Source of the DNA: Holtermannia corniformis
Lineage: Eukaryota; Basidiomycota; Tremellomycetes; Holtermanniales
Reading direction: 5' to 3'
DNA length: 64,000 nucleotides
Assembly: GCA_001599935.1 (NCBI GenBank)
Contig: BCIJ01000012.1
Location: forward strand, 39,500 to 103,499
Shown here: piece after piece, positions 1 to 64,000 of the stretch
How the letters are laid out: each line of letters begins with the position of its first letter
Numbering within the stretch: position 1 is the first letter of the stretch
Position numbers and translations under genes: made by a program
Notes under the pieces: generated by a model
What the model was told of the DNA's origin: nothing
What the model saw: only the letters and a program-made list of their open reading frames with translations
The model's database searches: none

Positions 1-177
1 TGCCGTCTTGCCACCCTCGACATCTTGTTGGCCATCGCCAGCGTCGACAACGACCGCGACAGCGTGCAGCGACTGTTGACAGTGCTCGAGAACCTCTTGG
101 CGAGCGTCCAACTACCTCTTGGCGAAACCCGCACGAAAAACGGATCAGCAACGGTCGAGAACCACTCTTGTTCTTGA
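1..177 (+). CDS. 3' end of an unidentified protein (partial)
   Basis: Frame 1 is open from the window edge to a TGA at 175-177, 58 codons. The translation is rich in Leu, Ala and Val with a heptad-like helical pattern (LDILLAIASV, VQRLLTVLENLL), which looks like the helical end of a larger protein and not random sequence. The next gene starts 72 bp downstream on the same strand. The open frame is short, so the call rests on composition. The 5' part lies outside the window and I recognise no family. Confidence 0.4.
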   Translation, partial: CRLATLDILLAIASVDNDRDSVQRLLTVLENLLASVQLPLGETRTKNGSATVENHSCS

Positions 178-249
178 TCGCCGCCTTCTCCACTCCCTTG
201 ACCGCCCAGCGTCGCCAGCACGTATGGACATTCTCTTCGTCGCTCGCAG

Positions 250-3200
250 ATGAGATTCGGCGCTAGAACGAGTTCGGATCGGACAATGTCGGCCGATGGC
301 TCATCCACCGGCTCGCCCCTCACATCGCTCGGCGAGCACTCGCCATCCAAGGCGTCACTGGGCGGAGCGTCGCCAGACTTTGAAGCAACGAGCTCGGTGA
401 GGAACGCAGGGCTGTTTGCGTCAAAATTCCCTGTCGAGATGCGGCACGGACCGGATGGGGCCTCGTCTCGGTTCGGTACGAGGGAGCGCAGAGTGGATGG
501 AGAGTCTGGTACGTCGAAAGCCGCGAGTGGACGTGTACTGACTCTAGCAGCGCGCAGTACAACTTCTAAAACCCTCCTTGGCGATCTCATAGACGAACCG
601 CGCGTTCGTATACAATCCTCACCCATCAAGATCAGTCAGCTGCTCAACTCGCCTACCAAATCGCCCGAGCCAGAAGACGAGATCGTTGTCCAGGTCCCAG
701 CCCACAACCCGCCGTTAGAAGCATCCTTTACAACCGCACAAGGACCTGCACCCATTCCGGTTCCTCCCGGACGCCCTTCCAAGTTCTGGGAATACGTAGT
801 CGTACCGGTCGTGGCTCAGACGGAACCGACACTGCCGATTTGCGAGACGAGGACGAGGTTTGGGAACCCGTCGGTTGAAAGGCAGATCGTCGACGCCTTG
901 GATGCTGGGACCGAAGGGGTGATGGCCAAGGGTAGAGGCCGGGTTGCACCTCGTGCGAGCAAAGGCAAAAAGCGCTCCACGCACGACTATACCTCGTCAG
1001 AACCCGACGCCGGTCCATCGAGGAAAAAGGCAATCAGTGTACGGACAAAGGAGAGTGCGAGGCCAACCAAGAGGTCGAAGCAAGCACCGGACCAAGTGTC
1101 CGCAGCCGAGAGCTCTCGTTCGGGTGCGGAGCGTGCTGTCAAGTCAGAGGCGCAGGTCGACCTGAACGCAAAGGAGTCTGTCAACGATGCTGTCGCAGTG
1201 GGCGCTTCGCACGGCGAATCGACGAACAAGGCCAACCGCACGCTCGATCCAGAGCGCATGTCAGCCGCAGCAGCACAGCCGCGGAAGAAAGTGCAGCTCG
1301 AGCAACCCACCGAGAGCTCGCGCAAACCGAAAAAGCCGCGCGCGAGTCTCAAGACGGCTTTTGAAGATCCGCCGGACGCACTTCGAGATCTCACGCAGAC
1401 TGGCGCGGACTGTGCCATCGAGAACGCGGCGGAGCGTCTCCGCGTTAGCAAGAGTCCCGGCAAAGCCCGCGTTGACACCGAGTCACCCGTCCCAAGATCC
1501 AGCAAGCACACGACACCGCTCGTGGAGAGCGTCCGCGATATGCGCGATGAAGATTGGTGGGATCCCGAGCCGGCTAGGCGCAAGTGTGAGTTGCCGACTC
1601 ATCCCGGCCAGTGGGCTGATGAAGCAGCGAATGGCAGAGCCAAGACTGGAGGCGCTCGCCCAAAGAAGGGTGAGTCTATCGCTGCGTGGCCTCGCTGACA
1701 GCTCAGCTCCGCCGCGTGACCCGCTCGATGATCAGATTCGCCGCTTATGTCAAGGGCAGGAAACAGAACGGCAAATGGCAATATGTCAGCGTGTGCGCTA
1801 CGCCGAGCATCCAAAATGCGTCCAGTGCATCAGTAAGATTTCCGGTGATACCTGTCGCTACCGTGGCTTCCGCGTCTTTCCGTGAGTTCTAAAGGGCTGG
1901 GCGTCGCTCACACCTCAGGATCAACCCGGATACCGGCGACATCACTGGCCAGCCGTACTTTGCGAGTCAGCCCGTGCACCCGCCAGTTGCTCGCGCGCCC
2001 ACGACTTATAATGCCGACTTTGGGCCAGAGGCGGTCGCAGCGACGAGGGTGAGTGCTCCATGTGTGATCGCGCTGACGACAGGCCGTCGTCGTTGGCGCC
2101 ATGCTGCCCGTGATCACCGACGAGTTGCGCCACGTCGCTGCCAACGATGCGCTGTATCGCGATATCGGCGAGGACAATCAGCGCATGCTCTGTGGTAAGC
2201 CCCCTCTTCCGTAGCCCGGCTGACGCCAGACTTTTGCTCGTCGACAATCTTTGGCGGCAGCTGGTTCTGCCAGACTTGCGGTCGCGACTATTGCGACCAG
2301 TGCAAGTGCTTGATCCCGACCTCGCTAGACGACGTCGAGAGCATGTCACTCGACAAGGGTTCAAGACCGCGCCTCCTTCGGTGCATGCACCGGGGTCCGC
2401 CCCATGACCAGAACAACCTCCGCGCCGTCTCACGCTTTTCAAAAGCCGACGTCGAGGCGCACTGGGTCGCCATGGCCGCGCGCATGGTAGAGAACCGCAC
2501 GTCATTCGACGCCTTGGCCAAGTATCCCGGCTTTACTCTGCTCCTCGACCGCCTACGCGCCGCCGACATTTCGCCTCAGCCCGCCGCCGAGCCTGAAGCG
2601 TACTTTGAGCAGCTGTGCGACGCGATGTACACCAAATCGACCCATCGCACGGCGATCGACGATCCGGCGGGCTTGCGCGAGCAGTCGCTCGAATTCATGC
2701 ACGTCCGTGGCGTCCAACTGCCCCCTAGCGATGACCGGTTCTTCGACGCCGCTTGGAGGCGGAGCGAGCCGCTTGTCGTCGATCATTGCGGCCAAGAGCT
2801 CAAGCTCGACTGGACGCCAAAGGGGTTCATCGAGCGCTATGGGGACCAGAGCTGCTGTGAGTCGCTGCCTCGCCGACCATGCTGACAGCCTAGACGTTGT
2901 CAACTGCCAATCCAACCTGTCAATCCCTACGACGGTCGGTAAATTCTTCAGCGCGTTTGGCAAACCCGAAGGTCGCAGAGGGATCATGAAGCTCAAGGTG
3001 GGTTGGTCACCTGATGCCAGGCTGACCCGCAGGACTGGCCACCGACGAGCGACTTCAAGGAGAGCTTTCCAGACTTGTACGACGACTTTAACCGCGCGCT
3101 GCCTGTCCCAGACTACACTCGTCGTGACGGTCGGCTCAACATTTCTGCGCATGTGAGCGGCTGCCCTCGCGTGGCGATCGCTGACCGGCAGTACCCCGAC

Positions 3201-4825
3201 GGACCATCGCGCCCTGATCTGGGTCCCAAGATGTACAATGCATATGTAAGTGCATAGCCAAGCCGCGTCGACTGACCCGCAGGAAGCAAAGGAGACCAAA
3301 GGCGGGCACGGCTCGTAAGTGTTCGACTCGACGTGACTGTGCTGATCGGCAGGACCCGGCTGCATATGGACATTGCCGACGCCATCAACATCATGGTCTA
3401 TGCATCCGACCGTCCCGACGGCCAACCCGGCTGCGCAGTGTGGGACATTTATCGCCCGACCGACGCCCATCAGATCCGACAGTTTCTCACCGCGCGGTAC
3501 AAGGCCACGCACGCGTTTACGGATCCGATCCATTCCCAGCTCTTCTACCTCGATGCCAACCTCCGCAGGGAGCTCTACGACGAGACCGGGGTAGCCAGCT
3601 TTCGCATCTACCAGTATCCAGTGAGTCTTCTGCCCAACGATCCGTGCTGACATGCAGGGCCAAGCAGTCTTCATCCCGGCCGGGTGCGCGCACCAAGTGT
3701 GCAACTTGGCCGACTGTATCAAGATTGCCATGGACTTTGTCAGCCCTCGTGAGTGGTCCTGGTGCCGAGAGTGTGCTGACCGCTTAGACAACATCGAACG
3801 CTGCCAAGAGCTCACGGCCGACTTTCGCAAGGAAAACTTTGTGCGGGCGTGGAAGGACGACGTGTTGCAGCTGCGCAACGTCATGTGGTGCGTTGTGCGG
3901 GTTGGGGATTGAGCTGACTTGCAGGCATGCGTGGCTTGCGTGTCAGGCCGCAGGTACCCACGCGCCCGTCGAGCAAGCAGACCCCGAGGCCGCTCAGTCT
4001 ACCGCCGCGCCTCCAAGCAAGTCACCAGCCGAGCTTCTCGCAGAAGACTTGCTCGAGATTATTGTTGCGCATGCGCATCTGCCGGTCGCGCTGGCTGATG
4101 CGGTGGCCGACGCGCCGTTCCATGCCAAACAAGAGACTCCCGAGGTCGTCGAGCAACCTATTAGCTCGCCATCAGCGCAGGATGTGGCCATGGCCGAACC
4201 GACTGCACCAGTCGAAACGATCGAGGTAGCCGCTCGCTGCGGTACCGAAGACGACCTCATGTCGCCGGAATCGACCACCGCGTTGCTGGTTGTCATGGCT
4301 GAGGCGGCCCCGCCTCTCGAAGAGTTGGTCGAGGCGGCCGCGACGCCTGCGACAGGCCCGTCCGAGGCAAACCAGTCGACTGCTACCGAGACGCACGCGG
4401 CGCCTGAAGCCAAGGCGCCCAGTCGCGACTCTGGCCCCGGCTCGGCAAGTGATTCGACAACTACAGGCAAACCCGCCGCCATCAACTGCGTCTCCGCAGA
4501 CGCTGGCCCCACGTCGCCTATAGACCACGACAGCCTGAGCTCGATCGACGGCGACGACCCCGCAGTGTCAGAAGCATCCACCAGCGAACCAATCGACCAC
4601 CGAACGCTGTCAATCATCGACACGATCCGTACGCCTCCAACGCCCGATCTGTACTCTGGCAACGGATACATGGAAGGCTATGGCAAGCCGGCGAGTGTTG
4701 AAACTGCGAGCGCGGGCGACTTGTCATCCGACGATCTGGCGTCGGATGACGGCCACCTCGGCTCACTGCGCGCGCTCTCACCCGGTGTCATCAGCGAAGG
4801 GATCGACCCTGCGCTCGCTAGCTAG
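250..4825 (+). CDS. JmjC-domain protein, KDM3/JHDM2-like histone demethylase
   Basis: Model of 13 exons: 250-1669, 1707-1881, 1919-2048, 2083-2194, 2230-2856, 2894-2997, 3033-3152, 3192-3245, 3283-3314, 3353-3620, 3658-3748, 3788-3887, 3925-4825; all phases agree, giving 1377 residues. The N-terminal third is basic and low-complexity. A Cys-rich segment (CVQCISKISGDTC, about 1830-1853) and a second finger (CQTCGRDYCDQCKC, about 2268-2309) precede the JmjC domain. The JmjC iron ligands are visible: HMD of the HxD motif at about 3362-3370, and the distal His in AGCAHQV at about 3680-3700. The order zinc finger then JmjC matches KDM3-type H3K9 demethylases, which use Fe(II) and 2-oxoglutarate in the nucleus. 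Substrate specificity is inference. The C-terminal exon is acidic, Ala/Ser-rich and without a recognised domain. An ATG at 286 is an alternative start. Confidence 0.85.
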
Positions 4826-4967
4826 CCCATGTATACGATGATGATAAGACGATCCACCGAGTCGACGCTTATCGCTAATCGGATCCGCGCATTAGCATCT
4901 TATTTGTAATCGGCGACTCGACCTCGTCAGCAAGGACGACAGAAGCACAGCTTGAACCATCACCATC

Positions 4968-6135
4968 ATGCCAGGTCCACGTCTCGCTCACAAGGTGCGT
5001 AGCGAGCGGCAGCTGGGCGGGCTGACGAGGACAGGTCGCCGTCATCACCGGTGCTGGCTCGTGCGTTCTATGCTCACAACGGCGCTGACTGTGCAGTGGG
5101 ATCGGTCTCGAGACCGCTCTCCAGTTTGCCGCAGAGGGCGCGCATATCGTCCTTGCCGACATCAACGAGCCTGCGGCGGTCAAGGCGGCCGCGTACCTCA
5201 ACTCGCAGTTTCCAGAGTCCAACAGCGTCGCCGTCCGGTGCGATGTGAGCGTGGAAGCCGATGTGGAAAAGACGATTGCAAAGGCTCTCGAGGCGTTTGG
5301 CCGCCTGGACGTGCTTGTGAGTGAACAACTCGCGCCGAGTGCAGCTGAGCGACAGTTTAACAATGCTGGGATCATGCACGGCGCCGACGATGACGCCGTC
5401 AACACGGAAGAACGCATCTGGGACTTGACCCAGGCGATCAATGTCAAGGGCGTGTGGTACGGCTGCAAGCATGCGATCATTGCCATGCGCAAGGTGGGTG
5501 CGCTAGGTCGAGGCATGGCTGACGCTCAGAACCCGACCGACGCCGCCAACGGTCTCCACGTCGGCGGCTCGATCATCAACGTTGCCTCGTTTGTCGCCAA
5601 GCTCGGTGCGGCCACGCCTCAGATTGCGTGTGAGCCGTGTGCGCGAGCTCTGAGCAGCACTGACCGACAGACACGGCGTCAAAGGGTGCCGTGCTCGCCA
5701 TGACGCGCGAGCTCGCCATGGTGCACGCTCGTGAAGGCATCCGGTTCAACTCGCTCTGCCCGTGCGTGCAACTGTGCATCGCAACGACTGACAAGGCAGC
5801 GGCCCGATCCGAACCCCGCTGCTGATGGACTATCTCAACACGGCTGAAAAGCTCGACCGCCGGATGACGCACGTCCCGATGGGTCGCTTTGGCGAAGCCG
5901 TCGAGCAGGCCAAGGCTGTCGTGTTCTGTACGTATGCTCCAGCCAACACGGCTGACGAGTGCAGTGGCCTCGGATGACTCGTCGTACATCAACGGGACCG
6001 ACTTTATGGTCGATGGCGGCCTTTCGTCGTGCTATGTTGTAAGTCGGTCTACGCACTCGTCCACAGCCGCTCATCCTGCAGACGCCGCTCGGGGAGAACC
6101 CGCTGCCGGCTCCCAAGGGCCTGTTGCCCTCGTAG
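4968..6135 (+). CDS. Short-chain dehydrogenase/reductase (classical SDR)
   Basis: Nine exons: 4968-4994, 5035-5060, 5097-5316, 5356-5493, 5530-5629, 5671-5761, 5800-5927, 5965-6038, 6082-6135; 285 residues. The cofactor motif reads GAGSGIG across the exon 2/3 junction. It is followed by NNAG, a conserved Ser region (NVAS) and the catalytic YTASK, where Tyr is split by an intron. The end carries YINGTDFMVDGG, typical of this NAD(P)(H)-dependent oxidoreductase family. An acidic residue after the second beta strand (LADINEP) favours NAD(H); this is inference. The substrate cannot be told from sequence. There is no signal peptide, so it is probably cytosolic. Confidence 0.92.
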
Positions 6136-6215
6136 ACTGTGATGACTGCAAACGTGTACAAACCCCAGTGATGGATTTTTCATGACGTGGTTGTCTCTTG
6201 CCTGTTGACCATCGG

Positions 6216-7575
6216 ATGCCCATCGACCTGGTTGCGTTTGGAGCTCTTGCCGGGTCTGCAACCGCACTCGTCTACGCTCTCTACACGATGCCGAGCTCTC
6301 GCCAACAGTTTCTCGGCCCCGGCTGGGTCGACGGCGAGTTTGCGCCGTTGAGAAACGACATGATGCTCCGTGCGGCCCGCGGTCCGTCTCTCGGTCTCGA
6401 CAAGGCCTAGCTGACATGTACAGGCGAGGAGACGGAGCGTGCGCCCGTGTGGGTCATGCGCCAGGCAGGTCGCTACCTCCCTGGTCCGTCTCTCCGGTTC
6501 TTCACCCAAACTGACCATCAGAGTTCCTCGAGCTGCGCAAGAAGCACTCGTTCTTCGAGTGCTGCCAGACGCCTTCCCTCGCGTGCGAGCTCACGCTCCA
6601 ACCGATCCGCCGGTTCTCGGGCCTGCTCGACGCCGCCATCATCTTTTGCGACATTCTCGTCGTCCCGCAGGCCATGGGCATGGTGGTCGAGATGCATCCT
6701 GGCGCCGGTCCCGTCCTGCCTTCACCCCTCGTCACCCCTGCCGATCTCGAACGCCTGCACAAGACGGTCGATATCCACAAGCAGCTAGGCTACGTGTTTG
6801 AAGCGATCAAGCTCACTAGGGAGGCGCTGCAGGGCGAGGTCCCGCTGATTGGCTTCTGCGGTGCGCCTTGGACTCTGATGGCGTACATGGTCGAGGGCGG
6901 CGGCAGCAAGACGTTTCAAAAGAGCAAAGAGTGGCTGTACCGCTACCCCGAGGCGAGCAAGCAGCTGCTGTTGCGCATTGCCGATGTCTGTGCGGATCTC
7001 TTGGTCGGCCAAGTGCTGGCTGGCGCTCAGGTGGGTTTTCTCATCTATTCTGCTACTCTACACCTACCATGCTGACCGCGCAGATGGTCCAAGTGTTCGA
7101 CTCGTGGGCGGGCGAGCTCACGCCGTACCAATTCGAAGCTTTCGCCCTCCCGGCCCTCGTCTACATCCGTGAAAAGTTCCACCGCGTCCTGACCGAGCTC
7201 TCGCACCCGATCCCACCCATGACGCTGTTTGCAAAAGGCGCAAACGACAGCATCACCCTGCAGTCGGCCGTGGCCGGCTACGACACGCTCGGTCTCGACT
7301 GGACGATCGACCCGGTCAACGCGCGCGCCCTGTCGGACGCAGGCAGTGAACAGGCCGAGCAAAGGAGGATGACGTTCCAGGGCAACTGGGACCCGGTCGT
7401 CCTGTACGCTGGTAGGGACGGGATCGAGCGTGAAGTCGAGCGCGTCGCGCAACGCTTCAAGGCCGCGGGCGGGGCCTGGATCGCAAACCTCGGCCACGGC
7501 GTGACGCCGCAAGTCAAGCCAGACGACTTCAAGTGGTTCCTGCAGTGTGTGCACCAGTATACCCGCCGAGGATAG
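6216..7575 (+). CDS. hemE: Uroporphyrinogen decarboxylase
   Basis: Four exons: 6216-6381, 6424-6483, 6522-7030, 7084-7575; 408 residues. It decarboxylates the four acetate side chains of uroporphyrinogen III to coproporphyrinogen in heme synthesis. Family signatures are clear: RAPVWVMRQAGRYLPEF (substrate-binding loop), GFCGAPWTLMAYMVEGG, DSWAGELTP and NLGHGVTP near the C-terminus. About 45 residues precede the conserved LRNDMMLRAARG and include a hydrophobic stretch (VAFGALAGSATALVYAL), unusual for this cytosolic enzyme. An in-frame ATG at 6288 would remove most of it. Introns 1 and 2 both begin GTCCGT. Confidence 0.95.
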
Positions 7576-7684
7576 CATGTATAGACGATCCCAACTCGTA
7601 GAAGATTCGTGGTGTACGCAAACAAGGGAGATTTCTTCGAACCGTCGAGTCGTTGTAGCGTTCGAATCGTTCTGTTCATCAACG

Positions 7685-8322
7685 ATGCAGGCCACTCGCT
7701 CGCTCTGTGGTGCTTCCCGCTTGCCGTTGACGCCCAAGCGGGCCAACAAGGATTTTTACAAGGGTTGGTGCGCGTTCGGTGGAACCGTCTAACGATCGCA
7801 GGGACCGGTCAGTCGTACACTCCGGGCGGTGGCCATCGCACAGGCCCACCAGGCAAGCATGTCGTCGGAGGCAAGGCAAAGTACAGGCTGGTAGATGACA
7901 ACGTCCGGTTCTTTGTCGGGCCCGGTCAGGAGGCGTTCAACGAGACGAGGGTGGGTTCAGCTCGGCTGCGTCTCTTGCTGACCAGGCAGCTACGACCGTA
8001 CGTGTCCACGGCTGTACCCAAGCGTGAACCGGGTGTCCTCCCACCTCGGCGGACACGCAACCTGCTCCCTCCTTTCTCTCCCAACGCCCTCCCGCCCCTC
8101 CCGACGGCCACCACGGCCGAGGGGCAAGAACCGTTCTTGATCCGAAAAGACTTTGTCGACTTTTCAAAGCGCTATCAGCGCCTGACGACTGAAGACAAGA
8201 AGGCGCTGGTGATGAGCACACGGAGAAAGTTTTGGGACGGCCTCATGCGGCAGTATGGTGCGAGGGGAGCCGAAGGAGAGCAGGCGAGGACGGAAGAGGT
8301 CGAGCGGAGGGCAGGGCAGTGA
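7685..8322 (+). CDS. Mitochondrial ribosomal protein mL41 (MRPL27 family)
   Basis: Exons 7685-7763, 7802-7950 and 7990-8322; 186 residues. The N-terminus is basic and then runs into LTPKRANKDFYKGTG, the hallmark of the fungal MRP-L27/mL41 family, followed by a Gly-rich segment and ETRLRPYVS, corresponding to the family's conserved LKPYV. It should be part of the mitochondrial large subunit. Intron 1 starts with GTTGGT, required by the reading frame. The C-terminal 100 residues are longer than in the yeast protein. Confidence 0.8.
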
Positions 8323-8483
8323 TGCAGTTTTGACGTGCGATGGTCGCTGCATGCTCACATCTGATGCAGTCGGCGAGAACGGGGAGCATGCTGACGCTGG
8401 CTAGGCGGAAGGCGAGTCGACTGCAAACTGATCGGCCGTGCACAGCAAACGTCTACCTTGCTGTCCTTTCGTCGACAACCACC

Positions 8484-10556
8484 ATGCATATCCCCCTCGT
8501 ACTCGGCTTCGCGCTCGCCGCAGCTGCACCAAGCCCGACAGTCCGTCTCGGCAGCACGGCGATACAAGGCCTCGCGTTTCCCCAGTTCAACCAAGATGTC
8601 TTCCTTGGCATCCCCTATGCCCAGCCGCGTACGTTGCGTTCAACCTGCCCGAGCTCACCCCAGCCATTGGTAACCTCCGGTTCGCACCGCCCAGACCCTA
8701 CCGCTGGACGCAGCGTGCATTCAACGCTACCACCGTTGCGAATGCGTGTCTGCAGGATCCCACAAGTGTACGTGGGCCATCGCAACGAGTACGACTGAGA
8801 TGCAGGTCGGAGCCGTCGGCGGAGCGCCCGTGTCGGAAGACTGCTTGACCGTCAGCATCTACCGCCCAGCCGGCGTGACCGCCAACGCCAAGCTGCCCGT
8901 CATGGTCTGGATGTGCGTCGCTTTGGTGGGGCGCACCGCTGACGCTCAGCTATGGCGGCGGCTTCTTTGCTGGCTCTTCGACTCCTTACAACGCTACGGC
9001 CCTCGTTGGCGCCAGTATCCTTGCGGTGGGTCACCTACGTCGCTTCAATCCTGATGCCCCAGCACACGCCCGTAGTCTTTGTTGCGTTCAACTACCGCGT
9101 TGGCATCTTGGGCTTTGGGTAGGTTCCGCCTGACCGTTCACTACTGACACCCAGTGGCGGCAAAGAGTTTGCAGATCGCAACGCTGGCAACCTCGGCCTC
9201 CAAGATCAGCTGCTCGCGCTCGAATGGGTCCAGGCTCACATCCGCTCGTTTGGAGGTGATCCAGACAACGTGACGGCGTTTGGCTTGTCCTCGGGCGCCA
9301 TTTCGATCTCGCTGCATCTACTCAACCCGGCCGTCATTGCACGCAGGAAACCGCTCTTTCACCGTGCCATCATGCAGTCGGGCGCGCCGTCTACGTTTCC
9401 GCTGGTCAAAGCCGCCGTCTCGAGGCAAGCGGCCTACGACGCCGTCGTGACCGCCACGGGCTGTGCAGGCGAGAACAGCTTTGACTGCCTTAAATGGTTG
9501 GATGCGGATTCGCTGCTCAACGCGACGCTCAGTGTGCTCCGCTCGCTCGAGTTTCAGCTCTTGTATGTTTAACGCTGTCCCCCTGGTGCTGACCAGACAG
9601 CAACTTTGCGTTTGGTATGTTGCCGCCTGCGCTTCCCGACTGACCTCAGGCCCGGTCATCGACGGCCGCATGATCCCAGATTCACCCCAGCGTCTCATCC
9701 AGACCGGCGCCTTTCGCAAGACGCCGTTCATCGCCGGCAACACGCTAGACGAGTGCGTGGCACAAGAGACAAACACGGCTGACATTCCAGAGGCACCGTC
9801 TTTGTCCCACTCGACCTCAACTCGACAGATCAATCAATCGCCTACCTCGACTTGTTCCTGCCAAAGCCGGCAGCTCGCGACGTGGTCAACGGCCTGTTTG
9901 ATCTCTACCCGGTCGGAGATGTCGCGGCGGGCTCGTCAGTACCGGCTTACATCGACATGGCTAACATGCAGACCGTACGGCACGGGCAATGAGACGTTTG
10001 GTCTTTCCCCGCAGTACGTTGGCACCCGTCTGCCTTTGCTGATCGACAGGTTCAAGCGCGGCGCCAGTCTCGTCGGCGACCTCACGCTGCAGTCGGCTCG
10101 GTACGTCGCTAATCTGTTGTCCCTGCTCACGCGACAGGCGCGAATTCCTCGACCATGCCGCCCGCCACGGCCTCACCGACACGTACTCGTACAGCTTTCA
10201 AGAGCCGTTTGCCAACGCTTCAGCCTACGGCGTCTCGCACGCCATCGACGCGTACTTTACCTTTGGCTTTGTCTCGCCCGAGTCTGGCTTTGCGCCAGAG
10301 TCCGAAGCGGTCCAGACTGATCTAATCGCGTATTGGTGCGTGTCGCGCGCACCCGCACGTGCTGATCGGTAGGATCAACTATGCAAACAGTGGCAATCCC
10401 AACGGCCGCTCGCTTCCACCGTGGCCAGCCTACGACGCTGCAGGCGCACGCAACCTGCTGCGCTTCAAAGCCAACGACATGACTGTCTTCAAGGACGACT
10501 ACCGCCAAGAGCAGATTGCGTACGTTAACGCGCACGGGCAAGAGTTTAGTCACTAG
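8484..10556 (+). CDS. Secreted type-B carboxylesterase/lipase
   Basis: At least ten short introns. A signal peptide ([17 protein letters not shown]) begins the protein. Carboxylesterase landmarks follow in order: [40 protein letters not shown] (oxyanion hole), [25 protein letters not shown], and the nucleophile elbow GLSSGA. The acid is probably the Glu in NTLDEG and the base the His in VSHAID. A 14-nt micro-exon at 9601-9614 is needed to read FNFAFGPVIDG. It would hydrolyse extracellular esters or lipids; the substrate is unknown. The usual GESAGA is GLSSGA here, still GxSxG. Confidence 0.9.
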
Positions 10557-10621
10557 GTGTGAGATACGTGGGATAGAAGTGTCATCTGAATTTGTTGCCC
10601 TCAGATGCAGCCGACCTCGGC

Positions 10622-10708
10622 AGCGCTGACAATGGAGTTTTTGGCGGCGCTCGGCGGGATGTCTGGTTGCCGTTGCTCCGCGCCATGGTAGCGCTGACAA
10701 TGGAGTTT
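10622..10708. repeat. Direct repeat, 19 bp, two copies
   Basis: The 19-mer AGCGCTGACAATGGAGTTT occurs at 10622-10640 and again at 10690-10708, just before the first small Cys-rich gene. A diverged CAGCGCTCGG follows at 10741. It may be the debris of a local duplication or a shared promoter element. Confidence 0.7.
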
Positions 10709-10763
10709 CCTATCGGCAGACCAAGACCAGCACACATGGGCAGCGCTCGGCAAGATGGCTGGG

Positions 10764-10771
10764 CATAAAAG
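10764..10771 (+). promoter_or_regulatory. TATA box of the first family A gene
   Basis: CATAAAAG lies 27 bp before the ATG at 10798. Similar boxes precede many of the small intronless genes in this window. Confidence 0.5.
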
Positions 10772-10797
10772 CAAGACTCTTGGAGACGCTGGGCATA

Positions 10798-11118
10798 ATG
10801 GTCAAGTGCAGCAACTGCCGGCAAGCGTGCGACTCGTCCTATACGGGCTACCGGCTCTGCGCTTCGTGCTCAGTGCTCACCTCTTGTCGCGAATGTGGCG
10901 AAAAGGTCGCCAAGGGCGATACAAGCACCGAAGGCGATTGCGAGGCATGTTTCTACATCCTCCATCGCTCGCTCGACTTTGAATGCGAGAAGAGCACCTG
11001 CTCGACGAAGATCACGTCTGCGCAAGGTGATCAATGCGCACTCCATGGCGGGTCGCGCTTGCCAACCATGCAGCAGATGCCCGGGCTGTGGAGCAAAAGC
11101 CGTTGGAAGCCGTATTAA
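10798..11118 (+). CDS. Small Cys-rich protein, family A, long form (copy 1)
   Basis: Single exon, 106 residues, no signal peptide or membrane segment. Cys pairs: CSNC near the start, CASC, CREC, then GDCEAC, an FEC-x5-C unit and C-x2-HGG. The arrangement suggests two or three zinc-binding sites. It shares the order CxxC - CxxC - CxxC - EGDCxxCF - DFxC - AQ - C - HGG with the four other copies downstream. No known family recognised. The ATG at 10798 is preferred because it follows a TATA box. Confidence 0.8.
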   Translation: MVKCSNCRQACDSSYTGYRLCASCSVLTSCRECGEKVAKGDTSTEGDCEACFYILHRSLDFECEKSTCSTKITSAQGDQCALHGGSRLPTMQQMPGLWSKSRWKPY

Positions 11119-11419
11119 TACACAGATGACCAATCAGGCCATGTGCTATCATTGTACTGCGGAGCAGTGCTGTCACTGGGGCGCTCCGAAGCAGATTGTC
11201 CAGTGTGGCCCTTGATCGCTTTCCCGTTGCTTACCGTCGCCCGCCTGCTGCTCTGCGCCGCGATCCCCTTTGTCCTAGGTTGCTCTTGATCCGGGCTCAG
11301 AAAGGGTCGTCGCGCAGGGTCCTCCCGCGTTGTATCGGAACATCGCCCCGCTCAGTGAGCTGGGTTCCAAGCCGGAGAACGTGCATAAATAGCTCACTTT
11401 TCATCAGCGACACTCAGCA
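11119..11419. other. Intergenic spacer in the family A array
   Basis: No coding signal recognised. It holds a TATA-like CATAAATA at 11384-11391, 29 bp before the next ATG. Confidence 0.5.
11384..11391 (+). promoter_or_regulatory. TATA box of family A copy 2
   Basis: CATAAATA ends 29 bp before the ATG at 11420. Spacing matches that of copy 1. Confidence 0.5.
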
Positions 11420-11755
11420 ATGCCCAAGTGTAACAACTGCCGCCAGCCACTGACGCTTCCTATCGCCGACGGCGACTCTACCACTTTGTGCGAGACATGC
11501 TCGGTGCCCACTACTTGTAATGAGTGCCAGAAACTCGTGCCAATAGGGGAGACGAGCACAGAGGGAGACTGCCGCTCGTGCTTTGACGTCATCCAAAGTC
11601 ATCTAGACTTTGACTGCGAGCACGAAACCTGCAACACCAAGATCGCGTCTGTCCAAGGAGAGTACTGCACCCGTCACGGTGGGAATCCCAGGCCGAAACC
11701 GTCCAAACTCGAGACGGCCTGGCGTGGGAGCCGATGGAAGCCCTCGACAGAGTGA
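11420..11755 (+). CDS. Small Cys-rich protein, family A, long form (copy 2)
   Basis: Single exon, 111 residues. The N-terminus MPKCNNCRQ parallels copy 1 (MVKCSNCRQ). Then CETC, CNEC, TSTEGDCRSCF, FDC-x4-C and YCTRHGG appear in the same order and spacing. The tail also matches: copy 1 ends SRWKPY and this one GSRWKPSTE. The similarity is protein-level over the full length, so this is a tandem duplicate kept under coding constraint. No signal peptide. Confidence 0.85.
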   Translation: MPKCNNCRQPLTLPIADGDSTTLCETCSVPTTCNECQKLVPIGETSTEGDCRSCFDVIQSHLDFDCEHETCNTKIASVQGEYCTRHGGNPRPKPSKLETAWRGSRWKPSTE

Positions 11756-12010
11756 TCTCCCAGTGAGATGAACAGCAGCAGTAACCATTCCCTTGAATCA
11801 CGATAGCGAGTCGGAGTTACCTTCCGCGGACTGCAGACAGGGGAGCATTCCCTTATGACAGCAAGTCTGCATCTTGCATGACGTCGTTCAAAGGGACTCG
11901 GTAGCACTTGCCATGGCGATCACAGCTGCTGGTCAGGCCAAAGAAACACGCATAACATGTCCTGCGCTCACCACTGGGCACATATTGCGCGGTGTTGCGG
12001 CCGGAGCAGC

Positions 12011-12283
12011 ATGTCCAAGTGCAGCAGGCCGAGCTGCGTCGGAACCAGTCGTGCACAAAGCCTGGAGACCCAGCGTCCCCGTCTGGAACAGCCGAGCGGC
12101 AGGCGTGTGGTCTCACTGTGCAACGACTGCGTTGGAATCTTTACCGTCCAATATGGATTTAATCCAGGCTTTGATCTCTGCAATGCCTCCAATGTCACTC
12201 ACAGACCCAACACCGCTCAAAGGGGTACCAAGCCTCCTTGTTACGCTTGCCCGCAGATTGTCCGACGCCTTCGCAAGCGCTGA
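12011..12283 (+). CDS. Possible small Cys-rich protein inside the family A array
   Basis: Open frame of 90 residues, intronless, on the same strand and in the same position series as family A. It has eight Cys with KCSRPSCVG near the start, LCNDC in the middle and PPCYAC near the end. It lacks the GDCxxCF and HGG signatures, so it is either a strongly diverged member or a chance ORF. The tail is basic. No clear TATA box. Confidence 0.4.
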   Translation: MSKCSRPSCVGTSRAQSLETQRPRLEQPSGRRVVSLCNDCVGIFTVQYGFNPGFDLCNASNVTHRPNTAQRGTKPPCYACPQIVRRLRKR

Positions 12284-12330
12284 TAACGCGGGTACACTGC
12301 TCGTCGTTGAGATGTAGCAGACTTCAAGCC

Positions 12331-12672
12331 ATGCCCCCAACGTGCAACAATTGTGCATCGACCCAATCGTCCGGCTCGCACCTGTGCGGGACGTGTTCCG
12401 CGCCTGTCAAGTGCACAGAGTGCCAGGAGTCTGTTCCGCGTGGCAACACCAGCAATGACGGAGATTGCCGTAAGTGCTTTGAAATCATTTACCGCGATTC
12501 CGCTTTTCCTTGCTCGCAATGCGAAACCAAGATCACCATGGCGCAGGGTGAGAAGTGCAGCCGGCATGGCGGCAAACCCAAGCTGTCGCTGCGGGCGTTC
12601 GAAGCCCTGTGGAAGGAGGAGCGATGGAAGCCAGACAGTGGGTCCGGTCAGACGCAGCCCGAGTCTTGCTAG
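12331..12672 (+). CDS. Small Cys-rich protein, family A, long form (copy 3)
   Basis: Single exon, 113 residues. Family signatures in order: CNNC, CGTC, CTEC, NDGDCRKCF, FPCSQC, ITMAQGEKCSRHGG and the RWKP tail. The insertion of KLSLRAFEALWKEE before RWKP matches the equivalent helix in copies 1 and 2 (MPGLWSKS, LETAWRGS), suggesting a C-terminal helix after the metal sites. No signal peptide and no TATA box seen. Confidence 0.85.
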   Translation: MPPTCNNCASTQSSGSHLCGTCSAPVKCTECQESVPRGNTSNDGDCRKCFEIIYRDSAFPCSQCETKITMAQGEKCSRHGGKPKLSLRAFEALWKEERWKPDSGSGQTQPESC

Positions 12673-12862
12673 CGCGAGGCAGGAACGTCGCTGCTGCAGA
12701 TGCAACCCATGGCCTATCTGAAGTGCCTTCGCGGTGGTGATACCTAGGCCACGTCTGCTTTGTATATCCGCGGTGAGGACAACGGTGAGCAGCCAAGCAC
12801 AACTCAGCAAATCAGGTCCAGAACAGAGGAGCGTTTCCTTTGCCACGAGTCATATCGCATAG

Positions 12863-12868
12863 TATAAG
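12863..12868 (+). promoter_or_regulatory. TATA box of family A copy 4
   Basis: TATAAG, 41 bp before the ATG at 12910. Confidence 0.45.
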
Positions 12869-12909
12869 ATGGGCACTGCCTCGCCACGACCGTCATCTGC
12901 ACCCACACC

Positions 12910-13155
12910 ATGTCTGCGCACTGCAGGGAGTGCGGAACGGAGACTTCCAAGTACGCGCTGACCAATGAGGGCGACTGCTACAAGTGTTTCACATACTTGC
13001 ACCAGCAGCGCGACTTTCCTTGCCAGGCTGCCAACTGCAGCGAGACAACGACGAGTGCCCAAGATGGCAGATGTTCAAACCATGGGGGCTGTCCGGTCTT
13101 GGAAAATGAGGAGGATCTCAACAAAAAGTACAACTCTATGCTTTGCTGTGGCTAG
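12910..13155 (+). CDS. Small Cys-rich protein, family A, short form (copy 4)
   Basis: Single exon, 81 residues. It lacks the first two CxxC pairs of the long form and begins directly with CREC. It then has NEGDCYKCF, DFPCQAANC, TTSAQDGRCSNHGG and a different tail ending NKKYNSMLCCG. So the core shared by all copies is CxEC, GDCxxCF, DFPC and AQ-C-HGG, and the RWKP helix is replaced. A close partner is copy 5. Confidence 0.85.
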   Translation: MSAHCRECGTETSKYALTNEGDCYKCFTYLHQQRDFPCQAANCSETTTSAQDGRCSNHGGCPVLENEEDLNKKYNSMLCCG

Positions 13156-13380
13156 CATCAAAGGGTCCCTGCGAATACCGCAAGGACTTGCACAGCAGTC
13201 ATGCATCGTCTTGTCGTCTTGAGCTGTGCACTGCCCGACTGCGAGATCGGACAATCATCTTGTCAATCTCCGAGTCTCAGCTGATTTCAAAGGTATCGAT
13301 CGGGTCGACGTCGTATGCGCCGCCCGAATCGGCGCCATATCGGCTAAAGTGCTACAAGGGTACGTTGGAGTATCCGAGGA

Positions 13381-13386
13381 TATAAT
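13381..13386 (+). promoter_or_regulatory. TATA box of family A copy 5
   Basis: TATAAT, 29 bp before the ATG at 13416. Confidence 0.5.
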
Positions 13387-13415
13387 ACGCCGCACGTATC
13401 TCGAGCCACTCCACA

Positions 13416-13673
13416 ATGTCGTCCGATGACTCGACCTGCCGCGAATGTCAAAAGCCATCGAGCCGCTTCGTGCGGACGACGGAAGGCGACTGTTTTACGT
13501 GTTTCCGCCTCATTCAGCAGAGCCGTGACTTTCCATGCAGTGCTGGGAATTGCTCAACCCTGACGACTTCGGCGCAGAACGAGCGGTGCGAGGCTCATGG
13601 CGGCACAGCGGTCCCGTCGGACGAAGAAATGATGAAGCTGTTCAACAGCATGCTGCCGTCCACAACCCACTGA
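13416..13673 (+). CDS. Small Cys-rich protein, family A, short form (copy 5)
   Basis: Single exon, 85 residues. It follows copy 4 closely: CRECQKPSSRF, TEGDCFTCF, DFPCSAGNCSTLTTSAQ, RCEAHGG, and a tail with MKLFNSML that aligns with NKKYNSML. Copies 4 and 5 are the most similar pair by eye, so this is probably the youngest duplication. The gene ends 26 bp from the convergent gluconokinase gene. Confidence 0.85.
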   Translation: MSSDDSTCRECQKPSSRFVRTTEGDCFTCFRLIQQSRDFPCSAGNCSTLTTSAQNERCEAHGGTAVPSDEEMMKLFNSMLPSTTH

Positions 13674-13699
13674 ATCCTGCAGAGAAAGGATGGACTCAT

Positions 13700-14698
13700 C
13701 TATGCATTGCGTTGTGATGCTCGGATCCCCAGCACGCCCCTCACGCCTTCGAGTGCGAGCGTGTCGACATCTTCCCGCGTGTTGTCAATGCTGACCGTCA
13801 CCACGCCGTCTTCTTCTCTCGGGTCTTCAAGCGTAGCCAGCTGCGAGTCGAGCATCTTGGCGCCCATAAAGTGGTTCTTCCGTGCTGCGATCCGACCCTC
13901 GAGCAGCTCGCGCTCGCCATGACAGTAGAGGAAGAGGGTTTGCAGGCGGGACGTGGCTGGCTTCGAGATCTCGTCGGGCAGCTCGGATGAGCGCAAGGGC
14001 TGAGGTGTCAGTTGATGCCGGTGCAGACTTGACGCACCAGATCATCCTCTGCTGGCGGCTGAGCTTGAACAACACCACGGAGGATATCGCGATACCAAGC
14101 CTTGAGAGCCGAGCACGCAATCACAACCGCTGGTCGGCCAAACACGGTCGAGACCTCGTTCTTCTCGTATTGCTCGTGGCAGACGCGTTCGGCTGTCGAG
14201 CGGATCAGTGCGAGCCACGGCAGGCGGTCGGCGTCGTTGAGTGGGTTCCCGGCTGACATTTTGGCAACGTTGGAAGCCGGGTGGAGATTGTCGGCATCGA
14301 TGAACGGGACTTGGAGTGATGTGGCGAGAGACTGCCCGATTGTCGACTTTCCGCTATGTGGCGTTAACCCGTACCTTCCGAGGAAGACGTTACCAACCAG
14401 GAAGCCACGCCCTGCGGTCGTGTGAGTCGCATGTTGCCGCATCCACCGCACTCACCATGACGACGATCAATACGGGCCGTGGGCTGTCCTCTGGCACGGT
14501 CAGTTCCTCCTCCTCGGCATCCAGCTTGTCCTCTTCCTGTTCGAGAGCGGCAGCACGGGCCTCATCCGCGCCTGTTGCGTAGCGCTCGCCCTCGGGCAGC
14601 GCATGGAACGCCGAGGACGGGTGGAAGAGCACGCCGAGTGTCGCGGCGGTGAATAGGACCGTTCCGAACAGGCTCAAGTGAACGTCGTGCGATGCCAT
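13700..14698 (-). CDS. Gluconokinase with N-terminal hydrophobic segment
   Basis: Four exons on the minus strand: 14456-14698, 14398-14411, 14038-14353, 13700-13999; 290 residues. It phosphorylates gluconate to 6-phosphogluconate for the pentose phosphate pathway. The P-loop GVASCGKST is assembled from a 14-nt micro-exon plus the next exon. GntK-type motifs follow: DADNLHP, NVAKMSAGNPLNDADRLPWL, ACSALKAWYRDILR, and ARKNHFMGAKMLDSQLATLEDP. An unusual extension of about 75 residues precedes the P-loop: a hydrophobic helix (LFGTVLFTAATLGVLF) and a Glu/Asp-rich linker. The extension suggests membrane anchoring; that is inference. Confidence 0.92.
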
Positions 14699-14918
14699 GC
14701 TGGTTGTTGGAAGCGAAGCGCTGAATCGTCAAGCTCGTTGGAAGTCTTGGGGAGGAAGAGGACGATCCCGGAAGCCGGCCCGGCGTCATGTGTGGCGCTT
14801 GCTAGAGGCGTGCTACACATCGTAGCAATTTGTGCTAGAACATTTAGCAAACGCAATAGGAGAACCGTCAGGACCATACCTGTTGATCTCACCATCTGCA
14901 AGCTCTACGCACCTCGGA

Positions 14919-16058
14919 ATGGCCATCAAACGCCCCATCTCACCCTCGGCAAGCACTTCTGTAAAGGACGCAAAAGCCGCCAAGCCGTCGTTCGCGCCTG
15001 ATCAAGGCAAAGAGTGGCTGCTGGCGGAACTCGATACGCTCGAGCAGAGCTACAAGGCGGCTCTGTACCATGTCGGGATGATCATGCGGTTCCATGCAGA
15101 TGTCAGGAGGGTGTGAGTACTCTCGGTCACGCAGAAAGGAGCTGATCGAGCAGCGGGTCGCACGTCCGTAACGCACCATCGCACCTCGTCGTCGGCTTGG
15201 CGAGGGAGACGGACCGGTGGGAGAATGCAAAGCGTAGGGTCGACTACTATCTTGTAGGTCAATCGAGTCGAGGGTCGTGGGCTGACGAGTCAGCGCAAAA
15301 CGTACCGGCTGACATCCAACTCGGTCGCTCCCTCGCCCGAACTCTCGCACCAACCGCTCGAGGACGACGAGACAGTTCTTGCCTCCGTTCCTGCACCTCC
15401 TCCCTCGGCTCTATCCAACCCACTCCTCGCAGCACATCTCAAGCTGCCGACAGGTCAAGCATCGCCCGTCCCACTTGCTACCGCCAAGTTTGACAGCACG
15501 GCCGCACCAACTCTGAACGAGGCAACATTCTTCGACCAGACCACTACCAATCCAGAACTGCTTGCGTCCTACCCTGCGCCGGTGCAAGAACAACTGAACC
15601 TGAACCAGCTCCATCCCTTCATCTCGACGGACCAAACGAGGCAGACGGAAGAGTTTCCCGACATGTCCGAGATGGACTTTACCAACCTCGACATGTCGGC
15701 GCTCGAGGGGCTCTTTCCGGGTGGTGGAGACGCCGAGCAGCAGACGGTCACAGAGCAGGCACCGCTACCGAGAGCAGACCTCGACCAGCTACAGGCGTTT
15801 TTGAACCAATCGACGGCACCTCGTGCTGCACCGACCCCTGCACCACAGCCCCAGACCCAACCACAGCGACCACCACCGCCCACCCAGCAGTACCTCGACT
15901 CGACGTTTGCCGCGCCAAGCAATCCGCCGGCACCGCCGGCTCCCCCTTCCGACGCGCTGACAGGGCTCGGACTCGAGATCCCCTCAAACGGAGCCAACGA
16001 CGGGTTGCAGCTTGGTCCAGAGGAGCTCGAGATGCTTTTGGCAGGCTGGCAAGAATGA
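14919..16058 (+). CDS. Unidentified acidic Gln/Pro-rich protein
   Basis: Exons 14919-15112, 15154-15253 and 15294-16058; 352 residues. The first 110 residues are helical (ELDTLEQSYKAALYHVGMIMRFHADVRR and LARETDRWENAKRRVDYYL). The rest is disordered: acidic hydrophobic patches (MSEMDFTNLDMSALEGLF) and long Pro/Gln runs, ending in LGPEELEMLLAGW. A helical N-terminus plus acidic activation-like patches would fit a transcription regulator or Mediator-type subunit. I recognise no domain, so this is speculation. Confidence 0.7.
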
Positions 16059-16075
16059 CGCAAACAGATGCATCC

Positions 16076-16315
16076 CTACACACTCGACATTGTATTCCCC
16101 GCGCGTATCGCAATCGCTTTCTCGAGTTCTTTCTCGATCTCCGGCTCAGTCTTCTTTCCGAGCTCTCCGCGCTCATGAGCGGCTTCAAGCTCGGCACGGG
16201 TCCACTTGGTGATCAATTCATTGCACATTGTAACAGTGAGGTGGTTTCCATTGGGTTTGAAGCGCCTTTGCATGCGTTCGACATACTGCGTGACAGTCTC
16301 CGATATGTCTGACAT
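16076..16315 (-). CDS. Small intronless protein, possibly distant family B
   Basis: 79 residues, charged and helical, no signal peptide. The segment ERGELGKKTEPEIEKELEKAI faintly resembles the GKT-x-E-I core of family B at 34-37 kb. It converges on the preceding gene with a 17-bp gap. Confidence 0.5.
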   Translation of the reverse strand: MSDISETVTQYVERMQRRFKPNGNHLTVTMCNELITKWTRAELEAAHERGELGKKTEPEIEKELEKAIAIRAGNTMSSV

Positions 16316-16595
16316 GGGCGACTGTCAGTGAGCAGCAGAGACTATAAAAGTGGGCATGCGCTGATCTCGCTGTTTACAGGCGCGCGACCAGTCGAGCGAC
16401 GCGTGTGCCTTCTGCGCAGCTGACACCCTTTGTGCTCGATCAAGGAGCATGCGCTCATCTCGCTCTCAATTTGTCGAGAGAAGGCTTGGCCTTCTGCGCA
16501 GTCCGTCCTTTCGTATCCAGGATAGAGCTGAAAACACCAGGACCGCGTTATCATTCACTTTATGTACAACCTTTGCCACCTTTCGCGACGGGAGC

Positions 16596-18461
16596 TCAAG
16601 TTAACAGCGCCTCGAGCTGACGCTGTTCCGCCGCGACCAAGTCGGGTGCCACCTCGGCGGATTCCAGATCAACGACCTGCAACGGCAAGTCGGGGCCAGG
16701 ACTACAGATATTCCTCATTGCGACGTCGCGCTGGATGACGCCGATAGCATGCAAAGCGGCAAACGCTTGGCGGATCAAGTCCCTACCACGTTAATGGCTC
16801 ATCAATATCCTCAGTACCTACCTTTGCGCCGGACGCAAGTAGGGCCAATCCCAACCCAGAGCCTCCAGACTGGATCCCGCATCCGACTGGACGATGATGG
16901 CGGCATCCTTGCCGATACCGAACCCGAGGAGCCGAGGGACCGCGCGGCCTTGCAGCGGGGCGAGAGGTCCCTGAAGAATGTCGATCTCGCTCTGAACATG
17001 CTCCCGCCACTCGGGACCGTATTCGTCGGTGCGGGAGCCGGTACCAGGACAGGCAACTTTGATGACGCATGGGGTGCTCTTGCCCTCTACGACGAGCTGG
17101 GCACCGTAGCAGTCATACAGATGGCCGGACGCAATGTGGTACTTGACGAGAATATCGTCGTGGCTGATGGCAGAGTTGCCGATGGCTTCAATGCTGACGT
17201 CGGCCAAGCGCTCTCGTTCTAACGCGGTGAGGGCCGATTGTGAGCTGAGCAGTTTGGGTGCCGACGCACGACCGTCGAGAAACTAGTGTTGGTTAGCTCA
17301 AGCAACGACGGGACGACGTACTGGACCAAAGAGCTTGGCGTCGTCTGCCGAGTGTACTGCGGAAACGGTCGCAGCGCCGGCAGCGCCAACCTCGGCTGCA
17401 GCAGTTGATGCTGGCCGCTCCAGGACTGCGGGGTCGGCGCGCGCACGCTTGTTCGAGTACATCTCGTGCCGCCGGAACCCGCGCGCGAAGAGGACTTGGC
17501 TTGGGTCGACGGGGGGCTCGACAGCCAGTGCGACCAGCACAGCAAGTGGTGCTGGGCTGGGCCCGTAGCCTGGACGCGGCGGGTATGCCGCCGAGTCGCG
17601 ACGAAAGAGGCGCGAGACGGCAATGCGGTCAATGGCGACGAGCTTGAAGAGCACATAGTCGTCATAGTCGGTCAGGAGAGCGTAACGCGCGCGGTAGACG
17701 TGCAATTTCTCGACCACCTGCAAGAGTCAGCCTATCGTCGTGAGATCACAGCAACGCACCTGCACCAGCAGGCTCTGGACGTCTGCAGCGAGCTCTACAT
17801 TGTGAACCCTGACCGCACCGGCCTGAACCTCGACCGTGAAGGATGCCGAGTGAACCGAGCCAAAGAGCTTGGCGAGGATGGCGTCAAAGCGACCTTGCAC
17901 TTTGACGACCTTTTGGACCTCGACGATTGCGTTGATCTGCGGCACGAGAGCCGACGGCATGGTCATAAAGTCGCTCGAGGCTGAGCCCTTTTCTACCGCT
18001 GGCGCCCATTGGACCCGAGGCGATGACGGCTCGTTGAAATGGGTAGATTCCGAGATGAATACATTGGCGAGGGTGAACAGTGATACTTGCATGAGAGCGC
18101 AAAGGGCTTTTGCGTGCGGGATGGCGGTATATCTCGCGATCTCATGCAAGGCAGCTGACATGGCCGTCCACTTTGCACTTTGTACGACGTCGTGGTCCAA
18201 GGCGGTATCCAGCTGCGCGAGCAGCTCTTGCAGCATGGTCTCGTCGCCGACAAACGTGATGCGGTGCTCAGGTATGTGCTGAAACATGCGAACGACAGTC
18301 TGGCTCGGTCGCCATTGACTGATAGTGGCTTCCGGGACGACAAGGTCATTGGCAAAAGACATGTCAGTGGGCGTGCGATCAACGGCCGGCGGGATGTGCT
18401 TGAAGAGCGCTTCAGCCATCTTGCCCGGCGGCACTGACGATGATCCCCCGTCGTTGGACAT
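16596..18461 (-). CDS. Kinase-like protein with unknown N-terminal domain
   Basis: Minus-strand exons 17760-18461, 17322-17717, 16822-17282 and 16596-16782; 581 residues, phases agree. The C-terminal 200 residues look like a protein-kinase-like fold: a Lys in PCVIKVA, a helix Glu after it, an IQRDVAMRN catalytic loop (Asp and Asn kept) and VVDLES in place of DFG (Asp kept). This resembles the fungal kinase-like families with HGDVALRN-type loops, such as FunK1-like proteins. The N-terminal 370 residues are unidentified; the segment ARYALLTDYDDYVLFKL resembles the part often seen before such kinases. Catalytic activity is possible but unproven. Confidence 0.7.
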
Positions 18462-18485
18462 GGTGGTTGATGATGGTATCCAGTG

Positions 18486-18742
18486 CAGATGCGAATCGGC
18501 ATCGTCTCTTCAGGTATGTACAACTTGGTGACCGTCACCAAACTCGGAATCCAAGCCGCCAGAAACTCCTCCAGTACTACGTTTGTGCGCAACAGCACCT
18601 GTTCCCAATCCACAATCTGCAGAGCCAAGCCTTCGCCCGGATCGCATACGTTGCGAAAGGCGTTTCGAACGCGAGTCCTGCTCATCAGCTCGCTGCATTG
18701 CCTGATTGACTGTAGAATTGTGGGCAAAGTGACTCGTAGCAT
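18486..18742 (-). pseudogene. Remnant of a kinase-like paralogue
   Basis: The minus strand here reads RNAFRNVCDPGEGLALQIVDWEQ, which aligns with RDVAMRNICSPGPDLPLQVVDLES of the gene directly downstream. Only the end of the kinase-like domain is left. The catalytic Asp of RDVAMRN is missing (RNAFRN). It lies head to tail with its intact relative and against the 3' end of CBP80. Confidence 0.6.
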
Positions 18743-18749
18743 CCCTCCG

Positions 18750-21689
18750 CTAACCGCCTGCGACGACTGCCCACACAGCTCTGACGAGCGCCTCTGCGCG
18801 CGCGTTGGCATCGTCCTCGCCCGACGGCACGGGTACAGCCGCAAACACCTCGCTGTCAATCGTCGCCACGAGCGGGGTGAGATGGCGTTGGTACTGCCTC
18901 GTCAGCTCGTGCCACCGCAACTGAATTCACTCACATTGCGGACAAACTCGCGGTACCAGCCCCAGCGCGCTCTCACAGGCCACTGACCGTCTTCACCGCT
19001 CTCGACGAGGGTCAGGACGGCGCTCAGGCCTTGCGCTTCCCCGCTGAAACACCATGGCAGCAGCTCGGCCGCGAAAGCCTTGGCCACAGCGACGAGCACG
19101 GCGTCTTGCTGCTCAATCAACTCGGCAAGCGTCTCCTGCGCTTCGAGCGCTGCGGGAGATTGCTGGATTGGCGCAGGCTCGGCATCGACGTCCATGCCCA
19201 TTGCGCCGCCGTCGTCGAGCTGCTCGGCGGCCTTGCGTGCGCGCGCTTTATCGTCTTCGGCTTCGAGTTCGGCCAGCCTGCGGCGCGCACCGGCGACGCG
19301 ACCAATGACTTTATCCAGTCCCATGCGGAGCATTTCCCACGCATGGAAATCGGTCCAGGCATCAGGCGCATCCGCCATGGCGTCAGTGGGGACGAGGTCA
19401 AACACGTAGTGGACGACATCGAGGCCTTCGGCGACGCCGTATTGCAGGTACTTGTCGATCACGACGACGCGCATCTGCGCGCTCTCGGACCAGTAGGACG
19501 ATACGGCGTTGAGGAGCACGCGGCGGTCGGCTTCCGACTGGGTCAGGTTGCGCAGCAGGGGCAGGTAGCGTTCGGTCGCGTTGAGAAAGTGGGAGAATGA
19601 GCGCGAGCCCAGGTGGAGCAGCGTCTCAAACGCCAGCAGCCGGATCTCGGTCGAGACCGCGTCACCGCCCGACAGCGTCTTGAGGTGGGTAATGACCTCG
19701 TCCGCCGGGGTCTTTTGCCGCAGCAAAGTGTGCAGCTGCTTTGCTTCGGCGTGCAGTGCGTGGCCGTCCGACTCGTAGCTCCAGCTCGGCTCGGGCGGCT
19801 GGTCCGAGATCACCTCGATGCCCTTTTCAAGCATGGGATCCGGCAGCGTCTGCATGATGCGGTCGTGGTACGCGAGCCGGATCTCGAGCTCGACGACGCG
19901 GCGGATGAACGCGCGTTTTGGGTGGGACGAAGGCAGCGCGAGGTCCGGGATCCTAGTACGTTAGCTCGAAACCAACAAGGCCACGCACCATTCCTTCCAC
20001 ATCCACTGAAAGCCGAAATTACTCAGATGGACACTGAACCAGTCTGCGGCCCTGCGCGCGACTTCGAGATCGAGCCCGTCGCTTCCAAGCATGGTGAACA
20101 GCTTGCGGACCGCTCTCCCGACGGGCGGGGCGACGGTACTCGGGCTCAGCTTGCAGAGCTCGGTCAGTACGGCCGTGTAGTAGATTGCCTTGTGGGCTGA
20201 AGCGGGCAGGGCAAACATGCAGTTGAGAATGGTCGAGACGATAAGCGATTCGAGCGAGAGCGTCGTCTTTGCCTCTGGCGCGGCGACCGTCGCGCTCGGA
20301 GGCGGCTTGAACACGCCGGGTTCGAGAAAGGATGGGAGCAGCAGCAACAGCCGGGCACACTCTTTCCGGTTGATCTCGTATAGCTGCAGCATGTCGACCA
20401 GGGTCGAGCGCAGGAGCCAGCCCGCTGGCGTGTCGATCGGGAGCACGATTTCGTCTGCGAAAAACTTGACGAGACCGCACCGGCCCTCGCCGTCGGTCAC
20501 GCCTGAATCGTCTGATGCTTCCGGTGGGATCCGGAGATCGCTCGGGAGTGGGAACGGCTCGGCGGCTGTCTCGGTCGGTTTCAGAGGGAACAGGGTGTGA
20601 AAGACGGGGAGGAACGCAGGTGGGGTGTATTGGTTTGCGCGCAGGTCTTGCAGTGCCGTCAAGAGGTGGTTCAGGTTCTGATGGTCAGCACAGGTCACGA
20701 CCAAGTGCACACTCACGTCTTTGACTTGAGGCGCGGGCTCGCTCGTCGGCGTAAACGGAGTCAGGGCGCTGTGCAACGCTTTTTCAGAGTCGGAGCGGCG
20801 GCCGGTGATATACGTCTCGATGGTCGCCACGACCGCATCGACCTCTTCGGGCGCGGCAGTGTACAAAGCATCACCGGCACGAAGCAGACCTTCGGCGACG
20901 GCACGGACGACTCGCTCTGCGCGCTCGCCACCGCCGCCCATCTCGTCGAGGATGGAGAGGAAGGAGCGGTAGAGGTCGAGCAGCGCTTGTGGTGCCACGA
21001 GGCCGGTCGGAACGAGCAGTGCGAGGAATTGCAGCTGCGACGTTAGCAAGGGTGTTAGATGTGACAGCGACCTACCCCCATCCTGAATTTGAGCCATACG
21101 CGGTTGTCGAGCCAATAGCGCATTCCGCGGGTCAGGTCGTCAAGGATGTCTCGACTGATCTCGGGTGCTGGTGCGGGTGCTGGTGCCGCTTCATCCTCTG
21201 CCGCAGCCTCGGTCTTGACTATTTCTGGTGACCGCGACAGGACTAGGACAAGGGCAGCATACAGAGGCAGCTTGTACGGCTGCTGTGTGATCCTGCGATT
21301 GTCAGCCTCGCCTGCAGTCCTCGCTCTACTCACCCAATCCTCAACCCATGCAGAATCCCCTCCTTGCCTTCCGCATACTGTTTCCTCAACGCCCGCGCGA
21401 GACCCGGCAAGTCTTCTTTGACGTCGAAATCCTCCAGGCTGTCAGCCCGGCTCCTCGGTCGTCCACCTACACACATTGTGATCGCCAAACTCGACGACCA
21501 TCTTCTTGAGTCTGTTTGGGAGCGGATCTGGCGGCGGCGCCCTGCGTTCATCATGCCTTGGCGGGAAGCGACCGCGGCCCCGGTGAAAGTCGTCTGCAGG
21601 TTGTCAGCTCTGCATGGATTGACCGGACTGACCTCTTCGACCGTGCCCACCTCTTCCACCGCCGCCGCCGCCGCCTCCCGCACTGCCAT
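18750..21689 (-). CDS. Nuclear cap-binding protein large subunit (CBP80)
   Basis: Multi-exon minus-strand gene from ATG at 21689 to TAG at 18750. CBP80 with CBP20 binds the m7G cap of nascent transcripts and serves splicing, export and decay. The N-terminus has LPNRLKKMVVEFGDHN then a helical repeat region (QPYKLPLYAALVLVL, RYWLDNRVWLKFRMG), fitting the first MIF4G domain. The middle exon has FFADEIVLPIDTPAGWLLRSTLVDMLQLYEINRKECA, and then KRAFIRRVVELEIRLAYHDRIMQTLP, both CBP80-like. The C-terminal helices run to FVRNYQRHLTPLVATI. Overall length and order match the family. The first intron starts GTCAGT. Confidence 0.85.
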
Positions 21690-21941
21690 TATACCCTCCT
21701 GAGCCTCTGTAGCTCATCTCGAGTTGCAATCAACGCGTTCAACGTCGAGAACAGGTTGGGTTACGAGTTTGCTACGGTGACGGCGCGCCTACTGGCGGCG
21801 CTGCGGGCCTAGCGAATATCCTGGCTGGTGGTTCTTTTCTTTTTCCCGATTTCCTCCCACGCCTAGTTTCCATCCCGCAAGCCTATTACCCGCCCTGCCA
21901 CGCCCTTGACTGCCTGCTGCTGTCCGCTTGCTCTGTATACA

Positions 21942-22985
21942 ATGGCAGGACCGGCAGACGCAACGCCCGTCGTAGAGGCCCAGTACGTTGCTCTTGATCT
22001 CTACACTGATCAAGCTGACATTGCCATCCAGAAAACGAGTGCGTCGTCGAGCCAAACCACCCCGTGCTGACCGTCCAGGCGCCGGCCGAGCTGCAGGCGG
22101 TCGCCAGCTTTCTTCGCGGCAAGCATGGCCCCAAAGTCCGCAAAGGCGCTCTGAACGGCAAGCGGATCGACTATTTCAAGGGTGGGCGGCTGTGTGCACG
22201 TCCAGGCGCGCGGCTGACGCAGCACAGGCAAGACGGCGATCAAAGCGCTCCTCTCGCCAGCGTATGCCAAAGTGAAAAAGGCGCCGGCGGTCAAGGATGA
22301 AAAGGAAGCGAGCGATCTGCTGGCCAAGATGCTGCCCTTGTGCGTGCCTGTGCTTTCGGTCGAGCTTACACTCACCCCGCCAGCGGCTTCTTCCTCAAGT
22401 GCGACCGCCCAGTGCAGGACCCACCAACACCCAGCGGCGTGCCGAAACCACTGACGCTCGCGCCAGCCCAGTCGTTCGAAGAGCTAGCCTACTACAGCTG
22501 GTTCTACGACGGCTCCTCGCTCGGCACCATTCTCGGCGCCATCGCCATGGTCGTCGTCATGCTCACTGCCGTCATGTTCCCGCTGTGGCCTGCCAGCCTG
22601 CGCCTCGGCGTGTGGTATCTCAGCGTCGGCGTGCTCTGTCTCATCGGCGCTTTCATCGGGCTCGCGATCATCAGGCTCATTGGCTGGGCGCTCACGAGCT
22701 TGGTGCTGACCCGGGGCATCTGGCTGTTCCCCAACCTGTTTGAAGACGTTGGCTTTGTGAGTCACTCGGCCCGTCTGGTATTGGCTGACGGACCAGGTCG
22801 ACTCGTTTATCCCGCTCTGGGCGTGGGACATGCCACCCAAGAAGAAGAAGAAGGCCACCTCGGCCAAATCGCAAAAGTCCAAGCCGGTACCGGTCCCCGC
22901 ACAGACCGAGATAGCGAGCGATCAAGATGGCATGCGCAAGCGTCAGCAGGCTTATGTCGAGGAGTTGGGCGAGGGAGAAGAGTAG
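21942..22985 (+). CDS. SEC62: SEC62-like protein translocation subunit
   Basis: Post-translational ER import factor that works with Sec61 and Sec63. Seen: an N-terminal helical segment (VASFLRGKHGPKVRKGALNGKRIDYFKGKTAIKALL), GFFLKCDRP, two transmembrane helices (about 22525-22600 and 22615-22700) and the SEC62 signature LFPNLFEDVGFVDSFIPLW after them. The tail is Lys-rich. The segment order matches yeast Sec62. Most introns fit, but the first exon (21942 onward) could not be joined in phase with the exon starting near 22032 using an ordinary GT-AG pair, so the true start is uncertain. Confidence 0.88.
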
Positions 22986-23077
22986 ACGTGCATGCATCAC
23001 TGCGGTTAGTGCGAGCGAGACGCCGAATTACCGGCGCAACGGATGCGTTCCGCGTTTGCCACCGACCAACCACGACG

Positions 23078-25042
23078 ATGAGCGTCTTCGACTCTGCGCA
23101 GAAAGAGTACCCTTTCGACAAGACGGCCTGGGTCAAGGATCTGCACGCCAACTACTGGGGAAACCCTGATAAAGTCGTCGAGAAAGTCTGCGAGGATGCG
23201 GGACGTCAGTACGAGGTCGTGTCGACTCGGCTACCAAACGTGTGGAACGTCGTGACCAACGACGTCGTCCTTGTGCGCCAAGACTACCACCGAATGTGGA
23301 ACCACATCTCGGCCGATTATGAGGACCGTATGAGTAAAAACCAACCCGGCGGCTTGTGCATCTATGGTCATCCGGGAATCGGTCAGTGCGCTCAGACTTG
23401 CGAGTGACGCGCTGACAGGCTTGCTTTAGGCAAGACGTATGCCCTTTTCTTTGTGCTTCTGCGTGCGTTGGGTGCACAGCTTCCGACCGTCCTCGTCTTT
23501 GCAAAGATGTACTACGTTATCACCAAGGAAACCGTGTCGGGCCCTTTCAGCAACGACGAAGCCGCCCCACGGTATCCCACCAAGTCTCTCATCATCCTCG
23601 ACTCGTCGAGGGCAAAAACCCCACCACCCGACTTGCACATTGACACGACGGCCTCGTCATACGTCGTCCAGGCCACGCCACCGGGCGTGGATCGCTGGTC
23701 GAGCTGGGTCAAGGAACTGAACGCTCGAGTACTCGTCATGAACCTTTGGACCTTGGACGAGTTCAAAAAGTTGCTGTCAGTCGACCTCTTGCTTCCTGTC
23801 TGGATATTGACGTATCCAGCGCCGTACGAGCTCTGGCCAACACCCTTCAAACACCATCAGAGCCATGTTACTCGGCAGAAGACCTCTTCTGCCTTATCGG
23901 GCCTTCTCCTCGTGCCATCTTCCATACACAACAGACGGTCACCAAGACAGACAACATCCATCACGACTTCCGCGACTTGTACAAAACAATCGGGCAGATT
24001 GCGACTGTCACCAATGATGGAGGTGATGGCCATACAGTCGCGCAACGCCAGCAGCAGTCGAGCTTTCACAACCTTTTCTATGTCCAACCCGACCAAACTG
24101 AAGCGGCGCAAGAACCCATGTTCACACTTGTCGTCCCGACGGCGTTCCTGCGAGAGATCTTTGCGTTCGCCCGCGTCAAGGTCAACCTCGATGTGGATCT
24201 CAATTGGCCATCACATTTCTCGCAGGTGCCGGGCTTGCACGGCGCGCTCTTCGAAGCTTACAGCGCCAAGCGGCTTGCGCATCGCCCAAAATTGCTCGAC
24301 TGCCATTTCGCCAATAGCAACTACTCGTTCCAGCTCCCCTGCATCATCCCTCGCTGTCCAATCCTTGTCAAGTCTGCGGCCGGCATCGAGCTTCAGTGGG
24401 GCATGCTACAGTTCCCTGAGTCGCCACAGCAGGAAGACTGGGACGCGATTCTGGGCTACACCGGCCCGCAGTCGTGGGTTACGAAGTTGTTCAGGCCAAA
24501 GGAGAGTCAGCGGCGTCTCATCTTCTTCAACTTCACCGTCGCCCAAAAACATGGCATCAAAGGCAAAGGCATCAAGCAGGTGCTGGAAAGTCCAGACTAC
24601 ACCAGTGCGCCCTGCGATGTCGTCTTCGTCTTTGTCGTCCCGAGTCGTGAGATCGGAGTTTCGGTCACGGCCAATTTCTGGAACCAAGGGACAAGGATCA
24701 AAGCGAATGATCACCGTCGCAAGTCGCACGATGTGACCGTGCAGGTCGGTTATGCTGTCATTGAGGTGGCTGGCTTTGACGAGAAGGTGAATTCTTTCGG
24801 TGAACAACTCGGTCGCGGTCTGACTCGAACAGGTTGCGGATCAAGCCACGTATGACCTGTATGGTACAAATATCGACCTCGAGAAATTCACTCAGCCGGG
24901 CGCAAACGAAGACATCGAGGGCGCGGGCTCGAAGCGTCAGCCCACCACCGAAGGCCAGTCCGACACCGAAGGCCAGCCCACCGCCGAAGGCCAGCTCACC
25001 TTCTTACGCAATGTCACCGGCAAACGCACGCGCTCCTCCTAA
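23078..25042 (+). CDS. Crinkler/RHS-like P-loop NTPase (copy 1)
   Basis: Exons 23078-23381, 23430-23775, 23820-24786 and 24833-25042; 608 residues. The Walker A GHPGIGKTY is split by the first intron. A Walker B-like SLIILDSS follows, then DRWSSWVKELNARVLVMNLWTLDEFKKL and AEDLFCLIGPSPRAIF, which are typical of fungal Crinkler/RHS-type proteins (NTPase followed by a nuclease-like region). The C-terminal half has FFNFTVAQKHGIKGKGI and VVFVFVVPS, matching the conserved end of that class. The last exon has short repeats of the type TEGQP. There is no secretion signal. Role is unproven; oomycete relatives act in host nuclei and others in conflict between genetic elements. Confidence 0.75.
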
Positions 25043-25380
25043 GGCAAGTGACTTGAAGCATGCAAGCACGCTACGACGGCGCCGTAATAAGTGTAAATAC
25101 ACTGTACATGTGGAATTGAACGACATTTGTATAGAGTTACGACGATGAGATCCCATTCACCTGTACCCGTCCTCCTCTCGCTCTCGCCTCTGCCTCCTGC
25201 TTTTGTCCGTGTCTGTTGACTGAAGCCGTCGTCAGGACACGCTGCCCTTTGCTGACTGTGCAAGGATGGCCTTGACGAATTGGCGTGGCTATGCATAGCA
25301 TTCGGTTCTATGAGGGCTATGTAATCTGACAAGCTGGACCCGGTGCGCGTTTTCAGACAGTCTCCAGACGCGGTTCTGCG
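25043..25380. other. Intergenic, nothing recognised
   Basis: 338 bp between the P-loop gene and the convergent membrane-protein gene. No gene or repeat found. Confidence 0.5.
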
Positions 25381-25809
25381 CTAGATGAGCTCGCCGTCGT
25401 CATCGACTGGACGACGGAATGCGCCAATGAGCGGCTCGACGCCAAAGCGGCGCTCCAAGCTCGAGCGTGGATTCGCCTCGGCTGCAGGGGCCGGCGAGAG
25501 GCCAGCTGCCTTTTCGACGCGTGCTGGCGGTCTTTCTTGCCCTGCACGGCGTGTCGACGAGCTCCATCGCCAGCAGGTACACTTGCAGGCACCGCACGGT
25601 GACCAACCGCAGCAGATCTTCCTCGTCTTGATCATGCCAACGAGAGCGATGAGCAGTGTGATCGCAAGCGCAGCGGCACCAGCGCCAAGCGCAACTACAG
25701 TGAACGGCGTGTCAGCTTGGTTTGCACAATGGCGGTACGCACAGCTCGTTGCGTCGAGGTCGAAGCGCGCTCGCTCGGGTACGTAGGTTTGTAAGTTGGC
25801 ACTGTCCAT
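25381..25809 (-). CDS. Small single-pass membrane protein, Cys-rich
   Basis: The minus-strand frame from ATG 25809 to the stop at 25381 gives 142 residues unspliced. An intron is likely, because GTGCGT to CTGACACGCCGTTCACTGTAG would join TSF to ALGAGAAALAITLLIALVGM. That segment is a clear transmembrane helix. It is followed by a Cys cluster (CCGW-x2-CGACKCTC), compatible with palmitoylation or metal binding. The C-terminal part is polar. Topology is unknown and no family is recognised. Confidence 0.55.
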   Translation of the reverse strand: MDSANLQTYVPERARFDLDATSCAYRHCANQADTPFTVVALGAGAAALAITLLIALVGMIKTRKICCGWSPCGACKCTCWRWSSSTRRAGQERPPARVEKAAGLSPAPAAEANPRSSLERRFGVEPLIGAFRRPVDDDGELI

Positions 25810-25973
25810 TGTCGATGTGTACGATGGCCACTCGGTGAACCATCAGCGAAGACGCAGAGGTATTCCATTGAGGTGAATGCATCGCGTTCAGCGAATCACC
25901 CTCGCAAGTATTGGTCTCTGTCAGTTCTCACACCTTCCTTTGACATGCTCGCCCTTGCCCGCCTTCGTATGGA

Positions 25974-26396
25974 ATGCGATTGGGCGCGGGGACAGAGGAT
26001 TGGCGACGAGAGGTGGGTAGATTGCTATTGGAAGGTCCACGCGCCTTCTTCGAGATGTTGGAGCGCATGCGACCGCCCAACAAGACGGGCTGCCAGGTAT
26101 TGATACTTGTCTGGTATACGAACATGTCTGAACCTCACTGGATGGTCGCAAAGCTCGAAGAGGTCATCAAGGACGACACAACACGCGACGCGTGGACAGC
26201 TCTGAAGGAGTCCCCACACTGGGCAGAGGTCCCGGGTGACAAGCAGGGGACATTGCTACACAGCCTATACACACTCGTCAACTCGGATCCCGCCGCCGCC
26301 GCGACGCAGATGCAGTGGTATGCTGAGCATGGCTCAGGGATGGTGAGGACGGGAAACTCGTCTCAGGCGGGATCGGCCGACAGCAAGACCACCTGA
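25974..26396 (+). CDS. Small unidentified protein
   Basis: Open frame of 140 residues, or 91 from an ATG at 26124. No intron needed. The C-terminal 90 residues are hydrophilic with helical periodicity (MVAKLEEVIKDDTTRDAWTAL) and a Gly/Ser-rich tail. The shorter form would match the size of the other small genes. No signal peptide. Confidence 0.5.
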   Translation: MRLGAGTEDWRREVGRLLLEGPRAFFEMLERMRPPNKTGCQVLILVWYTNMSEPHWMVAKLEEVIKDDTTRDAWTALKESPHWAEVPGDKQGTLLHSLYTLVNSDPAAAATQMQWYAEHGSGMVRTGNSSQAGSADSKTT

Positions 26397-26846
26397 CGTG
26401 CACTATGCACTCGCGGGTACACATAGACTGCTTGGCCGATGATTGCTCGTGTACGCGCTTTGCTGAATCAAGGTCTTGGTGCAGCCAGAACTAGACGCGC
26501 GCTCGGCAGCAGCCCTGACCGAGTCCATTGTTGCCCATTCACCTGCCATGCGAAGGCGCTCTCGCAGTCCAAGCAGTCATACTATCAGACGCTCCTCGCC
26601 CAGTCTGCAGGCGATTCGCGCCTGTGATGAAGCATGGACGGAAAAGAATGGGGTGACGCTTGAGTTTGCGGCGTGTCGGCCGGCTCTCCCGTTTTTCGCT
26701 GTCCGCTCGCCATGCCTTACCTTTCTTGCGGAGCGCCGTTAAAGTGGTTTCCTTGCAGCACAGCAGCTCCAGCCGGGCTCCATTCACCTTGCCATCGCGC
26801 ATAAAATCATTTCTACCTGGCATCAGCGCTCCTAGAACCGCCCACA
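26397..26846. other. Intergenic, TATA box before next gene
   Basis: 450 bp with no recognised gene. CATAAAAT at 26800-26807 lies 39 bp before the ATG at 26847. Confidence 0.45.
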
Positions 26847-27071
26847 ATGTCGACCGATGAAGATTCACTCGGTGACCTGTTCTCCAAATTGAGCATTGAT
26901 CCGAGCACTGTCGAGCGAGCCGAGCTCCAGCAGGCGGTCGAACGGTACGTGCAACGCCCGACCACGTCGCCTAAAACGCGCCAAATGCTCACGTCGTGGG
27001 TCGCGACGATCCCAGACTTGACAGGAGCAGACATCCAATCGGCCAGTGCGTTTTTTACAAAGCGAAACTAG
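26847..27071 (+). CDS. Small intronless protein
   Basis: 74 residues, acidic start then two helical segments (LGDLFSKLSI, RAELQQAVERYV), end SAFFTKRN. It has the same TATA-plus-short-leader layout as the small-gene arrays. Not related by eye to families A, B or C. It converges on the aldo-keto reductase gene with a 56-bp gap. Confidence 0.55.
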   Translation: MSTDEDSLGDLFSKLSIDPSTVERAELQQAVERYVQRPTTSPKTRQMLTSWVATIPDLTGADIQSASAFFTKRN

Positions 27072-27127
27072 GAATCAATGTATGCCTTCATCGCTCGTCT
27101 TTCTACTTCTTTCGTCATTGTCTGTGT

Positions 27128-28247
27128 CTACTTGCCGTCCGGCAGCTCTGGCGCCGGAAAGTCTTTGGTCATGTGCTCGTCCTGCGCAGATCAGCTCGAC
27201 CCTGGACAAGCCGTCTACTCACATAAGCGCGGAAGTGGACCTTTCTGCCGACGGCATCAATCTCCTCGACCTCGGCCTGGGTCAGATCAGGCAGCTCGGA
27301 CGCGATGATCATCTTTTTCAAGTTGGCGACCTTTGTCGACGTCGTGACGGCCACGGCGCCCTTGGTGATGGTCCAGAGCAGCAGTACCGAGGCCTCGTCG
27401 AGCTCGGTGCCGGCGACCTCGGACAGACGCTTGGCGATTTTGGTGAGAACCGGCTTGAGCGGCCCACCGGGGTGGCGGAGGACAGGCGAGAGCGGACCAT
27501 ACGCCTCGGTAACAATCTTGTGCTCGGCCTGGATCTTCAACACCGGGTCGAGGTGCGTCAGGACGTATGGGTGGTATTCAAGCTCTGTGATGTCAGTTTT
27601 GCCACCACTCGTTCTCACTCACGGTTCACGGTCGGCTTGATCTTGGCGACCTTGAGCACGGCCTCGAGGTCTTGCGGGCGAAAGTTGGACACGCCGAGAC
27701 TGACGCCCTCGAGCGTTCCGTCCTCGACCAAGCTCTCGAGGATCTGCCAGAACTCGGCGATCGAGTTGTCGGGCACGAACGGGTTGTGGATCAGGAGGAG
27801 ATCCGGCTTGAACGTGAGGCGATCGAGCGACTCTTTGACCGTCGCGCGGATGTCCTCGGCCGTCGCCTTGGGCTTGTCTGTGCGTGGTTAGCAAAGCACT
27901 TACCCTGTTGCGACCTACCATCCTTGCCCACTGGGACGTCAGCGTGATCCAGCACAGACGAGACGACGCACACTTGGAGGTGACCCAGTAACCACCCTGC
28001 TTGCGGTCCCGCTTGCTGGCCTCGAAGATCTCGTGGATGTTCTGCTCCGTGTGGTAGATCTGTCCCGTCAGCTCGTTCCCTGGGATGATAGACCCACTTG
28101 AGCAGTGTCGAGATGGACGATCCCAGCCTCGAGCGCTTGGACGCCGAGATGGACCGTTGCGCCTGGCTCGTTGACGCCGCCGGTGCCGACGCCCCAAGCG
28201 AGCGCTGGGATCTGCTTGCCGTCGTTCAGAGTGATTGTGCGCACCAT
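27128..28247 (-). CDS. Aldo-keto reductase
   Basis: Minus-strand gene from ATG 28247 to TAG 27128-27130. It should reduce carbonyls with NADPH. All four catalytic residues are visible: Asp in HLDTAQ, Tyr in IYHTEQN, Lys in WVTSK and His in LLLIHNP. It then has GVSNF and ITKGAVAVTTSTK for the cofactor phosphate. A 12-nt exon at 27919-27930 is needed to join TSK to DKPKATAEDI. The C-terminus is DEHMTKDFPAPELPDGK. Substrate unknown. Confidence 0.9.
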
Positions 28248-28389
28248 TGTGGATGTTGCCAGTCGAGTCCGATGCTGTCGGTGCATCTATACTCGCCGCT
28301 GGTGGAGGTCGAGTGCGCTCAGTCAGCTTGCTCCGGTCTTGCTCCGGTTCAAACCCGCGTCTATACCATGCATACAATCAAAGGAGAGA

Positions 28390-31300
28390 CTACTGCACGC
28401 CCTGCTCGGCCTTCATCTTCTTCAGGATCGCCCAGTCGGACAGCTCGACCTGGTCCCGGAAGCTCTCCTCTGCAAACCGTCAGCGGGATGGCAGTCATGG
28501 CAGATGACTCACTCAGCGTATCGAGACTTTGTCGGCTGATCAGTGACACGACCTCGTCCTTTTCGTCAAAGCTGCGGGTGTGAGTCGGGCGGATTGTACT
28601 AGAAAACTCACTGCCGGCCGAACGACTTGACCGCCTGGTACGAAGCCCGTTCAATCTTGATGGCCGCACCGGCACCGATCTGAGCCTTCTTCACAATCTG
28701 CGCCGGTCAGCCGTGTCCGTGCCATGCTGGCCAGCTCACCTCCTTGGCAACGTGGTTGATCTCGATCGAAGTGCTGCGATCGTCAGTACAGCCAACCAAG
28801 GCGGCACCTCACATCTTGCCGAGCGCAATAATCTGCCGCTTGCCCGTCTCCTTGTCGACCTTGACCACACCGAGCGGGGTGCCGAGCCGAAGCGAGCCCT
28901 CGATAATGTCCACACCGAGGATGATCGGGTCACGGCTCGCAAACGCGCGGATCGTCTTGAGCCGCACAGGCCAGACGGCGCGCGGCGTCGCCTCCTTGCG
29001 CTTGGCCTCGAGCACATCCTTCATATACGCCGTGAACGCGTCGAACAAGTGGTAGATGATCATCGCTGACGAGTCAGCTCAGCAGACACAGCCAGCGACA
29101 TACCCGAGAAGATGCGCACGCCCGAGTTGGTGGCATACTCTGTCGCCTCGCGGTCGACCGGCACGTCAAACGACAAGACGACGGCGTACTCTGGCGCACG
29201 GTCGAGCATGGCACCGGCGCGCATGATTGTGCTCTTGTACACCGGTCCAATCTCGAACGCAAACACGGGAATCTTCATCTGCTGCAGGAACGTCAAGAGC
29301 GCCTCGAGCGACCCGAGCGTGCTCGCTTGCACAAACACGCCGCGGCCGCTCTTGTCGATAAAGTTGGTGAGCGACGTAATGTCCTCCATCGCGAGGTCCT
29401 TGAGCTCGTCCTCGTCGTCTTCCGGACCGCACACGTAGAGCTTGGAGCCGGCAATGGCCTTTTCGAGCCCAGGAGCGGAGATCTTGACACCGAGCGCAGC
29501 CTTGACCTCTTTGTGGTGGACGTATGCAGACTGTCGCGTCAGCCCAAGCTCTTGGAGATCGTTTACATCCATTTAGTGGGATGGTGTCTCCTTATTGGCA
29601 ATAGGGGTAATCGGACATACCTTGACGCGGAGCTCGCGCATGGGCTGCGGGGTGAGCAAGGCGCGAACCTGGGTCACGATCGGCCCGTTGAGACCGCAAA
29701 GTACAATCTTGTCGCCTTCGTGCATGACACCGTTGGACAGCACGACATCGATTGTCGTGCCCAGACCCTCGATCACCTTGACCTCGAGAATGGTGCACTC
29801 GAGCTCCGACAGGTACATCAGACGCTCCGACATGCGCGATTGGGTGAGCTTGACGAGCAACAGCAGCAAGTCGGGGATCCCCTCGCCCGTGTGCGCCGAG
29901 GTCGGCACAAACGAGACGTTGCGACCGAGGTCCTTGTTCTCGTCAAACACTTCCGCGTTGAGACCCTGCTCGGCAAAGGCGACCTTGATCTGCGCCAGTC
30001 TGGTGTGAAACTCTTGCTGTGTCCCGCGCGGTTGCTTGACGAGCGACTCGCGGAACGCGCCGTCCGGTGTGGCCTGCCAGTCGAACAAGCGGTCGATCTA
30101 GCAGTGTCAGCAAGAGCTCCTATAGACAGTGCACAAACCTTGTTGAGCGCGACAATGAACGGCGTCTTGCGCTGCTTGAGAAGGTTGAGTGACTCGATGG
30201 TCTGGGGCTCGAGACCGTGCTACGCCAGTCAGCACTAGCTGGGCATCCCACAGAACATACCATAATGTCCACGACCAAGATGGCAATGTTACACAGCGAG
30301 GAACCACGCGACCGCAGGTTGGTAAACGACTCGTGGCCGGGTGTGTCGATGATCAGCAAGCCAGGAATCTTGTACTCTTGCGCGCCATCCTGTGCAGGTA
30401 AGCCGCGTCCCAATGTATCGATAAACACCCACTCGGTTCACGACCTGAGTCTTCTCCTTGATAGCCGAAGCTGGGAAGTAGGTGGCACCAATCTGCTGCG
30501 TGATACCACCCGCCTCGCCGTCCTGCACGTTTGTTTGACGAATCTACGCGAGTCAGCCGTGCTCATCAGTGTCAAACACAGCCCACCTTGTCGAGCAGCT
30601 TGGTCTTACCGGTATCGACGTGGCCCAAGATACAGCAGATTGGGCTTCGGAGGTCATCCTTGCTCCGGGCAGCCAGCGCGGCCTTGTGACGCTCCTCACG
30701 ACGGGCCGTCGCCTCGGCCTTGCGCTGCTCGAGTTCACGCGCAGTCTTACGAGCACCTCGGGTCGCTTCGTCGTCTGAAGACTCGTCGGAATCGTCAGAA
30801 TCGTCAGAGTCTGAATCGTCCGAGTCGTCCGAGTCGTCCTCAGAGTCAGACTCTTCTTCGCTCGACTCTTCAGCCGGAGAGGGCTTCTTGCCGTTGGTAT
30901 CGGGTTTGGCGACAGCTTTGGCAGGCGCAGCGGCGGCTAGACGGTCAGCACTCGAACAGTAACAACCCAACTCACCTTTGGCTGGTGTCTTGTTCTCCTT
31001 TGGCGCGGGTGCAGACGCCTCGGCCTCAGACTCGCTCTTGTCCCAGTCATCCTCCGACTCTTCCACCTTGAGCTTGTCAACACCTGCAACAACGGCCTCG
31101 ACCTTTGGATCATCCTCCTTCTCCCAGTCGTCATCGTCGTCGGCAGCAGTCGCAGGCTCTGCCTTGGCAACACGAGCAGGTGTTGGTACAGAGGCAGGGG
31201 CGGGAGCAGGTGCAGTCTTTGCTGCAGGCGCCTTCTTCTTCTTGCCATACACGACCTTTGTCGGCTTGTTCTCAGAATTCGATGCGGGTGTTTGCAAACC

Positions 31301-33052
31301 CGCGACAATGTTGGTCCCCGACGCCAGCAAGGCCTGTCGCCGCGCCTCGGCAGCCGCGCGCTCTGCCTTTTGCTTGGGCGTCAGCAATCGGCCCTCGGCC
31401 TTGGCCTGGTCGCGCTTGGCCTGCGCGCCGTCAGCGAGATCCATCGACCGGTCCAGGACGCGCCTTTTCGCGAGCCTTCCTGGCCAGCTTTTCATCCTCC
31501 TTGGCCTTTTCTTCGGCCGCAAGCCGAGCGTCTTCCTCTTCGATCCGTCTGATGGTTCAGCAAGGTACAAAGTAGCCTGCAATACTCACCGTTGCTCCTC
31601 CTCGGCCACTAGTCGCGCCGCCTCCTCACGCCGCTTCGACTCCTCCATAGCCTGTTGCAGCGCGAGCACATGGGCGCTGACCTAGGAGGCATCAGTGTGA
31701 CTCCTTCGATAGTAGCTACACACCTTTTTAGGCTTGGCGACCGGCTCGGCCTTGGGCTCGGCCTTCTTCTTCTTCTTCTTTTTCTGCGCAATGTCAGTCT
31801 ACCCGTGTATGAGCGCAACAACGCACCTTCTTGTCGGTTGTCTCGCCACCCTCTTCCTCCTCGGCGTCGTCGTCGTCAGGGGTAGGAGCTGCCGCAGGCT
31901 CTGGAGTCGCAGGCGCAGGTACAGACGCTTCGTTCGCATCACCACCAGCCTTCTTCGCAGCGGCCTGAGCTTTCTTCTTGGCCTGCCGGGGTTAGTTGTC
32001 AATCACTTGAGACAAGCGCACCTTTTCCTTCTCCTTCTTTAGCTTCTCCTTTTCCTTTTTCGACAGGATCTGGGGGTTGTCAGCGTCATACCATTCAAGA
32101 TCACCTACCCACCTTGACACCGCCTTCCTCGGGCTCATCTGCGTCATCACCGACAGCCGATGCCGGAGCTGATGGCTGGGGCGTCGCTGCTTTGGGTGTG
32201 GGCGCCTCGACGGGCGTCGGCGCCTTGTCCTCGTCCTCGTCAAGGTCAAAGTCGTCAAAATCGCCCAGCTTGGCCTTCTGCTGCACGGTTAGTCTGATCC
32301 ACACCGCATAGGACACCCACCTTGCCGCCCTTCTTTCCCTTTTCACCCTTTGGCTTGACATCATCCGCAAACTCGTCCTCGTCCAGCACAAGCGGAGCTT
32401 CTTCGATCCCCTGTGTGTTCTCCGCCGCCTGCTCTGGCTCCTCGTCCTCTGGCTCAAAGTCATAGTCCTTCTTGCCCTTTTTACCCTTCTTCTTGTCCTT
32501 TTTCGACACGGGCTTGGCCACCTCCTCGACCTCGTCGTCTTCAACAGGCAAGTCATAGTCGTCCAAGCCACCCTTCTTGCCCTTCTTGCCCTTCTTTCCC
32601 TTTTTACCCTTGACATCGTCCTCGGGCCACTCGTCATTGAGCTTTGCGGCGTCCTCGTCATCAGACACAATCGGTGCTGGCTTGGCCTTGTCTTTCTTTG
32701 GCCTCTTTGCCGCTGCTCGGAGTTGAGACTGCGGGATCAGCTACAGTTCGTATAGCCAGTCACGTACCATCAGACCGCCTCCACCGAGCGCTTCGTCTTC
32801 GTCGACCGCGCCGTCATCGTTGCCACCGTTGTGCAGCTCATCGGGCATCACGAATGCATTCTTGACCGCCTTCTTGCCTCGCGACGGCTTGAAGTCGTCG
32901 ACCTCGTCTTCACCTGCGGGCTCAAGCGTCCCTACACTCTTCTCCTTGGACTCCCTGCGCCAGTGTCAGCACTGCGCAGCGCCAGCAACCCCGTACCAGT
33001 ACTCGTCATCATCCTGCTTCTTGCCCTTCTTGCCCTTGTTCTTGGGCGGCAT
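28390..33052 (-). CDS. FUN12: Translation initiation factor eIF5B
   Basis: Long multi-exon minus-strand gene from ATG 33052 to TAG 28390-28392. It is the GTPase that joins ribosomal subunits with eIF1A. The N-terminal part is Lys/Glu/Asp-rich ([13 protein letters not shown], long Asp/Ser runs at 30780-30860). The G domain has [13 protein letters not shown] (G1), [10 protein letters not shown] (G3) and a G4 Asn-Lys-x-Asp region near 30100. Downstream are [13 protein letters not shown] (domain II), [32 protein letters not shown] (domain III) and [24 protein letters not shown], all typical of eIF5B. The end reads [23 protein letters not shown] or similar, across the last intron. Confidence 0.95.
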
Positions 33053-33258
33053 CTGTGCGGAAATTCGCTGGTGAGCAAGAAGAGGGATGTAGCTTGCAAT
33101 CTGTATACGACCTCCGCCGCCGACAGTGATCCGTTATAGCGAGTTGGACGCAGACAAGGGAGGGTATAGGCCGACGGTAAGAAATCGCACAGCGGCACCC
33201 GTGGGAAAGCGGACTGCTGGTACAAGCGCTATCGTCAAGACGTTGTTCAGCGTTGACC

Positions 33259-34049
33259 ATGTCGGCGAGAGCGGCGCCGGTATCGCCAGGGCCAGCTACA
33301 CTCCGTCCGGGCTCCCCTGCGACGCCGGGTGATCAAAGACGCGCGAAACGAGACTTGTTGAGGGACTTTTATGGCCTCAAAGGGACGGCAGCGAGCCCGC
33401 GCACGCCAAAGACGGGTGAAGACGCTCTGGATCTGGGTAAGTAGCTTTCACCTAACCGCACGCGTTGCTGATGCTGGCAAGAATCACCAGCGTTCTCTGC
33501 GCCACAATACTATCAACATCTCACAACTACGGCATCTCTCCCTCAGCTGCTTGAAAAGTCGACTTTGCTCGGCAATGGTCCGTCGTCCTTGCCTCTGTCT
33601 AGCGGTACTGACCCTGGCAGACATCAACACGCTCAATTCTTCCCGCCATTCACTCGTGTACAACCACCACCACCAGTTGTTCGCAGCAGGCGACACCATT
33701 GCCCACCTGAACCGCCGCACTCCTCAACTACTAGGCATCCTCGCCGAGCTGCAGCAGACGTTTAGCGATATCGAGCAGCTCGTAGATACCGTTGCAAACG
33801 TGCCCGTTGGAAAGAGCCAGACTGAGCCCGAGCGGATCGCAGCCTTGCCCGACACGCTAGCACTCATGCTCGAGACAGGAGGTCTGTCATGACCCGCTTG
33901 GAAGTCTCGACTGACCAGGCCCAGAAACAAAGGAAACAGTGTCAGCAGCACTGACCAAAGACCGGTCGACACTCGACGCGTGGATCGCGGCAGACGTCAA
34001 GGGCGCACAGGCAGTGCTCGACCGGTGCGAAGCTCTGTTGCGCGATTGA
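33259..34049 (+). CDS. Vps51-like GARP tethering subunit
   Basis: Exons 33259-33436, 33482-33577, 33621-33881 and 33919-34049; 221 residues. The start KRDLLRDFYGL, then SPAFSAPQYYQHL, LLEKSTLLGNDINTLNSSRHSLVYNHHHQLFAAGDTI is the N-terminal signature of Vps51/Vps67. GARP tethers endosome-derived vesicles at the trans-Golgi. The protein is short, like yeast Vps51 and unlike the animal form. Introns 2 and 3 begin GTCCGT and GTCTGT. Confidence 0.85.
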
Positions 34050-34245
34050 GCTGTATGTACAGTATCCACACACGTTGTATTGCCACGAAGCGGGATGCAA
34101 TCACCGTGCTGTCAGTCTTCCCCTCGGATCTCGATAACTGCGGGCGCGTATCGAGATCGGAATCACGATGACACTCATATGAGCACAACGGACCAATCAC
34201 TGGCCTTCGACCTCGCAGGCAGTCATAGACAGCCCATGACGGCTG

Positions 34246-34524
34246 ATGCGAGCTCGTACCCCCATGGCTTGTAATGACCGCACTTTTGGATCGATCGATG
34301 CAATCCTCAGCGACACTCTCCGCGCTGATAAATATAAGGTCATCAACGAGACTAAAGCAAGCACGCGTAAACGCACACACAAATCCGAAGATGAAATCAA
34401 CGAGATCGCGACCCGCTTGACGCGTGAAGTTAGCGAGGAGTTGGCTAGGTCGGGCTTGTCGACGGACGAAGCTCTACAGCAGTTTCTGCCGCGATGGACA
34501 GCGAAGATGGGGCTAATCGAGTGA
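34246..34524 (+). CDS. Small intronless protein, possible distant family B
   Basis: 92 residues, or 86 from an ATG at 34264. Charged and helical. The end GLSTDEALQQFLPRWTAKMGL aligns loosely with GKTEEEIAAFLRPRVERRLM of the gene at 37199, so it may be a diverged member of family B. No signal peptide. Confidence 0.55.
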   Translation: MRARTPMACNDRTFGSIDAILSDTLRADKYKVINETKASTRKRTHKSEDEINEIATRLTREVSEELARSGLSTDEALQQFLPRWTAKMGLIE

Positions 34525-34957
34525 TCACAGTTTGCGGTATGACTAGACAGATGCCAGAGCGACCTAGTCAGTAGCATGATTAGGCGCGATACGAGTCACT
34601 GACGTGCTCTCTGGCTGGGGGTCGTCCCAGAGTGAGATGCGCCTGTCTGGCCCGATTTTTATCCGTGCGCATGCGCCACTCGGACATTGCGATAAGTTTC
34701 CATTGTCTCGTCGAGATCTCGCAGGATACGTCTGGCGTTCTCGTCCTACATGCTCACGGTAGCTGTGGGAGAGCGCAAGCAGCTGTGGCAGTGATCCCTG
34801 CCGACCCCAACGTTGCGCCGACCAGCAAGTCAGCGTCCTCCAAGCGGCACACCGGGCAATAACCACAACTACTACAAAGGGGAAGCGCCTTCGAGCTTGC
34901 AGCGCGATGGACATATATCGAGCGTCACTCGCTCGCCACTAGCTCTCACCCAGCACC
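34525..34957. other. Intergenic, TATA-like site before next gene
   Basis: 433 bp with no recognised gene. TATAT at 34914-34918 lies about 40 bp before the ATG at 34958. Confidence 0.45.
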
Positions 34958-35254
34958 ATGACGTCCCCAGCATCAATCGACTCGATGTTGATCAACAGTT
35001 CTGCAAACAGTGTCCCTGTTTCCAAGGATACGCACAAGATTCAGGAACGCAGAGAGGCTGTCCAGAGCGCCATCAACGATATGCAGCGCCGTACCGGTAT
35101 GCCCCTGGAGCAAGTCAAGAAAATTGCGCTGCAACGCGCTAAAGCCGTCACGAGTGCAAGTGGTCGAGCCGACTATGCAGCAACTATGGCCTTGCCTGAA
35201 TGGCTTCCATACGACTGCGTAGACGAATGGAAGACGCGTATGCAGGAAGCGTAG
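34958..35254 (+). CDS. Small intronless protein
   Basis: 98 residues: Ser-rich start, then a long charged helix (IQERREAVQSAINDMQRRTG, VKKIALQRAKAV), and an end rich in Trp (LPEWLPYDCVDEWKTRM). The last part may correspond to the C-terminal region of the other family B proteins, but the GKT core is absent. It lies in the same array and orientation, with a TATA-like site upstream. Confidence 0.6.
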   Translation: MTSPASIDSMLINSSANSVPVSKDTHKIQERREAVQSAINDMQRRTGMPLEQVKKIALQRAKAVTSASGRADYAATMALPEWLPYDCVDEWKTRMQEA

Positions 35255-35502
35255 CTAGTCAACGAGTACGTGTCACGATACAAACGTGTGAACCGCATAT
35301 CGGTGGCGTCAAACTCTTGTCCACGGTGCACACAGTCTGCGAGTGCGACCGCCACGGCGCTTGATTGAGAGCGACCTCAATAGGAAGGCTACAGCGAGAT
35401 TGCACATTTGCAAAATCAGAGCAGCGCGGAGCTAGCCCCGTGCAAGCGCCAAATGACAATGTGTGCCTACTGTTTGGAAGACCACGATGGGCAGGTAGAG
35501 AG

Positions 35503-35510
35503 CATATAAT
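35503..35510 (+). promoter_or_regulatory. TATA box of a family B gene
   Basis: CATATAAT, 40 bp before the ATG at 35551. Confidence 0.5.
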
Positions 35511-35550
35511 CACAGCTACTTCTCTAAGATCTGTAACGCTGCTATTCACA

Positions 35551-35817
35551 ATGACCAGAAACGAAAACTCCGACCGAACCATCGAGACAGTGATATATGA
35601 GGAGAGTAGTGTGCTGAACATCCTGTCGGCGTGTGCCATGAATGCAGTGGGATCCCAGAGCCAAGAGACCAGGAATGCGGCACAGAGTGTCGCAGGCGGC
35701 CAAATTCTCATGGCCCGTATGAATGGTGAGTTACACGGCAAGACGGACGGTGAATGCATTGAACTGCTTGGACCCCGCGTCAAGGATGGGATGTGCAGAG
35801 CGATTTCTGATCGATAG
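35551..35817 (+). CDS. Small intronless protein, family B
   Basis: 88 residues. The middle is Ser/Ala-rich. The C-terminal core reads ARMNGELHGKTDGECIELLGPRVKDGM, which aligns with AHNAGETKGKSADEIFNLLRPGVESEM of the gene at 36635 and with ADELEGKTEEEIAAFLRPRVERRLM of the gene at 37199. The shared pattern is G-K-(T/S)-x3-(I/C)-x2-(L/F)-L-x-P-x-V-(E/K). No signal peptide. Function unknown. Confidence 0.75.
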   Translation: MTRNENSDRTIETVIYEESSVLNILSACAMNAVGSQSQETRNAAQSVAGGQILMARMNGELHGKTDGECIELLGPRVKDGMCRAISDR

Positions 35818-36245
35818 ACGTTGACGCTGTATGATGCATCGGCACGACAAATTGACTGCGAGAACCCACTTGCCCATTGACTGTTGGGCTGATCCCAGCA
35901 CGGACAGCCAATCCGATGCCTCGAACTGCGCAACGAGCAAGCCCGAGGTCGCAGTGAGATAGCTTCAGTGATGGTACGCCCTGGAGCACTGCGACGACCA
36001 GTGAAGCACCAGCAGCTCAGCCTACCGAGCCATCACAGCCAGGCCTCGTGACACCACGAAGCGGACTTTAAGGGCAAAGGAGGAGTAGTGCGCCTTCGAC
36101 ACCACACACGCTGTACGTGAGACAGCGCACATCCATGTTCACGCGGTCAACAGCAAAGCTTTCCGATGAGAACCATCGATAGCGTCCCAGCAAAGCGAGC
36201 AACCCGATCTTCGCTGGTTTCCTGACCGCTGCACAAATCGTCAAG
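35818..36245. other. Intergenic, nothing recognised
   Basis: 428 bp between two small genes. No TATA box close to the next ATG and no repeat noticed. Confidence 0.4.
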
Positions 36246-36428
36246 ATGACAGCAGAAGCGACGGGCAAGAGTGAAGCCGAGGTCGGCACGATCTACAGTC
36301 ACGTTGCTGATCAGGTCGAGCAGGGAGCTCAGGGTACTGAGGGCTTCACCCGCAACGCCCAGAATGATCAGCAGCGAGCCGAACTCATTGCTCAGGAGAT
36401 CTATCGGAGGATGTTGGCAGTAGAGTGA
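36246..36428 (+). CDS. Very small intronless protein in the family B array
   Basis: 60 residues, acidic and Gln-rich, helical (AELIAQEIYRRMLAVE at the end). It sits in line with the family B genes but lacks the GKT/PRV core. It could be a truncated or diverged member, or a chance ORF. Confidence 0.45.
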   Translation: MTAEATGKSEAEVGTIYSHVADQVEQGAQGTEGFTRNAQNDQQRAELIAQEIYRRMLAVE

Positions 36429-36582
36429 AATCCAAAGCATCTACTTACACAACGCACGGGTTTGCTCACTAGTATCGCGAGACTCAGACAGACCGGGGTC
36501 ACGTAGGCAGATGCAGAAATGAAAGGGGTGCCAGTACAGTCAGTCCGCATGAGAACGGAGACCAAGAAGCCCACGGGCAAGA

Positions 36583-36588
36583 TATAAA
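36583..36588 (+). promoter_or_regulatory. TATA box of a family B gene
   Basis: TATAAA, 46 bp before the first ATG at 36635. Confidence 0.5.
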
Positions 36589-36633
36589 GCACCAGACAGT
36601 TCGGTGCAGACCCAGTCAGTGATCCCTATTCCC

Positions 36634-36668
36634 AATGTCAATCCCAATGTCAATCGCAATGTCAATCG
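36634..36668 (+). repeat. 12-bp tandem repeat at the start codon
   Basis: The unit ATGTCAATCSCA occurs nearly three times from 36635, each with an in-frame ATG. Confidence 0.8.
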
Positions 36669-36910
36669 GTTCTAGATTGGCAGACGCTGTCATCCTCGAG
36701 CGACTGAAGGTGGCTGCCATCGGTAGCATCGCAACCAACAATTCAAAGACACAGATGTCTGCCGCAGTCATCGCGAACTCTTACTTGGCTAGGGCCCATA
36801 ATGCCGGAGAGACTAAGGGCAAGTCAGCAGACGAGATTTTCAACTTACTCAGGCCCGGGGTGGAGAGCGAGATGAAGCAGCAATACCCTCCTGACGAGCT
36901 CGGACTCTGA
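36635..36910 (+). CDS. Small intronless protein, family B, with repeated start
   Basis: 91 residues. The gene opens with MSIPMSIAMSIG, three in-frame ATG codons created by a 12-bp tandem unit. The conserved core GKSADEIFNLLRPGVESEM follows a Ser/Ala/Asn-rich middle. A TATAAA at 36583 lies before the first ATG. The protein ends PPDELGL. Confidence 0.75.
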   Translation: MSIPMSIAMSIGSRLADAVILERLKVAAIGSIATNNSKTQMSAAVIANSYLARAHNAGETKGKSADEIFNLLRPGVESEMKQQYPPDELGL

Positions 36911-37198
36911 CCTATTCTTCGGGTCCTATGACGCTATGCACATTTGCACTACACGAGCTCGTCTGCAAACATGTTGAGCACGTTGAGCTTGGGAGCTATG
37001 CAAGTATCCTCCGATCCCAAGATCGAGACCGTGTGCACAGAAGCACTGCGTACCCCTTCCTGTACATCAACACCGTCACCCGTGGGTGAAAGGTTTCCTC
37101 TAGCGTAAGCTACCCCGTACCATTGTCATTTTCAGATACCATTGTCGTTTTCAGACTGCGCCAGCGGCTTCACCCGATCTGGATGGCTCCAGCACCCT

Positions 37199-37501
37199 AT
37201 GTCTCGTGTCTTGCCGTCAATCGAGACGGTTCTCGAGCAATCTGAATGTCGAACAGAGTGGCCCTCCACACTGTTGTGTAGTACACCGGCGTCGAACGCG
37301 GATGAGCCACGCGTCACGAGTGAGCACCGCGAACAGTACGAGCAGATCATCTCAGCCACCGAGAGAGAAGCTGCCGAATGGGCCGACGAGCTCGAGGGCA
37401 AGACTGAAGAGGAGATTGCGGCCTTTCTGCGGCCACGCGTCGAGCGGCGACTCATGGAGAAGGTCCAGGAACTCGCAAAAGAGGCCAAAAAGTGCACATA
37501 G
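37199..37501 (+). CDS. Small intronless protein, family B
   Basis: 100 residues from the ATG at 37199. The C-terminal half is the family core, ADELEGKTEEEIAAFLRPRVERRLM, followed by a Lys/Glu helix. The upstream 37118-37155 region holds two copies of a near-identical 18-bp unit (ATACCATTGTC with TTTTCAG), between the previous gene and this one. No TATA box was found. It converges on DUS3 with a gap of 125 bp. Confidence 0.75.
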   Translation: MSRVLPSIETVLEQSECRTEWPSTLLCSTPASNADEPRVTSEHREQYEQIISATEREAAEWADELEGKTEEEIAAFLRPRVERRLMEKVQELAKEAKKCT

Positions 37502-37626
37502 AGCCAGAGCAGGCAGGAGAGGCAGACTCGGAGAGAGGCAGACTCAGAGGACGCACCGCAAGCGCTGATATAGCCAAGTGTAGAGTTGCAATGGCAAGGA
37601 TGACAGAGGAACATGCATCCGCGAGT

Positions 37627-40356
37627 TTAGCCTTGAGCTTCCTCGGCGCCGTACGCGTTGCTCTTGTGTTTCGGCTGGTAGGTGAACCCAGAGTCGGTCG
37701 GGCCGAGGAACATTTCCGTGATTTTCTGTCAGGTCAGCTCTGTCGACAACCTCGTCCACTCACGATCCAGTCGCCGCTGAACGGACTGGCGAGTAGCGTC
37801 TCTGTTGAGCTTAGCGCCTAAACTGTCGGCGAAGCGCTTTACGTACCCAGTTCGGAGCGACCCTTGTACGCCGGCGGCCGGTCGTTCATCTTGCCCGGCA
37901 TGGTCTCGAGCAGACCGATAGGGATGTAGCGGTGCTGGAACGACAGCGCTTCACACATGAACCGCCGAGTGATGTTGACGCCCTGAGTGTCGGATCCCCA
38001 GTGACTCAGGCCGTATTCCGCGTACTGCCAATTAGCACGAGCAAATGGTGCGGGAGATACGCACCTTGCGGATGCCTTCGAGACGCTCAACGGCACTAAT
38101 GTCCCATTCACGACGCTCGGCGATTTCAGTAAACAGCCAAGGCTTGATCAAAGCTCCGCGAGCGACCATGACGCCGTCAACGCCGCTTTTCTGCGTGGCG
38201 TCAGTCGGCAAGCAAGGCGGGCGCACCAGACGAACCTCCATCTCCTCATAGTACGATTGGGCAGAGTAGCAATCGCCGTTGCCAAAGATGGGCACGTGCG
38301 GCAGATTGGCGTCCTCTGTCGCCGCCCGAAGCTCATCGACGCACTCTTTGACATATGCCCAATCGGCGAGCTTGGAGTAGCGCTGCTGGCGAGAGCGGCC
38401 GTGGAGCTGTATGCATAAGCAGGGCTGGTTGATGATTGAGATCACTCACAGTCATGGCCGACACGCCCCACTCGTTGGCAAAGCGCGGGATCAGCTTGTG
38501 CGCCGTGTTTCTCTTGTCGAGCACGCCGGTGCGCTGCGGGGTCAGCTCGTGTCGCGATCTGCCGTCCAACGCACGAATTTGACCGTCACGGGGACTACGT
38601 AGTCAGCTTCGGTAGGTGCAGGTCGAAATCACTCACTATCACCCAGAACCCTATTCATGCCGATGAGAATCTTGCCCAATCGTCCAGGGGCGTCGAGCAC
38701 TGTCGTCATCAGTCCAAGCCTCGCATATCGCCCACACGTACAAGCACTGCCAGCGCCCTGATTGAACACTAAATCAATCGGGCAGCCCTATCCACATCAG
38801 CCAGTAGACCAGTAGAGCCACACCAACTGACAAGGTTGACGTCGACAAAGTCGACGCCGGCTCCAATCTCGCGCTGGATAACTTCAGCAGCCGGGACGAG
38901 GCGGTTCGCAAACCCGCCGGCGATCTGGACGCCAAACATCTTTTCCGATGCGTGGCGCCTCGTGAGCGCCCAATCGTCTGCTTGGCCGGCGAGGAGCGGA
39001 TTCGAGAGCGCCATTTCGGAGCAGGTGATGGTTGCGCCATAGTCGACGCACAAGCGGCGGAACGGCTGTGGGTTTAGTACAGCGATCCAGTTGACTGTAG
39101 GACCCACCAGATTCCCAACGGTCGTCAAGGGGGCAAGATAGAGTCCGCCCTGCCAATTCAGCCTACGCTTCTCCTCGGGCCGTATCCGCGCCAGATCGAC
39201 CTCGCCCATCTCCTTTTCCTCTTTAATCTCTACCGCTGGCGGCGCGACATCGTTCATAGCCGCCATCTCTTCCTCTTCCGTCAGCGCGATAGTGATCTTG
39301 CGCTTCTGAGCAGGTTTCGGCGCCGCCTTGGGTGGACGCGAATCGCCCGTCAGGCTAAAGTGCTTGTCGGGCTCAATCTCGTGTAGGTAGGCGTGAGATT
39401 GCGGGTATTCATACTGTCCGGTTAGCTGATTTCGCTACTGTGCACGACCCACCTTGGCGCTGCGAATCTTGGCGACCGTATCCCTGTCCAACCAGTTGAC
39501 TTCGTTTTTGCGATCTCTGCGGGTGCGCTCTTCGGTGCTCATCCCTGCGTCGAGGAGCGACCCCCTGATGCGATACCCGTCGACGACGCGCTCGCCGTCA
39601 TCCTCGACCCCGGCTTCAACCTTGTCGACATGACCGGACAAGAAGCGACACTTCCACCCGCTCGGGCAGTAGCCGAGATCGTGGTATACAGGGCAGTAGG
39701 CTGTGGGCGAGTGGGTGATAGAAGCCAGCAGAGAGCCTGCCGGCTTGGCTTGCTGTGGTTCAGTCGTGCTGGCATCCGTCGCGGCCGTGGTGAGATTGCT
39801 CGAAAACGGCAAAGGGTAGGGCTCGGCAATGTATGGTGGCTCGGGCTTGAAAGAACCAGACGGCGGGAACGGGATATCAGCCGGCTTGGTCGCAAAGTAG
39901 GCCATGAAGTCGTGCGAGAACTTGCAGTTTGGCTTGCCTCTGCGTCGAGTCAGTCCCTACGCTGTTCGCAGCAACGACGCACGCCTTGTCGACATATGAA
40001 CACTGGCCGTTGGTGAACGCCTTGCAGAGCTGGACACCCTGATCGCCTACACGGCCGAATCGACGGCCCTTGTTCTGTCCCGAGCGCTCTTTCTTTTGCT
40101 CTTTGGTCAACCGAGGCCGCTTTGACTCGGTTTCGTTGGCATCGTCGTCTGGCACGGCGGCTTGGGATGCGTTCCCGATCGTCTCTGCAGGGCCAGAGGG
40201 AGTAGACGTCGACTCGAGCAGATATCTATCACAGCAAGGTCAGCTCCAGCGTCCAGGATGATCAGAGGGTTCTCACTCTGGCTTGATGGGAGCGATGCCT
40301 TTTCTCGGCTGATCGCGAGCGTCGATGGGGATCGGAGCAGCGTCTGCGCTCGCCAT
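37627..40356 (-). CDS. DUS3: tRNA-dihydrouridine synthase 3
   Basis: Minus-strand gene from ATG 40356 to TAA 37627-37629. It reduces uridine 47 in the tRNA variable loop, using FMN and NADPH. The N-terminal part has two CCCH fingers ([14 protein letters not shown] near 40000, and [17 protein letters not shown]5-H at about 39640). The catalytic domain has [90 protein letters not shown] and [18 protein letters not shown]. The end [23 protein letters not shown] and PKHKSNAYG fits Dus3 closely. A small 3' exon had to be joined by frame. Confidence 0.92.
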
Positions 40357-40531
40357 GATGACTGCAGAGCTCGTGTAGATGAGCTATCCACTGTCGATGG
40401 CTGTTCAACTTTTGTGCAGGCTCAAGCATCCACACGTGAAAGAAGAAGAAGAACAGCATCGACGACGACGACGACGACTCGACATCCACAAGGCAAAGCA
40501 GGCGATCAGGAGCGCACAAGGGCTGGATAAC

Positions 40532-41952
40532 ATGCTGCAGACCAACCTGCTGCCGACGGGCCACGCTGATCTCGTCTCCGGTCGGTGCTATGCTCGCAAA
40601 CGGCGAGAGCATGCTCATGTCTCCTGTACAGACCTCGCTTTCGACTACTATGGTGAACGCTGTGGGTGTATACGCTCAACGATGTCGACCGACTGACAGG
40701 CGGACAGTAGCAACATGCTCTGCCGACCAGCGGGTCAAAGTCTGGCGCAAGACCAACACGGCCAGCTGGGACCTCGACACCGAGTGGAAGGTCTGTCGCG
40801 CGGCTGCCGCTGTCGTGCACTGTCTGACAAGCCACCTGTACAGGCTCACGACGCTCCCATCCTCTCCCTGTGCTGGTCCCATCCCGAACTCGGGTCCCTG
40901 CTCGCAACGAGCAGCTATGACCGCACGGTCCGGATCTGGGAGGAAGCCTCGGTGAGCGACGCAAAGGCGACGGGCCGGAAGTGGGTCGAAAAGGGCGTGT
41001 TTGCAGATGCCAAGGGCAGCGTGAGGTCGATCGAGTTTGTCAGCCCGAGTGCGAGCTGGGGTCTGCGTTTGGTGAGTGGGTAGGGCCAGACAGAGAGAGG
41101 CTGACGCTGCACAGGCGTCTATCAGTACCGACTCGCATCTCCGGCTGTATACGTCCCTCGACCCGGCGTTGACCGACTGGTCGACTCAGTCTGTCACGCA
41201 CGTCCCGTCACTGGCTTGCCAGCAGTCGACGCTGACCCCGGGCGAGGGGGACGAAGCAGCGGCGGGAGGAGCCCAAGGCGGCAACGAGGCTCTCGGCGGC
41301 TGGGTACTCAGCTTTTGCAAAGAGCGGTGGTGGGGAGCAGTCGTTGCCGTCTGTACAGGCCAGTCGGGCGGTGTCAAGGTCAGTCTACCTCCTCGCAGCT
41401 GCAGCCACTGAGACGCTATATGCCAGATCATCGCACTCGACCCGACCCCCCATGGACTGCTACATCTCATCCCTCCCGTCGCACGGAATCAACCTCACTC
41501 GCCAGGCTCGGACGCTCTGACATCGCTGGCCTGGGCGCCATCCTGCGGGCGCTCCTACCACCTGATCGCGACGGGTTCGCGTGACGGTACCGTGCGCGTA
41601 TGGAAGGTCGTACCGCCGGGGCTCGACGGCGGCAAATGGCAAGGCGAGGTTGTGGGCAGCTGGGGCAGTGGAGGCGCAAGGATCGGCCGAGTCGAGGTCG
41701 GTTTGGCTCGTAATAACACCTGGCCTGACCCTCCCAGTGGAATGTGACGGGCACGATCCTCACGTCGGCCGATGACGATGGCAAGATCAAGCTGTACAAG
41801 TGTGAGCTGCCGACTGCGCGCGCATGCATGCAGAGCGCTGACGAGCACAGCAACGTACGCCAACGCGTGGAAGCTCATGGGCAAGTTTTCTGCCGAAGAG
41901 CCGTCAGAGTCCGAGGACGCCGAGATGACGCACAGAGGGAACAACTACTAGG
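40532..41952 (+). CDS. SEH1: SEH1-like WD40 nucleoporin
   Basis: Start ATG 40532, stop 41950-41952. The protein is a WD40 propeller of the nuclear pore Y-complex and the SEA complex. Blades show [79 protein letters not shown] and VTGTILTSADDDGKIKLYK. The first blade matches the Seh1/Sec13 pattern exactly. Introns start GTCGGT (40581) and GTCTGT (40791), both needed for the frame. The C-terminus is short and acidic. Confidence 0.9.
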
Positions 41953-42495
41953 ATGTATGCTCTTATGATCAATGCTCTCTGCATGCGAACAAGGGATGGC
42001 AGAGCTGGAGCGCATCCATCCTCTAACAACTCGCTAGCAATCCGCGCACCGTCCAAGCGCAACTGTCTTTTTGTCGCTCGTCGTCGTCGTCGATTATGCA
42101 GCCAGAAGCACTGTACAGCCCTGCTGCGCGCTCCAGCTGTAAGCCGACTGCTGTACCGTACCGATCCACGTCGATAACGCTTTCGAACGGCCCAGTTCCC
42201 ATCAGCAAAGTGTCGTTACCAGTCCCGCTCAGTGCGCCGCTCTCGATCCCACTCAAACACCTGAGATGGCATCACCGGTGCGGAAAGGGTTCATCAGCTG
42301 AGGATAGCTGATAGCGTGGGACAGCGCCGAAGTCGGCATGTGCGTGACGATCCACCAAGCGGCTGGACGGAGCGTGCTAGAAGTGCTCAAAGGCAGCGAG
42401 CTGATCGTGCGTCTTGCGATTACAGGTATAGTGCTGAAGCTAACGCTAGAGTACAGCATCAGATCGCACTGTCGGATCTGCCAAACACTTCTAAG
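41953..42495. other. Unresolved region, perhaps 5' exons of the next gene
   Basis: 543 bp with an open stretch from 42096 (VSLPVPLSAPLSIPLKHLR) and another around 42340-42420 (ATG at 42330: QAAGRSVLEVLKGSELIVRLAIT). Both look protein-like, but I could not join them in phase to the gene that follows. Confidence 0.4.
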
Positions 42496-43356
42496 ATGAT
42501 CTACAGCAAGACGGCCGTCATGCTCCGTTACGCCCTGCCCGTGACCCAGCAAGAGGTACGTGCGAGCATGATAGTCAGGCTGGTACTGATCCCTCGCAGA
42601 CAGTCTGCCGGATCCAGCTCACACTCACCGCTGCGCAACTCACAAAGCTCATCCCGCTTCTGACCGCGTTCTTCCCCGTCATTGACGATAGTGCCGTCAA
42701 GCCAAAGCCCAAAGCCAAAGCAACAGCCATGCCGCCTCCGTTGATCGCGGGCTCGCAGCCTCCTCTTCCCGCACAGGTGCTGCCGAGCAGTGCTGTGCGC
42801 TGCGTCTTTGCAGCGAGTCAGCAGATCTCGCAGGCGCAAGACAAGGGCCCCAAACGGCCGTGCGAAGACGGTGTGGCGAACGGTGCCAAGCCGCCAAAGT
42901 CGGCTCGTGTGGCCGACGACGGAGACGCTGCACCGGGCTCGAGTCTTCCTCGCCCTCGGCTTGCACAACCAGCGCCTGCCGTGTCTCGCTCACCACCACG
43001 GGTCGCAACCCCCCCGCCGCCACCTCAACAGCCCGAACCCGCACTCATCTCCTTCGACTCTCCTCAAGCACACGCTTCAATCTCGCAGCATCCGCCGCTG
43101 CAGCCGAGTCAGCTGTACCCGCCAGCATCTCAGCCCTGTACGACGCAGCGGATGTCAAACCACGATGCAATCATCGCAGTCGTCAAGACCGCTTCGAGCC
43201 TGTATGCGCTGAGTCCGGATGAGCTACTGCCGATCGTGTTGGACATCATTCAGGAAGACGGCTTTGCGGGTCTCGTAGGTCGCTTGGGTGCAGCGTTACG
43301 CTGATCGTTGCTAGGTTGAGAACATCGACTCGCTGTTGCAGAGACCCAAGGCGTGA
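42496..43356 (+). CDS. Unidentified Pro-rich protein
   Basis: Exons 42496-42555, 42600-43276 and a final exon ending at 43356. The first ATG may be internal. The sequence begins MLRYALPVTQQETVCRIQLTLTAAQLTKLIPLLTAFFPVIDD, which looks like a folded segment. A long Pro/Gln/Ala-rich stretch follows, then a helical C-terminus (HDAIIAVVKTASSLYALSPDELLPIVLDIIQEDGFAGL and VENIDSLLQRPKA). I do not recognise it. The 5' end is uncertain. Confidence 0.6.
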
Positions 43357-43399
43357 ACGAAGCGCGCGGTGATGACATCTACAGCAGAGATACATTGTA

Positions 43400-44481
43400 T
43401 TATACGAGTATAGAGATGATAGCCAGCATGAATGGGACGGTACAGCCAAGCTGACCTGCCGCCTTGCGCGCCGCGCGACTGTCGGTCGTGCTGTGACAGC
43501 CGACGACACCAGCGATCACCGTCGGCTCGCAAGCTTTGGGCGTTCCATTGACAATGGTCGTTTTGGGCGGGGAGGTGTACACGCTGCCCGAGACGGTGAG
43601 GGACGTGGCGACCGCAGTCGGTGTAGAGCTGTCCGAGGTAGATGTCGAGGTCGAGGTGGCGCTCTCGGAGCTGAAAGTCGAATCAACCTGACTGCTCGAA
43701 GAGGACTCGAAAGTCGACGATGGCGCAGACGATGTTGCTGTCGACGAGTGCTGAGAGGTAGTGGTCGAGCTCGACGTAGTGGACGGTACAGGGGGCGGTG
43801 CAGTACTCGAGCTCGGGATAATCGACGTCGTCGGTACAGACGCCAAGCCGACAGAGGGCGCGCCCGTCGTCGGATCAACCCAATCGTCCGCAACGCCGTA
43901 AATCTGTAGCCGAGACGACGCGCCTGTGCAAGTCAGCAGCAATCATGCAGTCATGTGCAATAGCGCACCGCAAGCCTGCAACTGTCAGCCAAGCGCAACG
44001 GCGCTTCAACTCACCAATTCCGGATTATCCGCACAGGGCGTAAAGCAATCGCCTTCGCCTTTCCAGATCATCGACGCCTCGGTACCCTGAGGTCCATGCA
44101 GGAACTGGCCACAAAAGCACTGGGCTGATCAGTCGAGGTCATCTGGATCGCATCACCCACCTGGATAGAGTTGGTCACACCGGCATATCTAAACGCCTGG
44201 GACGCGCAAGTGTTCATACAGGTCGCTGGTGTCAGTGGCGACGGAAAGACATCTTGCTTTGACTCTGTGCGTGTCAGCCAGATCAAAAGTGTGGACTGCT
44301 CACCTGCAAACACGCGAAACTTGACACCTTCCACGGTGGCATAGTCGACGGCACAACCGTAGTAGCCCCAGCCGGGGATGATCTGGCCTGGATCCGATGG
44401 ACGCACCGAGATTGCTATTGATGAACGAACGAATGCGGTGAGTGAGACCAAAGCAACGAGGCCCGCCCGGCAGGCCATCAC
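43400..44481 (-). CDS. WSC-domain cell-wall protein with GPI-anchor signal
   Basis: Minus-strand gene. It has a signal peptide (MMACRAGLVALVSLTAFVRSSIA). The WSC domain follows: GWGYYGCAVDY, TPATCMNTC, ECFCG-type CFCGQFLHG, GDCFTPCADNPEL-ACG and SRLQIYGV. A 7-nt micro-exon at 43969-43975 supplies AC and the start of G. Then comes a Ser/Thr-rich, heavily O-glycosylated stalk and a hydrophobic C-terminus (CTVPFMLAIISILV) that would be replaced by GPI. WSC domains bind carbohydrate; the protein may be a wall sensor or adhesin. Confidence 0.85.
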
Positions 44482-44710
44482 GACGCTGTGCAGTCAAGAA
44501 GGGTGAATGCACTCGAGTCAACAGCAACGATAGTTCATGACCGAGTGAGCCGGCTTCCCACGCAGCAGCGAACCAGCGATCGCGGCGTCAGGTCCGAGCA
44601 TCCTTTGCGGACAAAGGAATGATCCGGAGCGCGTGGTGCATTCCGAGACGGTAAAGGAGATGATGTGCATACCCGTGCAAACGTACAAGCTCTCATCGCG
44701 TGATCTAGGC

Positions 44711-47700
44711 TTACGAGTTCACCTGGGGGCGTGAGCGCGGTTCCATCGTGCCGATCAAACTCACCTTGTTCTTCACTGTCGTCAAAAACTGCGCATAGCT
44801 CGGCATCGAGTCCATCCGGTCCTCGATCAATAGACTGAGAGCCCAGCTGCGGAGCGCGGGCTCGGCGTCCGACTTGACAACGTACAAGTGCGGTCGGTAA
44901 ACGCCACGACGGAGCTCGCGTGTCTTTGCGACAATGGCGTTGACGCGCCGCGAAAAGTCATTGTCCAGTAGCGGCAGCGTGTACTGCGCGAGTCAGCCCA
45001 GTCGGCAAGTCAGTGTGCGACCCACCTTGCCGCCGGTGAGCTCGGCATATGACGAGAGATCAAAGACGTCTTGGATGAGCTGCGGTATAGCCTCGTGCCC
45101 GATCCACAGGAAGATGTTCTGGCCGTCTTCGATCAGGAACAGACCGTGTCTTTCGAGACGCTCGCTCGTGAGGTTCATGGCTGTTGGGAGAATGACGCCG
45201 TGCTCGCCGATATTGCCGGCCTGTGTTGTCAGTCTACTTTCATCGAGGAGCAGCTTACACACCTGTGAAGACATGTTGTGAAGCGAGTAGAAGCGAGGGT
45301 GGATAAAAGCCATGAGTGATTCGGACGGCAACGTCGTGAACAGCGCTTGCGCATAGGCTCTCAAGTCGGGCGGCAACGAGGCGCCCTCCCGGAGCGCAAC
45401 CTGCGCTACGTCAGCCCTATCGCGCCACTGCGGTCTACTCACATGCTTGACGAGACCACAGGCCAACAGCGGCAACAGCTTGAGATTGTCCGGTGCGGCC
45501 AGCTGTGCACTCGCCCCCGAACCAGCGCTTGTGATCTGGTTCTTGTAGACGCCGAGCATCTCGGCCAAGCGGTTGGTGACGAGGTTGCGGGCGTCTTCGA
45601 GCGTGCCCGACATGCAGCGTTCGACAGCCTTGTTGGCGAGGAAGGTTGCGATCGCGACCTGATCGGCAGACGCGTAGAGCTCGGCGATGGAATCGGTGGT
45701 GGGCAAAGCCATTGTAAGCACACGAATGCGGCGTTCGCCTGCAAGCTGTCAGCGCGGCCAAAGGCAGCCAGAGTACCCACCATAGCACGTCGTGTGGAGG
45801 ATAGCCGTCTGGAGCACCACAAAGCTGCTCTTGATATCGTCCTCGAGCTGAAGCTCGATCGTGTACGACTGGTCGCTCGGAACGGCAGGGAGGGCGAGCA
45901 GATCGGTCGAGCGGATGAAAAAGTTGCCGTGGAAAGCCGACATGCGGATTCCTCGAGAAGCACGCACGCGGATGACAGCCTCGAGCCCGATCGGCATGGC
46001 GAGCACCTTGCCAAACTCGGTTGCAAACTTGATCGCATCTTCAGAGCGCGCAGCACTGAACCCGGGGTAGAGGTAGACCTGACCGGCAGTGTATCGCGGC
46101 AGACACGCTGAGGAGTCAGCTGCAGCTCAAGATGCAGTAGCCACTCACAAAGCGTTGCCACGTCCGTGTAGCCTTTGCTGAAGAGGAACATGTCGACCGA
46201 CACTTGGTGCTTGGAGCACTCGATCGCAAACGTCTTGTAGAAGCCCGATGCAGCCTGGAGCAATGACGACTCCTTGCTCGTGCCCTGGAGCTTGGGGTCA
46301 TCGCGCGCCTTGAGAGCACCACTGCCGATTGTCGGGAGCGTCGACGAGAGGGCGATGATCTTGCCGCCAATCTTGCCCTGTACGATATTAGCCCTGACTG
46401 GCCTTTGGCAACACACGTACAATCAGCTGGTGAGCGGCCTCGAGGGCCGAGCCGAGCGCGTTGCCGACCGTGTGCGAGTCTTGGAACATGTCGCTCAAGC
46501 GCGAGAGCAGCGACTCGATCGCAGGGCGCGACTCTGTCAAGTTGACCAGCAGATCGACCGGCTTTGGCAGGAACACGTCGGTCAAGTCGGACACGACGAG
46601 CATGGAAGCTTCAGCAGCGCCAGCCTGGGTATCGTCAGCCTGTTCATGCCGAGCACCCGCAACGTACGGGAAGGGAGAAGAAGTGGAGCGAGGTCGAGAC
46701 GGCAATGATGGCAATCTTGGTACGCTGGTCCGCGTTGGGAATGTTGTCGAGACTCTCGAGGATTGTGCGCGCGGCGGTTGCGACCATGCCTGCTAGGTAA
46801 GCTTTGTATTGTGGGCTCGATGCTCTACACACCCGACTGGACGGCCTCGGACGAGACGTCGATGATGAAAGCATACACTGGCGGCTGCGGTGGGCGAACC
46901 TAGATCATGTCAGCTCGGGTCAATCACCCCATGTTACTCACCATATACTCTGTCGGGGCAATGTACTCGACGACACTGTGGTTGAGCTCTGCGCGCTCCC
47001 ATCGGTCGGCCGCCATGTTTTCGCGCTGGTTCCAGTCGAACAGTTGCGGGACGTCGTTGGACAGACCACACATGCAGCACTTCCACCGGTTCCCGCCCTC
47101 GATAAACGTCACAAACGGGTTAATGTACGCGCGGCAGCGACGGCAGCGCGCAATGCAGTTGTCCTCGATGACGGGTACGGGCGCCTGCAAGGTCAGTCAC
47201 GGTGAAGACAGGCTAGGGACTCACATCACCGAGCGACTCGCGCACGCTGCGATAGGGGGTGAGAACGAGCGCGAACGGAAGCTTGCTCTTGTTCAGCAGG
47301 CTCTGCGTCTTGGGCAGCGTGTTGAGCGTGCAGCGCTTGTACGAGGGGTCAGGGTTGACGTGTGTAGATTGGGTCACGGAAGCCTGGGCATGTCAGCCGC
47401 AGTCATCATGCAGGGAACCTACATTCGCAGGGAGGTAGATTGGGGGAGGAGGCTGTTCGAGGCCAGTAATGTCCGGTTGGAGGCCGATCAAGTTGAGCGT
47501 CTGGACCGCATGAAGCTAGACTGTCAGCGCCATGCCATGCTAACCCGCCAGCCCACCTTGACGTCCTGGGCATAACCCTGGGCGCCGGCCATGTTCATCT
47601 GCGAGAACTGGCCAGTGACAGCGGCAACGCCTTGATGCGCCTGAGGTTGCTGATGCTGCTGTGCGAGGTAGGGCTGTTGACCCTGCAGGCCTGGCGAGAA

Positions 47701-48183
47701 GTACTCTGGCTGCTGAGCCTGGCCTGGCACAAACACGCCGCCTTGACCTTGAGCGGCAGCATCGTGGGACGGGTAGGGTTGCTGCTGGGGGTATTGTTGC
47801 TGCTGAGCTACCGGGTCGAACGCTTGAGTGTTGTACGCTTGCTGGATCTGCGCGGTCGGGTACTGGCGCCGACGCGAGGGAGCTGGCCCTGCTGGCGGTG
47901 CACCAGCCGGGTATGCAGACTGCGATGGCGGCTCCCACTGTGACCGTCCAGTTGCCTGGTCTGCGCGGTTGTTAGTGCTGATCAAAGCCTTTACTGCTAC
48001 CCACCAATGTAGATGTACTGCTGCGCCGACTGATCCCTACGCCGCGATCAGCACTCGATCGACCGCCCGGGCGCTGCGACAAGCTTCTTGCTGGACAACT
48101 ACGAAGCGAGCGAGCAGCACGCCATGATGCATCACTCACCATCGCGATTCCCAGCCTGGAGGGAGTTGGGCGTTGGCGCTCAT
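44711..48183 (-). CDS. SEC24: SEC24 COPII cargo adaptor with N-terminal WW domain
   Basis: Minus-strand gene from ATG 48183 to TAA 44711-44713. The SEC24 part selects cargo for COPII vesicles at the ER. Seen: a Gln/Pro-rich linker, [27 protein letters not shown], a zinc finger ([14 protein letters not shown] with CCMCG), VYAFIIDVS, later regions with DLPPTD-type and PLPLLDND-like sequences, and a gelsolin-like end ([14 protein letters not shown]). Before this, the first exons encode LPPGWESRW, then [18 protein letters not shown], which is a complete WW domain pattern with both Trp and the GR turn. A WW domain is not part of yeast Sec24. Confidence 0.9.
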
Positions 48184-48816
48184 GGCCAGTAAGCTGGTGC
48201 CACCGACTCTAGCTCAATCTCGACCGGTGCTGCACGGATTTCGCCCGTTTTTTCGCCGAATCGCGTCTCTTGGGCACTAGCTACGCGTCCAGACAGTCGA
48301 TGCTGCTTGCTCGAGCAGACGATGGCGAGTTGCGAGCTGCTGTTGGGGATGGTCAAGACGACATAGCGTGGCAGTGACGAGGCAGTCTCGGCGTGTCGGC
48401 GTTACGTGCCAAGGGGGTTTGTGGTTAACCCCTTGGTGGCGAGTGGCTGTGAGGGATAGCTAGGGCGAGGCAGTGGTGTGTTTGATGGCAAGTGCTGATG
48501 GCAGGACTCTTCCAGGGCCTTTCTTGGCTGCTGTGGTAGATTACAGAGGGTTAAACGAAGTAGTCGAAGCACGCCAACTGCAGCGAAGCGCGGGTAGCCG
48601 GCCTTCTGTACCAGCGGAGTCGACTCCCTATACTTGCTAAAGTGCAAAGCGCTTCAACCGCTGCAAAGTTGCACCTTGGTACTGTGCCTACTACCCGTCA
48701 CCCGGATGGCCAATTGCGGTTCGCGAAGGCGGTTCAACAAGGGAATTGATTGACCGCCCAACACAAGCTTGGTATAAAGCCTGCAAAGCGTCGGTGCCCA
48801 AAACACCTTCGCCACA
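48184..48816. other. Intergenic, TATA box near the end
   Basis: 633 bp with no convincing gene. It separates the SEC24 promoter from the family C array. TATAAA at 48773-48778 lies 38 bp before the ATG at 48817. Confidence 0.5.
48773..48778 (+). promoter_or_regulatory. TATA box of family C copy 1
   Basis: TATAAA within GGTATAAAGC, 38 bp before the ATG. Confidence 0.5.
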
Positions 48817-49116
48817 ATGAGCCAAGAGCGCATCCCTTTCCGTACACAGCAAGAACTCTGGAACCAGTTTGTGACTGATCAAGTCAAGCTCGACGGGGGT
48901 CACCACGACATGGTCATTACCGATCGCCAAGGACGCCAGTGGCACGCTTGGACGACTCAAGACAGCTCGCGCGTTGCCGCCCAGCTGTGCAATCGTAAAG
49001 ACTGGGAGGAGAGCCAAGCGCACGGTAGCAAGAACAGTGCTCCGGACCCAGAGTATGCCTATGTTTTGGAAGCGTACATATCAGAGGTAGCACCGCGATT
49101 GACGCCAACGACGTAG
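48817..49116 (+). CDS. Small intronless protein, family C (copy 1)
   Basis: 99 residues, no signal peptide. The core is LDGGHHDMVITDRQGRQWHAWTTQDSSRVAAQLC, then DPEYAYVLEAYISEV. The other two copies share TD-x2-GR-x-W-x-AWT, an Ala-rich helix and DP-x-(Y/H)-x2-V-x-(E/D)-Y. The TD..GR.W.AWT segment looks like a beta hairpin. Unknown family. Confidence 0.75.
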   Translation: MSQERIPFRTQQELWNQFVTDQVKLDGGHHDMVITDRQGRQWHAWTTQDSSRVAAQLCNRKDWEESQAHGSKNSAPDPEYAYVLEAYISEVAPRLTPTT

Positions 49117-49338
49117 AGCTGGCGGCGCTTGGATCTCGCCAGGAGTAAAGGGAATCTCTAGTAGTCACGGCGATACGTTGAGCCCATCGGGTTGATTGTT
49201 ATTGTCCACCTCGCTTGCGCTTGCATCCACGGAAGTCGGCCGTACAGCGCGCACTTGAATGTCCGCTCCTGTGATCACCCTTTGTGCGGTTGGCAAAGGT
49301 CCACCGGCGCTTCGGCATCGGGTATCGTTGTCGACTAG

Positions 49339-49345
49339 CATAAAG
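49339..49345 (+). promoter_or_regulatory. TATA box of family C copy 2
   Basis: CATAAAG, 38 bp before the ATG at 49384. The spacing equals that of copy 1 and supports this start over the ATG at 49360. Confidence 0.5.
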
Positions 49346-49383
49346 CGGACGACGTGAGGATGAGCGTGCACAGCGCGCTCACG

Positions 49384-49659
49384 ATGTCCGCACAGAGCAA
49401 CCACGAGTCATTGCAGCTCGAAGAGATCCGGACTGACGCCGGTGGCGTCTGCTACGAGTTCCGCGATACCGAGGGACGCGGTTGGAAGGCTTGGACGGTG
49501 GCTGGGAGGCACAAGGCCGAACTGGCTTCGTACACGGATTACTTGCAGTCGTTGAGCGCGAACGGTAGCATGAAGCAGGACCCAAGACACGACGAGGTGA
49601 TTTCAGAGTATAAAAGCATTGTAGAGGCCAGGGGCGCCAAGCGCAAGGCGGATGATTGA
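49384..49659 (+). CDS. Small intronless protein, family C (copy 2)
   Basis: 91 residues from the ATG at 49384; an ATG at 49360 would add eight. The core is FRDTEGRGWKAWTVAGRHKAELASYTDYLQ, then DPRHDEVISEYKSIV, aligning with copies 1 and 3. The tail is basic (RGAKRKADD) and could act as a nuclear signal; that is a guess. Confidence 0.75.
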   Translation: MSAQSNHESLQLEEIRTDAGGVCYEFRDTEGRGWKAWTVAGRHKAELASYTDYLQSLSANGSMKQDPRHDEVISEYKSIVEARGAKRKADD

Positions 49660-49864
49660 AGCCGACGTTGTGACGAGGTGATGCTTGTGTCGATGCGATC
49701 GCCTTCCTTTAGTATGCGATCGAGCAGCTCATCAAGCGGATGAGATCCAGCAGTGTTCTCGACGCCTTCTTGCGGACCTAGTGAGTCACCTCGCGCTAGA
49801 ACGTCCGTCTGCCCGTCTGCCGTCTGCCTCTAGACCGCTCGCTCAGTCGTCATCTGTGCACAAG

Positions 49865-50116
49865 ATGAGCCCGCAGCAGATCTGGGAGGACATACTCTCG
49901 CGCCAGATGGAGAAAGACGGCGGGCGCGACCGCTGCGCCATCACCGACGGCGATGGACGGACCTGGATTGCGTGGACGACTCGCAGTGGCCAGGTCGCGG
50001 CCGAGATGATATTGTATACCGTCTACTGCACCTATGTGCGCAACAACAATGGCAAGAGTACCAACGATCCACTCTATGTCCAAGTCGTCGACACGTATAT
50101 CACACAGCTAGGGTGA
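49865..50116 (+). CDS. Small intronless protein, family C (copy 3)
   Basis: 83 residues. The core is MEKDGGRDRCAITDGDGRTWIAWTTRSGQVAAEMILYTVYC, then DPLYVQVVDTYITQL. It is nearest to copy 1 (QELWNQFVTDQVKLDGG against QIWEDILSRQMEKDGG). No TATA box seen. The frame is open upstream of the ATG, but a short leader fits the other copies. It converges on the HAD phosphatase gene with a 39-bp gap. Confidence 0.75.
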   Translation: MSPQQIWEDILSRQMEKDGGRDRCAITDGDGRTWIAWTTRSGQVAAEMILYTVYCTYVRNNNGKSTNDPLYVQVVDTYITQLG

Positions 50117-50155
50117 TCGACTATGCATGTCTATACGTTTGCGAGGGCGAGCAGC

Positions 50156-51234
50156 TTATTGCCCGGCTTCGGTCAGGACCTGGGCGACCGACTTGCCGCC
50201 GACGACCTCTTGGACCTTTTCGAGCACCTTGGTGCTGCATGCTGTCAGCTCGGCCTGACGGAGTGCACGTACAAGTCGGTGAACGGGACGTGCTTGATGC
50301 CCTCGCGGGTACAGTAGGTCATGAGATCCGACGCGCCATTCTTCATCTGCTTGCAGAACAGCAGGTCGGCGTGTGCCGCGGCCGAGAGGTCTGAGTGGTC
50401 AGCTCCGTCAGCGTACTCTACGCGCAAGACACACCCGAGACGCCATCACCGCAGAAGAAGAGAGTCGGCTTCGACTCCAAATCGCGGTACGGCAAGATGG
50501 CCTTGCTCTTGTCGTGCCCGAACCCACTGCTCGTCTGAGCCGCGAGTCTGCGTTGGTAGAAGCAAACGCACCTGTCCGGGTGACGGTACACAATCTCCCA
50601 CGTCTCGCCCTTTTGCTCGGGGTCAGTGTAGCGGACGTCGTTGGCGATAATGTCAATCTCGTTGGCCTCGTCGACCGACATGAGGTTGCTCAGCACGGCG
50701 CGGATGATGGGAGCCATGCCGCTGCGCGAGTCAATCACAGTCGATGGTGACTAGCAACTGACCTCGAGACAATGACGACGGGGATCCCGTTGGCTTTGCA
50801 CCAGCTGTAGAACGTCTTGAACCCAGGGTCGAGCTTGATGTCTGTGCTCGTCAGCGCGGCGGATCAGCCGCCGAGCACACTCACTCTGGCGCAGGACATC
50901 CTTGCAGTGCTCATAAGGGTGGTGCACGCTCTCGAGCATCTCGGTGAACGAGTCGCTGTTGATCAGCTCGATCCGACGCCGACTCTTACGCACCGAAAGC
51001 ACAGCTCGCCGTCGAGCACCTTGCGGTTCATCTCGCGTCTGCTCGTCAGCATCGTTCCATTGCCACGGCGGGTCACACACCGGCGCTCGACGCCAAAGCC
51101 AAGGTTGTCAGTCAGGTAGTCGTTGGAGTCCTTGTCGGTGATCGTTCCATCCTGCATCCGTCAGTTCTTTCTGCGTGTTCCAGTCTTCTACCCACCCAAT
51201 CGCTCAGGACGACAAACTTGGCCTTTTGGTCCAT
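50156..51234 (-). CDS. HAD-family phosphatase, YNL010W/PYP1-like
   Basis: Minus-strand gene from ATG 51234. The start MDQKAKFVVLSDWDGTIT has the catalytic DxDGT motif (split by an intron). SDYLTDNLGFG-like sequence, GIPVVIVSRGM or similar with the second-motif Ser region, KSKAILPYRDL and FFCGDGVSDLSAAAHADLLF (motif 4) follow. The order and sequence resemble the yeast YNL010W group of small-sugar phosphatases. Substrate is inference. The C-terminus ends VVGGKSVAQVLTEAGQ. Confidence 0.85.
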
Positions 51235-51466
51235 CGGAGGGTAAGGCAGCACCGACATTGTGATAGTACAGTGTCGAAGCAGATGCACCGGTCGTTACTT
51301 TTTGTAGGCGGCCATGCGTCAGAGAGATCGACGACTGTCACTCGAGCTACGATAGCCTTGATGCTAAAGCAAGCGTGTGTGCCGCTATCAACAGTCCAGG
51401 CAAACAATCCATCGGTACAAGCGTGACTAGACCCTCTTTCCTGCTCCTTTCCCTCCTCGCTCGACC

Positions 51467-53037
51467 CTAAGCCGCCGGTGCGCTCTTGTAAGCCTATCAA
51501 CGTGTCAGTCGATACTTTGCGCCTTAAGCTACTCACGGCCATCTCGGCATCAAGCTCCTCGGCCGTCTTGGGTGCCGGGCGGGCAGGCTTGGGCGCACGA
51601 GTCTTGCGGCCACTGCAAGGCGTCAGCTGCATCCTCGCACTCGTTTGTCGACTCACGCGGCGGCACCACGAGCAGGCTTGGCTTGCTGACCTCGGGCCTG
51701 GGCTTGGGCGACGGGCGCGGGCGCGACGCGTTGAGTGAGCGAGATCTTTGCCGGGTCAAAGACAATCTCGACCTTCATTGGGCGTTCTGGTGGGTGATGG
51801 CGTACGTGTGACAATGTGATGTATGATGTTGGTTTGTGCGGAGTTGTAGATGAGGTACGAGAGACGTATGACCGTCAGCGAGGGTTGCGGTTGCGTAGAG
51901 TCGAAATGACGCGGTCCAGACCGTGCTCGAGCCGGCATCGGAAGGACCACATCGGGCGCAGGTCGCACAAGTGCCAAAGCAACGCTCGAGACGTGGGGGC
52001 ACAGCGCTGGCGTCCGCGTTGAGCACTGATGAACCGCGGCGTCTTGCTTTGCGGCAGCCGGCGCTGTGCTCCACCTGTCACTCGCCTTGTAGCAAAGTCG
52101 TGTCCAGTGCCGTTCAACCGACCGTACCACGAGCCGTCCCAGCGGTGTAGTCAGAGCGTTGAGACAGCCGAGACGGCCGACGCTAGCCTGTGTGCGCGTC
52201 GTATCGCGCTGCGCAGTGCGTACCATTCGCACTCGAGTTGCCCATCGGACCAGCGTACAGCCAAATCTTGGCAGCCAGCTAGTGATCGCCCTTGCAGCAC
52301 CTCAGCCGACCCAAACCCAACGCGATCGTGATCGCGCCCATGCTCGAGCCCAGAACCCTGCCCTAGCCGAATCAGTAAAGAAAGCACACTGACTGTTGTC
52401 GATCATCCGGTTGTTGTCTGTCCACGTCAGCGACCGCCTTGTAGATGACAACCGACGCACACGCGGCATGAGCCTTGTTGCCGTTGCCCTTGTCCTTGAA
52501 GATGACGGTCGCGGTGCCGGTCGAGGTCCCGTTCCGGTTGTACACGAGCTGAACAGACTTGACGGGGCCAACGGTCGACTGCATGAGATCCTGTCGACGC
52601 GTCAGCCGGTTGGAGAATTTCACGCGTGTGAGAACCGACCCGGATCTGAGCCTCGTCGACGTCGGTCGGCAAGTTTGAGATGATGACCTTGACGGCCTCG
52701 GCTTGGGTTGGTTGGATGGCAGCGGCGGCGGCTTTGGGAGCAGCGGTACCGGGTGCGGCACCGGCATAGCGCGCGCGGGCTGAACCGGCGGCGGCGGCGG
52801 CGGCGGCGGCGGGACGCGAAGAACCAGCACCGGCACCGCGGCGAGCACCACCACGACCTCCTCGAGGAGCACGAGGACGGGCCTTGATGATCTGACGACG
52901 TGTCAGTTTGTGAGAAGAGTGGATGGATGGAAGGTATCGCCGCCCGCGGAATGTGGTTCGCGACGCGTGCGTGCACCACTCGTCCACCGCGTATGGCTAA
53001 CCTGGTCGAGCGGCTGGTCAATCTCCATGGCGGACAT
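51467..53037 (-). CDS. YRA1: YRA1/ALY mRNA export adaptor with a 607-nt intron
   Basis: Minus-strand gene from ATG 53037 to TAG 51467-51469. It recruits Mex67 to mRNA. The N-terminus MSAMEIDQPLDQ is the conserved N-box. An RGG-like and poly-Ala region follows, then an RRM (VKVIISNLPTDVDEAQIRDLM, VQLVYNRNGTSTGTATVIF) and YNNRMIDNKRPMKVEIVFDP, with C-box AEELDAEMAAYKSAPA at the end. A 24-nt exon at 52394-52417 is followed by an intron of 607 nt (51787-52393), about 15 times the usual size. Yeast YRA1 also has one long, autoregulatory intron. Confidence 0.9.
51787..52393 (-). other. Long intron of YRA1
   Basis: GTCAGT donor at 52393 and CACCAG acceptor ending at 51787. It joins DN to KRPMKVEIV in frame. 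No snoRNA or ORF with a recognisable domain was seen in it. Confidence 0.8.
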
Positions 53038-53348
53038 GTTGTAGTGCTTGATGTAGGTGGTAGTTTGTGAGAACAAGGCGAGGTGATGAAAGGGAGCGAT
53101 CTGGTCGGTTGATACGTTTGCAGGGGTTGACTGCGCACAGACTGACGTGGCCGCAGCACCAAACGACCATGACCATGTTCGAGCTGGTTTCGTCGGTCAT
53201 TCCCAACAGTGCACGTCTCACAGATGCATTAGGATGAAGGCGGTACAACTTGACGTCTCTATCATACCAGTCGTCTCGGTCGTCTCAGTCATAGCTACCT
53301 TGCACGTCCACGTCCGTCCCTCATCTCGCTCCAGTGCCTACAGTCTCA
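53038..53348. other. Intergenic, nothing recognised
   Basis: 311 bp between the 5' end of YRA1 and the 3' end of the P-loop gene. It must hold the YRA1 promoter. Confidence 0.5.
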
Positions 53349-55210
53349 TCAAGCACCCACGGGTGGCTCCGTGCCAGCCAGAGGGGCGGACATGGTGAAC
53401 GTGTAGTTTGACAGATCCATGTTGGTGCCGTATTGCCGTCGCAGGGCTTTGACACGTTCATCAGACTATCGGTGTGAGCCCATCCGATCCAACAACACGG
53501 ACAAGATGACTCACATCGTCGTCCGTGTCGAACCCTGATAATTTGATCACGGCATAGCCAACATGCACGGTTCTCATTCCGTGTCCGGGCACAGAAAGGG
53601 TTCTGCCCTTGGTCCAAAACTTGTGCGTGACAGATTTGCCAATCTGTTCGGTTGGGACGACGAATACGAGAACGGGCTCCGTTGGGTTGTTGCAGTGGTC
53701 CCGGCGCGCGAGTACCGACTTGATTCCTGCGCCGGTGATCTCGTGCGACTTGGCGACGGTAAATTTAAAGAAGATGAGCTGCTTGACAACCTCGGCGGCC
53801 TCGATGCCGGTGCTCTTGTACCTCATCATCGCGTCCCAGTCAGGGTGCCTACTCGAGACGGGGACAAGGAGCTCGTTCCAGCCGAGGTCGAGGTCGTCAT
53901 TCACGTCCAAGATTAGACGCGGGGGCCTAAGGATGGATGGTAGCGAAACCGAAAAGTTGACGTTCTGGAAGTAAAGTTGGAGTGGCTCATGGCGCTGTTG
54001 CAGTCGCTTCACGCCATACGCCTCGTAGATTACGCCTGCGACTCCCGACACTGGCGTGATGCGTGACAGCCACGCTTTGTCGAGGCTCTCGAGTTGGTTG
54101 AGCACAAACCACTGCAAGACCAGCGAGAGGAAGGGGGTCGGGACGAAAAGCGAGAACATCGGCCGGAGATACGACCTCGCTTGCTTGGGTACCACGAAAA
54201 AGACCCTGTGAAAGCCGGATTCTTGCGCACGAGACGGAGCCAACGTCGCGCCGGCGTGCGTCGTCTGCAGCTGGCCGAACGCGACGATTTGCTCGACATC
54301 TTGAATGAGATCCTCAAAGTCGTTGTAGAGGTTGCCCGTCTTGATAACGCCTTCCCGTGCGAAGATGTCTCGCGGACAAGGGCCAACGAGGCCAAAAAGC
54401 TCTTCGGGTGTATAGCGATCGAGATGTGCAGTACGTTGAGAAACCTTGCGATGCGGCTTGTGAAAGATCTTTCTCACGGCGCTAGAATCATCAGCCATGA
54501 TGCAGATTGGTGCGGAAATGACTTACACGAGCTTTTTGAACTCGACCAGATTCCAAAGCTGCATGACCACTACTTTGGCCGACAAGTTCTTGGTGATGGA
54601 GCCATAGTTCTCGAGCGCCGGCGATGCCGCGAGCACAATCCATGGTGCACACGACTGCTGCAACCTCTTGGAGTAAGGATCACGTCTGACTAGCGAGGCA
54701 TCGACCAAGGTGAGCATGCCGCTGCGGTACACAAAGTTGATTTCCGAGTAGAGGCGGCACGAGACACCTCCCGCGGCTTCTTCGTCGAACATAATGTACG
54801 CGGGCTCGTCACCGATCCAGACGTCGGTGGCAATGAAAGGGATCTTTGCCTGCAGTGCGCGAATGAGAAGGTAGTATAGCAGATATGTCTTTCCTAGCAG
54901 CACTGTCAGCCTGCCGCACACGGCAGCAACGAGTGATCGCCTCACCGATCCCGGGATGACCACATACACAGAGTCCGCCGGCCTCCATGCCCCGCGTTTC
55001 ATACCCGTCCTCGACGAGATCCCACATCCTGACATACTCGTCACGCACAACTACCCTGTCGCCGGGCGTCATGGTCCAAACTGCTTCTGTTGGGTCTGCG
55101 AGTACTTTGACTTGACCATCAGGTGTCGAGACATGCTCGAACGGGTCTTGGTTTCCCGTCCAATATTTCTGATACAGCTGGATGCACCAGGCAGGCGCTA
55201 CCGGTGGCAT
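53349..55210 (-). CDS. Crinkler/RHS-like P-loop NTPase (copy 2)
   Basis: Minus-strand exons 54946-55210, 54527-54893, 53515-54481 and 53349-53465; 571 residues. Start ATG 55210. Walker A is GHPGIGKTY, with the intron at the same place as in copy 1 at 23 kb. A Walker B-like LTLVDAS, VVVMQLWNLVEFKKL, YTPEELFGLVGPCPRDIF, FFKFTVAKSHEITGAGI and LVFVVPTEQIG follow. Exon 3 is 967 nt in both copies, and intron positions agree, so they are true paralogues. The end has YGTNMDLSNYTF against YGTNIDLEKFTQ in copy 1. No signal peptide. Confidence 0.75.
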
Positions 55211-55511
55211 CCCTGGCTGCTTGGACGGGTCCACGATCAGTGAGGATAGTGATCTTGGCCACTGACCCCTCGCTCATACGGCGTTATGGCACCATCTCGT
55301 TCTTGACATTCTTCTCCGCCCCTCTCTATGTGCTCTGTACCGTCGCCCTCGTCTGGCCGTTCTAGAGTAGATCCGCACGGATGCATCGCCATTCTACGCT
55401 CTCGGAACACTCGGCCAATCTCAAGCGAGTGCCACATGCCTAACTGCCATTGCAAGGGGATGGTGTGTGCTGCATACACAACCGTGGTCATCGTCTAGCT
55501 GATTGCGCGCG
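55211..55511. other. Intergenic, nothing recognised
   Basis: 301 bp upstream of copy 2 and next to the decayed copy 3. Confidence 0.4.
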
Positions 55512-56199
55512 TCACACGATGATCAGAGACACGGCTTTGTGTGGGACGACATAGACAACCATGGGTTCCGATCGGTTGTCGTAGTACCCTGAATCCGGTC
55601 TGTACAGCTTATCGACGGCGAACTTGAACAAGGTGCCGTGGTGTACCCTAGCCAAGCTCTTTGCATTCGTACGTCCCAGTCGGGCTGGGTGAGCGACTCG
55701 GGGAACACGAGCCGGTTCCAACCTGGCATTTGCGCTTCGTGGAAGAAACTGCATCTTCCCACAGCGTTGGGCTTCGAGTCGTTGGTCGGCAGTCGGTGTG
55801 TCACGCTTCTCCAGCTGTTCGATGCCATGCACTCTGTACACTGCCCATGTCACCCCCGGTGCTCGTAGAGGATTCGACAGCCAAGCGCGGTTCCGGAAAA
55901 GCTGTTCTTGGCTCAAACCATCAGACTGTCGGGATGAAGAGCTTGTACACCGACTTCCAGAGCGGCCTCGCATGCTCCGGCTCTACAAACAATACATTGT
56001 GAAAGTCGAGGTGTCTTGAGAGAGTGCCTTGGTACACTAGGAGGTTGCCAGTCTTCACCTCGCCTTCCCAGCCGAAGATAACCCGCAGACAAGGGCCAAC
56101 GAGGCCAAACAGGTCTTTGGCCGTGTATCGAGCTTGAGCTCCAGTGACGGCGGCGCGACCGGTCGCAGCGGCCATCGAGTCGAGCTTGACCAGTCCCAT
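55512..56199 (-). pseudogene. Decayed Crinkler/RHS-like gene (copy 3)
   Basis: The minus strand has YTAKDLFGLVGPCLRVIFGWEGEVKTGNL, matching copy 2 closely, then a stop after KLFIPTV. Homology continues in other frames: WLSNPLRAPGVTWAVYRVHGIEQLEKR, WNRLVFPESLTQPDWDVRM, and LFKFAVDKLYRP with VVYVVPHKAVSL. At least two frame breaks are visible. The whole N-terminal NTPase part, with Walker A, is missing. Confidence 0.75.
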
Positions 56200-56241
56200 C
56201 AGTCGTGTATACAGGATATCGATACATTGCAGTTGATACGA

Positions 56242-56841
56242 TCACACCCAGTTGCCGTTCCATCGGTCCTCGCGCCTCACGGCCAGCCCGTACGGCCGCT
56301 GCACGTCCTCGATCAGTGCACACCCATCCCACGCCACGTCCTCGTCGTCATCCTCGTCCAGACCCTTGCTCCTCGCTCGGACCTTTTGCAGCAGTGTGCG
56401 TTCGCGGGCAGCCTCCTTCTGGCGCAACTTGGCTTCGTGTGAAAGGGAAGGCGACGACGCGAATGTTGGGAGCGGGGTGCGTGGGCGGGAGGGGGTGGAT
56501 GTAGAGCTCGAGGTGCGGTACGCGTCAAGAGGCGGTGAAGGCGTGTAGGGTGGAGGAGGCGAGGCTGGTACTCTACGCAAGCTCACGCTCGAGCTCGTGC
56601 TTGTGCTAGCCTTCTTCTCGTGTGCGTGCGCGACTTCCTTTTTGCCACGCCCGAATCGCAGCTTGCGGCCAAAGATTGCCTCGAGGTCTTTGAGCAGCGT
56701 TTGACGTGGTTGGGCATCGAGGAACGCAAACGGTGTCGGGACGTGGTGGGCGCGAGGGAACAGTGGGGAAGAGAGGCTTGACAGTGGGCCGGGAGGAGCG
56801 ATGGATGCGAACGAGGAGCAGCGAGAGCGAGGGTGCGACAT
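56242..56841 (-). CDS. Unidentified Ser/Pro-rich protein
   Basis: 199 residues, single exon. A moderately conserved-looking part (LLKDLEAIFGRKLRFGRGKKEVAHAHEKKA) sits between Ser/Pro-rich regions. A charged helix follows (AKLRQKEAARERTLLQKVRARSKGLDEDDDEDVAWDGCALIEDVQRPYGLAVR). The acidic DEDDDEDVAW stretch could be a binding motif. No domain recognised. The coding bias and the minus-strand frame of 600 nt support it as a gene. Confidence 0.65.
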   Translation of the reverse strand: MSHPRSRCSSFASIAPPGPLSSLSSPLFPRAHHVPTPFAFLDAQPRQTLLKDLEAIFGRKLRFGRGKKEVAHAHEKKASTSTSSSVSLRRVPASPPPPYTPSPPLDAYRTSSSTSTPSRPRTPLPTFASSPSLSHEAKLRQKEAARERTLLQKVRARSKGLDEDDDEDVAWDGCALIEDVQRPYGLAVRREDRWNGNWV

Positions 56842-57468
56842 TGCGTTTGGCTAGTGAGTATGTATCGCTCGTTGCGGTGGATACAGCACAGTAGGCATCA
56901 GCACGCGTACTTGTACGCCCACGAGCTGTCAGCGCCATGGCAGGTCAACTCGCTGACAGCTTGACAGGTGATGAGATGGTGAAGGCTGACAGGCGATCGG
57001 CGACACTTGAAACGCGTCGATCGGTGAATCGGGGGTGACAGCTGCTGGCGTCGTGCTGGGATAGCTGGCGTTGTGCGTAGGGATGAGGGCGGACAGGCCG
57101 CTGACAGTGTGGACCGAGGTAGCAGGGCGATCAGAGCAGAGGATGGCATGTACAACGCGTCGAAAGGGGTCGGCGGGTCGTTCGCCGCCGGTGGTTGGAT
57201 CGAACCATTCTGCTCACTCTACTGACTGTGCTGACACTGACATACTGATTGCATGCTGACCATACCCATTGACCATCACTGACAGGCAGAGCATCACCAC
57301 CGCCATCACCACCGCCATCACCATCCCCACTGTCGGACGTCGGGCCGGGCCGAGCATGCCATCGACCGATGGGCAGATGATGCCCCGCCCGGTGCAATCT
57401 CGTTCCCTGACGACAACGTCTACTGACGCTCAGACTGACGCTCTCTCACTCACTACCATCCACTCACA
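56842..57468. other. Intergenic with GCTGACAG motifs and a CATCACCAC-type microsatellite
   Basis: 627 bp. The motif CTGACAG recurs (near 56954, 56987, 57101) and the string CACCACCGCCATCAC repeats at 57294-57330. No gene recognised. It should hold the aldolase promoter. Confidence 0.5.
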
Positions 57469-58547
57469 ATGTCTTACTCTGCAGGAAAAGTCCCCGAGGC
57501 CGGCAAGCCCGTCGTCAGCCTGCACACGATCCTCAAGGAGCGCAAGGCCAAGGCCGAGCCGGTCGTGGGTCAGTCTCGAGCCGTCAAGCAGAGCAAACGC
57601 TGACAAGCTCAGGCTCGTGGCTCATGCTGCCGGGTTTCAATCTCGCACGTCTCGTCGCGAGCCAAGACTGGGATTTTGTGCTGATTGATGGCGTCTGTCC
57701 TCGTCCTTGTGTTGCTGTACCGAGCTGACAACACTAGGAACACGGCGATATCGACGATGCTAATATGCACCTCCAAGTCTCGGCCGTGACGACGGCCCCG
57801 AACACGGCCTCGGTCATCCGCGTCGCTGCACCAGAAGCGTTCCTGCTCAAGCGAGCGCTCGATACCGGTGGTGAGTCTGTGAATGTAGCGTAGGCGAGAT
57901 GGAGCTGACGAGTCAGCCAATGCGATCATGACGCCCATGATGAACACTGCGGTACGTACTCCTCTTGCACAACATCAATGTCTGACTCGTATCGTTAGGA
58001 GGACGCGCGGCTCTTCGTCTCGCGTTGCAGGTTCCCCTTGCGCCGCGGCGTCCAGCTGCAGAACAACGCCCTGCCCGGCAGCCGTGGCGCAGGCTCCCCA
58101 TTCAGCCCGCTCTCATGGGGCATCCCACTCCAAGACTACATCGATCGCGCAAACAACGAGGTCTTTCTCATTGTCCAGATCGAGACGCAGGAGGGGCTCG
58201 ACAACTGTGAAGCGATTGCGGCGGTTGATGGGATCGACATGCTGTTCATTGGACCCAACGACCTCGCCAACTCCATGGGCTTTGAATGCACGACGCACGA
58301 ATCGATCCCAGAGGTACAAGAGGCTATCGCCCGTGTGCTCAAGGCTGCACACGACAATGGAAAGTGGGCGGGCATGTTCTGCACCGACCCTCACCAGGTG
58401 AGTTTTGCTGTACTGACACGGCGTTCAGACTGACCCCACCAGGTCCGTAAGAGGCAGGCTCAAGGGTTTGATTTCATGAACTGCGGGTTTGACGTGTTTG
58501 ACATCTTGTCAAAGCACGCAGAGTCGATCAAGATTATCAGGCAATAG
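57469..58547 (+). CDS. HpcH/HpaI-family aldolase
   Basis: Exons begin at ATG 57469; stop 58545-58547. Class II pyruvate-type aldolase with a metal site. Seen: LIDGEHGDIDD (across an intron), a metal Glu in IVQIETQEGLDN, GPNDLANSMG and an Asp ligand nearby. The sequence ends FMNCGFDVFDILSKHAESIKIIRQ. The family cleaves or forms 4-hydroxy-2-oxo acids such as 2-dehydro-3-deoxyglucarate. The precise substrate is not visible. Introns start GTCAGT (57569) and GTCTGT (near 57691). Confidence 0.88.
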
Positions 58548-58978
58548 ACGCGATGCTCCGAGATGTAGAGCGTCGTGCTGTCCTCGCTGCTACGGTTTAT
58601 TCCTTCCTCGAGGATGGGTTCTTCATCGCCTTTAGCTGGTACTGAAACCGCGCCAGCCGTGAGCATCCCAACCAAACCGGCTTGGGTCGTTGTACTCCCG
58701 CTTGCAACACCGCAAAGATCAAGCCTATCCGCACTACAGGCGCACTTACAATCTACCTCTCGCCGTGACGTCAAAAGCCAAAAGCAAAGGGATGCTTGCA
58801 ATCTGAGCTCCGCACCTGTCGCCGCCACAACACCACCTCACTCGATTATGCGAGCCCGAGCGGACGGGCTGTCAACACCTTTGTGCTACCACGCATGGTC
58901 CTTTGATCGCTTCGGGCAGCTCACAGGCGGGACGCCTTAAAGCGCCTTCACTGCCACGGTATTGACACCAATTGCACC
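58548..58978. other. Intergenic, TATA-like site before next gene
   Basis: 431 bp with an antisense open frame that shows no coding features. CTTAAAG at 58936-58942 lies 36 bp before the next ATG. Confidence 0.45.
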
Positions 58979-59230
58979 ATGTCCATAACTCGCTCGATCC
59001 TCTTAGAGCAGTGTCCTCAAGTTTCGAATTGTTCCGAGGCTGAGATTTCGGCCCTTCTGACGTCCGTCAATGAAGAGTGGCAGCTCTGTTTAGAGATGCC
59101 GAACCTGGATCGAGCAACGCGCCTTCAGCGCGCCGCGTCGCAGCATTTAAACCCTAGTAACGCTCAGGTTGTCGGAAGCAAGCTCGCGTTGTACATGTCG
59201 TCTACTTCTTTCCAATATCAGACCGCGTAA
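58979..59230 (+). CDS. Small intronless protein next to the transposon
   Basis: 83 residues, no signal peptide. It has a helical middle (EAEISALLTSVNEEWQLCLEM) and a Ser/Ala-rich end. A TATA-like CTTAAAG precedes it. It is not related by eye to families A, B or C. It ends 65 bp from the transposon. Confidence 0.5.
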   Translation: MSITRSILLEQCPQVSNCSEAEISALLTSVNEEWQLCLEMPNLDRATRLQRAASQHLNPSNAQVVGSKLALYMSSTSFQYQTA

Positions 59231-59296
59231 ACGGCGGTTGCAGGCTGTATACGACTCGTACTGCGCGGTGGGAATAGCGCGTCATCAGACTACATA

Positions 59297-59316
59297 CAGA
59301 CGAGCCTCTGTAAATG
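59297..59316 (+). repeat. Left terminal inverted repeat of the transposon
   Basis: CAGACGAGCCTCTGTAAATG, the perfect reverse complement of 62298-62317. Confidence 0.95.
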
Positions 59317-59465
59317 AGACGAGCATTTTCTAATGATTGGCTCGTCCAATTAGAGAGGCTTCCAAATAGAGAACTTTACGTAATCACGGCGTTTCGGCGT
59401 TACAAGTTTTGCATGGGGGTTTAAGCCGCGTCTTTACCGCCATCTCAATCACCCATCATCAACCA

Positions 59466-61851
59466 TCACTCTACATCCACTTCGATCGGCGTACTTTGCG
59501 AGCCTGGCGACGGCTTGAAGTAGGTCTGCAAGGACGTCTGCGAGAGACTCTGGGATCTGGCAAGACGCAAGTCTCTCGCAGCGGTCTGCAAGCCAGTACG
59601 TAGGCTTTGCCACTCATCACCTTGCGACTCTGCATGAGCTTGCAGAGTCGCAATCGCGGCTTGTACCGCATCCTGGGACGGTGCAGCGGCTGCCTGGGAG
59701 CCTTGCGATGACCCTGCAGAGCCGTGAGTAGCCACGATCTCGAAATCTGAGTCTGACTCGTATTCCAAGTAGCTTGCCTCAGCCTCGTCGCGAGCGACGG
59801 CGAGGAGCTCTGCCGGCTCCATGGGCTCTGGCGCGTAGTGTCCGGCTTCGTCTTCGCGCGCAACAAGGTCGTTGATGGCAATGCGGTTCCGGCGCGGGAC
59901 GATTTCGGCCAGTTCAAGTCGATTCAACGCGTTGGACAAGCCCTCGAGCGCGATTGCAAGCCCTGGGTCGTGGCTGTGGCCCGAGGTAAGCTCATGCGGC
60001 CGTCAAACGCGTTGATACTCACCTGGAACCGTCCTCAGTGATTATCTCAATGTCCAATTCGCCTTCGGCGTCCTCCTCGCCCGGTAGGATTCCTGACTTG
60101 CGCCAGCAGTTGACGATAGTCTCAGACTGCACCATCGACCACGCCTCGCTCGCCAAATTGATCGCCTCAAGCAGATTCATCCGCCAAATGTCCTTGACGC
60201 CGGCAAATCCCTCGTCGAGCCTTCGAACCGCGCGCTCGGCGAATAGACGGCGATAGCAAGCCTTGAAAGCGGCAATAACACCCTGGTCGAGCGGTTGGAT
60301 GTGCGAAGTCATGTTGGGAGCGAGGAATTCGAGGTGGATGTTGGTGAGTACGATTGGTGGCTCGTCCTTGACCGTCTGCTTTGCTGCTTTGGCCTCTGCC
60401 TCGGTCTTGAACTTTCTCGGATCGATCTTGGTCTCCTCGCGACTCAACAAAGTGTGTACTTTGGCGTTGTCGAGGATCAGAACAATCTTGCGTCCTTCCG
60501 ATGCGAGACGGCGATCCCACGCGTCGATCCAGCGCGTAAAGAGCCACGCCGTCATGTAGGCGCTCTTCTGATGCGTGTACATGAAGCCGAGCTCACTCGG
60601 CGTCTTCTTGTTAAAGCACTGAGGGCGCTCGGCCGTGCCAATGATGAAAGGCTCTTCCTTCTCGCCCAGAGCGTTGACGGTGAAGGCGTACGTGACGCGC
60701 TCGCGAGCCTTCTGCAGGCCAGGCGCCCGTACATGTGCGAGACTGCGGTCTGGGATCATCCTGTGTACGGGTGAGTCTCTTTCTGATGTTCTGCGCATGA
60801 CGTAGACGTACTTCCAGTACAACCCGGTTTCGTCCATGTTGTACGTGTCTTTGAGCGGGTACTTGGCCAGAAGGGCTTGCAGACGCCGCCTCTCGGGTGG
60901 GACAGTTGTACGATCAACCGATCCGGCTTCTCCGTGCTCGAGGTAGCCGTGCAGACCCTTCCGAAGCTTGAANTTCTGCAGCCAGCCGCGACTAGCTTGC
61001 GCAGGCTNGGGAGTAGGNTGCAGAAAGGCGTGNAGCTTGGTGTATTGCGCCAGGAGGATCGAATCGCTCAATCTGGCACCTTTGGCGAGGGATTGGTCGA
61101 CCCATCNGCTTAAAGCCGCCTCGAGCAGCGGCAAGCGCACCCTGCGCGTGCGCCGGCGGCCTGGCAGCGAGAGCGAGTTGGCCTGGCGCCACTCGACGGC
61201 CGTCTTGATCCAACGATGAATCGTCGGGTGCGAGAGCTTCACCTTCGGGTACATGATACGTGCCCAGCGCAGCGTGGCCATGGCCGTATTCCCTGGTTTA
61301 GACTCGTGATACTCGAGAATAGCGAGGTGCTCGCCAATCGTGGCATGCCTGCCAATCTTGTCGAGAGCCTTGATGGCTTGTATCTCATAATTGGGTCTGG
61401 CTCGAGGGCGCCGTCCGGTGTGTGCTTGGTGCGCGGCGGCTCGAGCATTGATGGTGGCGTCCTTGGCCTCTTGGGTGAGTGGGCGCGGAGCATCGATGGC
61501 GAAAGTCACCCGTGGGCGCGCCGTAGGTGCGCTCTGCAAGTCGTACTCGTCGAGGAGCTCCTGGAGGACCCTCTCAAAGCCTTGCCCGGCACCATCTTTG
61601 GCGGCTTCGAGGGCTAGAGCGTGCTCGCAGAGATTGCCAGCTTCGTCTAGCCAGTCATCTTCATCCTTTGTGCGGTTCGGTTTGCGCTTCAAAGCCGCCC
61701 GAGTAGCNTCAATCCTCTCAGTCATGAGGTTGTAGCCACGCTGCAGCTTCGGGAGCAGCGCGTAGTCTGCTGGCAGCACCAGCTGCGTAGCCAGACGGCT
61801 CTGCGGCGTCTGCTGGGTCTGGGATTGGGTCTGGGATTGGGTCTGGGACAT
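59466..61851 (-). CDS. Pogo/Fot1-like transposase (DDE_1 superfamily)
   Basis: Minus-strand exons 60812-61851, 60023-60760 and 59466-59973; 761 residues, frames agree. ATG 61851 opens a Ser/Gln/Thr repeat (SQTQSQTQ). A helix-turn-helix and CENP-B-like DNA-binding part (HPTIHRWIKTAVEWR, GWLQ-x-FKLRKGLHGYLEHGEAG) precedes the DDE core: YNMDETGLYWKMIPDRS (first Asp), VLILDNAKVH (second Asp) and PNMTSHIQPLDQGVIAAFKACYRR (third Asp). All three catalytic Asp are kept. The gene may be active apart from unresolved bases. The tail is acidic. Confidence 0.9.
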
Positions 61852-62297
61852 GGTGTGCGATGACGAGGGTCGGTGGCTCAAAGACGGGGATGTGAGAAGA
61901 GCTGCAGAGCACTGCAGCGTCCCGTCCCAGCTTTGAGCCGCGCTGCAGACGCGTCGCGCACCAGACGTGCATGATCTAGATTTGGACCCGTGACGCCTCA
62001 TTGCGCGCCCCTCCGTTACCGTTTCTGCAGCTCTGGCGCCTCGGAGAGCGCGCTGCCGAGTGCCAGGGACGTTGCAATCACTGCAGAGCGTGTTTAGCGG
62101 CTGCTGACGTGCTCACAGGACCCAAATCAAGCCTTCGCGCATCTCTAAAGTCAAAATTTCGTAAATGGACATCCTGAACGCGTGCCCAGTTGTCATCTAA
62201 AGAGGCATGTATCCATTTTCCTGCCGTAACCATAGGGAAATGCTCGAGAGGAGCATTTCGACGTCCATCTACAGAGGCCTCTCATTTATGGAGCTTC

Positions 62298-62317
62298 CAT
62301 TTACAGAGGCTCGTCTG
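62298..62317 (-). repeat. Right terminal inverted repeat of the transposon
   Basis: Perfect inverse of the left repeat. Inside it are further copies of the CAGAGGC and CATTTA units (62271-62300), possible transposase sites. Confidence 0.95.
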
Positions 62318-62523
62318 TAGTGCGATGCACCTCGCATGCAATTGCAGCACCTAACCCCTGTTGCATGACGCTCCTTTGTGCCTTTAACCGCGCGTCCACG
62401 GTCAAATTGCCAGCGTGCCCGGTCAATCTTCCGCTTGATTGCGCGAGCCTTCTTGGGAAGGCTCATAGGTGCATGCTGTTATAGTCAAGCGCGTTTGAGT
62501 CCTCTCCGCTCGCAACCTTCATT

Positions 62524-62733
62524 ATGTCGTACAATCCTATCTCGATAAGTCTCGTGACGCAGATCGTCCAGGAAAAGCTGAAGGTTACCTTTACGGATGA
62601 CACGTGCTTCGTAGTTTTGACCCAAGCCTTACGCGAGGCTTGGCGTGCCAGTCAGGGCAAAATGGGATCTACGCAGGAAGCAGATATGATCTACAGAGCG
62701 GAGAATACTACGTATGTCTCCTCTTCACTATGA
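62524..62733 (+). CDS. Small intronless protein flanking the transposon
   Basis: 69 residues. The pattern ISLVTQIVQEKLKVTFTDDTCFVVLTQALREAWRAS is helical and plausible. No signal peptide, no known family. The leader carries GTTATAGTC at about 62478. Confidence 0.45.
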   Translation: MSYNPISISLVTQIVQEKLKVTFTDDTCFVVLTQALREAWRASQGKMGSTQEADMIYRAENTTYVSSSL

Positions 62734-64000
62734 CCCGCCGAATGTAAAAAACACCCTTGTTTTGTCGAATTCGGCTTGTGTCGTCGATTTCGTCTTGTGT
62801 CGTTGATTCGGGTTTTTTTCGTCAAATGTCAACTTCATTACCAACAGTCTTTAGAGCCATGTCTGTTTGCGTATCAATGGAGAGCCTCGTCAAGGCCAAC
62901 TCCCAGCCTGTGACGGCATGGGTGTCCAGTCCCTACCGCTGCCCTAAAAAGGTCCATATCGAGAGTTGCTAGGCAAGTCTTGATCCGGACAGAGTCTGTA
63001 GAGCCGCCATCGGGCCGAGGTCGTGACAGAGACTCCTCGACTTATTGTCATGATCCCGCCTGGATCAGAACCGCTCGCCTGGCTGCAACAATCGTAGACT
63101 GCGCAGCCTGCGCTCAAGAACTACTAGAAGCAGAAGGGATCGGAACCAAGCGACGCAAACCGAGCGACATAAACCCGAGACGCCACAGGGTATAAGAGAG
63201 GGCGCTTTGACTGTTGTAGTTCTTCATCTGTGTCACGGAGGGTGGTCGGCACGAGGGCAGGCGCCGCTCGAGAGGTCCTCAGCACGCCGCAACGGCTACT
63301 GAGAGTCGTTCTTCGGCGGACGGCATTAGCCGCGTATCCTACAAACCAAACGCCACTCGCTGCTCGCCTCGCTCGATGATCGCGGAGCTCGGCGCGCTCC
63401 GACCGCCGTAGCCATACGGCGTCCCGCGCCTCGAGAGATGCATCACACTTGTACATCCTAAACAGTGACCTATTGCTATCGCAACCCACAGACTAAAGTC
63501 AAACCCTCGAGTACTCTAAGTAGTTCTCGAGTACCAGCTAGCTCTGCTCCGCCTAGCGACCTAAGAGTCGTCACGCGTCGCCGATCTACCTAAACCTTCC
63601 GCGACTTCCGCCAAGCGCCGACGCCCGTCGTCTCTCAGCAACCGCATCCTCACAATCTGGTCTTACTTCTCATTGTGAAAGCCTCGCCGAGAGAAGGCGA
63701 TAGCCCGGAAGGAGAGGCAAGATCGACGCAGCGATCGGCCTCGGGGAAGCGGGACTCTAGATCGCGCGATGCGGAAAGCTAAGTTCCGCACTCGAGGGCT
63801 CTGGAGGATCGACGAGAGAGAATAGGTAGAACACTATAATATTCGAGCGATGGAGATACAACAAGAGACGAGAGAAACAGAAGGGCGCGCGCGCGCGGCC
63901 GCACCGCCGCAGCGCACAGACAGTGGTGCGATAGCACCAGTGGCACCTCGCGAGGCGGTCTCCTTCGCATCCCGCACGTGGCACAGCCATAGGCGTGACA
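62734..64000. other. Region without recognisable genes
   Basis: 1,267 bp at the window edge. Short repeats occur at 62759-62820 (TTGTGTCGT and TTCGTC units). Several short open frames exist, but none has convincing composition. No rRNA or tRNA was seen. Confidence 0.5.

Follow-up and report, generated by a model that had tools for sequence, protein, structure and literature searches.

A tandem array of five small, cysteine-rich, zinc-finger-like genes in Holtermannia corniformis

Zinc-finger families closest to the array

Zinc-finger-like families arranged in tandem are common. The described domains with which the proteins of the present array are best compared are the RING finger, which carries eight ligands in a C3HC4-type order, the A20-type zinc finger, whose four cysteines follow the pattern C-x2-4-C-x11-C-x2-C, the WRKY19-type zinc finger, which ends in C-x2-HG, the double zinc ribbon, and the HGGxSTG domain, found here in phage proteins, some of them annotated as small terminase; a keyword search of the literature returned no description of CxxHGG zinc sites, of HGGxSTG, of WRKY19-like fingers or of orphan tandem arrays of this kind.

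The array consists of five intronless open reading frames (g1 to g5; Table 1), lying head to tail on the plus strand between positions 10798 and 13673 of the window, that is, of the whole 64,000-nucleotide stretch of H. corniformis DNA analysed here. None of the five proteins attains the cut-off of any Pfam or NCBIfam model, and neither a homologue nor a confident match to a known family appeared, which bears out the sequence-only reading that no family fits them. The best of the weak profile matches are zinc ribbons: residues 5-38 of g3 match DZR (PF12773) at 24.7 bits (E 2.6e-5), short of the 27.3 bits required for membership, and the other four proteins are not listed for this model; g3 shares with DZR the succession CxxC...CxxC...CxxC, but the match leaves out its GDCxxCF motif, its HGG finger and its tail. 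For the HGGxSTG domain (HGG_STG, NF041373) only g5 is listed, its 14.5 bits lying below the required 29; the CxxHGG ending and the C-C-C-H order of the ligands are common to both, but the array lacks the STG, and the first two cysteines are separated by x4 (x2 in g3) as against about x9-10 in the phage pieces. When the family was compared by hhalign with nine of the ten phage HGGxSTG pieces fetched, the alignment covered 11 columns around CxxHGG and not the whole finger (probability 40%; E 0.0003, for a single comparison).

The WRKY19 zinc-finger model (Zf_WRKY19, PF24906), whose C-x2-HG ending the array shares, gives g2 a score of 8.2 bits (E 3; cut-off 27), with positions 4-24 of its 24 aligned to g2 residues 66-88; genome-wide it yields eight matches at E<=10, none above the cut-off and none in the array. 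The third site of the array, C-x4 (or x2)-C-x11-C-x2-, is spaced like an A20 finger, but its fourth ligand is histidine, not cysteine, in all five proteins, for which no A20 model is listed at E<=10. Among solved structures, the best PDB match of the family profile is the RING of TRIM34 (2egp; E 0.0013, and 0.1 with g2 alone), the only other match at E<=10 being MasC (E 0.75). The likeness to the TRIM34 RING lies in the stretch CxxC-x11-C-x4-C and, in g2, in a histidine within the x4; on the other side, none of the five proteins has the sixth RING ligand and four lack the fourth (the exception being the histidine of g2), the array has an extra CxEC pair upstream, and no RING Pfam family scores above its cut-off. 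Since no other RING chain was listed and RING ligands are missing, we take the match as one of composition and shared spacing, perhaps with a distant link. As far as searched, the sequence family is new; the process behind it, in which a small gene of zinc-finger-like type is duplicated in tandem, is an ordinary one.

Layout, descent and constraint of the five genes

The earlier description of five same-strand, intronless genes is confirmed by the coordinates of the reading frames, each of which runs from ATG to stop; from g1 to g5, the intergenic gaps measure 301, 575, 237 and 260 bases. The division into two types is likewise as described: in the long type (g1-g3), a ribbon-like C-x2-C-x10..16-C-x2-C (x13, x16 and x10 in g1, g2 and g3, respectively) precedes the core and a W...RWKP tail forms the C-terminus, while in the short type (g4 and g5) the core is present from the outset and an NSML tail stands at the end. 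The number of cysteines per protein ranges from 7 to 12.

Table 1. Genes of the array and TATA-like sequences upstream of them (window coordinates)
Feature	Position	Strand	Description	Basis
g1	10798..11118	+	long type, 106 aa; tail LWSKSRWKPY; ribbon-like C4-x2-C7-x13-C21-x2-C24; core C30/33/48/51/63/68/80-H83-GG	ORF, alignment, ligand spacing
g2	11420..11755	+	long type, 111 aa; tail AWRGSRWKPSTE	ORF, alignment, ligand spacing
g3	12331..12672	+	long type, 113 aa; C61-x2-C64 replaces x4	ORF, alignment, ligand spacing
g4	12910..13155	+	short type, 81 aa; without N-terminal ribbon; tail KKYNSMLCCG	ORF, alignment, ligand spacing
g5	13416..13673	+	short type, 85 aa; tail with SDEEMMKLFNSML	ORF, alignment, ligand spacing
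TATA-like CATAAA	10764..10769	+	ATAAA starts 33 bp upstream of g1 ATG	
TATA-like CATAAATA	11384..11391	+	ATAAA starts 35 bp upstream of g2 ATG	
TATA-like TATAA	12863..12867	+	starts 47 bp upstream of g4 ATG	
TATA-like TATAA	13381..13385	+	starts 35 bp upstream of g5 ATG	

The core follows the spacing C-x2-C-x14-C-x2-C-x11-C-x4-C-x11-C-x2-H-G-G in all five proteins, except that g3 has x2 for x4; the loops x14, x11 and x11 are constant in every copy. The alignment of the five comprises 17 invariant columns, including the eight core ligands and HGG, and the invariant residues that are not ligands are E, G, D, F, F, Q and GG. The shared motif originally proposed (CxEC, GDCxxCF, DFxC, AQ, C, HGG) needs correction at two points only, the D of DFxC (four of five; AFPC in g3) and the A of AQ (four of five; VQ in g2), the F, the C and the Q of these elements being kept in all five copies of the alignment. 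Net charge up to the HGG is -2, -7, 0, -2 and -1 from g1 to g5; the tails are basic in the long forms (+4, +4 and +1) and acidic in g4 and g5 (-2 each), and they are less conserved than the first core module in nine of the ten pairs and than the HGG finger in all ten. The N-termini (e.g., MVKCSNC and MSAHCREC) were judged by eye and none of the five holds a hydrophobic stretch, in support, on this visual basis, of the proposed lack of a signal peptide.

As to descent, the five are genuine paralogues: in each of the 10 pairs the score is higher than in any of 300 shuffles (z from 11.7 to 43.2). Neighbours of one type are alike, with identities of 48% for g1-g2 and 53% for g4-g5, which is what duplication in tandem would produce. 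The family profile, run against the six-frame ORFs (2450) of the window and of the 40 kb upstream, recovered the five at E 1e-50 to 4e-32, the next match standing at 0.31. Third codon positions are the most changed in all 10 pairs, and pS (0.66-0.88) exceeds pN (0.36-0.51) across pairs; dS is saturated, and infinite in four of the 10. In the six pairs with finite values, dN/dS is 0.02, 0.14, 0.34, 0.36, 0.50 and 0.52, figures that are imprecise given the saturated dS, the lowest (g1-g2) resting on a dS of 26 that is itself meaningless; a ratio near 1, which would speak against constraint, was not seen in these six, and over the whole length protein change gives no sign of acceleration. Saturated synonymous sites together with limited protein change form the pattern of old copies under purifying selection, and the claim that the genes are coding and constrained stood up to the tests applied to it. 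A codon-usage likelihood ranks the true frame best among the three plus-strand frames in five of five genes and among all six frames in only three of five; this test is weak, the true frame scoring slightly below zero in every gene and unverified ORFs having been part of the training data.

TATA-like boxes stand upstream of four of the genes (Table 1); none was found upstream of g3. An ATAAA or TATAA lies 20-60 bp upstream of the ATG in these 4 of 5 array genes versus 18 of 871 plus-strand ATGs in the window (hypergeometric P 6e-7), a P value that is generous, the test having been picked after the boxes were seen, the 18 including these four and the background ATGs being mostly not gene starts. 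Beyond TATA, no shared promoter motif emerged, no 7- to 10-mer occurring in at least three of the five upstream stretches. The segment just 5' of g1 (10608-10762) contains short direct repeats, each 20-24 bases long, that are 80-95% alike, such as a 22-base pair at 10619 and 10687.

Predicted fold and rival explanations

The AF2 models of g1 and g5 are middling (mean pLDDT 78.1 and 69.9, respectively), with a block of pLDDT 92-94 over residues 21-50 of g1. In both, one helix runs onward from the second CxxC (g1 49-58, g5 27-36) and another lies in the tail (g1 94-101, g5 69-79); neither matched a solved fold convincingly, the weak matches being to RING, RBR, FCS and FYVE domains. Judging from the ligands, the core (seven cysteines and one histidine) would hold two structural zinc ions and the ribbon of the long forms a third, a short protein thus binding two and a long one three; judging from the models, the helix after GDCxxCF may be placed as in treble-clef fingers, with the second helix belonging to the tail.

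The reading that we favour, at a probability of roughly 0.4, is that the array encodes lineage-limited, small, intracellular, zinc-stabilised proteins, derived from an old tandem duplication, held by purifying selection, serving as adaptors and transcribed from TATA-type promoters of their own. The proteins would stay inside the cell, given the absence of a signal peptide by eye; they might serve, and this is a guess, as small adaptors that bind protein or nucleic acid, in which, by a further guess, the conserved core would provide the scaffold and the tail, divergent between the types (RWKP versus NSML), would pick the partner; individual control of the genes, through a TATA-type promoter for each, is equally a guess. 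As for the tail, a conserved amphipathic helix was not found, the helical moment going beyond that of shuffles only in g5, which weakens the version of this idea in which the tail is a docking helix. We regard as doubtful the more far-reaching proposal that the array represents a new zinc-dependent fold class of one basidiomycete lineage, made of a treble-clef-like part and a CCCH "HGG" finger, in which the ribbon would have been gained or lost and the docking tail swapped within the array.

Other functions have to be weighed against that of zinc-stabilised adaptors. It is unlikely that the proteins are nucleic-acid-binding regulators of transcription or RNA, whose ribbon, treble-clef-like and HGG fingers would contact DNA or RNA and whose acidic tails, in the short forms, would recruit machinery: among ten phage stretches fetched, three genes annotated as small terminase subunits do carry an in-frame CxxHGG finger, g3 is similar to double zinc ribbons, and the tails of g4 and g5 are net acidic, that of g5 with a strong helical moment, but the phage match is confined to its 11 columns, nothing points to a strongly basic surface (the net charge up to the HGG being zero or negative) and the long tails are net basic. 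Distinctly less credible are degenerate cross-brace proteins, RING- or FYVE-like, acting in ubiquitin or membrane pathways; to the absent ligands described above can be opposed the TRIM34 match itself, the weak structural matches to domains of this kind, and the histidine found in g2 where RING has its fourth ligand (C66-E-H68-E-T-C71).

Lower again we rank metallothionein-like buffers induced by metal stress, a role with which 7-12 cysteines per protein, tandem copies and TATA-like boxes in four of five genes would agree; the near-constant loops and the invariant residues other than cysteine argue for folded structural sites and not for loose metal storage. That the proteins are effectors or interference factors, diversified by antagonistic selection and exported although they lack a signal peptide, seems very improbable, since no host is known, no signal peptide is seen by eye and protein change shows no sign of acceleration along the full length, even if the lack of any relative found, the tandem arrangement and tails less alike than cores are what such factors might display. 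Last in order, and hardly to be expected, comes an iron-sulphur cluster in place of zinc at the four-cysteine sites: CxEC-x14-GDC is the stretch aligned with MasC, a small subunit that is the best match of g2 alone (E 0.034), and a separate stretch of g2 (49-82) matches BssC_TutF (E 6.8), but these scores are very weak and the last site of the array has a histidine and a zinc-finger-like spacing.

Search for relatives and genomic surroundings

In the whole 20.2 Mb assembly, queries with g2, g5 or g3 (the last two run to E 10) each return five matches, all of them in the array; a search of the same assembly for 5.8S rRNA gave no match. The ORF at 11957-12283 on the plus strand, lying in the longest gap (between g2 and g3), was considered as a sixth copy and rejected as unsupported: its start region is 81% like that of g1 over 21 bases and it has scattered cysteines and a pair of tblastn matches, both weak (E 1.0 and E 3.5), and it is absent among the 25 best profile matches listed of the 2450 ORFs (E up to 5.3).

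Outside the genome, a search of about 5.8 billion proteins, which depends on shared 5-residue words, gave 68 candidates, none at E<=1, with the five-sequence alignment as query, and no candidate with the consensus. Scans with two short peptide patterns each had 38 matches in viral contigs and 53 in prokaryote genomes, the latter a set that cannot show fungal orthologues, with no confirmed relative in either. As a control, the URO-D exon of the window yielded 1298 matches at E<=1e-20 in that protein collection. Within the top 120 of the list, the named organisms are Tremellomycetes (top-scoring, up to 59% identity) and Agaricomycetes, the best being the tremellomycetes Cryptococcus, Cryptotrichosporon and Kwoniella (about 58%). 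The top match overall is a metagenome protein (78% over 69% of the query) on a 13 kb metagenome contig. Since the control finds basidiomycete homologues, the collection covers the phylum, though without a close named relative; by this exon, the host looks like a basidiomycete. Annotation frequently overlooks small genes, and "orphan" is used here for a family to which these searches brought up no relative, not for proven uniqueness; the family is real and apparently lineage-limited.

A well-conserved array for which a collection of this size, basidiomycetes included, yields no relative makes a clean candidate: a folded family that would be specific to one lineage. The variation of ribbon module and tail among paralogues makes it a tractable case of how small orphan proteins gain binding partners; were structures or partners to be solved, the catalogue of zinc fingers might gain a family.

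Nothing among the neighbours suggests a pathway for the array: upstream lie the URO-D exon (6868-7572, plus strand; E 9e-35) and a carboxylesterase-like gene, of which the tested piece scores 20.1 bits, under the Pfam cut-off of 27, and downstream, on the minus strand, a kinase-like ORF (SKI, 27.8 bits; cut-off 22.1). A subtelomeric position was considered and found no support, the array standing about 50 kb from the contig start and the first 10 kb of the contig containing no TTAGGG/CCCTAA. Elsewhere in the window, the ORFs at 23746-24852 (plus strand) and 53461-54498 (minus strand) are related (40% identity) and belong to a larger family with 26 matches, self-matches and split pieces included, on 13 contigs; they have no Pfam match at E<=0.01 and are reminiscent of fungal retrotransposon-hot-spot or crinkler-like proteins. 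A transposase-like ORF at 60019-62001 (minus strand), several positions of which are N (X in the translation), matches DDE_1 (E 8e-30) and a Tc5-type HTH.
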